64,000 nucleotides of DNA from Kutzneria chonburiensis (lineage in GTDB: Bacteria > Actinomycetota > Actinomycetes > Mycobacteriales > Pseudonocardiaceae): positions 186,001 through 250,000 of the forward strand of contig NZ_CP097263.1 of NCBI RefSeq assembly GCF_028622115.1. Direction: 5' to 3'. The number at the start of each line of letters is the position of its first letter. Within the stretch, counting starts at the first letter, position 1. Of this stretch, positions 1 to 64,000 are shown piece by piece. The notes beneath the pieces were generated by a model. It saw only the letters and a list, made by a program, of their open reading frames with translations, made no database searches and was not told the origin of the DNA. The position numbers and the translations under genes were made by a program.

Positions 1-1036
1 CGACCGGCGTGTTCAGGTGCGCGGTCAGCAGCGCGCGGGTCCGGTCCGACCACTTCTGCACGGCCGGCAGGTCCGGGTAGCGGGGCTTGAGCACCGGATC
101 GAGGATCGCCAGCACCTTGGCGGTGCCGTCCAGGTTGGCCAGCGCGGTGTTCAGCGTGGTGCCGCTGCCCTGGTCGTTCTCACCGGTCAGCTCGAACTGG
201 AGGGCGTTCTCCATGATCTCGTGGGCCCGCAGCCCGAGATCGTTCGGATCCACCTGATCGTTGGGCAGCTCGTTCTGGAGTCCGTGCACGTCGGTGGCCA
301 GCTGGTCGGCGACCGGCTTCAGGTCGGCGGCCGATGCGTTGTGCCACAGGCCCTTCTCCAGCGGATGGAAGCCCGCGTCGGAGCCGTCGATCTTGTCCGA
401 GAAGTCGCCGAAGGCGTCATAGGCCGCGCCGAGCGAGTTGTACGCCAGGTGTGCCGGCAGCCAGTCGGCCCGGGCCGCGTCCAGGTTGCCGGCGTCGACG
501 TCGTCCCGCAGCTTGTCGGTCTTGGCCGCCAGGTCGGCGACACCGGTGGCCACCGCCGCCTCGTACTGCTTGACCAGCGGCAACAGGTCGTTCTTGGTCA
601 CCGGGACGACGGCCGGGCCGCCCTTGGCGTCGCCCTGGAGCTGCGTCACCGGGCCAGTGATCGGATCGGTGTCCTCGATCAGGCAGCGGAACGCGAACTG
701 CCCGGCGCCCAGCTGCACGTCCATCGGCGCGCTGGTGTTCGGGCCGAGGCCCTCGACCTCGGCGTACACCTTGTTGCTGGCCACCTCGACCAGGTCCACC
801 TCGGCCGCCGCGTCACCGGTGTTGTGCAGCGTGAAGGTCTGGCGGCCGGTCTTGGGCCCGGTCCAGCCCTGGCCGCACTGGCTGCGGGACACGGTGATCT
901 GCGGCGGGGCGCCGGCCGCGTCGGCCGTCGACTCCCAGGGCCGCCAGACCGCCACCGCCACGACCGCGCCGACGCCGATCACCGCGATCGCCGTCGGCAG
1001 GGGACGGAGGGTCGGCACAGGGTCGCTCCTGGTCAT
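1..1036 (-). CDS. efeO: EfeO-type iron-uptake lipoprotein/periplasmic protein (imelysin fold), C-terminus cut off by window edge
   Basis: Reading the minus strand from an ATG at 1036 gives at least 345 residues without a stop. Residues 13-31 form a hydrophobic N-terminal membrane or signal segment. Residues 45-125 look like the cupredoxin-like domain of EfeO (Cys at QCGQG and FRCLIED). From about residue 150 comes an imelysin/peptidase M75 domain with WLPAHLAYNSLGAAYDAFGDF-like helices and the HPLEKGLW segment, matching the family's HxxE metal motif. EfeO works outside the membrane with EfeU and EfeB in ferrous/ferric iron uptake; efeB and efeU would be expected beyond the left edge. A GTG a few codons downstream is an alternative start. 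Family assignment is strong; the pathway is inferred. Confidence 0.85.
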   Translation of the reverse strand, partial: MTRSDPVPTLRPLPTAIAVIGVGAVVAVAVWRPWESTADAAGAPPQITVSRSQCGQGWTGPKTGRQTFTLHNTGDAAAEVDLVEVASNKVYAEVEGLGPNTSAPMDVQLGAGQFAFRCLIEDTDPITGPVTQLQGDAKGGPAVVPVTKNDLLPLVKQYEAAVATGVADLAAKTDKLRDDVDAGNLDAARADWLPAHLAYNSLGAAYDAFGDFSDKIDGSDAGFHPLEKGLWHNASAADLKPVADQLATDVHGLQNELPNDQVDPNDLGLRAHEIMENALQFELTGENDQGSGTTLNTALANLDGTAKVLAILDPVLKPRYPDLPAVQKWSDRTRALLTAHLNTPV

Positions 1037-1141
1037 CGGAGGTTTCTATCGTGGGGAATCCTAAGGGTGCCGTCCGGAGAGTCCAGCAGTGTTGGCACGC
1101 TGGTCACTCAGTGTTCGTCCTAGTCGGACAGAATAGGCATT

Positions 1142-3457
1142 GTGCCCTCGAATGGACGCACCACTCATCTACTGTCGGTGACGGGTTCGGTACGGGATTG
1201 GCTGGTTCGGCCGGTGGTCACCGCGCCGGTGCCCGAAGACGATCTCGGGTTGGCCGCTTCGGGTTCGCCCTGGGGGCCCGACGGCCGATGGGTCCTCACG
1301 AACGGTCCGGACGTCACGCCGCTGAAGCGCCGGCTCTACCTCGCCCGGCCGTTGGACAGCGCCGGGCCGGTGCCGGAAGTTGTTGAGGGGGCGGAGTTTC
1401 GTCGTATTCATACCGGTGCGGACGGTTTGGTCGATTGGAGCGAATTCTGCTTCACGCCGACCTACCGGACCGCCGTCGCCGGCACCGCGTTCGAGGTCGA
1501 CCAGGCCGAGTGGCGGACGTTGTGCGTGGCCAGCACCGGCCCGTTCTTGCTGCATGTCAACGGTGAACTCCTTTTGCACGCCGACACCGTGAGCTACATG
1601 GAGCCGGTCGAGCACTCGGTCCGGGTGTGGTTGCCGTCCGGCGTCTCGCGGGTCGTGATCACGTCCTGGCAGGTCGGTTTCCGGGAGTGCCGACAGGTCG
1701 TGCGGCTGCGCGTCGGCGGCCTGCCGGTGCGGGTGGTGATCCCCAGTCCCGGCGCGGACGAGCGTGCGTCGGCCGCGGCGGAGCGGATCCTGTCGGCCGT
1801 TGGCACGCCTTCCTGGGGAACGGTCAACGGTGAGGTCGCGTTGACGGGTCCTTCCGGTGCATCGGTGCGGGTCGGCCGCGAGCTCGTGACCTTTGTCGAC
1901 GGCCGGGCTTCCGTGCGGCTGGACTCGTCGGCCGAAGGGGCCGTCGGATCGGCGTCGATGCTGGCCAGCGGCGAGGTCGTGCTGCGGGTGTCGGTCGACG
2001 GCTCGCCGGTGTTCCGCGAGTTCCCGATCGCGGTGCTGCCTCCGGCGTATCGGGGCGAACCCGTTGGCTCACCGGCCCAGTGGCGGTCGGAGCTGCTGGC
2101 ACACGTGCGCTCGACTCCGCCGAGCGTGGCGACCGCGTTGGCGTCCGGGCAGGTATCCGCTTCCGCGTTGGAGCGGTCGCTGTGGATGATCGGCAGCCGG
2201 GCCGACTGCGCCGACTTCGAGGCGGTCGGGCTGCTCACGGCGCTGCACCGGGTTTCCTCGTGGGAGCCCGGCCTGCGGGACACCGTGCGGGCCGCGTTGC
2301 TGGGGTTCAAGTACTGGATCGATCAGCCCGGCCTGGACGCCATGTGCTACTTCACCGAGAACCACCAGCTGGTGTGGCACACCGCCGAGCTGCTGGCCGG
2401 CGAGCTGTTCGCCTCCTCGACGTTCGGCAACACCGGCTGGACCGGCGCTCAGCATGCCGCCCATGGCGGTGAGCTGGCCGCCGAGTGGATCAGACGACGG
2501 TTGGCCGGCGGTTTCAGCGAGTTCAACTCCAACGCCTACCTGGCCATCGACGCGCTGGCCCTGGTGTCCATTGTGGAATTTGCCGCGGATTCGTCGCTGG
2601 TGGCATCGGCTCGGGAGCTGCTGGACCGGATTCTGACCGGGTTGCACGCGACGTCCTGGCGGGGCATCAACGGTGCCGCGCACGGCCGTTCGTACGTGAA
2701 CACCGTGCGGTCGTCGCGGTTCGAGGAGACCGCGCCGATCTTGTGGCTCTGTTACGGCGTCGGCGCATTGAACGCCGCCGTGTTGCCCGCGACGGCCCTG
2801 GCCACCGCCGTCCGGTACCAGCTGCCGGCGGCGCCTGACGGTGTTGAGCTCGCCCGCATCAGTTCGGCGGGGGAGTACCGCTTCGAGCACGACCTGCTCT
2901 CCCGGCCGTACGACTCGGACATCGTGGTGTACAAGACTCCTGACGTGATGTTGTCCACAGTGGAGGATTACCGGCCGGGGCTGCCCGGATTGCAGGAGCA
3001 CATCTGGGGCGCGACGCTCGGGCCGGAGACGCAGGTCTACGTCACGCACGCGCCCAATTCCTCGACCAGCTCATCGGCCCGGCCCAATGCGTGGGCCGGC
3101 AACCGGATCCTGCCTCGGGCCCGGCAGTTCCGGGACGTCGTGCTGGCGCTGTACCGGATTCCGCCGGACGACCCGATGGGCTACACCCACGCCTGGTTCC
3201 CACTGTCTACTTTGGACTCGTGGGAGCAGCGCGGGGTGTGGACGATCGGCCGGCGCGGTGCCGGCATCGTGGCCCTGGCCTGCGAAGGCGGGGCTCGGAT
3301 CGTCACCTCGGGGCCGGACGCCTATCAGGAGCTGCGGCCCAACGGTCCTGGCACCGCGTGGGTGTGCGTGGTCGGTGATCCGTCGCCGGCCGAGCCGGAA
3401 TTCTGGCCTGGTGGCGTGAAATACCGGTCGCATTCGTTGGATTGGGAGGGACCGTGA
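1142..3457 (+). CDS. Large uncharacterised protein, probably glycan-active, coupled to a GH88/GH105 enzyme
   Basis: This is a 771-residue protein with a GTG start and no signal peptide or membrane segment. I do not recognise a named family. Residues ~80-200 look like a beta-sandwich: the stretch GPFLLHVNGELLLH resembles the ligand-binding-like domains attached to sugar hydrolases. Residues ~330-560 are helical and rich in Trp/His (YFTENHQLVWHTAELLAGE, FSEFNSNAYLAIDALAL), like an alpha/alpha toroid of glycosidases and lyases. The C-terminus looks beta-rich again. The stop overlaps the next gene's start by four bases, so both proteins are probably made together for breakdown of one oligosaccharide. 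A small inverted repeat GTCC-N5-GGAC (1117-1129) just upstream could be an operator. Function is inference from shape and neighbour. Confidence 0.6.
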   Translation: MPSNGRTTHLLSVTGSVRDWLVRPVVTAPVPEDDLGLAASGSPWGPDGRWVLTNGPDVTPLKRRLYLARPLDSAGPVPEVVEGAEFRRIHTGADGLVDWSEFCFTPTYRTAVAGTAFEVDQAEWRTLCVASTGPFLLHVNGELLLHADTVSYMEPVEHSVRVWLPSGVSRVVITSWQVGFRECRQVVRLRVGGLPVRVVIPSPGADERASAAAERILSAVGTPSWGTVNGEVALTGPSGASVRVGRELVTFVDGRASVRLDSSAEGAVGSASMLASGEVVLRVSVDGSPVFREFPIAVLPPAYRGEPVGSPAQWRSELLAHVRSTPPSVATALASGQVSASALERSLWMIGSRADCADFEAVGLLTALHRVSSWEPGLRDTVRAALLGFKYWIDQPGLDAMCYFTENHQLVWHTAELLAGELFASSTFGNTGWTGAQHAAHGGELAAEWIRRRLAGGFSEFNSNAYLAIDALALVSIVEFAADSSLVASARELLDRILTGLHATSWRGINGAAHGRSYVNTVRSSRFEETAPILWLCYGVGALNAAVLPATALATAVRYQLPAAPDGVELARISSAGEYRFEHDLLSRPYDSDIVVYKTPDVMLSTVEDYRPGLPGLQEHIWGATLGPETQVYVTHAPNSSTSSSARPNAWAGNRILPRARQFRDVVLALYRIPPDDPMGYTHAWFPLSTLDSWEQRGVWTIGRRGAGIVALACEGGARIVTSGPDAYQELRPNGPGTAWVCVVGDPSPAEPEFWPGGVKYRSHSLDWEGP

Positions 3458-4506
3458 CCGGGCTGGATCCCAGTTCCTCGCTGTACGCCGAGCCTCCGCT
3501 GCCGCCCGTCGATCCGTCGACGTTGACAGTTGACGTGCTGGCCGACACCGGGCGTCGGATCGCCTTGCGGGCCATCGACATGGGCTTGACGCGGTGGTTC
3601 TGGGGCGAGGGCGTGGTGCTGCTCGGGATGCTCCGGCTCGCCGAGGCCACCGGTTCTCCGACGCCGCCGTTCGTGATCGAATTCGTCGAACGCCGGCTGG
3701 CTTCGGGCATCATGCCCGATCACGTCAATTCGATCATTCCCGGCGCGGCTTGTGCTTGGCTGTACCGGGAAACCGGCGATCCCCGCTACGCCGACGCCTG
3801 CTCGGGGTTGTTGGACTGGCTGTCCTCGCGGATCGGTCCCGGGCCGTTGGAGCACTGGCCCGGCGGCGTGTGGGCGGACACCGCTTTCATGGCCGGCGTG
3901 TTCCTCGTCCACTGCGGACGCGCTTTGGACCGTCCCGAGCTGATCGCCGAGGCCGCTCGGCAGTGGCTGTTGCACGCCGAGGTGCTCGGCTCCGAGACCG
4001 GTTTGTTCGCGCACGGCTCGCACCGTGGCGAGACCATCTGGTGCTTCTGGGGCCGGGCCAATGCGTGGCTCGCCTTGGCCGGCGTCGAAATACTCGAAGC
4101 CGACCCGAGCCTCGATCACATCCGTGAACGCCTTACCGCGCAGTTGACCGCTTTGGTGTCGCTCCAGCCCGCGCACGGCGTGTGGGATGTTCTGGTCGAC
4201 GGGCACCCGGAAACCCGGGGCATCATCGAGACCTCCGCCACAGCCGGCATCGCCGCCGCCCTGTTCCGGGCCGCCGCACTGGGTGTTTCTGCTGAAACGT
4301 TCAGGTCATCGGCCTGGCGCGCCTTGGCCGGCCTGCATCCGTACGTGACCTCGGACGGTTCGGTCACCAGAACCAGTGCGGGCACGGTGTTACAACTCGT
4401 GCCGTTCGGGTACTCCGTTATTCGTGACGACCGCGTTCAGCCTTGGGGTCAAGGTCTGGGGCTGCACGCGTACGCCGCCGCCCTGGTCACCCGGACGTGT
4501 CGCTGA
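3454..4506 (+). CDS. Glycoside hydrolase family 88/105, unsaturated glucuronyl/rhamnogalacturonyl hydrolase-like
   Basis: About 350 residues, cytoplasmic, no signal peptide. The sequence shows the alpha6/alpha6-barrel landmarks of GH88/GH105: WADTAFMAG near residue 140 (with the Asp expected in the active site), WGRANAW near 200, ETSATAGIAAALFRA near 260 and PWGQGLGLHAYAA at the C-terminus. The family hydrates the vinyl-ether bond of unsaturated uronic acid residues left by polysaccharide lyases. The start was set at the GTG at 3454 because it forms a GTGA overlap with the upstream stop and has a gggaggg ribosome site at 3444-3450; a TTG at 3442 is also in frame. Substrate is unknown; uptake genes are not adjacent. 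Confidence 0.85.
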   Translation: MTGLDPSSSLYAEPPLPPVDPSTLTVDVLADTGRRIALRAIDMGLTRWFWGEGVVLLGMLRLAEATGSPTPPFVIEFVERRLASGIMPDHVNSIIPGAACAWLYRETGDPRYADACSGLLDWLSSRIGPGPLEHWPGGVWADTAFMAGVFLVHCGRALDRPELIAEAARQWLLHAEVLGSETGLFAHGSHRGETIWCFWGRANAWLALAGVEILEADPSLDHIRERLTAQLTALVSLQPAHGVWDVLVDGHPETRGIIETSATAGIAAALFRAAALGVSAETFRSSAWRALAGLHPYVTSDGSVTRTSAGTVLQLVPFGYSVIRDDRVQPWGQGLGLHAYAAALVTRTCR

Positions 4507-4785
4507 TCCCGTTCGCTACGGTGAACCAAGACGGGTCGCGCGGCGTGGTCCCCACCGGGAAGCCTGGGCGTCAGCTGTCGAGATGCTGAAGGTCACCTGT
4601 CCGGCCCGGCGTAACGGGTCGGCGGGAATCCCCTGGTCAGAAGGGACATGCGCGGATCGTGGGAGAGCTCGCGGGGCCATCGAAAGCTTATCGACAGGCA
4701 ACAAAACGCCCATCCTTAATCCACTCTCAGGTCGAGGTTGTTAGCTAGTCACCGATCACGAGAGGGACGAGGGAGGACACGCCCG
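4507..4785 (+). other. 279-bp gene-free leader upstream of an acyltransferase, with a stable hairpin
   Basis: No convincing open reading frame fits here. The stretch contains a clear hairpin, ccggcccg (4601-4608), loop gcgtaa, cgggtcgg (4615-4622, one G-U pair), followed by ggcgggaatcccc. The length and the conserved-looking blocks suggest a structured 5' leader, but I could not match it to a named riboswitch. The ribosome site gggaggac at 4771-4778 serves the next gene. Confidence 0.35.
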
Positions 4786-5997
4786 ATGAGCGTTCAGCTG
4801 CTCCCCGCCGCGCCGGCGGCCACCACCACGGCGAAGGCGGGCAAGGGACACCTCAACCAGGTCGACCTGGTCCGAGTGCTGACCTTCGCCAGCGTGATCG
4901 CCGTGCACGTCATCACGTACACCAATGACGGCGCCAGCGTGACCGCGTACGGGACGCTCACCCTGCTGCACTTCACCCGGTCCGTGTTCTTCTTCCTCAC
5001 CGGCTTCGTGCTCGTCTACACCTATCGCAGGCGCCCGCTGGCCCCCGGCAACTTCTGGCGGCGGCGGATGTCGCTGGTCGGAATTCCGTACCTGGTGTGG
5101 ACCGGGTTCTACTTCGGCATCATCCAGCAGGTCGGCATGCCCGCGCTGCCCGTCGGCGAGTTCCTCGACTACCTGTGGGGCTGCATCTACAAGGGCATCG
5201 GCTGGTACCACCTGTACTTCCTGCTGGTGTCGCTCCAGTTCTACATCCTGTTCCCGTTCGTGCTGGCCGCCCTGAAGGCCACCGTCCGGCACCACAAGAA
5301 GATCCTCATCGGCTCCGCGGTTTTGCAGCTCGGCATCTCGCTGGCCGAGACCTACCTGCCCGCGCCGTCCGACGGCGACTCGCTGCTGGGGCAGCTGTGG
5401 GGCAACCAGGGCACGCTCGTCGTCAGCTACCAGTTCTTCCTGATCGCCGGCTGCATCGCCGCGTTCCACTACGAGGCGTTCCAGGCGTGGATCACCGCCC
5501 ACAGCCGCCTCATCTGGTGGGGCCTCGGCCTTTCCGCCGCTTTCGCCCTCACCTGGTACGGCGTCAACCTCGCCTACGGTCACACCCCCGGCGACGCCAC
5601 CGGCGTGCTCCAGCCCGAGATGCTGCCGTGGTACGCCTTCGTCGTGCTGGCCCTCTACCTCGTCGGCTCCCGGTGGGCCTCCCGCCAGGCCACCGGCTCC
5701 CGTTGGCAGCGCATCGTCGCGGCGGCGTCGCAGCGCTCCTTCGGCGTCTTCCTCGTGCACCCCGCCATGCTCTGGGTGTTCCTCAACGAGTTCGACATGT
5801 GGTTCCCCAACCACCTCGACCAGGGCCTGCCCCTGACCTTGTCCGCCTACGTCTTCGCCGTGGTCACGTCCCTGATCTTCGTCGAGATCGTCATCAGGAC
5901 CCCGTTGGCCAAGGTCCTCATCGGCCGGGCCCGCATCCCGTTCGGCAAGCCGGTCAAGGCCGCCGCGAAGCCCGAGCCCCAGCCCGCCGCCGCGTAG
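4786..5997 (+). CDS. Acyltransferase 3 family integral membrane protein
   Basis: 403 residues with an ATG start behind gggagg. About ten hydrophobic helices follow a short hydrophilic N-terminus. The opening QVDLVRVLTFASVIAVHV with a His in the first helix, and the later FFFLTGFVLVYTYRRR segment with its basic motif, are typical of the acyltransferase 3 (OafA/WecH-like) family, which acetylates or acylates sugars of cell-surface or secreted glycans. The tail is Lys/Pro/Ala rich. It stands alone in its operon and ends at the outer arm of a palindromic repeat. The acceptor cannot be told from the sequence. Confidence 0.85.
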   Translation: MSVQLLPAAPAATTTAKAGKGHLNQVDLVRVLTFASVIAVHVITYTNDGASVTAYGTLTLLHFTRSVFFFLTGFVLVYTYRRRPLAPGNFWRRRMSLVGIPYLVWTGFYFGIIQQVGMPALPVGEFLDYLWGCIYKGIGWYHLYFLLVSLQFYILFPFVLAALKATVRHHKKILIGSAVLQLGISLAETYLPAPSDGDSLLGQLWGNQGTLVVSYQFFLIAGCIAAFHYEAFQAWITAHSRLIWWGLGLSAAFALTWYGVNLAYGHTPGDATGVLQPEMLPWYAFVVLALYLVGSRWASRQATGSRWQRIVAAASQRSFGVFLVHPAMLWVFLNEFDMWFPNHLDQGLPLTLSAYVFAVVTSLIFVEIVIRTPLAKVLIGRARIPFGKPVKAAAKPEPQPAAA

Positions 5998-5998
5998 C

Positions 5999-6158
5999 CC
6001 CCGTGAGTCCCGCCCAGCGTCACCCCGAAACCTGCTTTCCCGCAGCCCCCGCCACATGCGGTCCGGATGTGGCGCTGGGAGGCAAGTACGGCGCGCATGT
6101 GACGTTCGGATGTGCGCGACAGCGGATTTCGGTGTGCTGGAGAGCGGGACTCGCGGGG
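5999..6158. repeat. Nested intergenic palindromic repeat, copy A (outer arms plus 63-bp inner module)
   Basis: Outer arms CCCCGTGAGTCCCGC (5999-6013) and GCGGGACTCGCGGGG (6144-6158) are inverted repeats with one mismatch; pairing continues inward through CACCCCGAAA and TTTCGGTGTG. Inside sits a 63-bp module (6053-6115) that also occurs at 10895-10957 and, inverted, at 40424-40486. The repeat fills the gap between two convergent genes, so it may act as a two-way terminator or as a REP-like element. Confidence 0.85.
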
Positions 6159-6159
6159 G

Positions 6160-6962
6160 TTATACGGTGGTCCAGGCGGCGATCAACTCCGGCGAATAGA
6201 ACACGCCGTCCACCTCGGCGATCTCGTCGCGAAGACGGGAGTACAAGGTCTCAGGCCCGACCTCCTCGACGGTGGCGAGGCCGGCCTTCTCGATCATGGG
6301 GATGAGGGAGACGGCGGTGGCGGCGGCGTGCACGACGTTGACGGAGTCGGCGTTGCCGGCGGGGCGGGAGCTGGAGAGGTCGGGGAGGGGAAGCCGGCGT
6401 CGCGGAAGATGCGGTAGAGGTCCTCGCCGGGGTTGGGGGTGATGCCGCCGGCCCGCATGGAACCCCGGATCCAGTCCAGACAGCGGGTGGCGAGCGCTGT
6501 GGGCGGGGCGGCGCGGCAGGTGTCGAGCTCGAAGTCCTGGAAGGTGACGACACCGCCGGGACGAACGTGCCGGGCCAGCTCCCGCACGGTGCCGGCGGGG
6601 TCGGCGAGGTGCATGAGGATCAAACGCCCGACGACGGCGTCGACGGGACCGGCGAGCTCGACGGAAGGCAGCACGGCCTGGCGGAACTCGACGTTGGGGA
6701 GGCCCTGGGCCCGTGACCGGGCGACGGCCAGCACGGCGGGATCGGCGTCGATGCCGAGCACGGAACCGGTGGGACCGACGAGGTCGGCGATGAGCAAGCT
6801 GATGTCGCCGGCACCGCAGCCGACGTCGAGGACCCGCATGCCGGGAGAGATGCCGGCCAGGGTGAACAGGTGCCGGCTGTGCGGCCGATAGAGCTCGGCT
6901 TGCAGCATCAGCCGCTCGGTCTCCCGGTCGTTGCGCCCCATCGCGTAGTCCATACGGCCCAT
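6160..6962 (-). pseudogene. Class I SAM-dependent methyltransferase, broken by a one-base frameshift
   Basis: The N-terminal part (from an ATG at 6962) carries the SAM-binding motif VLDVGCGAGDISLLIA and a GIDADPAVL acidic loop, plus LMHLADP and RPGGVVTFQDFE: a typical Rossmann methyltransferase. The coding frame is lost at a C-run corresponding to plus-strand ggggagggg (6382-6390). Downstream in another frame the expected C-terminus continues (MIEKAGLATVEEVGPETL, then YSPELIAAWTTV) to the stop at 6160. Adding one C restores LPDLSSSRPAGNADSVN, so a single-base deletion is the likely cause. It could be a real lesion or a sequence error in a homopolymer. An intact product would be about 268 residues; the substrate is unknown. 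Confidence 0.75.
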
Positions 6963-7052
6963 TCTCACGGCACCGGGACAAGCCGCAATTCCGGACAGTG
7001 GCAACCGAACGGCCCTACCGGCAAGTAGCGATCACTCCCTACCGTCAAGTCC

Positions 7053-8876
7053 ATGCGTGGGGCGATGATCCTGGCAACGGCGCTGGTCATGACGGTCACG
7101 GGCGCGCCGGCGGTGGCGGCGCCGCAGGCGGCGGCGGAGGTGTCGGGCACACCGGCGCAGTCGGTGCAGGGCTTCGGCGCATCGGGCGCCTGGTGGGTGA
7201 ACGACCTCGCGAACTTTGCCCCGACGGTCCAGCAGCGGGTCGGCGATCTGCTGTTCGGCCCGGACGGACTGAACCTGAGCGTCTACCGCTACAACGTGGG
7301 CGGCGGCGGGGTCGGCGTGACGAATCCGCCCCGCGCGCCGCAGACGGCGCTGGTCAGCCCGGGCGTCTACGACTGGTCGAAAGACCCGGGCGGCACGACG
7401 TTCGTGAAACAGGCGGCGCAGCACGGGGTGCCGGACATCCAGGCGTTCGTGAACAGTGCGCCGCCGGTGTGGACGACGAACGGCAAGAGCTGCGGCGGCT
7501 CGCTGAAGAGCGGCAGCGAGGCGGCGTACGGGCAGTTCCTGACCGACGTCGTCACCCACTTCCAGCAGCAGGGCGTGACGTTCTCGCAGGTCAGCCCGAT
7601 GAACGAGCCGGACAACAGCTTCGGCGACTGCGGCCAGGAGGGCATGTCGGTCGGCACCGGCCAGCGCGGTCCGATCGTCCGGGCCCTCGGCGCGGCCCTG
7701 GCCAACGCCGGCTCGCCGGCCCAGGTGCTGGCCGACGAGACCAGCTGGGCGCTCCAGGACATCTTCGAGCTGCCGGCCTGGGCCGGCGACGCCACCACCC
7801 AGCGCTACCTGGTCGCGCTGGCCCACCACACCTACGACTTCCCGAGCAACGCCACCCTGAACACGCTGCGGGCCAGCGCCAAGAACTACGGCAAACCGTT
7901 GTGGGCCACGGAGATCTGCTGCTCCAACGGCGGCGGCTACGGCCAGGGCTACGACCCGACGATCGACGGCGGCCTGCGCATGGCCGACCTGATCCACCAG
8001 GACCTGACCGAGGCCAACGACGCCCAGTTCGACTGGTGGACGGCGCTGTCGCCGGTGTTGGGCTGCGACCCGGTGGCCGCGCCGAGCTGCCCGAGCACCA
8101 AGAACGGCAACGGCTGGAACGACGGCCTGATCTACTACGACCCGAACCACGCGAGCAACGGCAACCAGAATCTCTATGTCACCAAACGGTTCTGGGCGCT
8201 GGCCAACTTCAGCCGGTTCGTTCGCCCCAACGCGGTGCGGTTCCCGATCAGCGGCATGCCGTCCGGCGTGTGGCCGGTGGCTTTCGAGTCCGGCGGCACG
8301 TGGACGGTCGTGGCGATCAACGACAACGCCGCGGACACCGCTTTCCCGCTGCACTTCGGCGCGACGAACGGCCAGCTCACCGCCACCGGCGCGTACCGGA
8401 CGTCGGCCACCGAGGACCTCGCGTCGGTGGCGTTACCGAGCGTCAGCGGCAGCACGGCGACGGCCACGCTGCCGGCCCGCAGCATCACCACGTTCACCTT
8501 CAGCCAGCCGACAACCGTTGTCTCAGGCCACAACTACCTCATCCAGGCGGCCAACGGCTCGTCGGCCGACGTCGCCGGGGCGTCCACTTCGGACGGTGCG
8601 GCGGTGATCCAGTATCACACCACCGGTGACGCCAACCAGCGTTTCACCGTGCAGGCCAACGGAACGATCACCGGCGTGCAGAGCGGCAAGTGTCTGGACG
8701 CCAGTGCGGCAACTGTCGTGCAGCGGACCTGCAACGGCTCGGCGGCCCAGCAATGGACCATCGCCGGCGGAGTGATCTCCAACCAGGGCAGGGGATTGAC
8801 AGCAGTGTCCACAGTGGACGGTGTGCAGCTGACCGTCGGTGCGAACCAGCAGTGGACGCTGAACGCTACCGGTTGA
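7053..8876 (+). CDS. Secreted glycoside hydrolase family 30 enzyme with C-terminal ricin-type lectin domain
   Basis: 607 residues with an N-terminal signal peptide (about residues 1-23, ending AVAAP). The catalytic barrel spans roughly 35-400: SPMNEPD (Glu185) is the expected acid/base and WATEICC (Glu287) the expected nucleophile of clan GH-A GH30 enzymes; a GH30 beta-sandwich follows. From about residue 475 a beta-trefoil-like region with GKCLDAS and QQWT repeats indicates a ricin-B/CBM13 carbohydrate-binding module. GH30 includes glucosylceramidases, beta-1,6-glucanases and beta-1,6-galactanases; the bacterial secreted form with Cys-rich ICCSNG suggests galactan or glucan breakdown, but specificity is not proven. 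Its stop overlaps the convergent gene by 11 bp. Confidence 0.88.
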   Translation: MRGAMILATALVMTVTGAPAVAAPQAAAEVSGTPAQSVQGFGASGAWWVNDLANFAPTVQQRVGDLLFGPDGLNLSVYRYNVGGGGVGVTNPPRAPQTALVSPGVYDWSKDPGGTTFVKQAAQHGVPDIQAFVNSAPPVWTTNGKSCGGSLKSGSEAAYGQFLTDVVTHFQQQGVTFSQVSPMNEPDNSFGDCGQEGMSVGTGQRGPIVRALGAALANAGSPAQVLADETSWALQDIFELPAWAGDATTQRYLVALAHHTYDFPSNATLNTLRASAKNYGKPLWATEICCSNGGGYGQGYDPTIDGGLRMADLIHQDLTEANDAQFDWWTALSPVLGCDPVAAPSCPSTKNGNGWNDGLIYYDPNHASNGNQNLYVTKRFWALANFSRFVRPNAVRFPISGMPSGVWPVAFESGGTWTVVAINDNAADTAFPLHFGATNGQLTATGAYRTSATEDLASVALPSVSGSTATATLPARSITTFTFSQPTTVVSGHNYLIQAANGSSADVAGASTSDGAAVIQYHTTGDANQRFTVQANGTITGVQSGKCLDASAATVVQRTCNGSAAQQWTIAGGVISNQGRGLTAVSTVDGVQLTVGANQQWTLNATG

Positions 8877-9597
8877 CGATGGTGTTCTTGTCCATGGACA
8901 GCAACGTGTACGTGTCCATGTCGATCACCAGCTGCAACGACAGCGGCCCGACGTCGAGCACGTAGAGCGCGCCCGACCGGCCGGTCAGGTCATAGGCCTT
9001 CGACGAGTCGAGCAGGCCAACTCCATGCTGCCCCAACAGAACTTTCACGGTCAGTTGGCGCATCTCCGGGCTCAGCCCCGGCTTGCTGAGCAGGTCGCCC
9101 AGCACCTCGCCCTCGTACTTGCCGTTCTGCTTGGCCACCATATGTACTGCCGCGTTCAGGTCGGTCTCGGTGCGCGGCAGGCCGGCGACAACGGTGCGCT
9201 GGTCGGCCACCAGCACGTCCGGCGACATCCGCGCGAACTCGGCCGGCATGCCCGGTCGGTTCAGGGCGATCGGCTCCGGCACGTCGGTGAAGGTCCGGTC
9301 GAAGTCCGGCGACTTGAGCCGCACGGTGTGGTGCACGTCGTCGATCCACACCTCGTCGGCCCGCTCGCGGTTCGGGCCGTCGGCCGGGCTGAGCCAGCGC
9401 AGGTAGCGGATCGGCGTCGGCGGGCTCGCCGTCGACATCTCGGTCGGAGCCGTCGGCCGCACCACCGTCAACACGAGCAGAGCCGCCGCCGCTGCCGCCG
9501 CACCGACCACCGGCAGCCAGCGCCGCTTGCGCCGGACCGGCTCGGCCTGTCTCAGGCCGGCCAGCAGGCGCTCCTCGAGCGGGGTCAGCTCAGGCAC
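8866..9597 (-). CDS. Single-pass membrane protein partner of an ECF sigma factor (CU044_5270-like), possible anti-sigma factor
   Basis: 243 residues starting at a GTG that overlaps the sigma gene's end by 13 bp. A cytoplasmic N-terminal 27 residues (ELTPLEERLLAGLRQ, then a basic RRKRRW) precede one membrane helix at 28-46; the rest is external and lacks clear catalytic motifs. Layout and neighbour match the actinobacterial CU044_5270-type proteins that are co-transcribed with ECF sigma factors. The position suggests it senses something outside the membrane and controls the sigma factor. No zinc-binding HxxxCxxC anti-sigma motif is visible, so the anti-sigma role is inference. Confidence 0.65.
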   Translation of the reverse strand: MPELTPLEERLLAGLRQAEPVRRKRRWLPVVGAAAAAAALLVLTVVRPTAPTEMSTASPPTPIRYLRWLSPADGPNRERADEVWIDDVHHTVRLKSPDFDRTFTDVPEPIALNRPGMPAEFARMSPDVLVADQRTVVAGLPRTETDLNAAVHMVAKQNGKYEGEVLGDLLSKPGLSPEMRQLTVKVLLGQHGVGLLDSSKAYDLTGRSGALYVLDVGPLSLQLVIDMDTYTLLSMDKNTIVNR

Positions 9598-10145
9598 GTG
9601 GACCCCTCCGCCAGCGGCGTCAGCTTGCGCCGGGCCCGGGTCAGCCGCATCCGGGCCGCCGACGGCGAGATGCCCAGCACCTCGGCCGCCTCGATCGGCG
9701 TCAGCTCGTCCAGGCTGACCAGCAGGAACAGCTCCCGCTCGGCCGGCGGCAGGTCGTCGAGGCCGGCCAGCACGGCGGTCGCGGCGTTGGCGGCGTCCAC
9801 GCGTGCCTCCAATTCGGCGAAGTCGTCGGCGGCCAGTGTGCGTTGACCGTAGACCCGCTGCAACGCCCGGTACTCGGCGCTACGCCGCCGGCCACGGGAG
9901 GCGATCATGTGCGCCGCGATGCCGAACAGCCAGGCCCGCGGCGTGCCGCGGGCCGGGTCGTAGCCGCCCGGCCGTTCCAGCACGGCCAGGAACACCGCCG
10001 CGACCACGTCCGCCGCCTCGTTGGGATCGCCGAGCCGGCGCGCGGCGTACCCGAGCAGCGCGTGCACGTGCTCCCGGTACAGCGATTCCAGGTCTTCCAC
10101 GGGGTGGTCGACGAGCGAGTGGCGAAAGAAGTTGCGCGGCCGCAT
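9585..10145 (-). CDS. ECF-family RNA polymerase sigma factor
   Basis: 186 residues from the chosen ATG. Region 2 is recognisable at LYREHVHALLGYAARRLGD and AADVVAAVFLAVLER with the Trp-Leu-Phe block (RAWLFGIA); region 4 at LPPAERELFLLVSLDELT and the helix-turn-helix EAAEVLGISPSAARMRLTRAR. These direct RNA polymerase to a small regulon. An in-frame ATG at 10199 would make the start overlap the divergent transpeptidase start on one CATG, leaving no promoter space, so 10145 (ggggatt upstream) is preferred. The gene is coupled to the membrane protein downstream. The target promoters are not visible. Confidence 0.88.
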   Translation of the reverse strand: MRPRNFFRHSLVDHPVEDLESLYREHVHALLGYAARRLGDPNEAADVVAAVFLAVLERPGGYDPARGTPRAWLFGIAAHMIASRGRRRSAEYRALQRVYGQRTLAADDFAELEARVDAANAATAVLAGLDDLPPAERELFLLVSLDELTPIEAAEVLGISPSAARMRLTRARRKLTPLAEGSTCLS

Positions 10146-10197
10146 GCTCGTGCCAATCCCCAGTGACGCCGTTCGTTCGCTCAAGGGGTCCGTGTTC

Positions 10198-10881
10198 ATG
10201 TTCCGAAGCGTGAAAGTGCTGGTCACAGGCTCGGCCGTGCTGTTGGCCGCCGCGTGCGGCCAGGCCGAGTCGGCACCAGCGCCGGCGGCGCACACTGTGA
10301 CGTCAACCACAACCACGACGCCGCCCAAGCCTGCCTTGCCCTCCACCTCCGAGGTGCAGCGGGCCTTGTTCACGCTGGGCTACCAGACCCGTCAGGTCAC
10401 CGGCCAGGTCGACGATGAGACCAAGCACGCCATCGTCGCGTTTCAGAAGGTGCAGGGCTTACCTCGCACCGGCGTCGTCGACGACGCCACCGCCGCCGCG
10501 CTGCGCGCACCCAAGACGATCACCCCTCGCACCACCGCCGCTGGCACCCACCTTGAGGTAGACATCGCCCGTCAGGTCGCCTACGTCGTCGCCGACGGCC
10601 AGGTCACCAAGATCTACGACGCCTGCACCGGCGACAACGTCGGCGACCGCGTCACCCCGCTCGGCGACTTCCACGTCTACTACCAGATCAACTTCGTGGA
10701 GTACGCGCCGCTGGGCAACCTCTACCGCCCCAGCTACATCACCACCACCGGCATCGCCGTGCACGGCGGCGAGCCCGTCGAGGCCGTGCCGGCCAGCAAT
10801 GGCTGCGTGCGCCTCACCGACCCCTCCATCGACGAGGTCTTCCCCTTGCTGCACCCCGGAACCGAGGTCCTCATCTTCTAA
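10198..10881 (+). CDS. L,D-transpeptidase (YkuD) lipoprotein with peptidoglycan-binding domain
   Basis: 227 residues. The N-terminus ends in a lipobox LAAAC with Cys20, so it should be anchored to the outer face of the membrane. Residues ~45-100 form a peptidoglycan-binding domain 1 repeat (VQRALFTLGY, IVAFQKVQGLPRTGVVDDAT). The YkuD domain follows, with the catalytic signature HGGEPVEAVPASNGCVRL (His and nucleophilic Cys in SNGCVRL). Such enzymes make 3-3 cross-links in peptidoglycan. The ATG at 10198 has caaggggtc upstream. It is divergent from the ECF sigma factor, which might control it (inference). Confidence 0.9.
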   Translation: MFRSVKVLVTGSAVLLAAACGQAESAPAPAAHTVTSTTTTTPPKPALPSTSEVQRALFTLGYQTRQVTGQVDDETKHAIVAFQKVQGLPRTGVVDDATAAALRAPKTITPRTTAAGTHLEVDIARQVAYVVADGQVTKIYDACTGDNVGDRVTPLGDFHVYYQINFVEYAPLGNLYRPSYITTTGIAVHGGEPVEAVPASNGCVRLTDPSIDEVFPLLHPGTEVLIF

Positions 10882-10889
10882 CCGCCCCG

Positions 10890-10957
10890 AGCGGCACATG
10901 CGGTCCGGATGTGCCGCTGGGAGGCAAGTATGGCGCGCATGTGACATTCGAATGTGC
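10890..10957. repeat. Repeat copy B: 63-bp module alone, with terminator-like hairpin
   Basis: The 63-bp module at 10895-10957 differs at only a few bases from the inner modules at 6053-6115 and 40424-40486, but here lacks the outer CCCCGCGAGTCCCGC arms. Its front part forms a perfect hairpin AGCGGCACAT-N9-ATGTGCCGCT right after the transpeptidase stop, and the end contains the 12-bp palindrome ACATTCGAATGT. Confidence 0.8.
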
Positions 10958-10976
10958 TGGACTGCGGTGATGCATT

Positions 10977-10997
10977 GCGCACGATTTAAGAGTGCGC
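10977..10997. promoter_or_regulatory. Candidate operator upstream of osmC
   Basis: GCGCAC (10977-10982), nine-base AT-rich spacer, GTGCGC (10992-10997) form a clean inverted repeat about 40 bp before the osmC start. OsmC/Ohr genes are often controlled by redox-sensing MarR-type OhrR proteins at AT-centred palindromes; this match is by position and shape only. Confidence 0.4.
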
Positions 10998-11039
10998 TAT
11001 GGTTCCTGGCAGGCAACCACCACCGAGGGAGGCACCACA

Positions 11040-11474
11040 ATGCCCAGTCGCGACGCCACCACCCACTGGGAAGGCGGACTGCAGGACGGCAAGGGGACGG
11101 TCACGTTCGACTCCTCGAACGCGGGTCAGTTCGACGTGTCGTTCCCGACCCGCACGGGGAACCCGGACGGGCAGACCTCGCCGGAAGAGCTGATCGCGGC
11201 GGCGCACAGCTCGTGCCTGGCGATGAACCTGTCGGGCGTGCTGGGCGCGAACGGCCTGACGGCGGACGCGATCGACGTGAGCGCGGAGGTGACGCTGGGC
11301 CCGGACCCGGCGGGTGGCTTTGCGATCACGAGCGTCGCGGTGACGGTCAACGCCAAGGTGCCGGGCCTGGACGCGGCGAAGTTCGCGGAGCTGGCGCAGA
11401 CGGCCAAGGACACCTGCCCGGTGAGCAAGGCCCTGGCCGGCACCACGATCACGCTGGACGCGAAGCTGGTGTGA
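11040..11474 (+). CDS. OsmC/Ohr-family peroxiredoxin-like protein
   Basis: 144 residues from an ATG behind gagggagg (an upstream ATG in frame at 10992 lies in the promoter). The two family cysteines are present: HSSCLAMNLSGVL and KDTCPVSKAL, with TSPEELIAAAHSSC typical of OsmC. These proteins reduce organic hydroperoxides using the Cys pair in the cytoplasm. The gene is alone, convergent with the ABC exporter and separated from it by a strong hairpin. Confidence 0.9.
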   Translation: MPSRDATTHWEGGLQDGKGTVTFDSSNAGQFDVSFPTRTGNPDGQTSPEELIAAAHSSCLAMNLSGVLGANGLTADAIDVSAEVTLGPDPAGGFAITSVAVTVNAKVPGLDAAKFAELAQTAKDTCPVSKALAGTTITLDAKLV

Positions 11475-11495
11475 CTGCGAAAGCCGGCCACGAGC

Positions 11496-11522
11496 GGGGA
11501 GGTGGTCGCCGGCCACCTCCCC
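11496..11522. terminator. Bidirectional terminator hairpin between osmC and the ABC exporter
   Basis: GGGGAGGTGG (11496-11505), loop tcgccgg, CCACCTCCCC (11513-11522) is a perfect 10-bp stem between convergent genes. A 21-bp direct repeat (11461-11481 and 11540-11560) flanks it. Confidence 0.75.
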
Positions 11523-11533
11523 GGAGGCGATCA

Positions 11534-14500
11534 TCACGCCGAAGCTGGTGTGACTGCGAAGGCCGCCCACAACCGGGCGTAGTGGTCGCTCTCGGCGAGC
11601 AACTGTGAGTGCGTGCCGACGGCGACCACGCGCCCGGCGTCCATCACCACGATCCGGTCGGCGCCGCGAGCGGTCTGCAAGCGGTGCGCGACCAGGATCG
11701 TGGTGCGGCCGTCGGCCAACGTGGACATGGCGGCCGAGACAACGGATTCCGTGGCCAGGTCGAGGTTGGCGGTGGCCTCGTCCAGCAGCAGCAACACGGG
11801 ATTGACGATCTGGGCCCGGGCCAGGCAGAGCAACTGTCGCTGCCCGGCGGACAAAGAGCCGCCCCGCTCGCCAATCTCGTGCAGGTAGCCGCCGGGCAGC
11901 TTGGCCACGAACTCGTGCGCGCCGATGGCCCGGGCGGCGGCCTCGACTTCGGCGTCGGTGGCCGAAGGTCGACCGTAGGCGATGTTGTCCCGGATGGTGC
12001 CGGGGAACAGGAACGCCTCCTGCGGCACGTAGCCCAGCTGCCGCCGGAACTCCGACGGATCGAGGGAACGCAGGTCCAGGCCGTCGATGGTGACGGATCC
12101 CTTGTCGGGGTCGTAGAACCGGGCCAACATCTTGACCACAGTGGACTTTCCGGCACCGGTCTCGCCGATCAACGCGACGGTTTCCCCCGGCTCCACAACG
12201 AGATCCACGCCTTGCAGCACGTCGCTGTCCACGCCCGGATAGCGGAACCACACGTCCTGCAACGCGATCCGCCCGCGCAACCGGCCGGGATGTGTCGGCG
12301 AAGCGGCGGTCGGCGTGAGGTCGGGCTCGGCCAACAGGTCGTTGATCCGGGTCATCGACACCCGCGCCTGCTGCCAGTCGTCGAACACGCCGGACAGCTG
12401 CTGGATGGGGGAGAAGAACAACCCGAGGTAGAGCACGAACGCGATCAGCTCGCCGGCGGTCAACTCGTTGCGGGCAATGAGGAAGTACCCCGCACCGAGC
12501 ACCAGCGCCGCGCCGAGGTCGGACAGGAACTCCAGGAACGGGAAGTACGCCGAGATCAGCCGCTGCGACTTCATCCGGGCGTCCAGATAGCCCCGGGTGA
12601 GCCGCTTGAACTCGGTGTGCCGCCGCCCCTGCTGCCCGAATGCCTGCGATTCCCGCACGCCGGCCAAGGTTTCCTGCAATCCGGCGTTGACGTCGGAGAT
12701 CTTCTCCCGCGCCTGCACGTAACTGCTCTTGGACAGCCGCCGGAACACGGTGGTGGCCAACACGAACGGAATCAGCACCAGCGCGGCCACGCCGGTCAGC
12801 TCGATGTTCATCACGGCCATCGCCACCAGCACCCCGGTGAACGTCAGCACGCTGGCCGCGGCCTGGAGCAAACCGTTCTGTAGCAACGAGGAGAACGAAT
12901 CGGTGTCGGTGGTCATGCGGGTCATGACCTGCCCGACCATCTCCCGGTCGTAGAACGAGACCGGCAGCCGCAGCAGCCGCTTGAACACACGGACCTTCAG
13001 CGCCATCAGCAAACGCTCGCCGGTACGGCCGTTGACCAGCGTCATCGCCACCGACACGGCCAGGTCGCCGAGGACAACGGCGAGGAAAATGCCGGCCGAC
13101 AAGAACAACGCGCCGGCCGAGCCGTTGAGCACGCCGTTGTCGATGCCCTCACGGGAGAAGTACGGCCCGGCGGCCGTGGCGACGGCGTCCAGCAGCACCA
13201 GGAACAGGCCGAGGCCCAACGCCGTGCGGTGCCGCCAGACGAAGCGGCGGAACGAGAATCGGGGCTCGTCGTCGCCGACGGTGTCGATGTCGGCGCGATC
13301 GCGGGCCGGCGGCAGCAAGAGCAGGCCGGCGGCCATCTCGGACGGCGTCTCCATGATCGCCAGCTGCTTGCGCTTGCCGCCGTCGGCCTGCCACGCCTCC
13401 TCGGTCACACCCGTGGTCACCTCGACGTCGATGTCCTCGTCGGTGCCGGCCAACAGTCGCCGGTACAGCGGACTGGCGGCCATCAGTTCCTCGTGACTGC
13501 CTTGTGCGACAACACGTCCCTTGTCCACCACGACGATCCGGCTGGCCAGTCGCAACGTGGAGCGGCGGTGGGCGATGAGCAGCGTGGTGCGGTCGACCAT
13601 CACGCGCCGCAGGGTGGCGTGAATGCCCTCCTCGATCCGGGCGTCCACCGCGCTGGTCGCGTCGTCCAACACCAGGATCCGGGGATCGGTCAGCAGCGCC
13701 CGCGCCAGCGCGATGCGCTGACGCTGACCGCCGGACAGCGTCAGTCCGCGCTCGCCGACCTGCGTGTCGTAGCCCTCCGGTAGGGCTGTGATGAACTCGT
13801 GTGCCTCGGCTGCCCGGGCCGCCGCCTCGATCTCCTCGTCGGTGGCGTCCGGCCGGCCGTAGCCGATATTGGCCCGAACGGTGTCGGAGAACAGGAAACT
13901 CTCCTCGAAGACCATGCCGACCTGGCTACGTAACGTGTCGACCGTTACGTCCCGGACGTCATGCCCGTCGATCTTGACGCTGCCGGCCTGCACGTCGTGG
14001 AACCGGGCCAGCAGCATGGCCACAGTGGACTTCCCCGAACCCGAAGTCCCCACCAGGGCAACGGTTTCACCCGGCTGAACGTGCAGGCTGAACCCGTCGA
14101 GCACCGGTTCCGAGCTGAGGTAGCCGAATCGCGCGTCCGTGATGGCGATGTCACCGCTGACCGGCGGCAACGGCGAGGCGTCCTGCTTGTCCGTCACGGC
14201 CGGCACCGAGTCCAGCAGGTCGAAGATCCGCCGGGCCGAGATGCCGGCCCGCTGGGTGGCGCTGATCATCGCCGCGAACATCTGCGCCGGCCCGATCACC
14301 TGCGACAGATACGTGGCGAAGGCCAGGAACGTGCCGACGGTGATGTTGCCGTGCAACGCCAGCCAGCCGCCCAGCCCCAGCAGCAGCACCTGCCCGATGG
14401 CCGGGATCGCCTGTAGCAGCGGCTGGTACTTGGCGATCAGCCGCACCGACCGGATGCGCGCCCCGTACAACTTCTGGCTGGCCTCGACGAACCGGTCCAG

Positions 14501-15151
14501 CTCGTGGTCCTCCTGGCCGAACGCCTTGACCACGCGGATCCCGGACACGGTCTGGGTGACCGTCTGCGTCACCTCGGCCCCGCGCTGCTGACTGTCCCAG
14601 GTGGCCGGTCGCACCTGCCGTCGCATCCGGTAGACGATGATCACCAGTGCCGGCACCACCAGCGCGCTGATCAACGCCAGCAGCGGCGACAGCACGATCA
14701 TGACCACCAGCGACACCACGATCAGCAACACGTTGCTGCTCAACGCCGGCAGGTACGACAGCACGCGGACCATCACACCGGCGTCGGTGGAGATCCGCGA
14801 CACCAGCTGGCCGGTCGGCATCGCCTGGTGGCTGCCGATGTCCAGGCGCTGCAACTGTTCGTGCACCGCGTTGCGGATCTGGTACTGGACCTCCAGCACC
14901 ACCTTGGCTGCCCGGTAACGCCTGATGCGTGACGCCACGAAGGTCAACACGCCGACGGCGACCAGCGCACCCAGCCACGGCAGCAGCGCCGAGCGGTGCG
15001 TGAGGATGACGTCGTCGACGATGTGCCGCTCCAGCAGCGGCGTGACCGCGGCCAGCCCGGCCCCGGCCAGCGCGGCGATGAAGGTCAGCACCATGCTCCG
15101 GCGCTGGATCTTGAGGAACGGCAGCAGCCGGCGGATCCAGTGGTCAGTCAT
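11534..15151 (-). CDS. Giant fused ABC exporter, TMD-NBD-TMD-NBD
   Basis: 1205 residues: two half-transporters in one chain. The first membrane domain covers about 1-320 and NBD1 about 340-570 with Walker A GTSGSGKST (~370), signature LSGGQRQR and Walker B LVLDDATSAVD (~497). The second membrane domain covers ~640-930 and NBD2 ~960-1195 with Walker A GETGAGKST (~1000), signature LSAGQRQ and Walker B LLLDEATANLD (~1120). NBD1 has Asp where the catalytic Glu should be, and NBD2 has LSAGQ instead of LSGGQ; both defects fall in the same composite ATP site, as in heterodimeric exporters such as TM287/288. It overlaps the upstream MarR gene by 8 bp, suggesting a drug- or lipid-export system under that repressor. 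Confidence 0.93.
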   Translation of the reverse strand: MTDHWIRRLLPFLKIQRRSMVLTFIAALAGAGLAAVTPLLERHIVDDVILTHRSALLPWLGALVAVGVLTFVASRIRRYRAAKVVLEVQYQIRNAVHEQLQRLDIGSHQAMPTGQLVSRISTDAGVMVRVLSYLPALSSNVLLIVVSLVVMIVLSPLLALISALVVPALVIIVYRMRRQVRPATWDSQQRGAEVTQTVTQTVSGIRVVKAFGQEDHELDRFVEASQKLYGARIRSVRLIAKYQPLLQAIPAIGQVLLLGLGGWLALHGNITVGTFLAFATYLSQVIGPAQMFAAMISATQRAGISARRIFDLLDSVPAVTDKQDASPLPPVSGDIAITDARFGYLSSEPVLDGFSLHVQPGETVALVGTSGSGKSTVAMLLARFHDVQAGSVKIDGHDVRDVTVDTLRSQVGMVFEESFLFSDTVRANIGYGRPDATDEEIEAAARAAEAHEFITALPEGYDTQVGERGLTLSGGQRQRIALARALLTDPRILVLDDATSAVDARIEEGIHATLRRVMVDRTTLLIAHRRSTLRLASRIVVVDKGRVVAQGSHEELMAASPLYRRLLAGTDEDIDVEVTTGVTEEAWQADGGKRKQLAIMETPSEMAAGLLLLPPARDRADIDTVGDDEPRFSFRRFVWRHRTALGLGLFLVLLDAVATAAGPYFSREGIDNGVLNGSAGALFLSAGIFLAVVLGDLAVSVAMTLVNGRTGERLLMALKVRVFKRLLRLPVSFYDREMVGQVMTRMTTDTDSFSSLLQNGLLQAAASVLTFTGVLVAMAVMNIELTGVAALVLIPFVLATTVFRRLSKSSYVQAREKISDVNAGLQETLAGVRESQAFGQQGRRHTEFKRLTRGYLDARMKSQRLISAYFPFLEFLSDLGAALVLGAGYFLIARNELTAGELIAFVLYLGLFFSPIQQLSGVFDDWQQARVSMTRINDLLAEPDLTPTAASPTHPGRLRGRIALQDVWFRYPGVDSDVLQGVDLVVEPGETVALIGETGAGKSTVVKMLARFYDPDKGSVTIDGLDLRSLDPSEFRRQLGYVPQEAFLFPGTIRDNIAYGRPSATDAEVEAAARAIGAHEFVAKLPGGYLHEIGERGGSLSAGQRQLLCLARAQIVNPVLLLLDEATANLDLATESVVSAAMSTLADGRTTILVAHRLQTARGADRIVVMDAGRVVAVGTHSQLLAESDHYARLWAAFAVTPASA

Positions 15152-15566
15152 CGGCCAGCCGATCCATCAGCTCGGCCGCGTCGGCCAGCAGCTGACGTTC
15201 GGCCGGCGACAGCCGGATGTCCATCGCCTTGGCCAGCCAGAGCTCACGGGCCTGCATGTCCTCGGACAATGCGGCCAGGCCCTGCTCGGTGATGCCGATG
15301 ACCGCCTGCCGGCGGTCCAGCGGGTCCGGCCGGCGCGCGATCAGGCCGTCGGCCGCCAGCGACGCCAGCGTCCTGGTCAGCGACTGCGGCTGGATCCGCT
15401 CCAGGTCGGCCAGGTCGCCTGCGCACATCTCGCCGTTGCGCCAGAGCTGGGCAAGTACACTGATCTTGGTTGGGGCCAGCGCGTCGGCCGGCCGCTCGGC
15501 GCGCAGCCGGCGGGACAGCCGGACCACCGCCGACCGGATCCGGCGCACGTTCTCGTCACGAGGCAC
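15144..15566 (-). CDS. MarR-family transcriptional repressor
   Basis: 140 residues with a winged helix-turn-helix: CAGDLADLERIQPQSLTRTLASL followed by the wing GLIARRPDPLDRRQAVIGITEQG with the conserved DxRxxxxxLT-type basic loop. MarR proteins sense small molecules and repress efflux genes. Its end overlaps the start of the fused ABC exporter, so it should co-regulate it. The GTG start abuts the TTAGTACG-N6-CGTACTAA palindrome, so the mRNA is either leaderless or the start is a few codons downstream (a GTG at codon 7). Confidence 0.9.
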   Translation of the reverse strand: MPRDENVRRIRSAVVRLSRRLRAERPADALAPTKISVLAQLWRNGEMCAGDLADLERIQPQSLTRTLASLAADGLIARRPDPLDRRQAVIGITEQGLAALSEDMQARELWLAKAMDIRLSPAERQLLADAAELMDRLADD

Positions 15567-15567
15567 A

Positions 15568-15589
15568 TTAGTACGCTACGTCGTACTAA
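15568..15589. promoter_or_regulatory. Palindromic operator of the MarR-ABC operon
   Basis: TTAGTACG (15568-15575), CTACGT, CGTACTAA (15582-15589) is a perfect 8-bp inverted repeat directly in front of the marR start, the usual place for MarR autorepression. Confidence 0.7.
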
Positions 15590-15607
15590 CGCCCCGGCGC
15601 GACCGGT

Positions 15608-16183
15608 TTACGGTATCGACGGCTTTCTGGCCTGGAACCGGAAGGCCCCCTCCCGGAGCGTGACTTCCACGTCCTCGAAGCCGGCATGCCGCAGCCGCTC
15701 CGGCAGCTCGTCCGGGTCGACGATGTTCATCGTGTCACCGATGTGCAGCAGCCGGAACCGCAGGCTCAACCGGCTGTCGCTGCCGGCGAACACCCCGCCC
15801 GGCTGCAACACGCGGAACGCCTCGGCGAAGATCCCGTCCTGCATCGGCCTGGTCGGCACGTGATGCAGCATCGTGAAGCAGACGACCGAGCTGAACTCCT
15901 GGTCCGGCAACGACATCCGGCTGCCGTCGCCGTGCAGGATCGTGGCCTTGCCGTCGAATTCCCGTTGCAGATCCTGGGCCGATCGACCGTCCACCTCCAC
16001 CGCCGTCACGTTCGGCGCCAGATCGACCAGCACTCGGGTCGTGGCCCCGTAGCCCGGCCCGATCTCCAGCAGGTTCGCGCCCAGCTCCACGCCGGTCAGC
16101 GACCACGGCAGGCTGCGCTCACGCACGTTCTTGGCCCAGTCCTGGGAAGAGCAGATCCTTCGGTGCATGAAGTTCATCGGCAT
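15608..16183 (-). CDS. Class I SAM-dependent methyltransferase
   Basis: 191 residues. Motif I is LLEIGPGYGATTRVL, motif II the acidic VEVDGRS, then FSSVVCFTMLHHV and VLQPGGVFAGSDS, the standard order of a methyltransferase 11/25 domain. The ATG at 16183 was taken; ATGs at codons 3 and 6 are close alternatives. It is transcribed in the same direction as marR-ABC but about 40 bp upstream, and divergent from the AraC regulator, which may control it. Substrate is unknown. Confidence 0.85.
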   Translation of the reverse strand: MPMNFMHRRICSSQDWAKNVRERSLPWSLTGVELGANLLEIGPGYGATTRVLVDLAPNVTAVEVDGRSAQDLQREFDGKATILHGDGSRMSLPDQEFSSVVCFTMLHHVPTRPMQDGIFAEAFRVLQPGGVFAGSDSRLSLRFRLLHIGDTMNIVDPDELPERLRHAGFEDVEVTLREGAFRFQARKPSIP

Positions 16184-16238
16184 GTCGTCGACGCTAGGAC
16201 CCTCGAACGTTGTCCGCTACCGAGTAGGCTGACATACG

Positions 16239-16970
16239 ATGTCGCGAGACGGACATAGCCCAAAGCAACAAGCACTGATGGTGCTCAGCGTGACCATGCC
16301 CAAGGGGGAATGGTTCGACTGGCACCTGCATCCCCAGCATCAGTTCGCGTGGGCCGCCGAGGGCATGCTCACCGTGCAGATCGGCGACGCCGCCTATGTG
16401 CTGCCGCCGTCCCGCGCCCTATGGATCCCGGCTGGCATCCTGCACCGCACCGGCGCCGCCAGCACGTCGTCCATGCACAGCATCTACTTCGGCGGGCGGC
16501 AGTGGGTCGAGCCGACCGTGGTCGCCGTCGGACCGCTGCTGGCCGAGCTCATTCAGTACCTCGCCGACCTCACGTTGCCCAGCGCTCCCCGCCGCCGCGC
16601 CGAAGCCGTGCTGCGGGATCTGCTCGTGCCGGTGCCGGTCTCCACCATCCATGTCCCGACGGTGTCGAAACGCCTGTCGTTGATCGCCCAGGCCTTGACC
16701 GACGACCCCGCCGACGACCGCGACCTGGCCGCCTGGGGCCGTCTCGTCGGCGCCTCTTCTCGTACGCTGGCAAGGGCTTTCGTCGCCGAGACCGGCATGA
16801 CGTTCGGCGCCTGGCGCACCCAGGTCCGCCTGCTCGCGTCACTGCCGCTGCTCGCCGCCGGCATGCCCGTCGCCACCGTCGCCCGCCGCGTCGGCTACGC
16901 CACCCCGAGCGCCTTCGTCGCCGCCTTCCGCCGCGTCACCGACACGACACCGGGCGCCTACTTCAGCTGA
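16239..16970 (+). CDS. AraC-family regulator with cupin sensor domain
   Basis: 243 residues. Residues ~15-85 are a cupin-type sensor (WFDWHLHPQHQFAWAAEG with the His cluster, then VLPPSRALWIPAGILHRT). The C-terminus holds two helix-turn-helix units: RDLAAWGRLVGASSRTLARAF and PVATVARRVGYATPSAFVAAFRR, ending in TPGAYF. The layout matches AraC members that respond to aromatic or antibiotic-like ligands and often control a neighbouring enzyme or transporter. It is divergent from the methyltransferase (55-bp gap), the most likely target, and its end overlaps the convergent epimerase by 13 bp. Confidence 0.88.
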   Translation: MSRDGHSPKQQALMVLSVTMPKGEWFDWHLHPQHQFAWAAEGMLTVQIGDAAYVLPPSRALWIPAGILHRTGAASTSSMHSIYFGGRQWVEPTVVAVGPLLAELIQYLADLTLPSAPRRRAEAVLRDLLVPVPVSTIHVPTVSKRLSLIAQALTDDPADDRDLAAWGRLVGASSRTLARAFVAETGMTFGAWRTQVRLLASLPLLAAGMPVATVARRVGYATPSAFVAAFRRVTDTTPGAYFS

Positions 16971-17899
16971 GCGTCCAGTTCGCCGTGCTTGATGAGCCAG
17001 CGTACGGATTCCAACACGGCCGCCTCAGGCTCGTACCGAGGCGCATAACCCAGCAGCCGCACGGCCTTGTCGATCGAGCAGACCTGGCTACGCATCAGGT
17101 GCGCCCAGCTGGCGTCGGCGTGCTCAGCCGAGGTCGACGCGCGGAAGTCCTCCCACGACACGGATTCCAGGTTCGCGGTCTGGCCGAACCAGCCGGCGGC
17201 GATCTCGGCATAGCCGCGGAGGTTCAACGCCGTCGCGGCCACCACGTTGAAGTCCTCGCCGGCCGCGGCGTCACGGTTGGCGATGGCCAGCTCGAAGGCC
17301 TGGGCAACGTCGTCGGCGTGCACGTGGTTCAGGTGCTCGGCCCCGATTCCCGGCACCCGCAACGGTTCTCCGGCTGAAAGCGCTTGCCAGACCGCCGGGT
17401 CCAAGTTGCCGAGCGGGCCGATCGGATGCCAGCCGGGACCGACGATGTGCCCGGGGTGCAGCGACGTGGTGACGAGATCGGTCTCGGCCTTCAGCATGCG
17501 GGCGATGGCGGCCTTGTTGATGCCGTACTCGCCGATCGGCGGCGTGCCGGCGTCTTCGAAGATCGGGGCCTTGTGGCTTGGGCCGTAGCGCCAGATCGAA
17601 CCGCAGTGCAGGAGATGCCCGACCTCGCCACGCAGCCGCTCGACCAGCCCGGCCGCCGATTCCAGCGTGAAGCAGATCAGGTCGACGACCACCTCGGGCC
17701 GCAGCTCGGCCACCCGGTCGTCGAAGCCGTCCTGCGACCGATCGGCGGCGATCTGCCGCACCTGCTGCCATTCTGCTGCCTCGACATACGCCGACCGCGT
17801 GCCGCGGCTCAGGTTCACGACCTCGTGCCCGGCGCGCACCAGCCGCGGCACGAGGAAGGTGCCGATGTGCCCGCTGCCACCAATGACCACGATCTTCAC
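16958..17899 (-). CDS. NAD-dependent epimerase/dehydratase (extended SDR)
   Basis: 313 residues from a GTG that overlaps the upstream stop as GTGA. The N-terminal Rossmann motif VVIGGSGHIGTFLVPRL and the active-site pattern YGINKAA (YxxxK) identify an extended short-chain dehydrogenase acting on a nucleotide sugar or similar. LHPGHIVGPGWHPIGP and VHADDVAQAFELA are conserved in the family. It is the last gene of the htrA-like/DUF885/epimerase run and is probably translated by coupling. The substrate cannot be assigned. Confidence 0.85.
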   Translation of the reverse strand: MKIVVIGGSGHIGTFLVPRLVRAGHEVVNLSRGTRSAYVEAAEWQQVRQIAADRSQDGFDDRVAELRPEVVVDLICFTLESAAGLVERLRGEVGHLLHCGSIWRYGPSHKAPIFEDAGTPPIGEYGINKAAIARMLKAETDLVTTSLHPGHIVGPGWHPIGPLGNLDPAVWQALSAGEPLRVPGIGAEHLNHVHADDVAQAFELAIANRDAAAGEDFNVVAATALNLRGYAEIAAGWFGQTANLESVSWEDFRASTSAEHADASWAHLMRSQVCSIDKAVRLLGYAPRYEPEAAVLESVRWLIKHGELDAQLK

Positions 17900-19521
17900 G
17901 TCAGCAACCCCGCCAGCTCGGAAGTCAACAGGTCGAGGCCCATCGGCCCGAGGTCCAACGCGGTGCTGTGGAACGTCCGCAGGTCGAAACGGGATCCCTG
18001 ACGGGCACGGGCGTCGGCCCGGGCGGCGAGCCAGGCCCGCTCGCCGACCTTGTACGCGATGGCCTGACCGGGCAGGCCCAGGTAGCGGTCGACCTCGAAG
18101 CGGGCGAACTCGATGCCGCCCATGGCGCCGGACCGGGCGGCGACGAACTCGACGGCAAGCTCCGGCGTCCACACGGCACCGTCGTGGAAACCCACCCCGG
18201 CCGGGATCGGCAGTTCGAGATGCAGTCCGATGTCGACGACGACCCGGGCGGCCCGAAGTTGTTGCCCACCGGCGAACATGCCCATCCGGTACGCCGGCAG
18301 CTCGTAGTAGCCGAGCTCGTCCATGAGCTTCTCGGCGTAGAGGCCCCAGCCCTCGCCGTGCCCGGGGTGCAGCTCGGCGCTCAGCCGCTGGAACCGGTTG
18401 AGGGTACGGGTGTTGAGCACGTTGAGCCCCAGCTGGAGGTGGTGCCCGGGCGCGCCCTCGTGGAACATCACGGACGGCACCGACCAGGTGGCCGGCTCGT
18501 CGGACGTCATGGAGTACCACACGGTCCCGGGCCGGCTGAGGTCCTCGGCCGGGGCCAGGTAGTAGACGCCGGTGTTGGTCGCCGGCACGCGGCAGTCCAG
18601 CCGCCGCAACGGTTCCGGAATGTCGAAGTGGGTGCCGTCCAGGTCGGCGATGGCCTTGTCGGCCAGCTCCTGGATCCGCCCCCGGAACTGCTCGGCCCCG
18701 CGCACCCGGTGCGCCGGATCGGCGTCCAGGGCGGCCAGCACGGCCGGCAGCGGCTCGCCGGGCAGGATCTCCGCGCCGACGGTGCGCATCTCCGCCTCGA
18801 GCCGGGCCAGCTCCTGCCAGCCCCATTCGTACGTCTCCAGCAGATCGACCTTGCTGCCGAGGTGGTTGCGCGCCTCCAGGGCATAGCGCTCACGCCCGAC
18901 GGCGTCGCGCCGAGGAGCGTTCGGGGCCAAATCATCGGCCAGGTAGGACGCGAACTCGACCAGCGCCACGCCGGCCCGCTCGGTCTCGGCCCGGTACGTC
19001 GAGGGCAGCGTGCCGAGATAGTCGGCGAATTCCTTGCTCTGCCGGGCACAGTTGACGACCTGGCGCACCGCCGACACACGCCCCTGCTGCCGGCCTCGCT
19101 CCAAGGACGCCCGCAGCCCGGAAAGCGCTTGCGGGATGCCCGCCAACCGCGACCGCATGTCCGCGACCACGGTGCGTTCGCCCTGGTCCAGCACCTCGAT
19201 CGCCTGCCGCAGCAGCTGCGGCGGGCTGGTGATGGTGTTCAGGTCGGCGTCCACGTAGCCGGCGGCGAACCGGGCCAGATCGATCTCCAGCCGGTCCCGC
19301 AGCACCGCCGCGGCCCGCCGCTGCGCGTCGGTGTGGACGGGCGTGGTGTTCAACTCGGCGAGAGTCCGCTCGGCCAGCTCGTGCCGGGCCGAGAAACCCT
19401 CCGGGCCGTAGTCGGTCAGCTCGCCGTCATGGCCGGCAATGCCCATCATGGCCGCGGCACAGGGGTCGGCCGCGGCGAACTCGCCCACGTACCGGTCGGA
19501 CAGCGCATCGACGTCGCTCAC
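17896..19521 (-). CDS. DUF885-family putative zinc metallopeptidase
   Basis: 541 residues, no signal peptide. The signature MFHEGAPGHHLQ, a HExxxHH variant of a zinc-protease motif, and ELHPGHGEGWGLYAEKL (second Glu) are hallmarks of the DUF885 family, which is related to M3/M32-type helical peptidases. The start was set at a GTG (19521) that overlaps the upstream protease stop as GTGA; an in-frame ATG at 19533 would overlap it by 16 bp. It sits between a trypsin-like protease and an epimerase in one coupled operon. Activity is inferred from the motif. Confidence 0.85.
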   Translation of the reverse strand: MSDVDALSDRYVGEFAAADPCAAAMMGIAGHDGELTDYGPEGFSARHELAERTLAELNTTPVHTDAQRRAAAVLRDRLEIDLARFAAGYVDADLNTITSPPQLLRQAIEVLDQGERTVVADMRSRLAGIPQALSGLRASLERGRQQGRVSAVRQVVNCARQSKEFADYLGTLPSTYRAETERAGVALVEFASYLADDLAPNAPRRDAVGRERYALEARNHLGSKVDLLETYEWGWQELARLEAEMRTVGAEILPGEPLPAVLAALDADPAHRVRGAEQFRGRIQELADKAIADLDGTHFDIPEPLRRLDCRVPATNTGVYYLAPAEDLSRPGTVWYSMTSDEPATWSVPSVMFHEGAPGHHLQLGLNVLNTRTLNRFQRLSAELHPGHGEGWGLYAEKLMDELGYYELPAYRMGMFAGGQQLRAARVVVDIGLHLELPIPAGVGFHDGAVWTPELAVEFVAARSGAMGGIEFARFEVDRYLGLPGQAIAYKVGERAWLAARADARARQGSRFDLRTFHSTALDLGPMGLDLLTSELAGLLT

Positions 19522-20471
19522 CGGAGCGAGCATAGGTGCTCGACGCCGCGCTCGTGGCTAATGGTGCCGGCGACGAGTTGCTGGGCCACGGATTTGGCCG
19601 TGTTGCCGGGAATGGCGAAGCCGATGCCGACGCTGCCCTTGTTGGGCGAGTAGATGGCCGAGTTGATGCCGATGACCTGGCCCTGCATGTTGAACAAGGG
19701 GCCGCCGGAGTTGCCCGGGTTGATCGGCGCGTCGGTCTGGATCACGCCCTTGTAGTTGGTCTGCGACGCGCCGGACTGCGCGTACGGGCTCTGGTTGCCC
19801 TCGCCGGCGCTGATGTTCCGGTTGAGCGCGCTGACCACACCGGACGTGACGGTGCCCTGAAGGCCCTCGGGCGAGCCGATGGCCACCACCTGGTCACCCA
19901 CCTTGACCTGCGAGGAGTCCGCGAACGTGGCCGCCTTCAGCCCGCTGACGCCCTGCACCTTGAGCACCGCCAGGTCGGTCGACGGGTCGGTGCCGACCAC
20001 GGTCGCCGGGTGCTTGCTGCCGTCGTTGAACGTGACGGTGAACGAGCCGCCGCTGGACACCACGTGGTTGTTGGTCAGGATCAGCCCGTCGGAGCTGATC
20101 ACCACGCCGGAGCCGATGTCGTTCTGGTTGGCGATCTGCACCACCACCGGCAGTCCGGCCGCGGCCACCGAGCTGATCGAGCCGGTCGCGGTGTTGTTGG
20201 CCGCCGGCGTGCCGGAGGTGGTGCCGCCGGCCGTACTGACCACAGTGGACGGTGCCGCGGCGGAGCTGGTGATCCACGCGCCGGTGCCGCCGCCGACCAC
20301 CGCCGCCATCACCGCCGCGCCGACCAGGATCGCCGTTCCCTTGCGGGACTTGCGTGGCGGCTGTGGTTGGGGCGGCACGAACAGCGGGTTCGGGAAGCCG
20401 GTCGGCGGCGTCGGCGTGTCGTCGGTGAAGACGGCGGTGGCGGGCTCAGGGGTGCGGGGCGTCTCGGTCAT
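19518..20471 (-). CDS. Membrane-anchored S1C serine protease, HtrA-like but lacking a PDZ domain
   Basis: 317 residues. A Pro-rich cytoplasmic start (TPPTGFPNPLFVPP) and one membrane helix (~45-68) precede the trypsin-like domain. The catalytic triad is visible: His in LTNNHVV, Asp in STDLAVLK and Ser in NPGNSGGPL. Actinobacterial HtrA/PepD proteins usually continue into a PDZ domain after the VAQQLVAG helix; here the protein stops about 15 residues later (HERGVEHLCSLR). The next gene begins at this stop, so the PDZ was lost or never present. It would cleave misfolded proteins outside the membrane without PDZ control. Confidence 0.9.
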   Translation of the reverse strand: MTETPRTPEPATAVFTDDTPTPPTGFPNPLFVPPQPQPPRKSRKGTAILVGAAVMAAVVGGGTGAWITSSAAAPSTVVSTAGGTTSGTPAANNTATGSISSVAAAGLPVVVQIANQNDIGSGVVISSDGLILTNNHVVSSGGSFTVTFNDGSKHPATVVGTDPSTDLAVLKVQGVSGLKAATFADSSQVKVGDQVVAIGSPEGLQGTVTSGVVSALNRNISAGEGNQSPYAQSGASQTNYKGVIQTDAPINPGNSGGPLFNMQGQVIGINSAIYSPNKGSVGIGFAIPGNTAKSVAQQLVAGTISHERGVEHLCSLR

Positions 20472-20543
20472 GGCTCAACTGTGGGGCCCGCACATATGAG
20501 GAACCTGAGGCGAAGGCGTGTGCTCCCCAAGAGTTTCCTGGCG

Positions 20544-21527
20544 TTATCTGGGGGATAGGCCGGCCTTGCGATAGATCTCGTCGATCACGGTCATGTTCCG
20601 GACCGAATCGGACGGTGGCGTGAGCACCGGCCGGCCGCGCAGCACCGCGTCGCAGAAGGCGTCCAGCTGATAGCTGTAGGACGGCCGCCTGGACAGCCGC
20701 TCCACGCGCTTGCCGGTGGCCGTGCGCACGGTCAGCCGGTGATAGGCCTGCGGCTGGACGAAGTTGAAGACGTCGATGCGGCCCTTGTCGCCCTGCGCCG
20801 AGGCGGTGATCTTGAGGATGTCGGACGACCACAGCGACGCCACCAATGAGCCGGTATGTGCGCCTGGGAACACCAATGTGGCTTTCATGGCGCGGTCCAC
20901 GTCCGGCTTGTGCAGCTTGGCCTGAGCGGAGACGACCGTCGGCTCACCGCCGCCGAGCAGCCGGGTCATGTGCAGCGCGTAGCAGCCGGCGTCCATCATC
21001 GCGCCGCCGCCGAGCTCGCGGTTGTAGCGGATGTCGGAGAACTTGGGCAGCGGGAAGCACAGCGCGGCCTGCACATGCTTGAGCGTGCCGATCTCGCCGG
21101 ACTCGATGATCTCGGCGAGGCGCGCGGCCAGCGGGTGGTAGCGGTAGTGGAACGCCTCCATCACCACCAGACCGCTCTTGTCGGCGGCGTCGGCCACGGT
21201 CTGGGCCTCGACGGCGTTGCTGGTGAACGGCTTCTCGCACAGCACGTGCTTGCCGGCATCGAGCGCCGCCAGCGTCCACTGCGCGTGCAGGGCGTTGGGC
21301 AGCGGGTTGTAGACGGCGTCGATGCCGGGGTCGGCCAGCAGCTCCTCGTAGCTGCCGTGCACGGTGGCGATGCCGTGCTTGGCCGCGTACTCGGCGGCGC
21401 GGCCACGGTCCCGCGCCGCCACCGCGACCACCTCGGCCTCGGCGTTGTCCCGGGCCGGCGCGATCAGGGCGGTCGGCGCGATACGCGCCGCGCCGAGCAC
21501 CCCGATGCGGACTTTGTTCGTGCTCAT
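20544..21527 (-). CDS. Gfo/Idh/MocA-family NAD(P)-dependent oxidoreductase
   Basis: 327 residues from an ATG at 21527 (codon 7 of the longest frame). Motif RIGVLGAARIAPTALI binds the dinucleotide; HVLCEKPFTSNA carries the EKP catalytic Lys; GGGAMMDAGCYALHM fits the second-domain signature with the catalytic Asp/His region. The family oxidises or reduces sugars, inositols and related compounds. The gene is alone, transcribed with the protease operon direction but separated by 70 bp. Substrate unknown. Confidence 0.9.
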   Translation of the reverse strand: MSTNKVRIGVLGAARIAPTALIAPARDNAEAEVVAVAARDRGRAAEYAAKHGIATVHGSYEELLADPGIDAVYNPLPNALHAQWTLAALDAGKHVLCEKPFTSNAVEAQTVADAADKSGLVVMEAFHYRYHPLAARLAEIIESGEIGTLKHVQAALCFPLPKFSDIRYNRELGGGAMMDAGCYALHMTRLLGGGEPTVVSAQAKLHKPDVDRAMKATLVFPGAHTGSLVASLWSSDILKITASAQGDKGRIDVFNFVQPQAYHRLTVRTATGKRVERLSRRPSYSYQLDAFCDAVLRGRPVLTPPSDSVRNMTVIDEIYRKAGLSPR

Positions 21528-21564
21528 GGGGCGATGATGCCCCATGGTTGGTAAACAGGTGTAA

Positions 21565-22080
21565 CTAGCCCTGCTGGGTGCCGTTCTGCGGGCCCGGGCC
21601 GTGGTTGCCGCGCGGGCCGAAGCCGCCCTGCGGGCCGTTGTACTGGCCGTTGAACGGCCGGTGCACGCCCGGTCCGTAGCCCCCGCCGTGGTGGGAGCCG
21701 ATGAGGCCGCCGATGCCGCCGCCCACGATCAGGCCGACCACCAGCGCGGCCACCACCTGCGTCACCCGGTGCCGGGCGAAGTTGGCGAACTTGCCGGGCG
21801 GCCGCTGCACGTAGATCACCTGCGGCTGCGGCTGGCCGGGCGGGGGCGGCGCGTAGGACGGCGACTCGGCCGCGAACGCCTGGGTCTGCGGCTCCTCGGC
21901 CGCCACCGGCTCGGGCTGGGCCTGCGGCGGCGTCGGTGCCGCCGGCGCCTCGGCTGCGGGCGCGGGCTGGTGTTCGGCCGCGGGCTCGGCCGCGGTCGGC
22001 TGCTGCTGCGCGTCGGGGCCGGCCACGGGCCGCTGGTGCTGCTCGGTCGGCTGCTCGTCTGGGTTCTTCGGCTCGGACAT
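21565..22080 (-). CDS. Pro/Gln/Ala-rich single-pass membrane protein of unknown function
   Basis: 171 residues from an ATG at 22080. Residues 1-105 are low-complexity (Pro, Gln, Ala, Glu), a basic juxtamembrane stretch (KFANFARHRVTQ) leads into one Gly-rich helix (VVAALVVGLIVGGGIGGLIG), and the C-terminus is Gly/Asn/Pro-rich with several His. Composition suggests a membrane-attached linker or scaffold. I do not recognise a family. The function of the neighbours gives no clue. Confidence 0.65.
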   Translation of the reverse strand: MSEPKNPDEQPTEQHQRPVAGPDAQQQPTAAEPAAEHQPAPAAEAPAAPTPPQAQPEPVAAEEPQTQAFAAESPSYAPPPPGQPQPQVIYVQRPPGKFANFARHRVTQVVAALVVGLIVGGGIGGLIGSHHGGGYGPGVHRPFNGQYNGPQGGFGPRGNHGPGPQNGTQQG

Positions 22081-22230
22081 CTGGCCTGCTCCTGGGGTCC
22101 ACTCGAAACTGCTCTCCACCAGACTGTGCGAGCGGGCTGTGCCTGCGCTGAGCGGAACCTGTCGAAGTCGTAGCGAAACCATGACACCGCACGCACAGTT
22201 CACACACAGGACACGGGCAGTGTCGATCTC

Positions 22231-22989
22231 ATGAGGCTGCTGTCCGTGGTGGGGTGCGTGTTCGGGTTGGTGCTCGCCTACGTGGTTTTCGTGGTGTCCC
22301 CGAGCGGACGCGCGCTGGAGGACGCCACGCTGCCGGCCCCGAGCAACGGCGGCCCGATCGCGGCGATCAGCCCGCAGCTGATCGGCGTGGGCATCATTCT
22401 CGTGCTGGCGATCGGGGCCTCGCAGCGCCGCTGGCGGCAGACCGGTGCCGCGGCCGTGCTGATGGCCGGCGCGATCGCGTCCGCGCAGCTGCTGAAGGTG
22501 TCGCTGCTGTACCGCCCGGGCCCCATCGCCAACAGCTTCCCCGGCGGCCACGTCACGGCCTGTGCCGCGATCGTGCTGGCCCTGCTCCTGGTGCTGCCGC
22601 TGGACCTGCGGCCGTTCGCCCTGATCCTCGGCGCGGTGCTGACGGCCTATGTCGCTGCCACGACCACGGAGCTGGGCTGGCACCGGCTCAGTGACACGAT
22701 CGGGGCGTTGTCGCTGTGCGGGGCCTTCGCGGTGGCCGTCTCGGACGTCGAACCGGTGTGGTGGGCGACCCTGATGGCCGCCGCCGCGCCGGCCACCGCC
22801 GTCGTCGCCGGATATGTGGTAGCCGCCCTGACCACCCGCACCGACCTGGTGATCGTCGCCACGGGAGCGATCACCGCCGGCGTGGTCGCGGCCGTCGCGC
22901 TGCCGCTGTGTGCCCAGCCGAGGGCTACGGCGAACGCCGAGGTGTCCGCTGGATACGATGGGGAGCCGACAAGGCCGTATCCAGTGTGA
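22231..22989 (+). CDS. PAP2-family phosphatase-like integral membrane protein
   Basis: 252 residues with about six or seven membrane helices. The PAP2 motifs appear as KVSLLYRPGP, SFPGGHVTAC (SGH-type His) and ELGWHRLSDTIG (the SRxxxxxHxxxD-type motif in a shortened form). Such proteins remove phosphate from lipids or polyprenyl diphosphates at the membrane. The arrangement before thrS is shared with other actinobacteria (from memory). The ATG at 22231 was used, with a GTG five codons later as an alternative. The first motif is weaker than in canonical enzymes, so activity is not certain. Confidence 0.75.
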   Translation: MRLLSVVGCVFGLVLAYVVFVVSPSGRALEDATLPAPSNGGPIAAISPQLIGVGIILVLAIGASQRRWRQTGAAAVLMAGAIASAQLLKVSLLYRPGPIANSFPGGHVTACAAIVLALLLVLPLDLRPFALILGAVLTAYVAATTTELGWHRLSDTIGALSLCGAFAVAVSDVEPVWWATLMAAAAPATAVVAGYVVAALTTRTDLVIVATGAITAGVVAAVALPLCAQPRATANAEVSAGYDGEPTRPYPV

Positions 22990-23016
22990 AGCCGTGTCCC
23001 GGATGAAGGAGTTACT

Positions 23017-25077
23017 GTGTCGCAGCCGCGTCCCTCAGGCCCAGGAGCAGCACCCCGTGTGACGGTGCCGGCCGGGACGACTGCGGGCACGGCGGTCCGC
23101 GAGGCGGGTCTGCCGGGCAAGGGTTCCGACGCGATCGTCGTGGTGCGCGACGCCGACGGCAAGCTGCGCGACCTGTCCTGGGCCCCGGAGGCCGACGTCG
23201 AGGTGGAGGCCGTCGCCGCCGACACCGACGACGGCCGCAGCGTGATCCGGCACTCCACCGCGCACGTGCTGGCGCAGGCCGTCCAGCAGGCCTTCCCCGA
23301 GGCCAAGCTGGGCATCGGCCCGCCGATCAAGGACGGCTTCTACTACGACTTCCAGGTGGACAAGCCGTTCACCCCCGAGGATCTGGCCGACCTCGAGAAG
23401 CGGATGAAGCAGATCATCAAGGGCTCGCAGCGGTTCTCCCGCCGCGTGGTCGAGTCCGTCGACGCGGCGAAGGACGAGCTCAAGGCCGAGCCGTTCAAGC
23501 TGGAACTGGTCGACATCAAGTCCGACGTCGACACGTCCGAGGTGATGGAGGTCGGCGCCGGTGAGCTGACCATCTACGACAACCTCGACCCGCGCTCCGG
23601 CGACCGGGTGTGGGGCGACCTGTGCCGCGGCCCGCACGTGCCGACGACCAAGCACATCCCGGCGTTCAAGCTGACCCGCTCGGCCGCCGCCTACTGGCGC
23701 GGCAGCGAGAAGAACCCGCAGCTCCAGCGGGTGTACGGCACCGCGTGGGAGTCGCAGGAGGCGCTGGACAAGCATATGGAGCTGCTGGCCGAGGCCGAGC
23801 GCCGCGACCACCGCCGCCTCGGCACCGAGCTCGACCTGTTCAGCTTCCCCGACGAGATCGGCTCCGGCCTGGCCGTGTTCCACCCCCGCGGCGGCATCGT
23901 GCGCCGGGCCATGGAGGACTACTCGCGCCGCCGGCACGAGGAAGAGGGCTACGAGTTCGTCTACTCGCCGCACATCACCAAGGGCGCGCTGTTCGAGACC
24001 TCCGGCCACCTCGACTGGTACCGCGACGGCATGTACCCGGCGATGCACCTGGACGCCGAGCACAACGAGGACGGCTCCCTGCGCAAGCCCGGCCAGGACT
24101 ACTACCTCAAGCCGATGAACTGCCCGTTCCACGACCTGATCTTCCGGTCGCGCGGGCGCTCCTACCGCGAGCTGCCGCTGCGCATGTTCGAGTTCGGCAC
24201 GGTCTACCGGTACGAGAAGTCCGGCGTGATCCACGGCCTGACCCGCGTGCGCGGCATGACGCAGGACGACGCGCACATCTTCTGCACCCCGGAGCAGGTG
24301 CAGGAGGAGCTCAAGTCGCTGCTCGGCTTCGTGCTCGGGCTGCTGCGCGACTACGGCCTCGACGACTTCTACCTCGAGCTGTCGACCCGCAACGACGAGA
24401 AGTACGTCGGCTCGGACGAGGTGTGGGAGCAGGCCACCGCGGCGCTGCGCGAGGCGGCCGAGGACTCCGGCCTCGAGCTGGTGCCGGACCCGGGCGGCGC
24501 CGCCTTCTACGGCCCCAAGATCTCCGTGCAGGCCAAGGACGCGCTGGGCCGCACCTGGCAGATGTCGACCATCCAGCTGGACTTCAACCTGCCGGAGCGG
24601 TTCGAGCTGGAGTACACGTCCAGCGACGGCAGCCGGCAGCGGCCGGTCATGATCCACCGCGCGCTGTTCGGCTCCATCGAGCGGTTCTTCGGCGTGCTCA
24701 CCGAGCACTACGCCGGTGCGTTCCCGGCCTGGCTGGCCCCGGTACAGGTGGTCGGCATCCCGATCGCCGACGAGCACGTGGACCACCTGCTCCAGGTGAC
24801 CAAGGCGCTGCGGGCCAAGGGCATGCGGGTCGAGGTGGACGCCTCCGACGACCGGATGCAGAAGAAGATCCGCAACCACACCATGCAGAAGGTGCCGTTC
24901 ATGCTGGTCGCCGGCCAGAAGGACGTGGAGGCCGGCGCGGTGTCGTTCCGCTTCCGTGACGGCAGCCAGGTCAACGGCGTGCCGGTGGAGCAGGCCGTGG
25001 ACGCGGTGGTGAACTGGGTGCAGCGTCGCGAGAACGCCTCGCCCAGTGCCGAGTCCTTCACGGTGGCCACCGCGTGA
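23017..25077 (+). CDS. thrS: Threonine--tRNA ligase
   Basis: 686 residues, full length for actinobacterial ThrRS, with GTG start behind aaggag. Domain order: TGS-like region (~10-75), editing domain with [13 protein letters not shown] (~75-240), class II catalytic core with motif 2 [21 protein letters not shown] sequence, zinc ligands in [12 protein letters not shown] and the later His, motif 3 [15 protein letters not shown], and the anticodon-binding domain (~575-660). It charges tRNA-Thr and clears Ser-tRNA. Its stop overlaps the HIT gene as GTGA; this pair is adjacent in M. tuberculosis too (Rv2614c-Rv2613c). Confidence 0.98.
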
Positions 25078-25607
25078 CGGTGCCGCAGGAGGGCGTGGGG
25101 GTCCCGGACGCGTTGCAGCGGCTGTGGACCCCGCACCGGATGGCCTACATCCGGGGCGAGAACAAGCCCGAGGGCGACGAGCCGGCGGGCTGCCCGTTCT
25201 GCGCCATCGTCAACCTGCCCGACGAGCAGGCGCTGATCCTGGCCCGCGGGCAGCTGGTGTACGCCGTGCTGAACCTGTACCCGTACAACGCCGGGCACCT
25301 GATGGTCGTGCCGTACCGGCATGTCGCCGACTACACCGACCTGAACGCGGCCGAGACCGTGGAGCTGGGGGAGTACACCCAGACCGCGATGCGCGTGGTG
25401 CGGAGCGTGTCGGCCCCGCACGGCTTCAACATCGGCATGAACCAGGGCGCGATCGCCGGCGCCGGCATCGCCGCCCACCTGCACCAGCACGTGGTGCCGC
25501 GCTGGGGCGGCGACGCCAACTTCATGCCGGTCATCGGCCAGACCCGCACCATCCCCCAGCTGCTGGGCGAGACCTGGGACCTGCTGTCCAAGGCCTGGCC
25601 CCGCTAA
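25074..25607 (+). CDS. HIT-family nucleotide hydrolase/phosphorylase (Rv2613c-like)
   Basis: 177 residues. The catalytic histidine triad is [10 protein letters not shown] near residue 140, and a CPFC pair near residue 42 resembles zinc-binding HIT proteins. Length, motifs and position after thrS match Rv2613c, a diadenosine tetraphosphate (Ap4A) phosphorylase. It would degrade Ap4A, a by-product of aminoacyl-tRNA synthetases, which fits coupling to thrS through a GTGA overlap. It ends at repeat copy C. Confidence 0.92.
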
Positions 25608-25690
25608 CCCCGCGAGTCCCGCCTAGCGTCACACCGAATGTGTGAATCGGATTCAAACATTCGGTGTGACGCTGAGCGGGACTCGCGGGG
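25608..25690. repeat. Palindromic repeat copy C (near-perfect 34-bp arms)
   Basis: Left arm begins CCCCGCGAGTCCCGC (25608-25622), right arm ends GCGGGACTCGCGGGG (25676-25690). The stem extends inward through AGCGTCACACCGAATGT, giving about 34 paired bases with two mismatches around a 15-base loop. It occupies the gap between the convergent HIT and yceI genes and lacks the 63-bp inner module. Confidence 0.9.
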
Positions 25691-25701
25691 GTGTGGGGAG
25701 G

Positions 25702-26241
25702 TCAGGCCTGCAGGCCGGCCTCGACGTCCAGCTCGATCTTGATCTTGTCGCTGACCACGGCCGACGGGATGCCGCCGCCGACGCCGAAGTCCGAGCGCTT
25801 GATCTCGGTGCTGGCCGACACGCCCAGGACCTTGCTGTTCGGGCCGTCGCCGAAGCCGCCGAGCTCGCCGGTCAGGGTGACGGACTTGGTCACGCCGTGC
25901 AGCGTCAGGTCGCCGTCGATCTCGATGTCCTCGCCGTCGATGCGCACCGCGGTCGACGTGAAGGTCAGGTGCTCGTGCTCCTCGACGTGCAGGAAGTCGG
26001 CCGAGCGGACGTGACCGTCGCGCTGCTCGTTCTTGGTGTCCACGCTGTCGGCCACGATCTGGGCGGTGACCGACGACTTGGTCGGGTCCTCGCCGGTGAC
26101 GATCGTGCCGCTGATGGTGTTGAAACGACCGCGAACCTTGGACACGCCGAGGTGGCGGACGATGAACGCGACCTCGGAGTGCACCGGGTCGATGGTCCAG
26201 GTGCCGGCGACATATCCGGGGATCTGGGTTGCGGCAGTCAT
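25702..26241 (-). CDS. YceI-family lipid-binding protein
   Basis: 179 residues from an ATG behind gaggaccgaaag (a further upstream ATG at 26256 is in frame). The sequence shows the lipocalin-like YceI pattern: GTWTIDPVHSEVAFIVRHLGVSKVRGRF, then SADFLHVEEHEHLTF and GDLTLHGVTKSVTL. YceI folds into a barrel that can hold a polyisoprenoid chain. No signal peptide is seen, as in most actinobacterial members. It is divergent from a MarR regulator with a shared operator, an arrangement frequent in actinobacteria. Confidence 0.92.
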   Translation of the reverse strand: MTAATQIPGYVAGTWTIDPVHSEVAFIVRHLGVSKVRGRFNTISGTIVTGEDPTKSSVTAQIVADSVDTKNEQRDGHVRSADFLHVEEHEHLTFTSTAVRIDGEDIEIDGDLTLHGVTKSVTLTGELGGFGDGPNSKVLGVSASTEIKRSDFGVGGGIPSAVVSDKIKIELDVEAGLQA

Positions 26242-26275
26242 CTTTCGGTCCTCCATGAGCAGGTTCAGAGCCTTG

Positions 26276-26289
26276 GTTGAACTCTCAAC
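26276..26289. promoter_or_regulatory. Operator-like palindrome between yceI and marR
   Basis: GTTGA-ACTC-TCAAC (26276-26289) lies between the divergent genes, with further GTTCAA/GTTCAG half-sites nearby. Position suggests binding by the MarR protein to control both genes. Confidence 0.55.
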
Positions 26290-26339
26290 TGAACCCTAGC
26301 ACTGAGATTGAGCGTTCAACAACAGGTATGATGTGACTC

Positions 26340-26822
26340 ATGAGCGAGCCGCGGTGGTTGTCCGATTCCGAGCAGCAGGTGTGGCGGGCGTACACCGCCG
26401 CGACCAAGCTGGTCAACGAGCGTCTGGACCGCCAGCTGCAGCGTGACTCCGGCATGCCGACCACGTACTACGAGATCCTCGTCGCACTCTCCGAGTCCCC
26501 CGATCGTCAGCTGCGGATGAGCGAGTTGGCCGAGTTCACCAAATCCTCCCGCAGCCGGCTGTCGCACGCGATCGCCCGCCTGGAGGAGAACGGCTGGGTG
26601 CTGCGGCAGTCCTGCGCCACCGACAAGCGCGGCGCGTTCGCCGTGCTCACCGACGACGGCCTGGCTGCGGTTGCCGCCGCCGCACCCGGGCACGTCGGCG
26701 AGGTGCGCAGCGTGCTGTTCGACGGGCTGAGCGAGGAGCAGGTGTGGCAGCTCGGCCTGATCTGCGAGGCCATCACCACCCAGGCCAGCAAGGGCTGCCC
26801 CACCAACCCGTGTGACGAATGA
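26340..26822 (+). CDS. MarR-family transcriptional regulator
   Basis: 160 residues. The winged helix-turn-helix spans RMSELAEFTKSSRSRLSHAIARLEENGWV and the wing RQSCATDKRGAFAVLTDDG. Cys104-like and C-terminal Cys pairs (GCPTNPCDE) could be redox-sensitive, but this is only a possibility. It is divergent from yceI and most likely represses it. The start ATG follows ATGTGACTC; another ATG eight bases upstream is out of frame. Confidence 0.9.
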   Translation: MSEPRWLSDSEQQVWRAYTAATKLVNERLDRQLQRDSGMPTTYYEILVALSESPDRQLRMSELAEFTKSSRSRLSHAIARLEENGWVLRQSCATDKRGAFAVLTDDGLAAVAAAAPGHVGEVRSVLFDGLSEEQVWQLGLICEAITTQASKGCPTNPCDE

Positions 26823-26913
26823 GACGCGGGGTGTCGCTGGCACACCGCTCACCCTCGCTGGTTAGGCTGGTCCTCCCAGGTCCTGACGTGCAGGTAGGTG
26901 CCGCCGCCGCCCC

Positions 26914-27525
26914 ATGCTGAACATCTTCGCTCGCGCCTCGGTCTCCCGCGTCACCGATCCGGTCGGGACGTGGCTGCTGCGACGCGGTGTCACGCCCAAC
27001 GCCGTCACGATCATCGGCACCGCCGGCACCGTGCTCGGCGCACTCTGGTTCCTGCCGCGCGGCGAGCTGTTCGCCGGCACGCTCGTGATCACCTTCTTCG
27101 TGCTGTTCGACCTGCTCGACGGGGCCGTCGCGCGGGCCAGCGGGGCCGGCACCCGGTTCGGCGCGGTGCTCGACGCCAGCTGCGACCGCATCGCCGACGG
27201 CGCCCTGCTCGGGGCCATCGCGTGGTGGTGCCTGGCCGTGGCCGGTGACCGTCCGGCCGGCGCCGCCGCGTTGATCGCCCTGGTCGGGGCCCAGGTCATC
27301 TCGTACGTCAAGGCGCGGGCCGAGGCCACCGGCCTGACGGCTGACGGCGGCCTGGTCGAACGGGCCGAGCGCATGATCCTGGCCCTGGTCGGCACCGGGC
27401 TCGCCGGCCTCGGCGTGCCGTACGCGCTGGATATCGCGCTGTGGGTGTTGGCCCTGCTGGCCGTCATCACCGTCGGGCAGCGCATCGTCGCCGTCCACCG
27501 ATCGGCCAAGGAGCAGACCGGGTGA
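26914..27525 (+). CDS. pgsA: CDP-alcohol phosphatidyltransferase, phosphatidylinositol-phosphate synthase-like
   Basis: 203 residues with about six membrane helices. The family signature Dx2DGx2ARx8Gx3Dx3D is complete in DLLDGAVARASGAGTRFGAVLDASCDR. It joins CDP-diacylglycerol with inositol phosphate to give phosphatidylinositol phosphate, the base of PIM glycolipids. Identity rests on being followed by patA and pimA in the same order as Rv2612c-Rv2610c. The three genes are coupled by GTGA overlaps. Confidence 0.92.
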   Translation: MLNIFARASVSRVTDPVGTWLLRRGVTPNAVTIIGTAGTVLGALWFLPRGELFAGTLVITFFVLFDLLDGAVARASGAGTRFGAVLDASCDRIADGALLGAIAWWCLAVAGDRPAGAAALIALVGAQVISYVKARAEATGLTADGGLVERAERMILALVGTGLAGLGVPYALDIALWVLALLAVITVGQRIVAVHRSAKEQTG

Positions 27526-28406
27526 AGGGTCTGCTGATCACCGCCGCCTACCGAGCCGGTTGGGCGTTCGCGCGGATCATGCCCGAGCAGGTCGCCGCCG
27601 GCGTCTTCCAGTGGGGCGCCGACCTCGCGACCCGGCGCAACGGGCCCGGGGTCGCGCAGTTACGCCGGAACCTGGCCCGGGTGGTTCCCCGCGCCGGGGC
27701 CGCCGAACTGGACGAGCTCGTTGCGCGGGGCATGCGTTCGTACGCCCGCTACTGGTGCGAGACGTTCCGGCTGCGGCGCGGCGACGTCGCCGCCGTGCAC
27801 GAGGCGGTCGAGCGCACCGCCACCGGCCAGGAGAACCTGCACGCCGCGTGCGCCGAGGGCAACGGCGTGATCCTGGCGTTGCCGCACTGCGGCAGTTGGG
27901 ACCTGGCCGGCGTGTGGCTGCTCGGTCACACCGACCAGGTCAGCGTCGTGGTGCAGCGGCTGCGGCCCGAGTCCCTGTTCCGGAGCTTCACGCGGGCCCG
28001 TGAACGGCTGGGGTTCGACGTCGTGCCGTCTTCCGGCGGTTCCTCGCGGCCCACCGAGCACCTGGCCCAGCGGCTGCGGGCCGGCGGGGTCGTGTGCCTG
28101 TTCGCCGACCGGGACCTCACCGCCAACGGCGTGCCCGTGTCGTTCTTCAACGGCACCACTCGCATGCCCGCCGGGCCGGCGTATCTGGCCGCCACCACCG
28201 GCGCGGCGCTGCTGCCCGTCGGCACGTGGTTCACCGAGACCGGGTGGGGGATGCGGGTGCATCCGCCCGTCAAGGTCAACGGCATCGACGGCATCCCGGC
28301 GGCAACGCAGGCTTTGGCCGACGTGTTCGCCGCCGACATCGCGGCCCATCCCGAGGACTGGCACATGCTCCAGCGGCTGTGGTTGACCGAGGACCTCTTC
28401 GAGTGA
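27522..28406 (+). CDS. PIM acyltransferase PatA-like
   Basis: 294 residues from a GTG overlapping the pgsA stop. The lysophospholipid acyltransferase motif is HCGSWD (HX4D) near residue 122 and a Pro-rich FFNGTTRMPAGPAYLA block follows. The homologue Rv2611c acylates the 2-linked mannose of PIM1/PIM2 on the inner membrane face. Order between pgsA and pimA supports this role. Confidence 0.9.
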   Translation: MKGLLITAAYRAGWAFARIMPEQVAAGVFQWGADLATRRNGPGVAQLRRNLARVVPRAGAAELDELVARGMRSYARYWCETFRLRRGDVAAVHEAVERTATGQENLHAACAEGNGVILALPHCGSWDLAGVWLLGHTDQVSVVVQRLRPESLFRSFTRARERLGFDVVPSSGGSSRPTEHLAQRLRAGGVVCLFADRDLTANGVPVSFFNGTTRMPAGPAYLAATTGAALLPVGTWFTETGWGMRVHPPVKVNGIDGIPAATQALADVFAADIAAHPEDWHMLQRLWLTEDLFE

Positions 28407-29461
28407 GGATCGGCCTGGTCTGCCCGTACTCGCTGGCCGTGCCGGGCGGGGTCCAGGCCCACGTCACCGGTCTCGCCGCCGCACTTCGCGGGCTCGGCCA
28501 CTCCGTGTCCGTGCTGGCCCCGTCCGGGCGGGCCTTCGCCGTGCCGTTCAACGGTTCCGTCGCTCGCTTGGCCTTCGGTCCTCGCGCTTACCTTCGCGTT
28601 CGGCGTTGGCTCCGTGACGGCGACTTCGACCTGCTGCACCTGCACGAGCCCATCGCCCCCAGCCTGTCCTTCCTGGCTTTGACCTTGGCTCGCGGTCCCG
28701 TCGTCGCCACCTTCCACACCTCTTTCGACCGTTCGTGGATCTTGTTGGCCGCCCAGGGCGTTCTTCGTCCTCAGCTGGAGAAGGTCACCGCCCGGATCGC
28801 CGTGTCCGAGCCCGCTCGGCGGGTGCAGGTCGAGCATCTCGGCGGCGATGCCGTCGAGATCCCCAACGGCGTGGATGTCGGGTTTTTCGCGGGTGCCTCG
28901 CCCCTGCCTGGTTATCCCCGCTCCGGCGGCACCATCGGCTTCGTCGGCCGGTTCGACGAGCCCCGCAAGGGCATGTCCGTTCTCGTCGATGCCGTGCGCT
29001 ATTTGGACCGCCCCGGTTTGCGCCTGCTCGTCGCCGGCCGCGGCAACGCCGCCGCTCTGCGGGCCGCTTGTCCCCAGGCCGAGGTCCTCGGCGAGGTTTC
29101 CGACGCCACCAAGGCGTCTTTGCTCCGTTCCGTCGATGTGCTGTGCGCCCCCAACACCGGCGGCGAGAGCTTCGGCATCGTCCTCGCCGAGGCCCTCGCC
29201 GCCGGCACCCCCGTCGTCGCCTCCGACCTCGACGCCTTCCGCCGCGTCCTCGGTCCCGCCGCTTCCTTCTCCCCACCCGGCGACCCCGCCGCCTTGGCCT
29301 CGTCCTTGGCTTCGATGCTCGACGATCCCCTACGCCGCAGGGAATTCGCTTTCGCCGGCGCTTCCCGCGCCCTAGCCTTCGACTGGTCCGTGGTCGCCGA
29401 CTCCGTACTCCGCGTCTACGAAGCCGCCACATCAGCTTCGCCGCTACCGTCCCGAATGTAG
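28403..29461 (+). CDS. pimA: Phosphatidyl-myo-inositol mannosyltransferase, GT4 family
   Basis: 352 residues from a GTG overlapping the patA stop. N-terminal GLVCPYSLAVPGGVQAHV carries the Gly-rich loop of PimA; HTSFDRS and IPNGVDVGFF follow; the donor site is GFVGRFDEPRKGM and GESFGIVLAEALAAG holds the EX7E catalytic pattern. It transfers mannose from GDP-Man to phosphatidylinositol at the cytoplasmic membrane face, the first PIM step. Confidence 0.94.
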   Translation: MRIGLVCPYSLAVPGGVQAHVTGLAAALRGLGHSVSVLAPSGRAFAVPFNGSVARLAFGPRAYLRVRRWLRDGDFDLLHLHEPIAPSLSFLALTLARGPVVATFHTSFDRSWILLAAQGVLRPQLEKVTARIAVSEPARRVQVEHLGGDAVEIPNGVDVGFFAGASPLPGYPRSGGTIGFVGRFDEPRKGMSVLVDAVRYLDRPGLRLLVAGRGNAAALRAACPQAEVLGEVSDATKASLLRSVDVLCAPNTGGESFGIVLAEALAAGTPVVASDLDAFRRVLGPAASFSPPGDPAALASSLASMLDDPLRRREFAFAGASRALAFDWSVVADSVLRVYEAATSASPLPSRM

Positions 29462-29467
29462 GTGGGC

Positions 29468-29893
29468 ATGCCTCAGGGCTACTCCGGCCGTTTCCTCGGC
29501 ATCGGCACCGAGCGCTACCGCTGGTCCCTGCGGCACACCCATGCCGACCTCCCCGATCCCACCGAGCGCGACAAGACCTGCCGCGAGATCGTCTGGTTCC
29601 GCCGCGAGGGATCCCAGGCCACCGTGCAGGTGGTCTTCCGCCCCGGCAACGGTTTTTTCGTGCCGGAGGGCATGTTCCTGCACTCAGGCATGGTCCGGCA
29701 CGCCGACCGCCGGGGCCTCAACCTCAACACCCCCGGCATGGCCCGCGCCCTCCTCGACGCCGCCATGGCCGCCGGCTGGGATCCCCTCGGCGACGGCACC
29801 ACCGAACTCGACGGCTGGTCCCTCTTCGACGCCGCCTTCGCCAACGCCACCTCCGGTCAGTACCACCCGCGGCCCGCTACCTCCGACGGCTGA
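29468..29893 (+). CDS. Hypothetical protein after pimA
   Basis: 141 residues, ATG at 29468 behind aggtggg. No membrane segment. It contains SGRFLGIGTERYRWSLRHTH, an aromatic/basic start, and PGMARALLDAAMAAGWDP in the second half. I recognise no family. It is six bases after the pimA stop and may be co-transcribed, but this gene is not part of the mycobacterial block. Confidence 0.65.
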   Translation: MPQGYSGRFLGIGTERYRWSLRHTHADLPDPTERDKTCREIVWFRREGSQATVQVVFRPGNGFFVPEGMFLHSGMVRHADRRGLNLNTPGMARALLDAAMAAGWDPLGDGTTELDGWSLFDAAFANATSGQYHPRPATSDG

Positions 29894-29951
29894 GCCCTTT
29901 CCGGTTCGCTGGAGTGAGCCACCTCCCGGGCGGGCGGGAGGTGGCGTCGAT

Positions 29952-30578
29952 TCACGGGCACGTTTTCCAGGCGAAGTGATACGTCGTCTTGATTCCGCCG
30001 TCCGTCGAGAACATCTGGATGAAACTCGTCGTCTGCGGATCGGAGGTGCCCAATCCGACCCGCAGTTCGGTGTTGATGTTGAAGTTGCGTTCTTCCCCGC
30101 ACGGCAGGTAGACGAGGGTGGCGATATCCGTGGTGTCGGTCTCCTGCCAATCGTCGTCAAGTGGACTGTCCAACGAATGGGCGACCGACGTCGTCTGCGG
30201 CATACCCTGGAAGTAGTAGTTCGCCTTCTCTCGCCCGGTCGCCCCCGGCTCCAGATGGCCGTATCCGCGGTAATCGGCCTCCGCGATCGCGTACGTGAAG
30301 CCCTGCGGCACGTGCACCCGCAGGTTGAGCTGGCAATTCTTGATGAAGTCGGTCGGCCCGGCCCCCTTGCCCACCTTGGCCATGAAGGCGCTGTACGTCA
30401 CGGTGAACGACGTGTTGTCCGTCGAAACGGCCACCGCGGCCGTAGTGGCCGGACAGCCGGATCCGTTCACCGTCGCTACATCGATAACGATCTTGTCCGG
30501 TGGCGGCGGCGAGTTCCAGTGGGGTGACATCGTCGACATGGATAACAATGCGCCGACCGTGACAATCGCCTTGAGCAT
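29952..30578 (-). CDS. Secreted DUF4360-family protein
   Basis: 208 residues with an N-terminal signal-like segment (MLKAIVTVGALLSMSTMS). The mature part has the DUF4360 hallmarks: GSGCPATTAAVAVSTDNTSF, FIKNCQLNLRVHVPQGFTYA and ADYRGYGHLEPG, with conserved cysteines likely forming a disulfide. The ATG at 30578 is preceded by gggaggg; two upstream ATGs are in frame but poorly placed. Function of the family is unknown. Confidence 0.85.
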   Translation of the reverse strand: MLKAIVTVGALLSMSTMSPHWNSPPPPDKIVIDVATVNGSGCPATTAAVAVSTDNTSFTVTYSAFMAKVGKGAGPTDFIKNCQLNLRVHVPQGFTYAIAEADYRGYGHLEPGATGREKANYYFQGMPQTTSVAHSLDSPLDDDWQETDTTDIATLVYLPCGEERNFNINTELRVGLGTSDPQTTSFIQMFSTDGGIKTTYHFAWKTCP

Positions 30579-30624
30579 GAATTCCCTCCCGCACTTCATG
30601 GCATGATCGCGAGCGCATCTCACC

Positions 30625-30636
30625 TTATCGCGATAA
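30625..30636. promoter_or_regulatory. Perfect palindrome TTATCGCGATAA upstream of the DUF4360 gene
   Basis: A 12-bp perfect palindrome about 47 bp before the DUF4360 start, in an otherwise AT-poor sequence. A dimeric repressor site is plausible. A second inverted repeat, CCGACGTC-N12-GACGTCGG (30711-30738), lies nearer the NUDIX gene; the rest of the 250-bp gap shows no gene. Confidence 0.45.
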
Positions 30637-30829
30637 CGTTTTCACGCCACCCACTAAACGGCGTAAGTGTCCTCATTCGCGGATCATCCGACGTTCGGTG
30701 ATCCTCGTCGCCGACGTCTGGTCCTCGATGGACGTCGGAGCCGAGGGGACAGCAAGCCGGCAATCGCGCGGCGCGGGCACCCCGCGCGACCACAGGACCT
30801 CCGTCCCCCGTCCGGCGTAGGGTCGGGCG

Positions 30830-31789
30830 GTGATCTTCGAGGGGGTGGCGGCGGGCCTGGCGGTGCTCGGTGTCCTGGTGGCCAGGACGATGCGCCTGAC
30901 CAGCCGGCTGGACCGCCTGCACATCCGGACCGATGCGGCCTGGGCGGCGTTGGATGCGGCATTGGCCCGCAGGGCGTTGCTGGCGCGGCTGGCGAGCCCG
31001 AAGTTGCACGAGGCGACGGGGCAGGCCGAGAAGGCGGAGAAGGGTGACCGCGAAGCGGCGGAGAACGAAGTGAGCCGGCTGCTGGGGGAGCTGGATCGGG
31101 AGGCGCTGCCGGCGGAGATCGCGACGGAACTGGCCGACGCGGAGCATCGGCTGGTGCTGGCACGGAGGGTGCACAACGACGCGGTGCGGGACACGTTGTC
31201 GTTGCGGCGTAAGAAATCGGTGCGGTGGCTGAGGCTGGCCGGGAAAGCGCCGCTGCCCAGCTACTTCGAGATCGCGGAGCCGATGGCGCCGGAGAGTGGC
31301 GAGCAGGCGATGGTGCCGCGGGCGTCGGCCCGGATTCTGCTGGTGGACGACGACAAGCGGGTGCTGTTGTTCCGGGGTGGCAATCCGCCGCCGAACAACA
31401 CGGAGCAGTGGTGGTTCACGCCGGGTGGTGGCGTTGAAAAGGGCGAGGCGCTCCGGGAAGCGGCGGTCCGGGAACTGGCGGAGGAGACGGGAATCCGTTG
31501 CGGTGAAGCGGATCTGACGGGGCCGGTGTGGCTGCGCCGCGTCACGTTCTGCTTCGACGGCCGGTGGTTTCTCGGTGAAGAGTGGTTCTTCCTGTTGCGC
31601 ACCAACGCGGATGCCATCGACACGTCCGGTTTCACGGAGCTGGAGCACGACACCGTGACGGGCCACCGCTGGTGGACCACGCAAGAACTGGCGAAGTCGG
31701 ACGAGCTGATCTACCCGCCGCTGATCGGCCCACTGCTGGACGACCTGCTGACCACGGAATGGGACGGGACGGTGCGGCCCGTGCGGTGA
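30830..31789 (+). CDS. NUDIX hydrolase with N-terminal membrane/helical region (Rv2609c-like)
   Basis: 319 residues, GTG start. One membrane helix (~5-20) is followed by a long charged helical region (to ~150). The NUDIX box GGGVEKGEALREAAVRELAEETGI fits GX5EX7REUXEEXGU near residue 202. In M. tuberculosis Rv2609c, a membrane NUDIX protein, is downstream of pimA; position and architecture agree. It would hydrolyse a nucleoside-diphosphate compound at the inner membrane face; substrate is not known. Confidence 0.88.
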   Translation: MIFEGVAAGLAVLGVLVARTMRLTSRLDRLHIRTDAAWAALDAALARRALLARLASPKLHEATGQAEKAEKGDREAAENEVSRLLGELDREALPAEIATELADAEHRLVLARRVHNDAVRDTLSLRRKKSVRWLRLAGKAPLPSYFEIAEPMAPESGEQAMVPRASARILLVDDDKRVLLFRGGNPPPNNTEQWWFTPGGGVEKGEALREAAVRELAEETGIRCGEADLTGPVWLRRVTFCFDGRWFLGEEWFFLLRTNADAIDTSGFTELEHDTVTGHRWWTTQELAKSDELIYPPLIGPLLDDLLTTEWDGTVRPVR

Positions 31790-31804
31790 GGCACGGGCCG
31801 CGCC
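31778..31804. terminator. Hairpin overlapping the NUDIX stop codon
   Basis: gcggcccgtgc, loop ggtgag, gcacgggccgc forms an 11-bp stem across the stop of the NUDIX gene and the 19-bp gap to the convergent EF-G-like gene. It would end both transcripts. Confidence 0.7.
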
Positions 31805-31808
31805 GACG

Positions 31809-33935
31809 TCACGCCTTGGCCGCCAGGTTGTCGGGCAGCGGGTCGTACCGAGCGAAGTGCCGGGTGAACGTGGCGGTGCCCGACGCCAGGGAGCGCAGCT
31901 CGACGGCGTAGCGAACGAGCTCGGTCGCGGGCACCTCGGCCCGGATGAGCGTCCGCCCGGGCGTGATGTCGGCCTCGGTGCCCAGCACCCGAGCCCGCCG
32001 ACCGGACAGGTCGCCGAGCACGGCCCCGAGATAGTCGTCGGGCAGTCGGATGGTGACCTCGTCCATCGGCTCCAGCAGCGAGATCCGGCTGTTGGCGGCG
32101 GCCTCCTTCAACGCCATCGCGCCGGCGGTCTGGAACGCGGCGTCGGAGGAGTCGACGCTGTGGGCCTTGCCGTCGACCAGGGTCACGCGCACGTCGACGC
32201 ACGGACGGTCGCTGTGCAGACCCCGCGCGAGCTGGGCCCGAACGCCCTTCTCCACGCTGGGAATGAACTGGTGCGGCACCGACCCGCCGACGACCCGGTC
32301 CACGAACTCGAAACCGGAGCCACGCGGCAGCGGCTCCACCTCCAGATCGCACACGGCGTACTGGCCGTGCCCGCCGGACTGCTTCACGTGCCGGCCGTGT
32401 CCCTTGGCGGCCTTGGCAAAGGTCTCCCGCAGCGGCACCCGGACGTCCTCGGTGTCGACCTCGGCCCCGCCGGCCCGCAGCCGGGCCAGCACGACGTCGG
32501 CATGGGCCTCGCCCATGCACCACAACACCATCTGGTGCGTCTCGACGTTGCGCTCCAGCCGCAGCGTCGGATCCCCGGCGACCAGCCGCGCGAGGTTGCG
32601 GGCCAGGGTGTCCTCGTCGCTACGTTTGCGAGCGACGATCGCCACCGGCAGCAGCGGCTCGGGCATCAGCCACGGCGACATCAGCAGCGGCTGGTCGGGG
32701 CTGGACACGGTGTCACCGGTCTCGGCCGAACCCAGCTTGGTCAGCGCGCAGAGATCACCAGCCACGCAGAACGGCACTTCCCGCAGCTGCGATCCCAACG
32801 GCGAGTAGATGTGCGCGACGCGCTCGTCCTCGTCGTGGTCCTCGTGCCCGCGGTCGCTCATGCCGTGCCCCGACACGTGCACGGACCGCTCCGGTCGCAG
32901 CGTCCCGGAAAACACCCGGACGAGCGACACCCGACCGACGTACGAGTCGACGGCGGTGCGCACGACCTCGGCCGCGAGCGGACCGTCCGGGTCGGTGCTG
33001 ATGTCCAGCACGACACCGCCGACCGGGTCGGTCACCGACGGCAGCGGATGCTCGAGCGGGGACGGGAAGGCGCGCACGATGCCGTCCAGGATCTCGGCCA
33101 GCCCGAGCCCGGTGCCGGCGCACGCCGGCACGACCGGGTGGAACGACCCCCGGCTGACCGCGGTCTCCAGGTCGGCGATGAGCACGTCCTGGTCGATCTC
33201 CTCGCCGCCGAGGTAGCGCTCCATCAGGGTCTCGTCCTCGCTCTCGGCGATGACGCCCTCGATCAGCGCGTTGCGGTGGTCGGCCATGAAGTCGGTCAGC
33301 GCGGCGTCGGGCTCCTGGACCGTGGGCGGATAGCCGTCGGCGTAGTCGAAGACGCGCTGGGTGATCAGGCCGACCAGCTTGGTGTTGTCCGAACCGGGGA
33401 CCGGCAGGTAGAGCGGCAGCACGCCGGCGCCGAACGCGGCCTGGCAGGCGGCCAGTTCGGCGTCGAAGTCGGCGCGGTGGTGGTCGAGCCGGGCGATCAC
33501 GACGCCGCGCGGCATGCCGACGGCCGCGCATTCCTCCCACAGCGCCATGGTCATGGCGTCGACGCCCTCGGCCGCGCCGACCACGAAGATCGCCGCGTCG
33601 GCCGCCCGCAGGCCGGCCCGCAGCTCGCCGACGAAGTCGACGTATCCGGGCGTGTCGATGAGGTTGATCTTGACGTCCTGGTGGACCAGCGGTGCCACCG
33701 CCAGCCCGACCGAGCGCTGCTGGCGCTGGGCCGCGGGGTCGTGGTCGCACACGGTCGTGCCTTCTGTGACGGACCCGGCCCTGGTCAGCACGCCGGAGGC
33801 GGCCAGAAGCGCCTCGGTGAGCGTGGTCTTGCCGGCCCCCGACGGGCCGACCAGCACGACGTTGCGGACCTTGGCCGGGTCGCTTACAGCGACCGCGCCG
33901 CCGGAATGGGTGTTGTCGGTGTTCTTGGACCCCAT
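31809..33935 (-). CDS. Elongation factor G-like GTPase (EF-G2 type)
   Basis: 708 residues from an ATG behind gggaggtgacccc. G1 is GPSGAGKTTL and G3 DTPGYVDF; the usual G4 NKxD appears only as ARLDHH, so guanine recognition may be altered. Domains II-V of EF-G follow, including the domain IV block HGRHVKQSGGHGQYAVCDLEVEP. The overall match is to the actinobacterial EF-G2/FusA2 paralogue (Rv0120c-like), not the essential EF-G. Its role in translation is unsettled in the family. In M. tuberculosis it is not in this block, so this is an insertion here. Confidence 0.9.
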   Translation of the reverse strand: MGSKNTDNTHSGGAVAVSDPAKVRNVVLVGPSGAGKTTLTEALLAASGVLTRAGSVTEGTTVCDHDPAAQRQQRSVGLAVAPLVHQDVKINLIDTPGYVDFVGELRAGLRAADAAIFVVGAAEGVDAMTMALWEECAAVGMPRGVVIARLDHHRADFDAELAACQAAFGAGVLPLYLPVPGSDNTKLVGLITQRVFDYADGYPPTVQEPDAALTDFMADHRNALIEGVIAESEDETLMERYLGGEEIDQDVLIADLETAVSRGSFHPVVPACAGTGLGLAEILDGIVRAFPSPLEHPLPSVTDPVGGVVLDISTDPDGPLAAEVVRTAVDSYVGRVSLVRVFSGTLRPERSVHVSGHGMSDRGHEDHDEDERVAHIYSPLGSQLREVPFCVAGDLCALTKLGSAETGDTVSSPDQPLLMSPWLMPEPLLPVAIVARKRSDEDTLARNLARLVAGDPTLRLERNVETHQMVLWCMGEAHADVVLARLRAGGAEVDTEDVRVPLRETFAKAAKGHGRHVKQSGGHGQYAVCDLEVEPLPRGSGFEFVDRVVGGSVPHQFIPSVEKGVRAQLARGLHSDRPCVDVRVTLVDGKAHSVDSSDAAFQTAGAMALKEAAANSRISLLEPMDEVTIRLPDDYLGAVLGDLSGRRARVLGTEADITPGRTLIRAEVPATELVRYAVELRSLASGTATFTRHFARYDPLPDNLAAKA

Positions 33936-34121
33936 GGGGTCACCTCCCGTACGAACGGAATACACCTCGGTGTGGTCGATCTCACACCTGATCCGCTGGT
34001 CGGACAAGCCCGCCGGCGAAGTGGCCTTCGGAGATTCCGTCAAATTGGCCTCAAACACCAGGCCACGTCCGACCTAGCATGAATGGCGTACCCATCCCGT
34101 CATCCTCGAAAGGTCGGCACG

Positions 34122-35021
34122 GTGAACATCGAGCCCACTCCCGCCACCGGCACCGCGCGGGTCAAGCGCGGCATGGCCGAGATGCTCAAGGGCGGTGTGA
34201 TCATGGACGTGGTCACCCCCGAGCAGGCCAAGATCGCCGAGGACGCCGGCGCCGTCGCCGTCATGGCGCTGGAGCGCGTGCCGGCCGACATCCGCGTGCA
34301 GGGCGGCGTCGCCCGGATGAGCGACCCCGACATGATCGACGGCATCATCGGCGCCGTCTCCATCCCCGTGATGGCCAAGGCTCGCATCGGGCACTTCGTC
34401 GAGGCCCAGGTGCTCCAGTCGCTCGGCGTCGACTACATCGACGAGTCCGAGGTGCTCACCCCGGCCGACGAGGCCAACCACATCGACAAGTGGCCCTTCA
34501 CCGTGCCGTTCGTCTGCGGCGCCACCAACCTGGGCGAGGCCCTGCGCCGCATCGCCGAGGGCGCGGCCATGATCCGCTCCAAGGGCGAGGCCGGCACCGG
34601 CAACGTCGTCGAGGCCACCCGGCACATGCGCCAGATCCGCGCCGACATCCGCCGGCTCTCCGTCCTCGACGAGGCCGAGCTGTACGCCGCCGCCAAGGAG
34701 CTGCGCGCCCCGTACGAGCTGGTCAAGGAGATCGCCACCACCGGCAAGCTGCCGGTCGTGCTGTTCACCGCCGGCGGCATCGCCACCCCGGCCGACGCCG
34801 CCATGATGATGCAGCTCGGCGCCGAGGGCGTCTTCGTCGGCTCCGGCATCTTCAAGTCCGGCGACCCGGCCCAGCGCGCCGCCGCCATCGTCAAGGCCAC
34901 CACCTTCCACGACGACCCCGACGTCATCGCCAAGGTCTCCCGCGGCCTCGGCGAGGCCATGGTCGGCATCAACGTCTCGGAGCTCCCCGAGTCCCAGAAG
35001 CTCGCCACCCGCGGCTGGTAA
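34122..35021 (+). CDS. pdxS: Pyridoxal 5'-phosphate synthase, lyase subunit
   Basis: 299 residues. The protein is highly conserved: [17 protein letters not shown] with the ribose-phosphate Asp, [15 protein letters not shown] with the catalytic Lys, and [16 protein letters not shown] with the phosphate loop. PdxS forms a dodecamer and makes PLP from ribose 5-phosphate, glyceraldehyde 3-phosphate and ammonia supplied by PdxT. GTG at 34122 follows aaggtcgg; an ATG at 34083 is unlikely. pdxT lies 9 kb away, separated by an accessory block. Confidence 0.97.
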
Positions 35022-35047
35022 CCCTCAGCAACCCCCGCTTTGGTTGG

Positions 35048-35088
35048 GAAGGGGCTTTCCCGCACTCCGAGTGCGGGAAAGCCCCTTC
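35048..35088. terminator. Perfect 20-bp-arm terminator between pdxS and the convergent operon
   Basis: Left arm 35048-35067 begins GAAGGGGCTTTCCCGC; right arm 35069-35088 is its exact reverse complement with one central base. The right arm reaches into the stop codon of the convergent gene. It serves both directions. Confidence 0.9.
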
Positions 35089-35590
35089 ACGCCATTCGGC
35101 GGCGGATCGTGGCCATGTGGTGGTCACCGGCGGTGACGATGCCGACAATGTCATCGAACTGGGCCGGGTCCGTGAGGATCCGGGCCAGTTCGATGTGCAC
35201 GTCGTCATCGGCGAAGTCGGCCAGCAGTGTGCCGTGCACCGCGAAGTCTGATCCCCGGCCGGCGGTGGCGTTCTCGCGGACGAGGCGGAGAAGTTCGTTG
35301 CGCCACACCGGATCCGTCTCGGCCTGGTAGATCCAGCGGGGGCCGAGCACGCTGTGCTCGGCGGTCACGATCAGCGCCCCGCCGGCCAGCGGCGCACCGC
35401 GATAGGTCATCGGGATCTGGTACGTCACGCCGCCGGCCTCGAGAACGTGCGTTTCGATACCGACCTCGCCGGCCGGGTCCTCGAACCGGAAGAACCCGAC
35501 CGAGGCCGGTGCGCCGCCGCGGAACCAGGGCTGCCGGGTCAGCCAGGCCGGCAGGAACTCGCGGAAGGACGGTGTGAGAGTGGGCTTCAC
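35087..35590 (-). CDS. Small protein resembling the maltokinase N-terminal cap domain
   Basis: 167 residues from a GTG that overlaps the lactate permease stop as GTGA. The sequence FREFLPAWLTRQPWFRGG at the start and the later HSVLGPRWIYQAETDPVW resemble the cap domain found before the kinase fold of maltokinase-like proteins (CG0192-type), standing alone here. No kinase domain follows. Pairing with a permease is unusual; a role in sugar or acid handling is only a guess. Confidence 0.6.
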   Translation of the reverse strand: MKPTLTPSFREFLPAWLTRQPWFRGGAPASVGFFRFEDPAGEVGIETHVLEAGGVTYQIPMTYRGAPLAGGALIVTAEHSVLGPRWIYQAETDPVWRNELLRLVRENATAGRGSDFAVHGTLLADFADDDVHIELARILTDPAQFDDIVGIVTAGDHHMATIRRRMA

Positions 35591-37152
35591 ACCACCATCC
35601 AACTCAGGACCGGCGTCGACTGCAGGTAAACCAGCAGACACATGATGGCCAGCAGGATGAGGCTCCACAGGAAGACGCGGCGGAACAGGTCGCCCTCGCG
35701 GCCGGCCATGCCGACGGCGCCGGCGGCGATGGCCAGGTTCTGGGGGCTGATCATCTTGCCCAGGACACCGCCGGAGGAGTTGGCGGCGGCCATCAGGGTG
35801 GGACTGAGGCCGGCGTGCTGGGCGGCGGTCACCTGGAGCGCGCCGAACAGGGAGTTGGACGAGGTGTCGGACCCGGTGACGGCCACGCCGAGCCAACCGA
35901 GCACGGGCGACAACAGGGCGAACAGGCCGCCGGCGTTGGCCATCCACGTGCCGAGGGTGGTGGTCTGCCCGCTGGCGTTCATGACGTAGGCCAACGCCAG
36001 CACGGCCATCACGGTGACGATGGCGGTGGCCAATTGCCGGTAGGTGCCGCCGTAGGTGCGCAACGCCGCGCCAGGGCGGATGCGGATCACGGGCACGGTG
36101 ATCAGGCCGGCGATGATCAGCAGGCTGCCGGCGGCGGCCAGCCAGTCGAACTTGAACTGGGGCAGCGTGGACGGCTTGCCGCTGATGGTGTTCAGGTGCA
36201 GGCCGGGCCAGTTGAACGTGACGGTGACGCCCGACAGCGCCGCCTTGATCGCCGGGATCTGAGCCAACGCGAAGACGGCGATGATGATCGCGTACGGGGC
36301 ATAGGCGCGCAGCACCTCGGCCCGGCTGTCGGTACTTTCGGCCCGACTGCGCCGCCGCACGACGATGATCACGGCCAGCGCGCTGAGCAGCGAGGCGACG
36401 ATGTCCGTCAGCGGCGCACTGAAGAAGTTGGCGGTGGCGTACTGCGCGACGGCGAACACCACGCCGCAGGCCAGCGTCGCCGGCAGGGTCTCCCGCACGC
36501 CGCGCCAGCCGTCGATGATGCCCACCAACACCATCGGCACGAACAACGCCAGCACCGGCGTCTGCCGCCCGACCATCGACGCCAGGTCGTGCAGCGGCAG
36601 CCCGGTCACCGTGGCCAGGGTGGTGATCGGCACCGCCAGCGCGCCGAACGCCACCGGCGCGGTGTTGGCCACCAACGCTACGGTGGCGGCCTTGAGCGGT
36701 TGGAACCCCAGCGCTATGAGCATCACGCTGGTGATCGCGACCGGCGTGCCGAAACCGGCCAGCGCCTCCAGCAGCGCGCCGAAGCTGAAGGCCACGATCA
36801 CGCCCTGGATCCGCTGGTCGTCGCTGACCCGCTCGAAGGACCGCCGCAGCACGTCGAAATGTCCGGTGTGGACGGTCATGTTGTAGATCCAGATCGCGTT
36901 GACCACGATCCACAGGATCGGGAAGAAGCCGAACGCCGCGCCTTCGGTGGCGGCCAGCAGCGCCGGGCCGATCGGCATCGGATAGCCGAGCACCGCGACC
37001 AGCAGGCTGGCCAGCAGGGAGATGGCCGCCGCCAGCCAGGCCCGCATCCGGAACACGCCCAGCAGCACGAACAGCACCAGCAGGGGCAGGGCCGCGAGCA
37101 GGGCGGACAGGGTCAGTGAGCCGGCGATCGGGGCAAGGACCGGGGTGTACAT
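35587..37152 (-). CDS. L-lactate permease (LctP family)
   Basis: 521 residues with about 13 membrane helices. Conserved LctP segments include FGALLEALAGFGTPVAIT and GSDTSSNSLFGALQVTAA. The family imports L-lactate or glycolate with protons. No lactate dehydrogenase (lldD, lutABC) is adjacent. It is coupled to the cap-like small protein downstream. Confidence 0.93.
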   Translation of the reverse strand: MYTPVLAPIAGSLTLSALLAALPLLVLFVLLGVFRMRAWLAAAISLLASLLVAVLGYPMPIGPALLAATEGAAFGFFPILWIVVNAIWIYNMTVHTGHFDVLRRSFERVSDDQRIQGVIVAFSFGALLEALAGFGTPVAITSVMLIALGFQPLKAATVALVANTAPVAFGALAVPITTLATVTGLPLHDLASMVGRQTPVLALFVPMVLVGIIDGWRGVRETLPATLACGVVFAVAQYATANFFSAPLTDIVASLLSALAVIIVVRRRSRAESTDSRAEVLRAYAPYAIIIAVFALAQIPAIKAALSGVTVTFNWPGLHLNTISGKPSTLPQFKFDWLAAAGSLLIIAGLITVPVIRIRPGAALRTYGGTYRQLATAIVTVMAVLALAYVMNASGQTTTLGTWMANAGGLFALLSPVLGWLGVAVTGSDTSSNSLFGALQVTAAQHAGLSPTLMAAANSSGGVLGKMISPQNLAIAAGAVGMAGREGDLFRRVFLWSLILLAIMCLLVYLQSTPVLSWMVV

Positions 37153-37243
37153 ACGTCACCACCTCGCCGTTGAGGGTGCGCTAGACGCTAGTTCACGGTT
37201 GCCTTGGTAGACCAGGGATCCACAGTTGACGGATGGAGATCCG

Positions 37244-37993
37244 GTGTCGGCGAACGTGACGGTGCACAGCTCGGGCAGCCACGCGGAGGTGGTGCTCGGT
37301 TCCGGCGGCAGCGCCAATGCCCTGGGGCACGACGACTGGCGTGCCCTGGAACTGGCCTTTCGAAACCTTTCGGAGGACATCCGCGTAGTGGTCGTGCGGG
37401 GGAGTGGCAGCACCTTCAGCGCCGGCTCCGACCTGCGGGAGTGGGTCCACGCCGCGCCGCACGACGTGGACCGGGCCTTCGCCGCGATGGAAGCCGCGTG
37501 CACGGCCATCGAGGAATGCCCGACGCCGGTGATCGCCCAGGTCAACGGGGTCGCCGCCGGTGCCGGCTGCCAGCTGGCCCTGGCCTGCGACCTGCGGGTC
37601 TTCGCCGACGACGCCCGTATCGGCATGCCCATCGCCCGGCTCGGCATCCTGGTCAGCCCGGCCTTCGCCGCCCGGCTGGCGCTGCTGGCCGGGCACGGCC
37701 TGGCCCGTGAACTCCTCTACACCGGGCGGCTGCTGTCCGCCGCCGAAGCCGTCGCTTCAGGCCTGGCCAACCGGCGCGTGCCGGCGTCGGAGCTGTCGGC
37801 CGCGACCGCGGAGCTGGCCGCCGCCGTGGCCGCCCAGCCCCGCGCCGCGTTGGTCGCCGCGAAACAGGCCGTCAGCGTCGGGCTGTCCCCGACCCGCGCC
37901 GCCGCCGACAGCTTCGCCAGCGGCCCGGCAGTGTCCTATGAGGACTTCCAGCGCGGCGTGACGGCTTTCCTTTCACGGAGCCGTCATCAGTAG
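37244..37993 (+). CDS. Crotonase-superfamily protein lacking both canonical catalytic glutamates
   Basis: 249 residues from a GTG behind ggatggagat (a TTG at 37226 is in frame). The oxyanion-hole segments STFSAGSDLREW and NGVAAGAGCQLALACD are present, so it binds a CoA ester. Enoyl-CoA hydratases have Glu in GxxCEL and in xxPExxLG; here these positions read GCQL and MPIARLG. It is therefore unlikely to be a simple hydratase and may be an isomerase, thioesterase-like or inactive member. It is convergent with the lyase-like gene (1-bp gap). Confidence 0.85.
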   Translation: MSANVTVHSSGSHAEVVLGSGGSANALGHDDWRALELAFRNLSEDIRVVVVRGSGSTFSAGSDLREWVHAAPHDVDRAFAAMEAACTAIEECPTPVIAQVNGVAAGAGCQLALACDLRVFADDARIGMPIARLGILVSPAFAARLALLAGHGLARELLYTGRLLSAAEAVASGLANRRVPASELSAATAELAAAVAAQPRAALVAAKQAVSVGLSPTRAAADSFASGPAVSYEDFQRGVTAFLSRSRHQ

Positions 37994-37994
37994 G

Positions 37995-38639
37995 TCACTT
38001 CGTCCAGAACGTGATGTTCTTGAAGTGGGCCTCGGACTTGGCCGAGCGGGTGTTGTAGACGCCGTTCTTGAAGTACCAGACCTTGCTGGCCGGGGCGTCG
38101 TAGTGGTCGGAAAGCACCTGCTGGCCGTTCACCCACACCCGGAGGTTGCCGTTGGCCGGGTTGAAGTCGGCGTTGAGGTGGAACCACTTGCCCCACAGAC
38201 CGGTGGCGATCGGTTTGTCGATCACGCTGTTGTACAGGTTGCCGTTGCTGTGCACGTTCAGGTAGATCGCCTCGCCGCCGGTGGAGCCCTTGACCTGCAT
38301 GATGCAGGCGCCGTCGGTGCCCGAGTCGACCAGGACGTCGGCTGAGAACTGGTGCTCGATCTGTGACCACGTCCGGTGCCAGCGCATCTCGGTGCGCGGA
38401 CCGGTGGGGGAGCCTTCCTTGAATGCCTTGTCGCCCTGCTGGATCCAGGCGTTGTACACCGGCCCGGCCGAGGTCGAGAAGCGGTCGGACGTCGCGAGGT
38501 TGTACGGCTTCTGCACACTGAAGTCGTCGCTGTACTGCTTGAGCCCGGCCGTCGGGTCGGCCTGCGGCGCCGCGAGCGCCGCAGGCCCTCCCGTCACGGC
38601 CGCGCCGGCGATCGCCAGCGCGGCAAGGAACTTCCTCAT
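37995..38639 (-). CDS. Secreted jelly-roll protein, probable polysaccharide lyase
   Basis: 214 residues with a clear signal peptide (about 1-23, ending ALAAP). The mature domain looks like a concanavalin-like sandwich: GPRTEMRW near residue 80, HQFSADVLVDSG, then WGKWFHLNADFNPANGNLRVWVNG. The RTEMR pattern resembles PL7/PL20-type lyases and heparin-lyase-like folds. The substrate is unknown. A LacI-type operator lies in its promoter, suggesting sugar induction. Confidence 0.7.
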   Translation of the reverse strand: MRKFLAALAIAGAAVTGGPAALAAPQADPTAGLKQYSDDFSVQKPYNLATSDRFSTSAGPVYNAWIQQGDKAFKEGSPTGPRTEMRWHRTWSQIEHQFSADVLVDSGTDGACIMQVKGSTGGEAIYLNVHSNGNLYNSVIDKPIATGLWGKWFHLNADFNPANGNLRVWVNGQQVLSDHYDAPASKVWYFKNGVYNTRSAKSEAHFKNITFWTK

Positions 38640-38664
38640 CGCCTCACTCCACTGAAACGTCGTT

Positions 38665-38676
38665 GCAAACGTTTAC
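38665..38676. promoter_or_regulatory. LacI-type operator upstream of the secreted lyase
   Basis: GCAAACGTTTAC (38665-38676), centred on the palindrome AAACGTTT, is the typical LacI-family half-site pair. It lies about 26 bp before the start, in the promoter. No lacI-type gene is in the window. Confidence 0.6.
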
Positions 38677-38738
38677 GCGGCGGCGGGAGGCGACTGTACC
38701 AGCGGGTGCGGCCGTTCGGCTGGAGCCGATCGGCCACA

Positions 38739-40199
38739 TCAGTAGCGGTAGTGCTCCGGCTTGTACGGGCCGGTCACGTCGACGCCGATGTACTCGGCCT
38801 GCACCTTGGACAGCTCGGTCAGCCGCACGCCCAGCGCGTCCAGGTGCAGCCGGGCCACCTTCTCGTCAAGGTGCTTGGGCAGCCGGTAGACCTGGCGCTC
38901 GTAGTCGCCGGGCTTGGTGAACAGCTCGATCTGCGCGATCACCTGGTTGGAGAACGAGTTCGACATGACGAAGCTGGGGTGGCCGGTGGCGTTGCCCAGG
39001 TTCATCAGCCGGCCCTCGGACAGCACGATGACCGCGTGCCCGTCCGGGAACACCCACTCGTGCACCTGCGGCTTGATCTCGACCTTGCGGATGCCGGCGA
39101 CCTTGGCCAGCCCGGCCATGTCGATCTCGTTGTCGAAGTGGCCGACGTTGCCGACGATGGCGTTGTGCTTCATCCGGGCCATGTGCTCGGTCATGATGAT
39201 GTCGCGGTTGCCGGTGGTGGTGATGAAGATGTCGCCCTTGTGCACCACGTCGTCCAGGTGCACCACCTCGAGGCCCTCCATCGAGGCCTGGAGCGCGCAG
39301 ATCGGGTCGACCTCGGTCACCACGACCCGTGCGCCCTGGCCGCGCAGCGCCTCGGCCGCGCCCTTGCCCACGTCGCCGTAGCCGCAGACCACGGCCAGCT
39401 TGCCGCCCAACATCACGTCCGTCGCCCGGTTCAGGCCGTCGGCCAGCGAGTGCCGGATGCCGTACTTGTTGTCGAACTTGGACTTCGTCACCGAGTCGTT
39501 CACGTTGATCGCCGGGAACAGCAGCTCGCCGTCCGCGGCCAGCCGGTACATCCGGTTCACGCCGGCCGTGGTCTCCTCGGTGACGCCGATCATCTGCTCG
39601 GCGACCCGGGTGAACCGCTTCGGGTCACGCGCCATGCTGGCCGCGATCGTCGCCAGCAGGATGCCGTACTCCTCAGGGTCGTTCTCGCCCGGCTGGGGGA
39701 CCGCACCCGCCTTCTCGAACTCGACTCCCTTGTGCACCAACATGGTCGCGTCGCCGCCGTCGTCGACGATCATGTTCGGCAGCTCGCCGTCGGCGAAGGT
39801 GAACAGCTGGTCCGTGCACCACCAGTACTCCGCCAGCGACTCGCCCTTCCAGGCGAACACCGGCGTGCCCTTGGGCTCGTGCACCGTCCCGTCGCGGCCC
39901 ACCACCACGGCCGCCGCCGCCTCGTCCTGCGTGGAGAAGATGTTGCACGACACCCAGCGCACCTGCGCGCCCAGGTGCACCAGCGTCTCGATCAGCACCG
40001 CCGTCTGCACCGTCATGTGCAGCGAGCCCGCGATCCTGGCCCCCGCCAACGGCTTGCTCTCGCCGAACTCCGCCCGCAGCGCCATCAGGCCCGGCATCTC
40101 CAGCTCCGCCAGCCGGATCTGGTGCCGCCCCGCCTCGGCCAGCGCCAGATCGGCCACCGCGAAGTCGATCCCGTTGACCTGCCTCAGTTTCCCGCTCAT
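38739..40199 (-). CDS. ahcY: Adenosylhomocysteinase (S-adenosyl-L-homocysteine hydrolase)
   Basis: 486 residues, the length of the mycobacterial-type enzyme with its internal insertion. NAD-binding motif [13 protein letters not shown] is near residue 270, the substrate site includes [13 protein letters not shown] (here NVNDSVTK) and the C-terminus is PYKPEHYRY, which closes over the NAD of the partner subunit. It splits SAH to adenosine and homocysteine, relieving methyltransferase inhibition. The ATG follows ggaggaaaccgga. An SAH riboswitch lies directly upstream. Confidence 0.97.
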
Positions 40200-40246
40200 T
40201 CCGGTTTCCTCCGCATGCTCAGCAGGGAGGTCGCCCCTTCACGACG

Positions 40247-40277
40247 AAGGGCGCCTCCCGCTTGGGGAGGCGCCCTT
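40247..40277 (-). terminator. Terminator-like hairpin (expression platform) of the ahcY riboswitch
   Basis: Arms 40247-40259 and 40265-40277 pair perfectly over 13 bp around a 5-base loop. On the minus strand its first arm contains GGCGCCT, the strand needed for the aptamer pseudoknot. No U-run follows, so it may stop transcription weakly or block translation instead. Confidence 0.75.
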
Positions 40278-40338
40278 GTGACGTTCACTCGGAGCCGAGC
40301 GTGGCGGACCTCCGTCCGCTGCAGCGCCTCTCGACTCC
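40268..40338 (-). ncRNA. S-adenosylhomocysteine (SAH) riboswitch aptamer
   Basis: Read on the minus strand the leader folds as the known SAH riboswitch: P1 GGAGTCGAG (40330-40338) with CTCGGCTCC (40291-40299); conserved AGGCGCTGC (40321-40329); P2 GCGGAC-GGAG-GTCCGC (40304-40319); conserved CCAC before GCTCGG; P4 GTGA-ACG-TCAC (40278-40288); pseudoknot strand GGCGCCT (40268-40274) complementary to AGGCGC. The core is close to the Ralstonia solanacearum aptamer as I recall it. It sits in front of ahcY, the standard target. Confidence 0.92.
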
Positions 40339-40379
40339 ACCGACGAAGTTAGCCACGCCGTGCCGACCCTGTCAACGAA

Positions 40380-40569
40380 CCCCGGCGAGTCCCGCTCTGC
40401 GGCACACCGAAACGCGGTTTCCGGCACATTCGAATGTCACATGCGCGTCGTACTTGCCTCCCAGAGGCACATCCGGACCGCATGTGACAACGGAGGAGGG
40501 TGGGGAGACGCGTGGCTCAGGTCTGCTTGAAACCGTATTTCGGGGTGTCCCGGAGCGGGACTCGCGGGG
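40380..40569. repeat. Nested palindromic repeat copy D, with inverted 63-bp module
   Basis: Outer arms CCCCGGCGAGTCCCGC (40380-40395) and GCGGGACTCGCGGGG (40555-40569). Next inward are CACACCGAAA and the inexact mate TTTCGGGGTGT. The 63-bp module (40424-40486) is the reverse complement of those at 6053 and 10895. The right arm ends one base before the stop of the XRE-cupin gene. The remaining bases of this 370-bp gap are the ahcY leader. Confidence 0.85.
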
Positions 40570-40570
40570 A

Positions 40571-41128
40571 TTACACGTGCTCCATCACCATGACGGTGAC
40601 GCTGTCGGGGAGCAGGGCCTGGTACAGGTGGGGGATGTCGCCGGGGTACGAGAGGTAGTCGCCGGGGCCGAGTTCGACGGGGTCGTCGGCGGGGCCGGCG
40701 AGGACGCGGCCGGCGGAGACGACGAGGTGCTCGACGGTGCCGGCGTTGTGGGGCAAGGAGTGGCGGCCGGCGTCGGTGCTCATGGTGGCGAGGTAGATGT
40801 CGCGGCGGGCGCCGGGGGGACAGGCGGAGAGCAGGGCGGCGGAGTAGTTGGACTCCTCGGAGTGCAGGTAGTTGCCCTCGCCGAAGCGGACGACGCGGAC
40901 GGGGGGCCGGGGCGGGTCGACGAGGCGGGAGAAGGGCACGCCGAGGGCGACGCCGAGGGCCCAGAGGGTCTCGACGGAAGGATTGCCGGCGCCGGACTCG
41001 AGCTGGGAGAGGGTGCTCTTGGCGATGCCGGCCCGCTTGGCCAGCTCGGACAGGGACAGGCCGACACGGTCGCGCTCCCGGCGTAGCGCGGCGGCGATGA
41101 CGTCCAGCGGGGCGGTGCTGCGATCCAC
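40571..41128 (-). CDS. XRE-family regulator with C-terminal cupin domain
   Basis: 185 residues, GTG start. Residues ~8-65 form a helix-turn-helix (LSLSELAKRAGIAKSTLSQLESGAGNPSVETLWALG). The cupin half has PHNAGTVEHLVVSAGRV and LGPGDYLSYPGDIPHLYQA. The group controls amino-acid or alcohol metabolism genes nearby. It is divergent from azlCD, as such XRE-cupin regulators often are, with two like inverted repeats between them. Confidence 0.92.
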   Translation of the reverse strand: MDRSTAPLDVIAAALRRERDRVGLSLSELAKRAGIAKSTLSQLESGAGNPSVETLWALGVALGVPFSRLVDPPRPPVRVVRFGEGNYLHSEESNYSAALLSACPPGARRDIYLATMSTDAGRHSLPHNAGTVEHLVVSAGRVLAGPADDPVELGPGDYLSYPGDIPHLYQALLPDSVTVMVMEHV

Positions 41129-41150
41129 GTGTTCGTTCCATCGGTCGGGA

Positions 41151-41217
41151 CGTTCGGCTTGACGAACGCCGGGGTGGGGTGTTCAGCTTGCACTATGGTT
41201 CGTTCGATCTGGCGAAC
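41151..41217. promoter_or_regulatory. Two matching operator sites between XRE-cupin and azlC
   Basis: CGTTCG-N6-CGAACG (41151-41168) and CGTTCG-N6-CGAACA (41201-41217) share the same half-sites and spacing. They lie in and just after the divergent promoter, so they probably bind the XRE-cupin protein as dimers. The second falls within the first codons of azlC if it starts at 41195. Confidence 0.65.
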
Positions 41218-41881
41218 ATTAGACCCGACTGTGGTCCGCAATGTCTCGCCCATCGCCCTGACGGCGTTCGTGACCGGTGCGTCCTTCGGCGCCATCGCGG
41301 TGGCGGCGCACATCCCGGTGGCCCTGGTCTGCGCGATGTCGCTGCTGATCTTCGCGGGCGGCTCCCAGTTCATGGTGGTCGGCATCGTCGCGGCCGGCGG
41401 CAGCCTGCTCGCGGCGGTGTTCGCCGGCCTGCTGCTCAACGCCCGCCACCTGCCGTTCGGCCTGGCCATCGGGGACGTGCTCGGCCGGCGCCTGGCCACC
41501 CGGATCATCGGCAGCCACATTCTGATCGACGAGTCGGTGGCCTTCGCGATGGCGCAAGGCGACCGCCGCAAGGCCAAAGCGGCCTACTGGACCTGCGGTC
41601 TGGCCCTGTTCCTCACGTGGAACACCGGCACCCTGCTCGGCGCCCTCATCGGTCAGGTCATCGGCGACCCCAGCCGCTTCGGCATGGACGCGGCGTTCCC
41701 GGCGGCGATGTTCGCGCTCATCCTGCCGGCATTGAAGGAGCGCAAGACCCTCACCGTCGCCCTCCTCGGCGCGGCGATCGCCGTTGCCACGACGCCGTTC
41801 CTGCCGCCGGGAATTCCGGTCGTGCTGGCGGCATTGGGTGTCGTCGCGGCGCTGCCGACCCGGCAAAAGGTGGCGGCATGA
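41195..41881 (+). CDS. azlC: AzlC-type branched-chain amino-acid exporter subunit
   Basis: 228 residues with about five or six membrane helices. FVTGASFGAIAVAAH and the characteristic GGSQFMVVGIVAAGGSLLAAVFAGLLLNARHLPFG block (read across two spans) define AzlC. With AzlD it forms a branched-chain amino-acid exporter. The ATG at 41195 was kept; a GTG at 41231 would clear the second operator and is a good alternative. It overlaps azlD by ATGA. Confidence 0.93.
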   Translation: MVRSIWRTLDPTVVRNVSPIALTAFVTGASFGAIAVAAHIPVALVCAMSLLIFAGGSQFMVVGIVAAGGSLLAAVFAGLLLNARHLPFGLAIGDVLGRRLATRIIGSHILIDESVAFAMAQGDRRKAKAAYWTCGLALFLTWNTGTLLGALIGQVIGDPSRFGMDAAFPAAMFALILPALKERKTLTVALLGAAIAVATTPFLPPGIPVVLAALGVVAALPTRQKVAA

Positions 41882-42186
41882 ACATCGCGATCGTCCTCGC
41901 CCTCGGCCTCGGCACCTATGCCATTCGCTTCGCCGGACCCCAACTCCGCAATCGCATCACCGTGCCGCCGCGCGTGCAAATGCTGCTGTCAATGGCCGCA
42001 ACGGCGCTTCTTCTTGCCCTTGTCGCGGTCAACGCGTTCGTTCCCGGCGGGAAATTCGGCGGCTGGGCACTGCTCGGCGGCGTCACCGTCGGAGCGCTCG
42101 CGGCCTGGCGGAAAGTGCCGTTCGTGCTGGTAGTCATCCTGGCCGCCGGCACAACGGCGGTGCTGCGGCTGATCGGCGTCGCGTAA
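41878..42186 (+). CDS. azlD: AzlD-type small membrane partner of AzlC
   Basis: 102 residues with about four membrane helices. The GTYAIRFAGPQLRNR start and the final ILAAGTTAVLRLIG are typical of AzlD. ATGA overlap with azlC shows coupled translation of the two exporter subunits. Confidence 0.93.
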   Translation: MNIAIVLALGLGTYAIRFAGPQLRNRITVPPRVQMLLSMAATALLLALVAVNAFVPGGKFGGWALLGGVTVGALAAWRKVPFVLVVILAAGTTAVLRLIGVA

Positions 42187-42365
42187 ACGGTGTCGCTCGT
42201 CACATCAAGGCTTGCTCAAACGGAATAGAACGCTGCTCCGAACGCTGGCTAGAGTCCCGATCTCATCAGGGGTGTGGTCCGCCTCACCCCGAGGTCGAGT
42301 TCTCCAGCACCGGAGCCGGGGGCGGTTTCGGTGCCATTTCGCAGTACCGAAGGGAAACCGTTTCC

Positions 42366-43781
42366 GTGGATTCTTCCCACGACGGCGAGGGCTACGCTAA
42401 GTCCCTCGGCAACCGCCAGGTGCAGATGATCGCGATGGGCGGCGCCATCGGCGTCGGCCTGTTCCTCGGCGCCGGCGGCCGCCTGCACGCCGCCGGCCCC
42501 GGCCTGATCCTGTCCTACGCGCTGTGCGGCGCCGCCGCCTTCTTCGTCATGCGCGCGCTGGGCGAGCTGGTGCTGTACCGGCCGACGTCGGGCAGCTTCG
42601 TCACCTACGCCCGCGAGTTCATCGGCCCGTGGGCCGGCTTCACCGCGGGCTGGATGTACTGGCTCAACTGGGCCATGACCGGCGTCGCCGAGATCACCGC
42701 GGTCGGCATCTACGTGCAGCGCTGGCTGCCGAACCTGCCGACCTGGATCACCGCGCTGATCGCGCTGGTCGCGCTGCTGACCATCAACCTGGTCTCGGTG
42801 AAGCTGTTCGGCGAGCTGGAGTTCTGGTTCTCGGTCATCAAGGTGACCGCGATCATCGCCTTCCTGCTGGTCGGCATCTTCCTGGTGGCCTCGTCCACGA
42901 ACATCGGCGGCCATACGGCCAGCCCGGGCAACCTGGTCGCCGACGGCGGCTTCTTCCCGCACGGCATCGGCGTCGCGCTGATCGCCCTGCAGGCCGTGAT
43001 CTTCGCGTACTCGGCGATCGAGCTGGTCGGCATCGCCGCCGGCGAGACCAAGGACGCGCACAAGGTCATGCCCAAGGCGATCAACGGCGTGATCTGGCGG
43101 ATCGCCATCTTCTACGTCGGCTCGGTGACCTTGCTGGCCATGCTGCTGCCCTCGGTCATGTACAAGTCGTCGGAGAGCCCGTTCGTCACGGTGTTCAGCG
43201 CGCTCGGCCTGCCCTGGGTCGGCGACCTGATGAACGCCATCGTGCTCACGGCCGCCCTGTCGTCCTGCAACTCGGGCCTGTACTCGACCGGCCGGGTGCT
43301 GCGCTCGCTGGCCGACAAGAAGGAGGCCCCGGCCTTCGCCGGCAAGATGAGCAGCCGCCACGTGCCCTACGGCGGCATCCTGTTCACCAGCGTCGTCTAC
43401 GTCGCCGGTGTCGCGCTCAACCAGTTCAAGGGCGCCACCGCGGCGTTCGACATCGCCACCGCCATCGCCTCCCTCGGCGTGGTCGCCACCTGGGCCACGC
43501 TGGTGTTCTGCCAGATGCGGCTGCGGCAGAAGGCGCTGGCCGGCGAGATCGAACGCCCGGCCTACCGGATGCCGGGCGCGCCCTGGACCGGCTGGCTGAC
43601 GCTGGGCTTCCTGGCGCTGATCGTGGTGATGATGGGCTTCGCCGGCGGCGCCGAGCAGATCGCCTTCTACTCGATCCCGGGCATTGCCGTGGTCATCGCG
43701 GTCGGCTGGTGGGCCGTCGGCCGACGGCGGAAAGCCGACGAGTCCGACCCCACCAGCGCGGTCCCGGTCGGCGGTCAATAA
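42366..43781 (+). CDS. Amino-acid permease of the APC/AAT family
   Basis: 471 residues with 12 membrane helices. IAMGGAIGVGLFLGAGGRLHAAGPG at the first helix and FVMRALGELVLYRPTSGSFVTYA are the AAT permease signatures; the protein resembles D-serine/alanine/glycine or GABA/aromatic permeases. It imports amino acids with protons. GTG at 42366 follows gaagggaaacc. A 180-bp gap separates it from azlD; no regulatory site stands out there. Confidence 0.9.
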   Translation: MDSSHDGEGYAKSLGNRQVQMIAMGGAIGVGLFLGAGGRLHAAGPGLILSYALCGAAAFFVMRALGELVLYRPTSGSFVTYAREFIGPWAGFTAGWMYWLNWAMTGVAEITAVGIYVQRWLPNLPTWITALIALVALLTINLVSVKLFGELEFWFSVIKVTAIIAFLLVGIFLVASSTNIGGHTASPGNLVADGGFFPHGIGVALIALQAVIFAYSAIELVGIAAGETKDAHKVMPKAINGVIWRIAIFYVGSVTLLAMLLPSVMYKSSESPFVTVFSALGLPWVGDLMNAIVLTAALSSCNSGLYSTGRVLRSLADKKEAPAFAGKMSSRHVPYGGILFTSVVYVAGVALNQFKGATAAFDIATAIASLGVVATWATLVFCQMRLRQKALAGEIERPAYRMPGAPWTGWLTLGFLALIVVMMGFAGGAEQIAFYSIPGIAVVIAVGWWAVGRRRKADESDPTSAVPVGGQ

Positions 43782-43823
43782 GCTGAGGGTCCAGGTACTG
43801 CCCGTCCAGGAGGTCGCTCGCCC

Positions 43824-44441
43824 GTGCCCGCCCAGCCCGTCATCGGTGTGCTCGCCCTGCAGGGCGACGTGCGTGAGCACCTCGTGTCGCTGGCCGAGTG
43901 CGACGTGATCGCGCGACCGGTGCGCAGGCCCGAGGAGCTCGCCGAGGTCGACGGCATCGTGCTGCCCGGCGGCGAGTCGACCACCATGAGCCGGCTGCTG
44001 GAGACCTTCGAACTGCTCGAGCCGTTGCGCAAGCGGCTGGCCGACGGCCTGCCCGCGTACGGCTCGTGCGCCGGCATGATCCTGCTGGCCGGGACGGTCG
44101 TCGACGGCCGTCCCGACCAGCAGCAGCTGGCCGCCGTGGACATGGTGGTCCGGCGCAACGCCTTCGGCCGGCAGGTCGACTCGTTCGAGTCCGAGCTGAC
44201 GGTGACCGGGGTCGACGGCGGCCCGGTGCACGCGGTGTTCATCCGCGCCCCCTGGGTGGAGTCGGTCGGCGATGGTGTCGAGGTACTCGCCCGGGTGCCC
44301 GACATACCGGCTTCCGGCGCCGCCGCCGGTAGGATCGTCGCAGTTCGGCAGGGGTCCGTGCTCGCGACCGCTTTCCATCCCGAGCTCACCGGCGACGAGC
44401 GCGTGCACCGCCTGTTCGTGGAGACTGTCCGCGCGGCCTGA
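43824..44441 (+). CDS. pdxT: Pyridoxal 5'-phosphate synthase, glutaminase subunit
   Basis: 205 residues. Nucleophile Cys in [13 protein letters not shown], His/Glu in [12 protein letters not shown], and [12 protein letters not shown] with [14 protein letters not shown] identify the class I glutamine amidotransferase PdxT. It feeds ammonia to PdxS. GTG start follows aggaggtcg. As in M. tuberculosis (Rv2604c, Rv2603c) yebC comes next. Confidence 0.97.
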
Positions 44442-44491
44442 GGGCGTGGGAACGGTCGTCGAAGGTCGTCGAGTCTGACGGAGGAAGTTTC

Positions 44492-45244
44492 ATGAGCGGC
44501 CACTCCAAGTGGGCGACTACCAAGCACAAGAAGGCCGCGATCGACGCCAAGCGCGGCAAGCTGTTCGCGCGGCTGATCAAGAACATCGAGGTCGCGGCGC
44601 GGACCGGGGGCAGTGACCCGGACGGCAACCCCACGCTGTTCGACGCGATCCAGAAGGCCCGCAAGAACTCGGTCCCGCTGGACAACATCGAGCGGGCCCG
44701 CAAGCGGGGCGGCGGCGAGGAGGCCGGCGGCGCCGACTGGCAGACGATCATGTACGAGGGCTACGGGCCCAACGGGGTCGCCGTGCTGATCGAGTGCCTG
44801 ACCGACAACCGCAACCGGGCGGCGTCCGAGGTGCGGACCGCGATGACCCGCAACGGCGGCAACATGGCCGACCCGGGCTCGGTGGCCTACCTGTTCTCCC
44901 GCAAGGGCGTCGTGCTCATGCCGAAGAACGAGCTGTCCGAGGACGACGTGCTGATGGCCGTGCTCGACGCGGGTGCCGAGGAGGTCAACGACCTCGGCGA
45001 GAGCTTCGAGATCGTGTCCGAGGCCGGCGACATGATCCCGGTGCGCAAGGCGCTGCAGGAGGCCGGCTACGACTACGAGTCGGCCGAGGCCAACTTCCTG
45101 CCGTCCATGACGGTGCAGCTGGAGGCCGAGGGCGCGCGCAAGATGTTCAAGCTGATCGACGCGCTCGAGGACTGCGACGACGTGCAGAACGTCTTCGCCA
45201 ACTTCGATGTCAGCGACGAGGTCATGGCCGAGGTCGACGCCTGA
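44492..45244 (+). CDS. yebC: YebC/PmpR-family translation or transcription regulator
   Basis: 250 residues starting [23 protein letters not shown], the strongly conserved opening of the TACO1/YebC family. [24 protein letters not shown] and [14 protein letters not shown] are also invariant in it. Members help ribosomes through proline stretches and have also been described as DNA-binding regulators. It follows pdxT by 50 bp with ggaggaag upstream. Confidence 0.96.
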
Positions 45245-45258
45245 GCTTGACAGATTTC

Positions 45259-45290
45259 TGTTGCCCGGCAACGAGAGTTGCCGGGCAACA
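45259..45290 (+). terminator. Intrinsic terminator after yebC
   Basis: TGTTGCCCGGCAAC (45259-45272), loop gaga, GTTGCCGGGCAACA (45277-45290) is a perfect 14-bp stem followed by ctttg. It separates yebC from the next gene. Confidence 0.85.
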
Positions 45291-45326
45291 CTTTGTCTTG
45301 ACACGTTTTGTGTGCAGAATGGCCGC

Positions 45327-45851
45327 GTGCCCGTTAACCCTGCGTTGAACAACCTCTCTCAGTCCGACCGCGATCTGCGGCAGTGGCTGCTCAAGCAGGC
45401 GGAGGACCACGGCAACGCGGTGGTCGAGGTGGCCGGCGACGAGCACGGTGCGCCGTACTGCTTCACGGTCGGCGCCTGGCGGCGGTTCGGCGTGGCCGAG
45501 GCGGTCGTCATCGGGCTGCCGCTGGAGCTGGGTCGGGTGCTCATCACCGCGTACGTGAACGAGGCGCGCCAAGGCGTTCGGTTCCAGCCGGGGCAGCTGT
45601 ACGGGCAGTTCTTCAACGGCGTGCCGATCACCGTGGAACGGGTCGCCCGCGGCTACTACCCCGAGTTCTTCGGCAGCGCCTTCCTGTTGTACCCCAACGG
45701 TGACTTCCCCGCGGTGCAGCTGATCGTGCCGTCGGAGGGCGGCTACTGGCCGTGGCACCCCCAGGCGCCGCAGGGCTTCGCCCAGTGGCAGCCGGTGCTG
45801 ACCCCGAGCGGCCGCCCCGAGTCCTGGCGCCCGGGCATCGACGGCGCCTGA
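45327..45851 (+). CDS. DUF4262-family protein
   Basis: 174 residues from a GTG (45327). The region DHGNAVVEVAGDEHGAPYCFTVGAWRRFG matches the DUF4262 pattern, and FPAVQLIVPSEGGYWPWH lies toward the end. Function is unknown. A -35-like TTGACA (45298-45303) lies upstream, but no well-spaced -10 is evident. It is an insertion relative to M. tuberculosis gene order. Confidence 0.85.
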   Translation: MPVNPALNNLSQSDRDLRQWLLKQAEDHGNAVVEVAGDEHGAPYCFTVGAWRRFGVAEAVVIGLPLELGRVLITAYVNEARQGVRFQPGQLYGQFFNGVPITVERVARGYYPEFFGSAFLLYPNGDFPAVQLIVPSEGGYWPWHPQAPQGFAQWQPVLTPSGRPESWRPGIDGA

Positions 45852-45853
45852 TT

Positions 45854-45930
45854 GTCAGGAAGGGCCCCTTCCTGACGTTGAACGTCAGTAAGGGGCCCTT
45901 CCTGACGTTCAACGTCAGGAAAGGTCCCTT
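45854..45930. repeat. Tandem 30-bp palindromic repeats between DUF4262 and ruvC
   Basis: Two full 30-bp units (45854-45883, 45884-45913) and a 17-bp part-unit (45914-45930). Each unit is itself a hairpin GTCAGGAAGG-N3/4-CCTTCCTGAC followed by GTTNAAC. Probably a multi-hairpin terminator; there are too few units and no unique spacers for CRISPR. Confidence 0.85.
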
Positions 45931-45991
45931 GGCGTGGGTACTGCGGCGTGTTGCCGTCCGAGCCGATCTTCGGGCCCGGTAGTGTCCCTCC

Positions 45992-46007
45992 TCGAACGGG
46001 TGTTCGG
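45992..46007 (+). promoter_or_regulatory. LexA (SOS) box of ruvCAB
   Basis: TCGAAC-GGGT-GTTCGG matches the actinobacterial SOS box TCGAAC-N4-GTTCGA with one change. It lies 19 bp before the ruvC start. ruvC is a known LexA target in M. tuberculosis. Confidence 0.85.
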
Positions 46008-46025
46008 CGATGGAGGCGGGACGAA

Positions 46026-46598
46026 GTGCGGGTGTTTGGCGTCGACCCTGGACTGACGCGCTGCGGTCTGGGCGTGGTCGACGGCGGCCCGGGGCGCACG
46101 GTGCGGCTCGTCGAGGTGGGCGTGGCCCGGACCCCGGCGGAGGACGACCTGGCCAACCGCCTGCTCCAGCTGTCCGAGGTGGTGGAGGACTGGCTGGACC
46201 GGCACCGCCCCGGGGTGGTGGCGATCGAGCGGGTGTTCAGCCAGCACAACGTGCGTACGGCGATGGGCACAGCCCAGGCCGGCGGGGTGGTGGCGCTGCT
46301 GGCGGCCAAGCGGGGCCTGCCGGTCGCGTTCCATACGCCGAGCGAGGTGAAGGCGGCGGTCACGGGCTCGGGCACGGCGGACAAGGCGCAGGTCACGGCC
46401 ATGGTGACCCGCCTGCTGGGGCTGACCGTCGCGCCGAAGCCGGCCGACGCCGCCGACGCGCTGGCGCTGGGCATCTGCCACCTGTGGCGGGCCCCGCTGA
46501 TGGCCCGGCTGGCGCAGGCCGAGGCCCGCGCCGCGGAACTGCAACGTCGACACAAGGCCCGGCTGGCCGAGGCCGCGAACAGGGGAGTCGCCCGGTGA
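46026..46598 (+). CDS. ruvC: Holliday-junction endonuclease RuvC
   Basis: 190 residues. The catalytic acids appear in [27 protein letters not shown] and [14 protein letters not shown]. It cuts Holliday junctions symmetrically, guided by RuvAB. GTG start with ggaggcgggac upstream. It is followed by ruvA with a GTGA overlap. Confidence 0.97.
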
Positions 46599-47194
46599 TC
46601 TCGTCGGTACGTGGACCGGTGCTGTCCATCGCCCTGGACCATGCCGTCATCGAGGTCGGCGGCCTTGGCTACGCCGTGCTGGCCACGCCGACGACGCTGG
46701 CGGGCCTGCGCCGCGGCGACGAGGCGATGCTGCACACCGCGCTGATCGTGCGCGAGGATTCGCTGACCCTGTACGGCTTCACCGACCCGGACGCGCGCGG
46801 GCTGTTCGGCCTGCTGCTGACGGTGTCGGGCATCGGCCCGAAGATCGCGCTGGCCACGCTGGCCGTGCTGGAGCCGGACAAGCTGCGGGCGGCGCTGGCC
46901 GAGGGCAACACCTCGATGCTGACGCAGGTGCCGGGCATCGGCCGCAAGGGCGCGGAGCGCCTGATCATCGAGCTGCGGGACAAGGTCGGCGCGCTGACCA
47001 GCGGCACCCCCGGCCCCGAGGTCGCGGCGGACGCCGAGCTGGTGCGCGCGCAGGTCACGGAGGCGTTGCTGGGCCTGGGCTTCGCGGCCAAGCCGGCCGA
47101 GCAGGCGGTGGACGCGGTGCTGGCCAAGGACGGCGCCCAGAACACGGCGGCGGTGCTGCGGCAGGCCCTGACCTCGTTGGGGCGCAAGCGATGA
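46595..47194 (+). CDS. ruvA: Holliday-junction helicase subunit RuvA
   Basis: 199 residues. Helix-hairpin-helix motifs [15 protein letters not shown] and [19 protein letters not shown] bind DNA; the acidic-pin OB domain is N-terminal and domain III ([10 protein letters not shown]) contacts RuvB. GTG start overlaps ruvC stop. It overlaps ruvB by ATGA. Confidence 0.97.
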
Positions 47195-48240
47195 GCGACT
47201 ACGACGAGCACGGCCCGCTGTCCGCGCTGGCGGAGCCGACCGAGCGGGACGTGGAGTCGACGCTGCGGCCGCGGCGGATGACCGAGTTCGTCGGCCAGCC
47301 GCGGGTCCGCGAGCAGCTGGAGCTGGTGCTGCGCGGCGCGCAGATGCGCGGCCAGCCGCCGGACCACGTGCTGCTGTCCGGCCCGCCCGGGCTGGGCAAG
47401 ACCAGCCTTTCCATGATCATCGCCGCCGAGCTGGGCAGCTCCATCCGGATCACCTCGGGCCCGGCGCTCGAGCGGGCCGGCGACCTCGCCGCGATGCTGT
47501 CCAACCTGGTCGAGGGCGACGTCCTGTTCATCGACGAGATCCATCGCATCGCGCGCCCGGCCGAAGAGATGCTGTACCTCGCGATGGAGGACTTCCGGGT
47601 CGACGTGGTCGTGGGCAAGGGCCCGGGCGCGACCTCGATCCCGTTGGAGATCGCCCCGTTCACGCTGGTCGGCGCGACCACCCGGTCCGGATCGCTGACC
47701 GGTCCGCTGCGTGACCGTTTCGGCTTCACCGGTCACATGGAGTTCTACACGCCGGAGGAATTGCAACAAGTTCTGCACCGTTCGGCCTCGATCCTGGGCA
47801 TGGATCTGCCGGGTGACGGCGCGGCCGAGATCGCGCGGCGGTCCCGCGGCACACCCCGTATCGCCAACCGGCTGCTGCGCCGGGTCCGTGACTACGCCGA
47901 GGTGCGGGCCGACGGCGTGATCAGCACCGACGTCGCCCGGGCCGCGCTGGCCGTCTACGACGTGGACGACCTCGGCCTCGACCGGCTGGACCGCGCGGTG
48001 CTGAACGCGCTGGTCAGGAGCTTCCACGGGGGTCCGGTGGGGGTGGCGACGCTGGCCGTCGCGGTGGGGGAGGAGCCCACCACCGTGGAGGAGGTCTGCG
48101 AGCCGTTCCTGGTCCGCGCCGGCATGCTCGCGCGCACCCCGCGGGGCCGCGTCGCGACGGCCGCCGCGTGGCAGCACATGGGTCTGACGCCGCCGGCCGA
48201 GGCGCCGGGCGAGCCCCCAGCCACGGGTTATGGCCGATAA
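47191..48240 (+). CDS. ruvB: Holliday-junction branch-migration ATPase RuvB
   Basis: 349 residues. Walker [11 protein letters not shown], Walker [10 protein letters not shown], sensor [11 protein letters not shown] and arginine finger region [11 protein letters not shown] are present, then the winged-helix DNA-binding domain. It pumps DNA through the RuvA tetramer. It ends the SOS-controlled ruvCAB operon. Confidence 0.98.
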
Positions 48241-48314
48241 GCGGTGTGGCAGACTCAATGGGCATACCCAGCATGTGACGCCCGCCGAAGGTATGGGCCG
48301 TCGCCGAACGGAGA

Positions 48315-48695
48315 ATGATGGACCCCTCGAACCTGCTGCTTCCGCTTCTGATCATCCTGGTCGGCGGCATGCTCTTCTTCGGCAGCCGTCGCCAGCGCAA
48401 GGCGGTGGCCGCGCAGCAGCAGCTGCAGACGTCGCTGACCGTCGGCGACCGGGTGATGACCACGTCCGGCCTGTTCGCCACGGTGGCGGGTGTCGACTCG
48501 GAGACCGACATCGACCTGGAGATCGCGCCGGGTGTCGTGACGACCTGGCTGCGGGCCGCGGTCCGCGAGAAGGTGAACCCGACGACCGACTCGGACGTCG
48601 TGGAGTCCGAGGACGCGGACGAGGAGCAGACCGCGGGCGAGCCGGCGAGCACCGCCGAGATCGCTCCCCCGCTGGAGAGCAAGACCAAGAGCTGA
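48315..48695 (+). CDS. yajC: Preprotein translocase subunit YajC
   Basis: 126 residues, one membrane helix (~7-23), then RRQRKAVAAQQQLQTSLTVGDRVMTTSGLFATV, the conserved YajC core, and an acidic tail. YajC is an accessory part of SecDF. ATG follows gaacggaga. Confidence 0.94.
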   Translation: MMDPSNLLLPLLIILVGGMLFFGSRRQRKAVAAQQQLQTSLTVGDRVMTTSGLFATVAGVDSETDIDLEIAPGVVTTWLRAAVREKVNPTTDSDVVESEDADEEQTAGEPASTAEIAPPLESKTKS

Positions 48696-48707
48696 GCCGT
48701 CCGGCCG

Positions 48708-48741
48708 GTGCGGGGTCGCCCACGCAGGGGCGACCTCGCAC
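48708..48741 (+). terminator. Hairpin between yajC and secD
   Basis: GTGCGGGGTCGCCC (48708-48721), loop acgcag, GGGCGACCTCGCAC (48728-48741), one mismatch. It may separate or tune yajC and secD transcription, or be an attenuator. Confidence 0.6.
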
Positions 48742-48880
48742 AGTGACGCGCGCCTCACACGGTGGGGAGTACGCTGCGACCTCGCCCGCACTCTGACCGC
48801 CACGTGAGGGCACCCTGTCGCCCGGCCCGGGCCTCGGGGTACACCACCGACAACTATCAGCACGAGGAGACCGACCGACC

Positions 48881-50647
48881 GTGGCACCTCCGGCCGGGCA
48901 GATCCGCCCAGTGCGTTACCTGGGTGTCTTCGCCCTCATCGTGGTCGTGCTCTACGCCTTGGTGTTCTTCACCGGCAGTGGACAGCCGACGCCCAAACTC
49001 GGTATCGACCTGCAAGGGGGCACGCGGGTCACGCTGACCGCGATCTCCCCGGACGGCAAGCCACCGGCACAGGACTCCCTCAACCAGGCCCGCCAGATCC
49101 TGGCCGACCGCGTCAACGGCAACGGCGTCTCCGGCGCCGAGATCGTCCAGGACGGCAGCAACCTGGTCATCACCGCGCCGGGCAACGACGGCGACCAGCT
49201 GAAGTCGGTGAGCCAGCCGGCCGTGCTGAAGTTCCGGCCGGTGCTGATCGACGCCCAGTCGAACCAGCCGATGATCGTGCCGGTCGCTCCGCCGAGCACC
49301 TCGAGCAAGCCGACGACCAGCGGCAACACCGCCAAGCCGAGCGGCTCGACCACGCCGACCAGCACCTCGGCCACGTCGACCTCGACCTCGGCCAAGCCGC
49401 AGGGCATGCCGGTGCCGATGAAGCAGGCCGCGCCGACCACGACGACGAACCCGTCGCCGTCCACGTCGGCCTCCTCGACCACCACGACCGGCCCGCCGCC
49501 CAGCGTGAGCGGTGTCGCGGACCCGAACCAGGCCAAGGCGATCCAGCAGGCCAAGGCGGTCCGGCAGAACCCGGCCGTGGTCAGCGACCCGACCGCGCAG
49601 CAGGCCGCGCTCGCCGCGCTCGACTGCTCCAAGCCCGACCCGATGGCCGGGTACGACGACTCGGACAAGCCGCTGGTCACCTGCGACCGCGACCACCAGA
49701 ACAAGTACATCCTCGGCCCGTCCTTCCTGGAGGGCAAGGAGATCGCCTCCGCGCAGTCGCAGTTCGACTCGCAGCAGGCGCAGTGGATCGTCACGCTGAC
49801 CTTCAAGGCCGACGGGGCCAAGACCTGGGCCGACTACACCGGCAAGAACGTCGGCCAGTACGCCGCGTTCACGCTGGACGGCCAGGTGCAGTCCGCGCCC
49901 AAGATCAACCAGCAGATCATCGGCAACACCGAGATCAGCGGCTCGTTCACCCAGGCCTCGTCCAAGCAGCTGGCCAACTCGCTGAGCTACGGCTCGCTGC
50001 CGCTGTCGTTCACCGTGTCGGAGAACCAGACGGTGTCGGCCACGCTGGGCCTGTCCTCGTTGCAGGCCGGCCTGCTGGCCGGCGGCCTCGGCCTGCTGCT
50101 GGTGATCATCTACTGTCTGTTCTACTACCGGGCGCTGGGCGTGCTGACCCTGCTCTCGCTGATCTGCTCCGGCCTGGTCGTGTACGCGATCCTGGTGCTG
50201 TTCGGGCGGTGGATCAACTACAGCCTCGACCTGCCCGGCATCGCCGGTTTCATCATCGCCATCGGTATCACCGCCGACTCCTTCGTGGTGTTCTTCGAAC
50301 GCATGAAGGACGAAGTGCGCGAGGGCCGGTCGTTCCGGTCCGCGGTGCCACGGGCCTGGGTCCGCGCCCGGCGCACCATCCTGTCCGCCGACGCGGTCAG
50401 CTTCCTCGCCGCCGCGGTGCTGTACACGCTGGCCGTCGGCGACGTGCGCGGCTTCGCGTTCACCACCGGCATGTCCACGGTGATCGACCTGCTGGTGGTC
50501 TTCATCGTCACGCACCCGTTGGTGGCGCTGGCCTCCCGCTCCAAGACCCTGTCCAAGCCGGCCTTCTCCGGCCTCGGCGCCGTGCACGACGCCGGCGTGG
50601 AGCTGCGTGCCGCCGAGCGCGCCGCCAACCCCGTGAAGGAGGCGTGA
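48881..50647 (+). CDS. secD: Protein-export membrane protein SecD
   Basis: 588 residues with six membrane helices. The first periplasmic motif LGIDLQGGTRVTL and the C-terminal helices (VYAILVLFGRWI, ITADSFVVFFERMKDEV, SADAVSFLAAA) define SecD. Residues ~130-210 are a Ser/Thr/Pro-rich insertion in the external domain, a low-complexity stretch. It pulls exported proteins through SecYEG using the proton gradient. secF follows by two bases. Confidence 0.97.
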   Translation: MAPPAGQIRPVRYLGVFALIVVVLYALVFFTGSGQPTPKLGIDLQGGTRVTLTAISPDGKPPAQDSLNQARQILADRVNGNGVSGAEIVQDGSNLVITAPGNDGDQLKSVSQPAVLKFRPVLIDAQSNQPMIVPVAPPSTSSKPTTSGNTAKPSGSTTPTSTSATSTSTSAKPQGMPVPMKQAAPTTTTNPSPSTSASSTTTTGPPPSVSGVADPNQAKAIQQAKAVRQNPAVVSDPTAQQAALAALDCSKPDPMAGYDDSDKPLVTCDRDHQNKYILGPSFLEGKEIASAQSQFDSQQAQWIVTLTFKADGAKTWADYTGKNVGQYAAFTLDGQVQSAPKINQQIIGNTEISGSFTQASSKQLANSLSYGSLPLSFTVSENQTVSATLGLSSLQAGLLAGGLGLLLVIIYCLFYYRALGVLTLLSLICSGLVVYAILVLFGRWINYSLDLPGIAGFIIAIGITADSFVVFFERMKDEVREGRSFRSAVPRAWVRARRTILSADAVSFLAAAVLYTLAVGDVRGFAFTTGMSTVIDLLVVFIVTHPLVALASRSKTLSKPAFSGLGAVHDAGVELRAAERAANPVKEA

Positions 50648-50648
50648 C

Positions 50649-51881
50649 GTGTCGACTCCAGTGAAGCCGCCGAAGCACGGTGTCCTGCACAACCTGTACG
50701 TCGGCACCGGCGCGTTCGACATCATCGGCAAGCGCAAGCGCTGGTACATCGCGTTCGCCGTGCTGATCGCGATCTGCCTGGGCTCGATGGCCATCAAGGG
50801 CTTCAACTACGGCATCGAGTTCAGCGGCGGCACGCAGATCCAGATGCCGGTGAAGGGCCAGTCCGGCAACGCCACCACCGATGACGCGCTCGCGGTCTAC
50901 AAGCAGGCCATCGGCCACGACGCCGAGCAGGCCCAGACCGTCGGCTCGGGCGAATCGGCGACGATCCAGCTGCGCTCGGTGCCGCTGGACGGCACGCAGG
51001 TGGTCAAGCTCAAGGAAGCGCTGTTCGCCAAGTTCAAGCCGCTGGGCACCAACGGGCAGCCCAACCAGCAGTCCATCAGCGACAGCGCGGTCAGCTCGTC
51101 CTGGGGCGGCGAGATCTCCCAGAAGGCGCTCATCGCGCTGGCCGTGTTCCTGGTGCTGGTGACCATCTTCCTGACGTTCTACTTCGAACGCGCGATGGCC
51201 ATCGCCGCACTGGGCTCGCTGGTCAACGACCTGATCGTGACCGCGGGCGTGTACTCCATCGTCGGCTTCGAGGTCACGCCGGCCACGGTGATCGGCTTCC
51301 TGACGATTCTGGGCTTCTCGCTGTACGACACCGTTGTCGTGTTCGACAAGGTCCGGGAGAACACCCGAGGCCTGCTCAAGCTGACCCGGCGCACCTACGG
51401 CGAGGCGGCCAACCTGGCCGTCAACCAGACCCTGATGCGCTCCATCAACACCTCGCTGATCGCGCTGCTGCCGGTGCTCGGCCTGCTCGTGGTCGGCGTC
51501 GTGCTGCTGGGCGTCGGCACGCTCCAGGACCTGGCGCTGATCCAGCTCACCGGTATGTTGGTCGGCGCGGTCTCGTCGATCTTCCTGGCAACCCCGCTGG
51601 TGGTGGACCTGAAGATGCGCGACCCGAAGTACAAGCAGCAGGCCGAGCGGGTCGCGCACCGCCGCGCCAACCTGGCCCGCAAGGCCGAGCTGGCCGCCCA
51701 GGGGGAATCTGGCCAGGGCATCGAGGACGGCGGGGACTTCGACCCGAGCGACGACGAGGCCCTGAGCGCCGAGATCCGCAAGGAGAAGGCCATGGCCGCG
51801 GCGGCCAGCACGCCGTCGCGCACGCCCAAGGCGCGGCCGTCCGGCAAGAGCGGCCGTCCGACCGGGAAGAGGCGGCACTGA
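50649..51881 (+). CDS. secF: Protein-export membrane protein SecF
   Basis: 410 residues with six helices. GIEFSGGTQIQMP is the first-domain signature; LGFSLYDTVVVFDKVREN and SINTSLIALLPVLG lie in helices 4-5. A charged tail rich in Lys/Ala follows. GTG start at 50649. The stop TGA is shared with the apt start, see next entry. Confidence 0.97.
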   Translation: MSTPVKPPKHGVLHNLYVGTGAFDIIGKRKRWYIAFAVLIAICLGSMAIKGFNYGIEFSGGTQIQMPVKGQSGNATTDDALAVYKQAIGHDAEQAQTVGSGESATIQLRSVPLDGTQVVKLKEALFAKFKPLGTNGQPNQQSISDSAVSSSWGGEISQKALIALAVFLVLVTIFLTFYFERAMAIAALGSLVNDLIVTAGVYSIVGFEVTPATVIGFLTILGFSLYDTVVVFDKVRENTRGLLKLTRRTYGEAANLAVNQTLMRSINTSLIALLPVLGLLVVGVVLLGVGTLQDLALIQLTGMLVGAVSSIFLATPLVVDLKMRDPKYKQQAERVAHRRANLARKAELAAQGESGQGIEDGGDFDPSDDEALSAEIRKEKAMAAAASTPSRTPKARPSGKSGRPTGKRRH

Positions 51882-52405
51882 GCAGCACCGCACTCGACGG
51901 CGCGCTCGGGCTCATCCGGGAGGTCCCCGACTTCCCCGAGCCCGGCGTGCTGTTCCGGGACATCAGCCCGGTGCTCGCCGACCCGGCGGCCTTCCGCGTC
52001 CTGGTGGACGCGATGGCCGCCGGGCTGCCGGCCGGCACCGACGCCGTGGTGGCCATCGAGGCCCGCGGCTTCATCCTCGGCGCGGCCATCGCCTACGCCA
52101 GCGGCCTCGGCCTGGTGTGCGTGCGCAAGCCCGGCAAGCTGCCGGCGGTGCGGCACCGGGTCAGCTACGCGCTGGAGTACGGCACCGCCACGCTCGAGCT
52201 GCCGGAGGACACCATTCGCGCAGGTCAGCGCGTTGCCATCGTGGACGACGTGCTGGCAACCGGTGGCACCGTCGCCGCTACCCGTGAGCTGGTCGAACAC
52301 GCAGGCGGCATCGTCACGGGCGTGTCCGTGATCCTCGAACTGGCCTTCTTGAAGGGCCGCGACCGCGTCCCCGGCGTGGACGTCACAGCGCTCGTCACCA
52401 CCTGA
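51878..52405 (+). CDS. apt: Adenine phosphoribosyltransferase, apparently starting at CTG
   Basis: 175 residues. The PRPP motif VAIVDDVLATGGTVAAT, PEPGVLFRDISPVLADPAAF at the start and EARGFILGAAIA identify Apt. It salvages adenine to AMP. The only in-frame conventional start (GTG at 51947) would delete the conserved opening; upstream, the frame has no ATG, GTG or TTG in the secF tail that I read (about 10 codons). A CTG at 51878 overlaps the secF stop as CTGA and has gggaagagg at 51864-51872, well placed. A sequence error is the alternative. Confidence 0.88.
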   Translation: MSSTALDGALGLIREVPDFPEPGVLFRDISPVLADPAAFRVLVDAMAAGLPAGTDAVVAIEARGFILGAAIAYASGLGLVCVRKPGKLPAVRHRVSYALEYGTATLELPEDTIRAGQRVAIVDDVLATGGTVAATRELVEHAGGIVTGVSVILELAFLKGRDRVPGVDVTALVTT

Positions 52406-52408
52406 CAC

Positions 52409-52492
52409 CCCCGCGAGTCCCGCTTAGCGTCACACCGAAACGCCGAGTTTTTTTCGTGCTTTCGGTGTGACGGTGGGCGGGACTCGCCGGGG
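52409..52492. repeat. Palindromic repeat copy E
   Basis: Left arm CCCCGCGAGTCCCGC (52409-52423), right GCGGGACTCGCCGGGG (52477-52492); stem extends through AGCGTCACACCGAAA and TTTCGGTGTGAC, loop with a seven-T run. It sits 3 bases after the apt stop. The rest of the gap to rel holds nothing recognisable. Confidence 0.88.
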
Positions 52493-52649
52493 TCTGGGGG
52501 CCGGTGGGCTGAACAGCGTTGACTAGTGCGGCCGATATTCGTCCCACGTTCGTCGTGTCGAGCGGCACGCTTGTCGTGATCCGGAATCCTCGGGCTCGAT
52601 CCAGAGTTATCCTCGGTGCAGAAACTTTGCTACCCCGATAGCACCGGGA

Positions 52650-54956
52650 GTGTGGTTGAGCCAAGACGTCGAACCCGCCGCATCGCCACAGCCGGTGGCT
52701 GCTCGGCCACCCTCGGCGACGCGTCGGGTGCGCGCGCGCCTGGCCCGCCGGATCACCGCGCAGCGCGCCGCACCGGTCAAGCAGGTGCTGGAGCCGCTGG
52801 CCGCGGTGCACCGCGAACTGCACCCCAAGGCCGACCTGGGCCTGTTGCAGTTCGCCTACGACGTCGCCGAGGAGAAGCACCGCAGTCAGCGGCGCAAGTC
52901 CGGCGACCCGTACATCACCCACCCGCTGGCCGTCGCCACCATCCTGGCCGAGCTGGGCATGGACACCACCACGCTGGTCGCCGCCCTGCTGCACGACACC
53001 GTCGAGGACACCGACTACTCGCTCGACCTGCTCAGCGAGGACTTCGGCGACGAGGTGGCGCACCTGGTCGACGGCGTCACCAAGCTGGACAAGGTCAAGC
53101 TGGGCGCGGCGGCCGAGGCTGAGACCATCCGCAAGATGGTCATCGCCATGGCCCGCGACCCCCGGGTGCTGGTGATCAAGCTGGCCGACCGGCTGCACAA
53201 CATGCGCACCATGCGCTTCCTGCCGCCGGAGAAGCAGGCCCGCAAGGCCCGCGAGACGCTGGAGGTGCTGGCCCCGCTGGCCCACCGCCTCGGCATGGCC
53301 ACCGTCAAGTGGGAGCTGGAGGACCTGGCCTTCGCCATTCTGCAGCCCAAGAAGTACGACGAGATCGTGCGGCTGGTGGCCAACCGGGCCCCGTCCCGCG
53401 ACACCTACCTGCGCAAGGTCGTCGACGAGCTGAACAGCCAGCTCGAGTCGTCCCGGATCAACGCCAAGGTCGAGGGCAGGCCCAAGCACTACTACTCGAT
53501 CAACCAGAAGATGATCGTCCGGGGCCGCGACTTCGACGACATCCACGACCTGGTCGGCGTGCGCATCATGGTCGACGACGTGCGCGACTGCTACGCCGCC
53601 ATGGGCGTGGTGCACGCGCTGTGGCAGCCGATGCCCGGCCGGTTCAAGGACTACATCGCCCAGCCCCGGTTCGGCGTCTACCAGTCGCTGCACACCACCG
53701 TGATCGGCCCGGACGGCAAGCCGCTCGAGGTGCAGATCCGCACCCACGACATGCACCGCACGGCCGAGTACGGCATCGCCGCGCACTGGCGGTACAAGGA
53801 GACCAAGGGCACCCACTCCGGCCGTGGCGTCGAGGTCGACGAGATGGCCTGGATGCGGCAGCTGCTGGACTGGCAGCGGGAGGCCGCCGACCCGGGCGAG
53901 TTCCTCGAGGCGCTGCGCTACGACCTGGCCGCCCGCGAGATCTTCGTGTTCACGCCCAAGGGCGACGTGGAGACGCTGCCGGCGGACTCCACGCCGGTCG
54001 ACTTCGCGTACGCCGTGCACACCGAGGTCGGCAACCGCTGCATCGGCGCGCGGGTGAACGGCCGGCTGGTGGCGCTGGAGCGCAAGCTGGAGAACGGTGA
54101 GGTCGTCGAGATCTTCACCTCGAAGGCCGAGGGCGCCGGGCCCAGCCGGGACTGGCTGGCCTTCGTCGCCTCGCCGCGGGCCAAGGCCAAGATCAAGCAG
54201 TGGTTCGCCAAGGAACGGCGTGAGGAGGCGATCGAGGCCGGCAAGGAGTCGATCGCCAAGGAGGTCCGCCGGGTCGGGCTGCCGATCCAGCGGCTGGTCA
54301 CCGCCGACTCGATGGGCGCGCTGACCAAGGAGCTGCGGCTGGCCGACGTCAGCGCGCTGTACCGGGCGGTCGGCGAAGGACAGGTCTCCGGCCGGCACCT
54401 GGTGCAGCGGCTGGTGGCGCTGCTCGGCGGCGTCGACCATGCCGAGGAGGAGCTGGCCGAGCGGGCCACGCCGTCCACGGTGGTGCGGCGGCGCGCGCCC
54501 GGCGACCCGGGCGTTGTCGTCAAGGACGCCAGCGATGTGTGGGTCAAGCTGGCCCGCTGCTGCACGCCGGTGCCGGGCGACGACATCATGGGCTTCGTGA
54601 CCCGCGGCGGCGGCGTGTCCGTGCACCGCACCGACTGCACCAACGCCACCGAGCTGCTGGCCTCGCCGGAGCGGCTGGTCGACGTGGAGTGGGCGCCGAA
54701 CTCGTCCTCGCTGTTCCTGGTGGCCATCCAGGTCGAGGCGCTCGACCGGCACCGGCTGCTGTCCGACATCACCAAGGTGCTGGCCGACGAGAAGGTCAAC
54801 ATCCTGTCGGCCTCGGTGACCACGTCCAAGGACCGGGTGGCGGTCAGCCGCTTCTCGTTCGAGATGGGCGACCCCAAGCACCTCGGCCACGTGCTCAAGG
54901 TGGTCCGCGGCGTCGAGGGCGTCTACGACGTCTACCGCGTGACCTCCGCGTCCTGA
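52650..54956 (+). CDS. rel: Bifunctional (p)ppGpp synthase/hydrolase
   Basis: 768 residues. HD hydrolase domain: [11 protein letters not shown] near residue 112 and [11 protein letters not shown]. Synthetase domain: [12 protein letters not shown] and [21 protein letters not shown]; the RFKD form is typical of bifunctional Rel. TGS ([22 protein letters not shown]) and C-terminal ACT/Zn-finger ([12 protein letters not shown]) domains complete it. It controls the stringent response. GTG at 52650 was used; TTG at 52656 has a better-placed gggag. Confidence 0.97.
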
Positions 54957-54959
54957 GGT

Positions 54960-54996
54960 GAAAAAGGGGCCCCGCCTTTCGGCGGGGCCCCTTTTC
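54960..54996. terminator. Bidirectional terminator between rel and the convergent cyclophilin
   Basis: aaaaaggggccccgcc, loop tttc, ggcggggccccttttt-like arm: a perfect GC stem with A-run before and T-run after, so it works both ways. Confidence 0.93.
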
Positions 54997-55005
54997 ATGT
55001 CCGGC

Positions 55006-55878
55006 TCAGGCCGCGACCTGGGACTTGGTGATGGTGACCTTCTTGTTCGGGTGGCCACCGCCGGCGCTGCTGTCGTAGGCGCCGTCGTCACCGGCGCGGG
55101 CGATGTCGTCGATCACCTTCAGGCCGGCGTCGGAGATGGTGCCGAAGACGGTGTAGCTGGGCGGCAGCTGCGCGTCGCCGTAGACCAGGAAGAACTGGCT
55201 GCCGTTGGTGTTCGGGCCCGAGTTGGCCATGGCCAGGTAGCCGCGGCCGTACTTGATCGAGTCCCACACCTCGTCGTTGAACTTGTAGCCGGGGCCGCCG
55301 GTGCCGTCGCCCTTGGGGTCGCCGCACTGGAGCATCTGCAGGCCCGACGTGCTCAGCCGGTGGCAGCTGGTGTTGTCGTAGTAGCCCTGGCCGGACAGGC
55401 TCACGAAGCTGTTCACCGCGCACGGCGCGAGCGAGCGGTCCAACGTGAGCGGGATGTCGCCGTCGTTGGTCTTCAGCGTGACCGCCACCGTGCCCTGGGC
55501 CGAGACGTTGGCGCCGTTGGGCAGGTTGTTGGCCTTGGCCGCGTCGCCGTCCTTGGTGTACGTGCAGTTCACCGTGGCGCCCAGCGGCGTCGGCCGCTTC
55601 GGCGCGGCGGCCAGCGCGGTCGGGATGGTGATCGGCGCCTTCGACGTCGGGGTGGTCGGCGTGGTCGACTGCGACGCCGCGTCGGAGGAGCTGGTGCCGC
55701 TGGCGGCGACCGCCCACCAGATGCCACCGGCGGCCAGCAGCACCACCACCGTGGTCACGGAAATGCTGGTCAGGCGGCGGCGACGGGCCCGCTGAGCTCG
55801 GCGAACGAGCTGCCGCTCCAACTTCCGCTTCGCGGCCTCGCGGCGCTGTTCGTTGCTCGGCACCTGCGCTCTCCCCAT
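55006..55878 (-). CDS. Membrane-anchored cyclophilin-type peptidyl-prolyl isomerase
   Basis: 290 residues. A basic N-terminus (RRAQRARRRRL), one membrane helix (~38-57) and a Ser/Thr/Pro linker precede the cyclophilin domain (~120-285): SFVSLSGQGYYDNTSCHRLS, GYLAMANSGPNTNGSQFFLVYG and YTVFGTISDAGLKVIDDI. It helps fold exported proteins on the outside of the membrane. Position matches Rv2582 (ppiB). ATG at 55878 was chosen by alignment with the Lys/Arg-rich opening. Confidence 0.94.
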   Translation of the reverse strand: MGRAQVPSNEQRREAAKRKLERQLVRRAQRARRRRLTSISVTTVVVLLAAGGIWWAVAASGTSSSDAASQSTTPTTPTSKAPITIPTALAAAPKRPTPLGATVNCTYTKDGDAAKANNLPNGANVSAQGTVAVTLKTNDGDIPLTLDRSLAPCAVNSFVSLSGQGYYDNTSCHRLSTSGLQMLQCGDPKGDGTGGPGYKFNDEVWDSIKYGRGYLAMANSGPNTNGSQFFLVYGDAQLPPSYTVFGTISDAGLKVIDDIARAGDDGAYDSSAGGGHPNKKVTITKSQVAA

Positions 55879-55993
55879 GGTCGTGACGACAAGACTGCCG
55901 CGAGTGTAGGACGACGGGGTGTGACCGCTGTGTGGTGGTCCCCGCCCGGTAGGCTTGGCGGGTTCGTCCGCCGCCCAGATGGAGGTTCCGCCC

Positions 55994-56689
55994 GTGCTCG
56001 TCGTCGGGTTCCCGACCGGCGCCCTCCAGGCCAACTGCTATCTGCTGGCGGCCGGCGAAGGCGAGGCCTGCGTCGTCGTCGACCCTGGTCAGGACGCGGT
56101 CGAGCCGATCGCCGACGCGCTGCGCAAGCACCGGCTGTCCCCGGTCGCCGTGCTGCTCACGCACGGTCATTTCGATCACGCCTTTTCCGTGACGCCGGTG
56201 TGCGACGGCAACGACGTGCCGGCCTGGATTCACCCCGACGACCGCGGCATGCTGTCCGATCCGCTGCGCGGCGTGAGCGCGGAGACGGCCGCGTTCTTCG
56301 GCGGCCGCCTGGAGATGCGCGAGCCGTCCGAGGTCCGCGAGCTGTCCGACGGCGTCACCCTTGACCTGGCCGGGCTCCAGCTGCTGGTCGACCACACGCC
56401 GGGCCACACCGGCGGCTCGGTGATGTTCCGTGCCGGCACCGAGGAGGGCGGCCGGCTGGTGCTGTCCGGCGACACCCTGTTCGCCGGCTCCATCGGGCGC
56501 ACCGACCTGCCCGGCGGCGACCACTCGGCGATGCTGGACTCGTTGCGGGACAAGGTGTTGACCCTGCCCGACGACACCGTGGTGCTGCCGGGGCACGGTG
56601 GCACGACGACCATCGGGCGGGAACGCGCCGGCAACCCGTTCCTGCTCGGCCTCGACGACCGTCCCTCCGCGCCGCGACGGGGGATGTGA
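55994..56689 (+). CDS. Metallo-beta-lactamase-fold hydrolase (glyoxalase II-like)
   Basis: 231 residues. Metal motif LTHGHFDHAF (HxHxDH), then DHTPGHTGG and SGDTLFAGSIGR, and PGHGGTTTIGRE, in the glyoxalase II/MBL order. It hydrolyses a thioester such as S-lactoyl-thiol in the cytoplasm; in this lineage mycothiol or bacillithiol conjugates are possible. Matches Rv2581c by position. GTG at 55994 has ggagg eight bases upstream; ATG at 55979 is an alternative. Confidence 0.92.
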   Translation: MLVVGFPTGALQANCYLLAAGEGEACVVVDPGQDAVEPIADALRKHRLSPVAVLLTHGHFDHAFSVTPVCDGNDVPAWIHPDDRGMLSDPLRGVSAETAAFFGGRLEMREPSEVRELSDGVTLDLAGLQLLVDHTPGHTGGSVMFRAGTEEGGRLVLSGDTLFAGSIGRTDLPGGDHSAMLDSLRDKVLTLPDDTVVLPGHGGTTTIGRERAGNPFLLGLDDRPSAPRRGM

Positions 56690-56692
56690 GGC

Positions 56693-57325
56693 GTGTCCGA
56701 GCGCATCCCGCTTGACCTGCTGGAGCCGGCGGTGGTGCGCAAGCGCGCCCGCTTCGTGGTGATCGCCGCGCTGGTGCTGGGCCTGGTCATCGGCGAGGTG
56801 GTGGCGCTGCTCGGTGGCTTGATCGCCGGTGGTGTCACGGCGCTGGTGGTGGCCGTGCCGATCATCGTGCTGGCGCTGGTGGAGGCCCGCCGCCGGGTGT
56901 GGCTGGAAGGCTCGCAGGTCTGCGTACGGGCGCTGGGCACGCGGACCGTCGACCTGCACGGCCTGACCGACCTGGACCTGATGGTCACCGACGTGCGCGG
57001 CAACCGCACCATCGGCCTGCTGGTCACCGGCGCACCCAAGGGCCGCACGATCAACGTCGCGCTGGCCACGTACACCGCGGTCGCCGGGCGCTCGCTGGGC
57101 ATCCTGGCGCTGCGGCGGCTGGCCGACGGCCTGTCCGGCGCCGGCGACCCCGGCCCGCTGGTCTTCGCCGAGCTGCTGGTGGCCGAACTGCGGGCCGAGG
57201 CACGCGGCGAGGACCTGCCCGGCCGGCCGCTATTTCAGTTGGCCGCCGCCGTGCCGGGCGGCAAGCTGGCCCAACGTATCCAGACCGACGCCGTGACCCG
57301 ATTCGTGGCCACGCTCGACTCCTAA
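56693..57325 (+). CDS. Hypothetical membrane protein between the glyoxalase II-like gene and hisS
   Basis: 210 residues, GTG start three bases after the previous stop. Two membrane helices (~22-62) follow a short basic N-terminus. The remainder is soluble, with LEGSQVCVRALGTRTVDLHGLTDL and a Rossmann-less mixed pattern. No family recognised. It is co-transcribed with the hydrolase and probably hisS, and is not in the M. tuberculosis block. Confidence 0.75.
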   Translation: MSERIPLDLLEPAVVRKRARFVVIAALVLGLVIGEVVALLGGLIAGGVTALVVAVPIIVLALVEARRRVWLEGSQVCVRALGTRTVDLHGLTDLDLMVTDVRGNRTIGLLVTGAPKGRTINVALATYTAVAGRSLGILALRRLADGLSGAGDPGPLVFAELLVAELRAEARGEDLPGRPLFQLAAAVPGGKLAQRIQTDAVTRFVATLDS

Positions 57326-57349
57326 AACACTCGCTGAGGAACCGACACC

Positions 57350-58609
57350 GTGAAGATGGACAACAGCCCCGCCCGGGGCACCCGTGACCTGCTCCCGTCG
57401 GCCGTGGCCACCCGGGACCATGTGCTCGCCACGATCACGGACGTCTACCACCGGTTCGGCTACCAGCGCATCGAGACCCCGGCGCTGGAGGACATCACCC
57501 GGCTCACCGGCGGCCAGGGCGGCGAGAACGAGAAGCTGCTGTTCCAGGTGCTGCGGCGGGGGCTGCCGGCCATCGTCGAGGCCGGCACGCCGCTGTCCGA
57601 GCTGGTCGACCTCGGGCTGCGCTTCGACCTGACCGTCCCGCTGACCCGGTTCTACGGCAACAACCAGGCCGCGCTGCCGCAGCCGTTCCGGTCCTTCCAG
57701 TTCGGGCCGGTGTGGCGGGCCGAGCGGCCGGCCAAGGGCCGCTACCGGCAGTTCTACCAGTGCGACATCGACATGATCGGCGAGGCCTCGGTGCTGGCCG
57801 AGGTGGAGCTGATCGAGGCGACCGCGGCGGCGCTGGCCGGCGTCGGCCTGACCGGCACCACCGTCCGGCTGTCCGACCGGCGCTACCTGTCGGCGCTGGC
57901 CGCCGCGGTCGGACTGGACGAGTCGGCCTGGTCCGGCTTCTTCATCGGCCTGGACAAGCTGGACAAGATCGGCTGGGACGGCGTGCGGGCCGAGCTGACC
58001 GGCCGTGGCCTGCCCGGCGAGGCCGTGGACGCGGCGCGGGAGCGGATCGAGGCCCTCACCGGCCTGGCCGCCGACAAGGTGGCCGACGCGCTGTCCGACA
58101 CCATCCCGTCGCTGGCCGACGACGTCGTCGCCGACCTCGGCACGGTCGCCGGCTGCCTGGACGACCTGGCCGGGCTCACCTGGGAGTTCGACCCGACCCT
58201 GGTCCGCGGCATGGGCTACTACACCGGCCAGATCTTCGAGGTCGGCCACCCGTCGGTGAGCTACTCGCTGGCCGGCGGCGGCCGCTACGACCGGCTGGTC
58301 GGCCGTTCGCTGGGCAAGGACGTGCCGGCCTGCGGCTTCTCCATCGGCTTCGAGCGCATCGTCGACATGCTGGGCGAGCTGCCCCGTGCGGACAGCGTCG
58401 CCGTGCTGTTCGAGTCCGATGTCCCGCTGGCTCGCGTGTTCGAGGTGGCTCGTGGCGTGCGGGGCGATGGTAGGACCGCCGCCGTGCAGCCCCGTTCCGG
58501 CAAGTTCGGCGCGCAGCTGGGTCGGCTGGAGGCCGCCGGCTTCACGTCGTTCATCCACGTCAAGGCCGACACCGTCGAGGTCGAGGAGAGGCCGCTCGGC
58601 GGCAAGTGA
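57350..58609 (+). CDS. hisS: Histidine--tRNA ligase
   Basis: 419 residues. Class II motif 2 at FQFGPVWRAERPAKGRYRQFYQCDID, His-specific GMGYYTGQIFEV and LAGGGRYDRLVG, and the anticodon-binding end. It charges tRNA-His. Start GTG 57350 (ATG two codons later). Its stop TGA abuts the convergent stop TCA in the palindrome TGATCA. Confidence 0.97.
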   Translation: MKMDNSPARGTRDLLPSAVATRDHVLATITDVYHRFGYQRIETPALEDITRLTGGQGGENEKLLFQVLRRGLPAIVEAGTPLSELVDLGLRFDLTVPLTRFYGNNQAALPQPFRSFQFGPVWRAERPAKGRYRQFYQCDIDMIGEASVLAEVELIEATAAALAGVGLTGTTVRLSDRRYLSALAAAVGLDESAWSGFFIGLDKLDKIGWDGVRAELTGRGLPGEAVDAARERIEALTGLAADKVADALSDTIPSLADDVVADLGTVAGCLDDLAGLTWEFDPTLVRGMGYYTGQIFEVGHPSVSYSLAGGGRYDRLVGRSLGKDVPACGFSIGFERIVDMLGELPRADSVAVLFESDVPLARVFEVARGVRGDGRTAAVQPRSGKFGAQLGRLEAAGFTSFIHVKADTVEVEERPLGGK

Positions 58610-60154
58610 TCAGCGCCGGTCCTCGGCGTTGTACGGACGGTTGCGCAGCTCGGGCGGCGCGGACGGGTGGCCGCCCGGCAGCTCGGGCGGCGGCGGCAGC
58701 CGTCGGGTCTGACCCGGCGGCGGCTGCCGCCGCGGGACCTGCCCCTGGCGCGGCGCCATCTGGGTCTGCTGCTCGGGCCGCGGTCGCCGCATGGCTTCCG
58801 TGGGCTGATGTTGGTGCGCCCCAGGCGGATTCTGGGGACGTGGGCGCACGGCCTCGAACCGTTCGGTGGGCATGTCGTCCGGGTTGACGCGCTTGCGGCG
58901 GGCCGGCTGCTCCGGTTCGGGCTTCTGCTCGGCCTTGGGCGGCTCGGGCTCCGGGACGTCCGCCGGCTCGGCCACTGCCGGCTCGTCGATCTCCTCCTGG
59001 CGGGCGATCATGGCTGCGAGGAAGGTCGTGATGGGTACGGAGGCCACCAGGCCGATGCTGCCGACCAGGGTTCGCACCAGTTCCTGGGCGATGGTCTCGG
59101 CGGTCAGCAGGTCGGTGAGCCCGCGGCCGCTCGCGGAATAGGCCAGCAGCAGCGGCAGACCCGCACCGGCGTAGGCCATCACGAGTGTGTTGACCGACGA
59201 GGACATGTGGTCGCGGCCGATGCGCAGGCCGGCGGCGTACAGGTCGCGCCAGCCGAGCTTGGGGTTGGCCCGCCGCAGCTCCCACACGGCGCTGGTCTGC
59301 GTGACGGTCACGTCGTCGAGCACGCCGACCGAGCCGATCACGATGCCGGCCAGCAGCAGTCCGCGGGCGTCGATGCCGTGGCCCAGCACGGAGATCAGGT
59401 TCGCGGTGTCCTCGTCGAGACCGGTCAGGTTGGCGACGACGGAGAACAGCCAGCCCAGCACCCCGATCAGGCCCAGGCTGACCAGCGTGCCGACCACGGC
59501 CGTGGATGTTCGCGCCGACAGCCCATGGGTCAGGTACAGCACCATGAACATGATCACCGCGGCGCCGACCACGCCGACGGTGAGCGGGTCCTTTCCGGCA
59601 ACCATCGCCGGCAGTACAAAAAGGACGATGACCACGAAGGTGAGAACCAGCGCGCCCAACGCCTTCAGACCCTGCATCCGGCCCAGGATCAGCACCGCCG
59701 CCGCGAACAGCACGCCCAGCAGCGCCAATGGGAAACCGCGCTGGAAGTCCAGCAGCTGGTACGAGCCGGGATCATTGGGATCGGCGCCGTTGTAGCCGAG
59801 CACGACCTTGTCGCCAACGGTGAACCGCGGCGTGGACGGCTCGATCGGCATCGGCTCGGTGATGGACTGCTGGTTGTCCAGCTGCACCGTGATGGCCTCG
59901 CACTGCTTGCCACCACCGCCACTGTTATCCCCGCCCCCTCCTCCACACGCACTGGCCACCACCTTCGTGACCACGCCGTACTCGGTGACCATGGCCTGCT
60001 GGGTGGTGTTCGCGTGGCCGCCCCAGGGGAACAGCACCACGACGCCGACGACCGTCAGGGCGGCGAGCGGCAGCAGCAGGCCGATGACCAGCCTGCGCAC
60101 CCGGGCCGACGCCGGGGCGGCCGGCTCGTGGCCGTGTCCGTGCCCGTGGCTCAT
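58610..60154 (-). CDS. YibE/F-family integral membrane protein
   Basis: 514 residues from the ATG of MSHGHGHGHEP (an in-frame ATG at 60208 adds 18 residues). The N-terminus is His-rich, which might bind metal. About eight membrane helices follow, with the YibE/F core LILGRMQGLKALGALVLTF and GVLDDVTVTQTSAVWELR. The C-terminal ~130 residues are a Pro/Arg/Gln-rich cytoplasmic tail. Family function is unknown; related proteins are suspected transporters. Convergent with hisS, divergent from the radical SAM gene. Confidence 0.9.
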   Translation of the reverse strand: MSHGHGHGHEPAAPASARVRRLVIGLLLPLAALTVVGVVVLFPWGGHANTTQQAMVTEYGVVTKVVASACGGGGGDNSGGGGKQCEAITVQLDNQQSITEPMPIEPSTPRFTVGDKVVLGYNGADPNDPGSYQLLDFQRGFPLALLGVLFAAAVLILGRMQGLKALGALVLTFVVIVLFVLPAMVAGKDPLTVGVVGAAVIMFMVLYLTHGLSARTSTAVVGTLVSLGLIGVLGWLFSVVANLTGLDEDTANLISVLGHGIDARGLLLAGIVIGSVGVLDDVTVTQTSAVWELRRANPKLGWRDLYAAGLRIGRDHMSSSVNTLVMAYAGAGLPLLLAYSASGRGLTDLLTAETIAQELVRTLVGSIGLVASVPITTFLAAMIARQEEIDEPAVAEPADVPEPEPPKAEQKPEPEQPARRKRVNPDDMPTERFEAVRPRPQNPPGAHQHQPTEAMRRPRPEQQTQMAPRQGQVPRRQPPPGQTRRLPPPPELPGGHPSAPPELRNRPYNAEDRR

Positions 60155-60271
60155 CACCACATCCTGACTGGTCCCCGCTCCGGCCTTGCCGCGGGTGCCG
60201 TTCTCCATGCCGGTGCAGACTCCGCTGCCACCTGTTCGGTTGCTCCGAACGCCGATCCGGTTGACGCGCGA

Positions 60272-60287
60272 TCGAACATGTGTTCGA
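60272..60287 (+). promoter_or_regulatory. LexA (SOS) box upstream of the radical SAM gene
   Basis: TCGAAC-ATGT-GTTCGA is a perfect match to the actinobacterial SOS box. It is 9 bases before the GTG start of the radical SAM gene and covers an in-frame ATG at 60278. In M. tuberculosis LexA control of linB/Rv2579, the gene divergent from the homologue Rv2578c, is known. Confidence 0.9.
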
Positions 60288-60295
60288 CTGCTGGG

Positions 60296-62224
60296 GTGCG
60301 ATGGGACGAGCAACGGGTCGACCGTGACGAACCGGCGCTGCTGGGACTGTCCGGCCTCATCAGGTCGGTGCGGTCGCCGGAGTTCAACGGCGTGGTGTTC
60401 CACGAGGTGCGGGCCAAGAGCGTGCTGAACCGGGTGCCCGGCGGGTCGCCCATGCCGTTCAGCTGGACCGTCAACCCCTACCGCGGCTGCACCCACGCCT
60501 GCGTCTACTGCCTGGCCGGCGAGACGCCGATCCTGCTGGCCGACGGCGGCACGAAACCGTTGGCCCGACTGGAAGTCGGCGACGACATCGTCGGCACGCG
60601 GGTGGTCGGGGCCGAGCGGCGCTACGTGCGGACGAAGGTGCTGGCGCACTGGCGAACCAGCAAGCGCGCCTACCGGATCACCCTGCACGACGGCACCGAG
60701 ATCGTGGCCAGCGGCGACCACCGCTTCCTCGCCGCCGACGGCTGGCGCTACGTCACCGGGGCCATGCGGCCTCATCTGACCGTCGGCGTCCGCCTTGTCG
60801 GCACCGGGAGTTTCGCCTTACCGCCGGAGGAAACCGAGGGCTACCAACGGGGTTACCTGTGCGGCATGGTCCAGGGCGGTGGCATGGAAGGCTTTCGGGT
60901 CGCGCTGGCCGGCGCCGAGGGCATCGACCGCACCGAGCGCTACCTGTCCGAGCTCGGCACCTCGGCCGTGCCGGAGGAACTACCGCTGGCGCCGGGGTTG
61001 GACTGGCACAAGGGTTTGCTGGCCGGCATCTTCGACGCGCGGGGCAGCGTCCGTGACGGCGTGATCCGGATCTTCACCCGGGACCACCGGCTGCTGGACG
61101 CGATCGGCCTGGCGTTGAAGGAACTCCACTTCGACCACCACGTGACCGAGGACCGCCGGGCCGTGGTGCTGACCGCGGAGCTGGGGGAGCGGCTGCGGTT
61201 CCGGCAGACCGTCGATCCGGCCACCGCCGACCGGCTGGCCCTGGACGGCGAGCTGGTGCCGGCCGCGGACCGGACCGTGACGAGGATCGAACGCCTGGAA
61301 TCCCGGGGCCTGTACGACATCACCACCGGCACCGGCGACTTCGTCGCCGACGGAATCGTCAGCCACAATTGTTTTGCCAGAAACACCCACACGTATCTTG
61401 ATCTCGACTCGGGGCACGATTTCGACAGCCAGGTCGTGGTCAAGGTCAATGCCGCGGAGTTGTTGCGGGCCAAGCTTTCCTCCCCGCGCTGGACCCGCGA
61501 GCACGTGGCCATGGGCACCAACACCGACCCGTACCAACGGGCCGAAGGCCGTTATCAACTCATGCCCGGCATCATCAAGGCGTTGGCCGACAACAGCACC
61601 CCGTTCTCCATCCTGACCAAGGGCACCACCATGTCCCGCGACATCCCATTGCTGGCCGAGGCGGCCAAGCGGGTGCCGGTCGGGTTGGGCGTGTCGATCG
61701 CCTTGCTGGACAAGGAGATCCACCACACCTTGGAGCCCGGCACGCCCAGCCCGCAGGCCCGGCTGGAGCTGGTCCGGCGGCTGGCCGACGCCGGGCTGCC
61801 GTGCGGCGTGTTCATCGCGCCGGTGCTGCCGGGACTGACCGATTCGGCCGAGCAGCTGGACGACCTGCTGGCGGCGATCGCCGCGGCCGGCGCCACCGGC
61901 GTGACCGTGCTGGCGCTGCATCTGCGTCCGGGCGCGAAAGAGTGGTTTGCCGGCTGGCTGAAACGGGAACACCCGCAATTGGTCCCTGGCTACCGCGAGC
62001 TGTACGGCACCGGCAGCTATGCGGACCGTCGCTACCGGCGCCGACTCGCGGCCCTGGTGGAACCGTTGGTGCGCAAGCACGGACTCGCGCCCAAGGTCGC
62101 CAGGGACGCCCCGTCCGGCGTGCCCGGCGCGGACCAGGACGCGACCTGGCCGGCCGGGGCGCTGCCGGTCGACGCGGTGGCCCCTGCCCACCGCGTCGAC
62201 CAGGAGCAGCTCACTCTGCTGTAG
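60296..62224 (+). CDS. Rv2578c-family radical SAM protein interrupted by an intein
   Basis: 642 residues before splicing, about 355 after. GTG at 60296 was chosen since the ATG at 60278 lies in the SOS box. The iron-sulfur motif is CTHACVYC (Cx3Cx2C): the last Cys is split by the intein; after excision it is restored as the first residue of CFARNTHTYLDLD. Downstream segments EHVAMGTNTDPYQRAEG and VSIALLDKEIHHTLEPG fit SplB-like radical SAM proteins (spore photoproduct-lyase-like). In M. tuberculosis the homologue Rv2578c is next to hisS. A role in DNA repair is suggested by family and SOS control. Confidence 0.93.
   Translation: MRWDEQRVDRDEPALLGLSGLIRSVRSPEFNGVVFHEVRAKSVLNRVPGGSPMPFSWTVNPYRGCTHACVYCLAGETPILLADGGTKPLARLEVGDDIVGTRVVGAERRYVRTKVLAHWRTSKRAYRITLHDGTEIVASGDHRFLAADGWRYVTGAMRPHLTVGVRLVGTGSFALPPEETEGYQRGYLCGMVQGGGMEGFRVALAGAEGIDRTERYLSELGTSAVPEELPLAPGLDWHKGLLAGIFDARGSVRDGVIRIFTRDHRLLDAIGLALKELHFDHHVTEDRRAVVLTAELGERLRFRQTVDPATADRLALDGELVPAADRTVTRIERLESRGLYDITTGTGDFVADGIVSHNCFARNTHTYLDLDSGHDFDSQVVVKVNAAELLRAKLSSPRWTREHVAMGTNTDPYQRAEGRYQLMPGIIKALADNSTPFSILTKGTTMSRDIPLLAEAAKRVPVGLGVSIALLDKEIHHTLEPGTPSPQARLELVRRLADAGLPCGVFIAPVLPGLTDSAEQLDDLLAAIAAAGATGVTVLALHLRPGAKEWFAGWLKREHPQLVPGYRELYGTGSYADRRYRRRLAALVEPLVRKHGLAPKVARDAPSGVPGADQDATWPAGALPVDAVAPAHRVDQEQLTLL
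60509..61369 (+). mobile_element. Intein inside the radical SAM cluster-binding motif
   Basis: 287 residues. Block A begins at Cys1, CLAGETPILLADGG; block B is ASGDHRFLAADG; blocks F/G end RGLYDITTGTGDFVADGIV SHN with the final Asn followed by Cys (+1). All splicing residues are present. The centre (~85-210) resembles a LAGLIDADG homing endonuclease, but the motifs read LCGMVQGGG and LAGIFDARG, without the usual acidic residue in each. Confidence 0.92.
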
Positions 62225-62227
62225 GAC

Positions 62228-63043
62228 TTACGGCTTGCGGCCGATGCCGCCGACGATGCAGTACTGCACCGGGTCCATCGGCCGGATCTGCGGGCCGTCC
62301 GGCCACCAGCGCACGCACTCGACCACGCCCGGCTCCACCATCTCCAGGCCGGGGAACATGCCCTCGATCTCGGCCCTGGTGCGGAACACGCCGCTGCCCA
62401 TCGGGCTGTGCACGAACATGTCCTCCATGCGGCGGGCCAGCTCGTTGTACTCCTCCGACTCGGGGTCGAAGAAGTGGCTGATGCCCACGTACGAGCCCGA
62501 CGGCAGCGCGTCAACGTAGGTCTGCATGATCTCGTGCACCCGGTCGCCGGTGTAGTGGTGCAGGGTGCCCATGTGGAACAGGGCCAGCGGCTCGTTGAAG
62601 TCGATGTACTTGCGCACCACCTCGTCCTGCAGCACCGACTCCGGGTCGAAGATGTCGGCCGCGCTGAAGTGGGTCTGGTCGTTCTCCTCCAGCAGCGCGC
62701 GGCCGTGCGCGATCACCACCGGGTCGTTGTCCACGTAGACGACCTTGGAGTCCGGGCTGAGCCGCTGCGCCACCTGGTGCGTGTTCTCCGCCGTGGGCAG
62801 GCCGGATCCGCAGTCGAGGTACTGCGTGATGTTGGTCTGGCTGGCGATGAACCGGGTCGCGCGGATCAGGAAGTTCCGGTTGTCGATGGCGAGCAGCGCG
62901 GCCTCGGGCGCGACCGACTTCACCCGCCGGAACACCTCCCGGTCGACCTCGTAGTTGTCCTTCCCGTTCAGGAAGGCGTCGTACACGCGGGCAATGCTGG
63001 CCTTGGTCGTGTCGATGTGCACTGGTGCTTTGGGAGTGGGCAT
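62228..63043 (-). CDS. DUF574 SAM-dependent methyltransferase-like protein
   Basis: 271 residues from an ATG behind gcgaggcggag. TQYLDCGSGLPTAENTHQVAQ is the altered SAM motif, and VVYVDNDPVVIAHGRALL the acidic loop of DUF574. The family is abundant in Actinobacteria and often lies near XRE/DUF5753 regulators, as here. The methyl acceptor is unknown. Its start is 220 bp from the divergent regulator. Confidence 0.92.
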   Translation of the reverse strand: MPTPKAPVHIDTTKASIARVYDAFLNGKDNYEVDREVFRRVKSVAPEAALLAIDNRNFLIRATRFIASQTNITQYLDCGSGLPTAENTHQVAQRLSPDSKVVYVDNDPVVIAHGRALLEENDQTHFSAADIFDPESVLQDEVVRKYIDFNEPLALFHMGTLHHYTGDRVHEIMQTYVDALPSGSYVGISHFFDPESEEYNELARRMEDMFVHSPMGSGVFRTRAEIEGMFPGLEMVEPGVVECVRWWPDGPQIRPMDPVQYCIVGGIGRKP

Positions 63044-63262
63044 CTCCGCCTCGCAGACCGTCAGGGTGGTTCCGACAACCGAGCGAGTAAGCCTATTGGT
63101 GCCCGACAACTGCGGTAAACGGCGGTGCGCTGTCGGGCTCGGCCTGCCTCGGTGTACGTTGAGTAGTCGGGTTCGCCGGCAAAAGGCCCTGATGGAAGCG
63201 CTTGGGGAGGGGCCGGCGAGCAGGGCGGACCCGGGTGCTGGAGGCGTAAGGGAGGAGCCGGA

Positions 63263-64000
63263 ATGGGCGCGATTGACCCCACCAATTCATCCGAAAGTGG
63301 TAACGGCCGCTCGGTTGATCACGGTGCTGGGCCGACCGCGCGGCGGATCGTGCTCGGTTCACAGCTGCGCCGGCTGCGGGAGGCGGCCGAGATCACCAGG
63401 GCCGACGCCGGCTACGCCATCCGCGGCTCCGAGTCCAAGATCAGCCGGCTCGAGCTGGGGCGGGTCAGCTTCAAGGAGCGCGACGTCGCCGATCTCCTGT
63501 CGCTGTACGGCGTGGACGATCCGGGGGAGCGCGAGGTCTTCCTCGAGATGGTCAAGCGGTCCAACGAGCCCGGGTGGTGGCACCGGTTCACCGACCTGAT
63601 GCCCGACTGGTTCCAGGACTACGTCGGCCTCGAGGAGTCCGCGGCCCGGATCCAGACGTACGAGGCGCAGTTCGTGCCGGGCCTGTTGCAGACCGAGGAC
63701 TACGCGCGGGCCATCGCCACGCGCGGCCGGCCCGAGGCGGCCAGCGACGTCGTCGAGCGGCGGGTGCGGCTGCGGTTGAAGCGGCAGGAGCTGCTGACCA
63801 GGCCCAACGCGCCGCGGCTGTGGGCCGTGCTCGACGAGTCGGTGCTGCACCGGCCCATCGGCGGCAAGGAGGTGATGCGGGCGCAGCTGAAGCGGCTGAT
63901 CGAGTTCACCAAGCGGCCCAACATCACCATTCAGGTGGTTCCGTTCGATCTGAGCGGGTACGCGGCCGAGGGATCCTTCACAATGCTGCGCTTCGCCGAG
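63263..64000 (+). CDS. XRE-family regulator with DUF5753, cut off by window edge
   Basis: At least 246 residues, ATG behind gggaggagc. Helix-turn-helix: LRRLREAAEITRADAGYAIRGSESKISRLELG. DUF5753: WFQDYVGLEESAARIQTYEAQF, then PGLLQTEDYARAI and the later PFDLSGYAAEGSFTMLRF. Such proteins are common in Streptomyces-like bacteria and are often paired with DUF397. It is divergent from DUF574; the intergenic 220 bp contains no recognisable gene. Confidence 0.92.
   Translation, partial: MGAIDPTNSSESGNGRSVDHGAGPTARRIVLGSQLRRLREAAEITRADAGYAIRGSESKISRLELGRVSFKERDVADLLSLYGVDDPGEREVFLEMVKRSNEPGWWHRFTDLMPDWFQDYVGLEESAARIQTYEAQFVPGLLQTEDYARAIATRGRPEAASDVVERRVRLRLKRQELLTRPNAPRLWAVLDESVLHRPIGGKEVMRAQLKRLIEFTKRPNITIQVVPFDLSGYAAEGSFTMLRFAE

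Follow-up and report, generated by a model that had tools for sequence, protein, structure and literature searches.

S-adenosylhomocysteine (SAH) is a toxic product left over from methylation reactions, and the enzyme encoded by ahcY removes it. The SAH riboswitch, Rfam family RF01057, was reportedly described by Wang et al. in 2008. The class and its ON logic are already known: in the sections of PMC10992897 drawn on here, the SAH-bound fold of known SAH riboswitches exposes the gene start, and elements of the class are recorded in actinobacteria. A different arrangement is presented in the part of PMC11260477 used here, where the actinobacterial metE B12 switch has an anti-TIR/anti-anti-TIR platform in which a strand that masks the ribosome site is itself removed by another strand. 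The same part of that paper holds that intrinsic terminators are rare in mycobacteria and that riboswitches there are mostly translational or Rho-dependent, so a translational or mixed output is plausible in the order studied here too. By title, a literature search returned no SAH riboswitch study in Streptomyces, actinobacteria, Mycobacterium (metH) or Pseudonocardiaceae, and searches with Amycolatopsis and with Kutzneria found no SAH riboswitch paper; no priority is claimed.

The locus analyzed here lies in a 64,000-nucleotide stretch (the window) of the Kutzneria chonburiensis genome (10.4 Mb, single contig). Coordinates are window positions, and all features described are on the minus strand. 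Like the RF01057 class, the locus combines P1, P2, the optional P4, conserved cores and a pseudoknot, and the genes served in this genome, ahcY here and metH at a second copy, are also those of the class. The ahcY leader is very probably an SAH-sensing ON switch acting through one shared strand, here called a, and some or all of its control may be exerted at translation.

The aptamer and its relatives

The downstream gene (38739-40199, 486 aa) is securely identified as ahcY, encoding adenosylhomocysteinase, from its match to TIGR00936 (609.7 bits; cut-off 497.6); PF05221 matches with 469.4 bits. The upstream neighbour on the same strand (40571-41128) encodes a helix-turn-helix protein (PF01381). 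An earlier note on this DNA had read an SAH aptamer upstream of ahcY from the letters alone, and its elements were all located by direct reading within an actinobacterial variant of the aptamer at 40264-40342: P1 (40338-40331 with 40298-40291), P2 (40319-40314 with 40309-40304), P4 (40288-40285 with 40281-40278), the cores, and the pseudoknot between AGGCGC (40329-40324) and GCGCCU (40273-40268).

The covariance search with RF01057 that the note had proposed gave a divided answer. A default Rfam scan of the window at the gathering score was empty because the match (35.0 bits) stays below that score, the curator's detection threshold of 37 bits. By E-value the match at 40261-40338 is significant (4.1e-5 in a 301-nt stretch, 3.3e-4 in the whole-genome search), and it covers all 78 model positions. 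The absence of an RF01057 match, which the note had named as a refutation, is thus seen at the gathering score but not by E-value. P1, P2 with the conserved internal loop, and the pseudoknot are present, the core departing from the Rfam consensus by two substitutions, and the element lies upstream of SAM-cycle genes, ahcY here and metH at a second copy. Given its score, the element is therefore filed as a variant homologue under the Rfam cut-off. Rfam matches to NLPC-P60, VA and serC in the leader stretch fell far under their own cut-offs and were taken as chance.

A family model was built from an alignment of 49 diverse relatives that contains no Kutzneria sequence (A1). It scored the window copy at 76.2 bits (E 4.5e-15), with the next best site in the window at 17.5 bits. 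Run on the whole genome with E up to 5, it gave two matches, of which the second reached 81.6 bits and lies upstream of metH, a gene assigned from a partial match to TIGR02082 (688.6 bits on the first 495 aa) under the whole-protein cut-off. All 30 columns that are invariant among the 49 relatives are conserved in the window copy. Across P1, P2 and the pseudoknot, 94.5% of the cells in A1 are paired and double changes occur at 11 pairs against 6.0 in shuffles, with 0 of 500 shuffles as high. In the pseudoknot 99.7% of cells are paired, with double changes at two of the six pairs and four pairs invariant; its covariation, considered alone, is thin. By these sequence comparisons, the leader element is homologous to the SAH riboswitch, and the family together with the downstream gene points to SAH as the ligand.

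The pseudoknot departs from the RF01057 consensus, in which GAGCGC presumably pairs with GCGCUC. The pair AGGCGC:GCGCCU found here amounts to two double compensations, which RF01057 does not score because its printed model structure has no pseudoknot. Through these base changes the pseudoknot strand carries the anti-Shine-Dalgarno CCUCC. CCAC/AAGG also stands in place of the consensus CCAG/AACG.

A promoter-like TTGACA-18 nt-TAACTT lies at 40346-40375, a call that rests on motif statistics in related leaders; a generic scan listed no promoter there (the second hexamer matches at only 3 of 6 positions). Among 208 related leaders, 126 carry TAnnnT at -32 to -8 relative to the core, usually 15-20 nt upstream of it, compared with a mean of 23.7 in shuffles (maximum 33) and 3 in a control stretch. 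TTGACA is present in four of the six Kutzneria ahcY leaders. From the position of the two hexamers and the usual placement of TAnnnT before the core, the RNA probably starts near 40340, almost at P1.

Searched at E up to 1, RF01057 matched in 65 of 100 relatives (16 over the cut-off) and in 4 of 14 controls. At 0.01 it matched in 274 of 390 family genomes (135 over the cut-off) and in 0 of 14 controls; one of the seven genus genomes, G004, had no match at this threshold. At phylum level, with a threshold of 0.005, 9 of 396 genomes matched. In searches without control genomes, the family model matched at 0.001 in 123 of 397 order genomes and 74 of 394 class genomes, counts that come from different samples and thresholds than those of RF01057.

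A strand shared by pseudoknot and hairpin

The 5' strand of the pseudoknot, P (40324-40329), faces a partner that lies inside strand a (AAGGGCGCCUCCC, 40265-40277). Strand a is at the same time the 5' arm of a hairpin whose 3' arm, strand b (GGGAGGCGCCCUU, 40247-40259), contains a Shine-Dalgarno-like GGGAGG. The hairpin has 13 perfect pairs (40277-40265 with 40259-40247), a loop of 5 and an energy of -28.1 kcal/mol. The double use of GGCGCCT as pseudoknot strand and hairpin arm, which the earlier note had pointed out, holds: GGCGCCU at 40274-40268 is common to both structures. A further strand, c (AAGGGGCGACCUCCC, 40225-40239), resembles a and is complementary to b; its CCUCC (within CCUCCC, 40230-40225) is also complementary to the ahcY ribosome site, a Shine-Dalgarno GGAGG at 40212-40208 that 8 nt separate from the ATG at 40199. 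A leader stretch of 151 nt folds at -80.8 kcal/mol (z -3.6), and 0 of 200 shuffles were equally stable.

This layout suggests how the switch would work. Without SAH, a (40277-40265) and b (40259-40247) would form the 13-bp hairpin and ahcY would be off. With SAH bound, the aptamer would close the pseudoknot, P (40329-40324) would take a, and the hairpin would be blocked; ahcY would then be made and SAH removed. In Kutzneria, the freed strand b could pair with c (40239-40225) and keep it off the ahcY ribosome site. Control may therefore lie partly or entirely at translation, with or without transcription attenuation. That SAH turns the gene on, and at which level (transcription or translation) it does so, we infer; an ON response to SAH would fit the known class as set out in the cited sections of PMC10992897.

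The pairing of P with a was surveyed at 209 distinct loci (236 rows before duplicate removal; four late loci without the motif were excluded). The combination AGGCGC/GCGCCU occurs at 175 of them. At 14 loci it is replaced by AGGCGU/ACGCCU (11 in family f8 and three in genus g33, the latter in the window's own family); in all 14, P and a are altered jointly at the innermost pair, and the hairpin pairs CUUCC with GGAAG, not CUCC with GGAG. Eight loci have AAGCGC/GCGCUU (seven in genus g8, one in g46), and in all eight the hairpin partner of the altered base is A, not G, so all three strands have changed together. GGGCGC is paired with GCGCCC at two loci and with GCGCCU, through a G.U pair, at five. 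Another five loci, with UGGCGC/GCGCCU, have an outermost U.U mismatch, which counts against pairing. The three-way changes of aptamer strand, shared strand and hairpin arm fall in two genera and, at some of the related loci, support the earlier claim that the two folds would exclude each other.

Family f8 is likely Mycobacteriaceae. Its loci (L032, L033, L079, L316-L323) carry a divergent aptamer with AGGCGU:ACGCCU and a short linker, and most of the matches score 39-53 bits. In the three loci read, this aptamer precedes metH and CUUCC pairs with a GGAAGG ribosome site.

Platforms at metH and ahcY

The 209 loci precede metH (106), ahcY (86), MOSC-domain genes (9), methyltransferase genes (2), metK (1) and unidentified genes (5). 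The 16 loci whose downstream gene either has no place in the core SAM cycle or is unidentified count against the reading as an SAH switch. The sample is not random, being composed of best-scoring matches, places chosen for spread and pattern matches that required a longer hairpin.

The platforms of the two main genes differ. In 104 of the 106 metH leaders the start codon lies 4-14 nt past a Shine-Dalgarno sequence in the 3' arm of the hairpin, and a U-rich tail (5 or more U of 8 around the stem end) is found in 0 of 106, against 45 of the 86 ahcY leaders (33 of 68 once 18 pattern-derived leaders are removed). The ahcY leaders divide into 33 with the tail only, 12 that combine the tail with an in-range start codon (a chance occurrence, perhaps, for some of these codons), eight with the start codon only and 33 with neither; the automatic call of the stem end overlooks at least one true U-tract (L064). 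From these counts, the same aptamer strand would act in freeing the ribosome site at metH and as a terminator-like arm at many ahcY genes.

All nine MOSC leaders, both methyltransferase leaders and the metK leader are of the translational kind. In the MOSC group, loci L029, L030, L039, L042, L119 and L272 have the ribosome site inside the hairpin; the gene was assigned by PF03473 in L042 and by similarity to L042 in the other five. At L027 the aptamer precedes a class I methyltransferase gene (PF08241). An SAH-type riboswitch at L020:1504-1582 stands before metK (TIGR01034, 544.7 bits), again with the ribosome site inside the hairpin, in contrast to Proteobacteria, where metK is reported, in the part of PMC4239095 cited here, not to be under SAH riboswitch control.

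The window hairpin had also been called a terminator, and in the canonical sense this label found no support. The GC-rich stem is there (13 pairs, -28.1 kcal/mol), but the tail that follows it, UUCGUCGU, has 4 U of 8 where an intrinsic terminator has at least 5 in the 8 nt after the stem, and a terminator scan of the window leader found 0 terminator-like sites. All six Kutzneria ahcY leaders have tails of this kind, with 3-4 U of 8. Transcription termination by this hairpin in Kutzneria is thus doubtful on these features. The ahcY leaders of Amycolatopsis thailandensis (L189) and Saccharopolyspora endophytica (L236) resemble that of the window in that the a:b hairpin shares the pseudoknot strand, and they differ from Kutzneria in having terminator-like hairpins with 5-7 U of 8 after the stem.

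One rival account of the output is transcription attenuation only, with a:b as a working terminator that has a poor U-tract and c without a role, and this is a real possibility, if short of probable. The strength of the hairpin speaks for it, as do the U-rich tails of 45 of the 86 ahcY leaders (0 of 106 at metH) and the likeness of the window tail to that of L002 (UUUUUCGUCGU), from which it differs by a shortened U-run. The low U count in all six Kutzneria leaders and the empty terminator scan weigh against it, and it leaves the match between b and c in all six without an explanation.

The b:c duplex and the ahcY ribosome site

Computation showed aptamer homology, a shared strand with co-varying partners, and complementarity between b and c. 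In the window the b:c duplex reaches -23.5 kcal/mol against a shuffle mean of -12.8, and 0 of 200 shuffles were as good. Across the six Kutzneria leaders the duplex energy lies between -20.8 and -24.3 kcal/mol, where shuffles give about -13.5. In no leader did more than 4 of 200 shuffles do as well, and a second run of 300 shuffles put the share at 0.7% or less. When CCUCC was held fixed, 3, 13, 11, 8, 33 and 11 of 500 shuffles were as good in the six leaders, the window accounting for the 3. With the pseudoknot strands blocked and the coding sequence absent, the minimum-energy folds pair b with c in 6 of 6. The duplex was rejected as a general feature of ahcY leaders: among the 59 non-Kutzneria leaders compared, only six stand out at 0.02 and 14 at 0.05 (12 short-spacer leaders, four without b and five of the 86 without a usable start codon were omitted, and ahcY is about 900 nt distant in two of the 59, L175 and L240).

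Masking of the ribosome site by c, which the earlier note had raised for CCTCC and GGAGG, stands in part. The gain in ribosome-site access from the OFF to the ON fold beats shuffles in four of the six leaders (as large in 0, 0, 6 and 5 of 200 shuffles for L005, L012, L069 and L070), L004 is borderline (12 of 200) and the window's own leader is not significant (72 of 200). As a stand-alone signal masking was rejected, since the energy of the duplex between c and the Shine-Dalgarno sequence beats shuffles in 0 of 6 leaders at 0.05. Whole-leader folds without coding sequence show access rising from the free to the bound state in all six, from 0.09 to 0.63 in the window. With 18-30 nt of coding sequence the gain in the window falls to 0.50 -> 0.60-0.62, and in L069 it is gone with 24-40 nt (0.60 versus 0.55-0.62).

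The energies were compared in two ways. Summed as helices, the OFF state amounts to -37.1 kcal/mol (a:b -28.1, c with the Shine-Dalgarno sequence -9.0) and the ON state to -35.8 to -38.7 kcal/mol (P:a -10.0 to -12.9, b:c -25.8); these are added parts and no whole fold, and they exclude the pseudoknot penalty and the ligand. In this model the sums show that b:c would repay the cost of opening the 13-bp hairpin. Against an SAH ON switch, the whole ON fold with the pseudoknot strands blocked has -63.7 kcal/mol, 17 kcal/mol worse than the -80.8 of the free fold, a value that gives no credit for the pseudoknot or the ligand.

It is possible that control is translational: P:a would free b, b would capture c and the ribosome site would open, and without SAH the a:b hairpin would leave c at liberty to lie over that site; the hairpin need not terminate. 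This is favoured by a b:c duplex that beats at least 98% of shuffles in all six Kutzneria leaders, and that also stands out in six of the 59 others, by its persistence with CCUCC fixed (equalled by 3 to 33 of 500 shuffles) and by the rise in access without coding sequence. It is weakened by the failure of c to stand out in its pairing with the Shine-Dalgarno sequence alone, by the loss of access gain once coding sequence is included, by the 72 of 200 shuffles that equal the window's gain, and by the origin of the six leaders in one genus, which means few independent events. A fuller version of this account is likewise possible but less likely than not, the masking of the ribosome site by c being only partly supported. 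It describes a relay of four strands, in which the pseudoknot would take a from b, b would take c off the ribosome site and ahcY would open, with the very stable 13-bp OFF hairpin made reversible by the b:c helix, which would return almost the whole of its energy. The relay would derive from a direct switch that persists at metH in the same genome, where the arm equivalent to b is the ribosome site. It resembles the metE B12 switch, in the part of PMC11260477 cited, in having a mask on the ribosome site and another strand that removes it; it differs in that b, the strand that unmasks, is in turn bound by the pseudoknot strand a, so the four strands would hand over in series.

An improbable route runs through a leader peptide or Rho, with the GGGAGG of b serving a short upstream frame (GUG at 40242 to UGA at 40219) and either coupling to ahcY or excluding Rho. 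Start codons soon after b and far before ahcY in L022, L054 and L135 are in its favour, and interplay of riboswitches with upstream frames and Rho-dependence are known for mycobacterial B12 riboswitches, according to the part of PMC11260477 cited; against it, the window places its GUG 11 nt from GGAGG, and the Kutzneria leader L012 lacks a start codon at this place. A conserved reading frame after the hairpin was rejected for this reason, as it is not kept within Kutzneria. In the ahcY leaders L022, L053, L054 and L135, a start codon follows a ribosome-site-like hairpin arm far upstream of ahcY, an arrangement that suggests a leader peptide or coupling in those leaders.

It is very unlikely that the aptamer is degenerate, with SAH sensing lost and the hairpin constitutive, as its RF01057 score under the cut-off might suggest, since the window keeps all 30 columns that do not vary among the 49 relatives and the promoter motif and the gene are retained.

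For an SAH-sensing ON switch at ahcY, what is added to the known class is an actinobacterial variant in which the pseudoknot strand takes part in ligand sensing and doubles as an anti-Shine-Dalgarno or terminator arm, and of which many natural copies lie under the current Rfam cut-off. One genome offers a natural experiment, with one aptamer joined to a translational platform at metH and to a longer hairpin at ahcY. If the relay is true, it would show a way for a pseudoknot of little strength to govern a hairpin of great stability.
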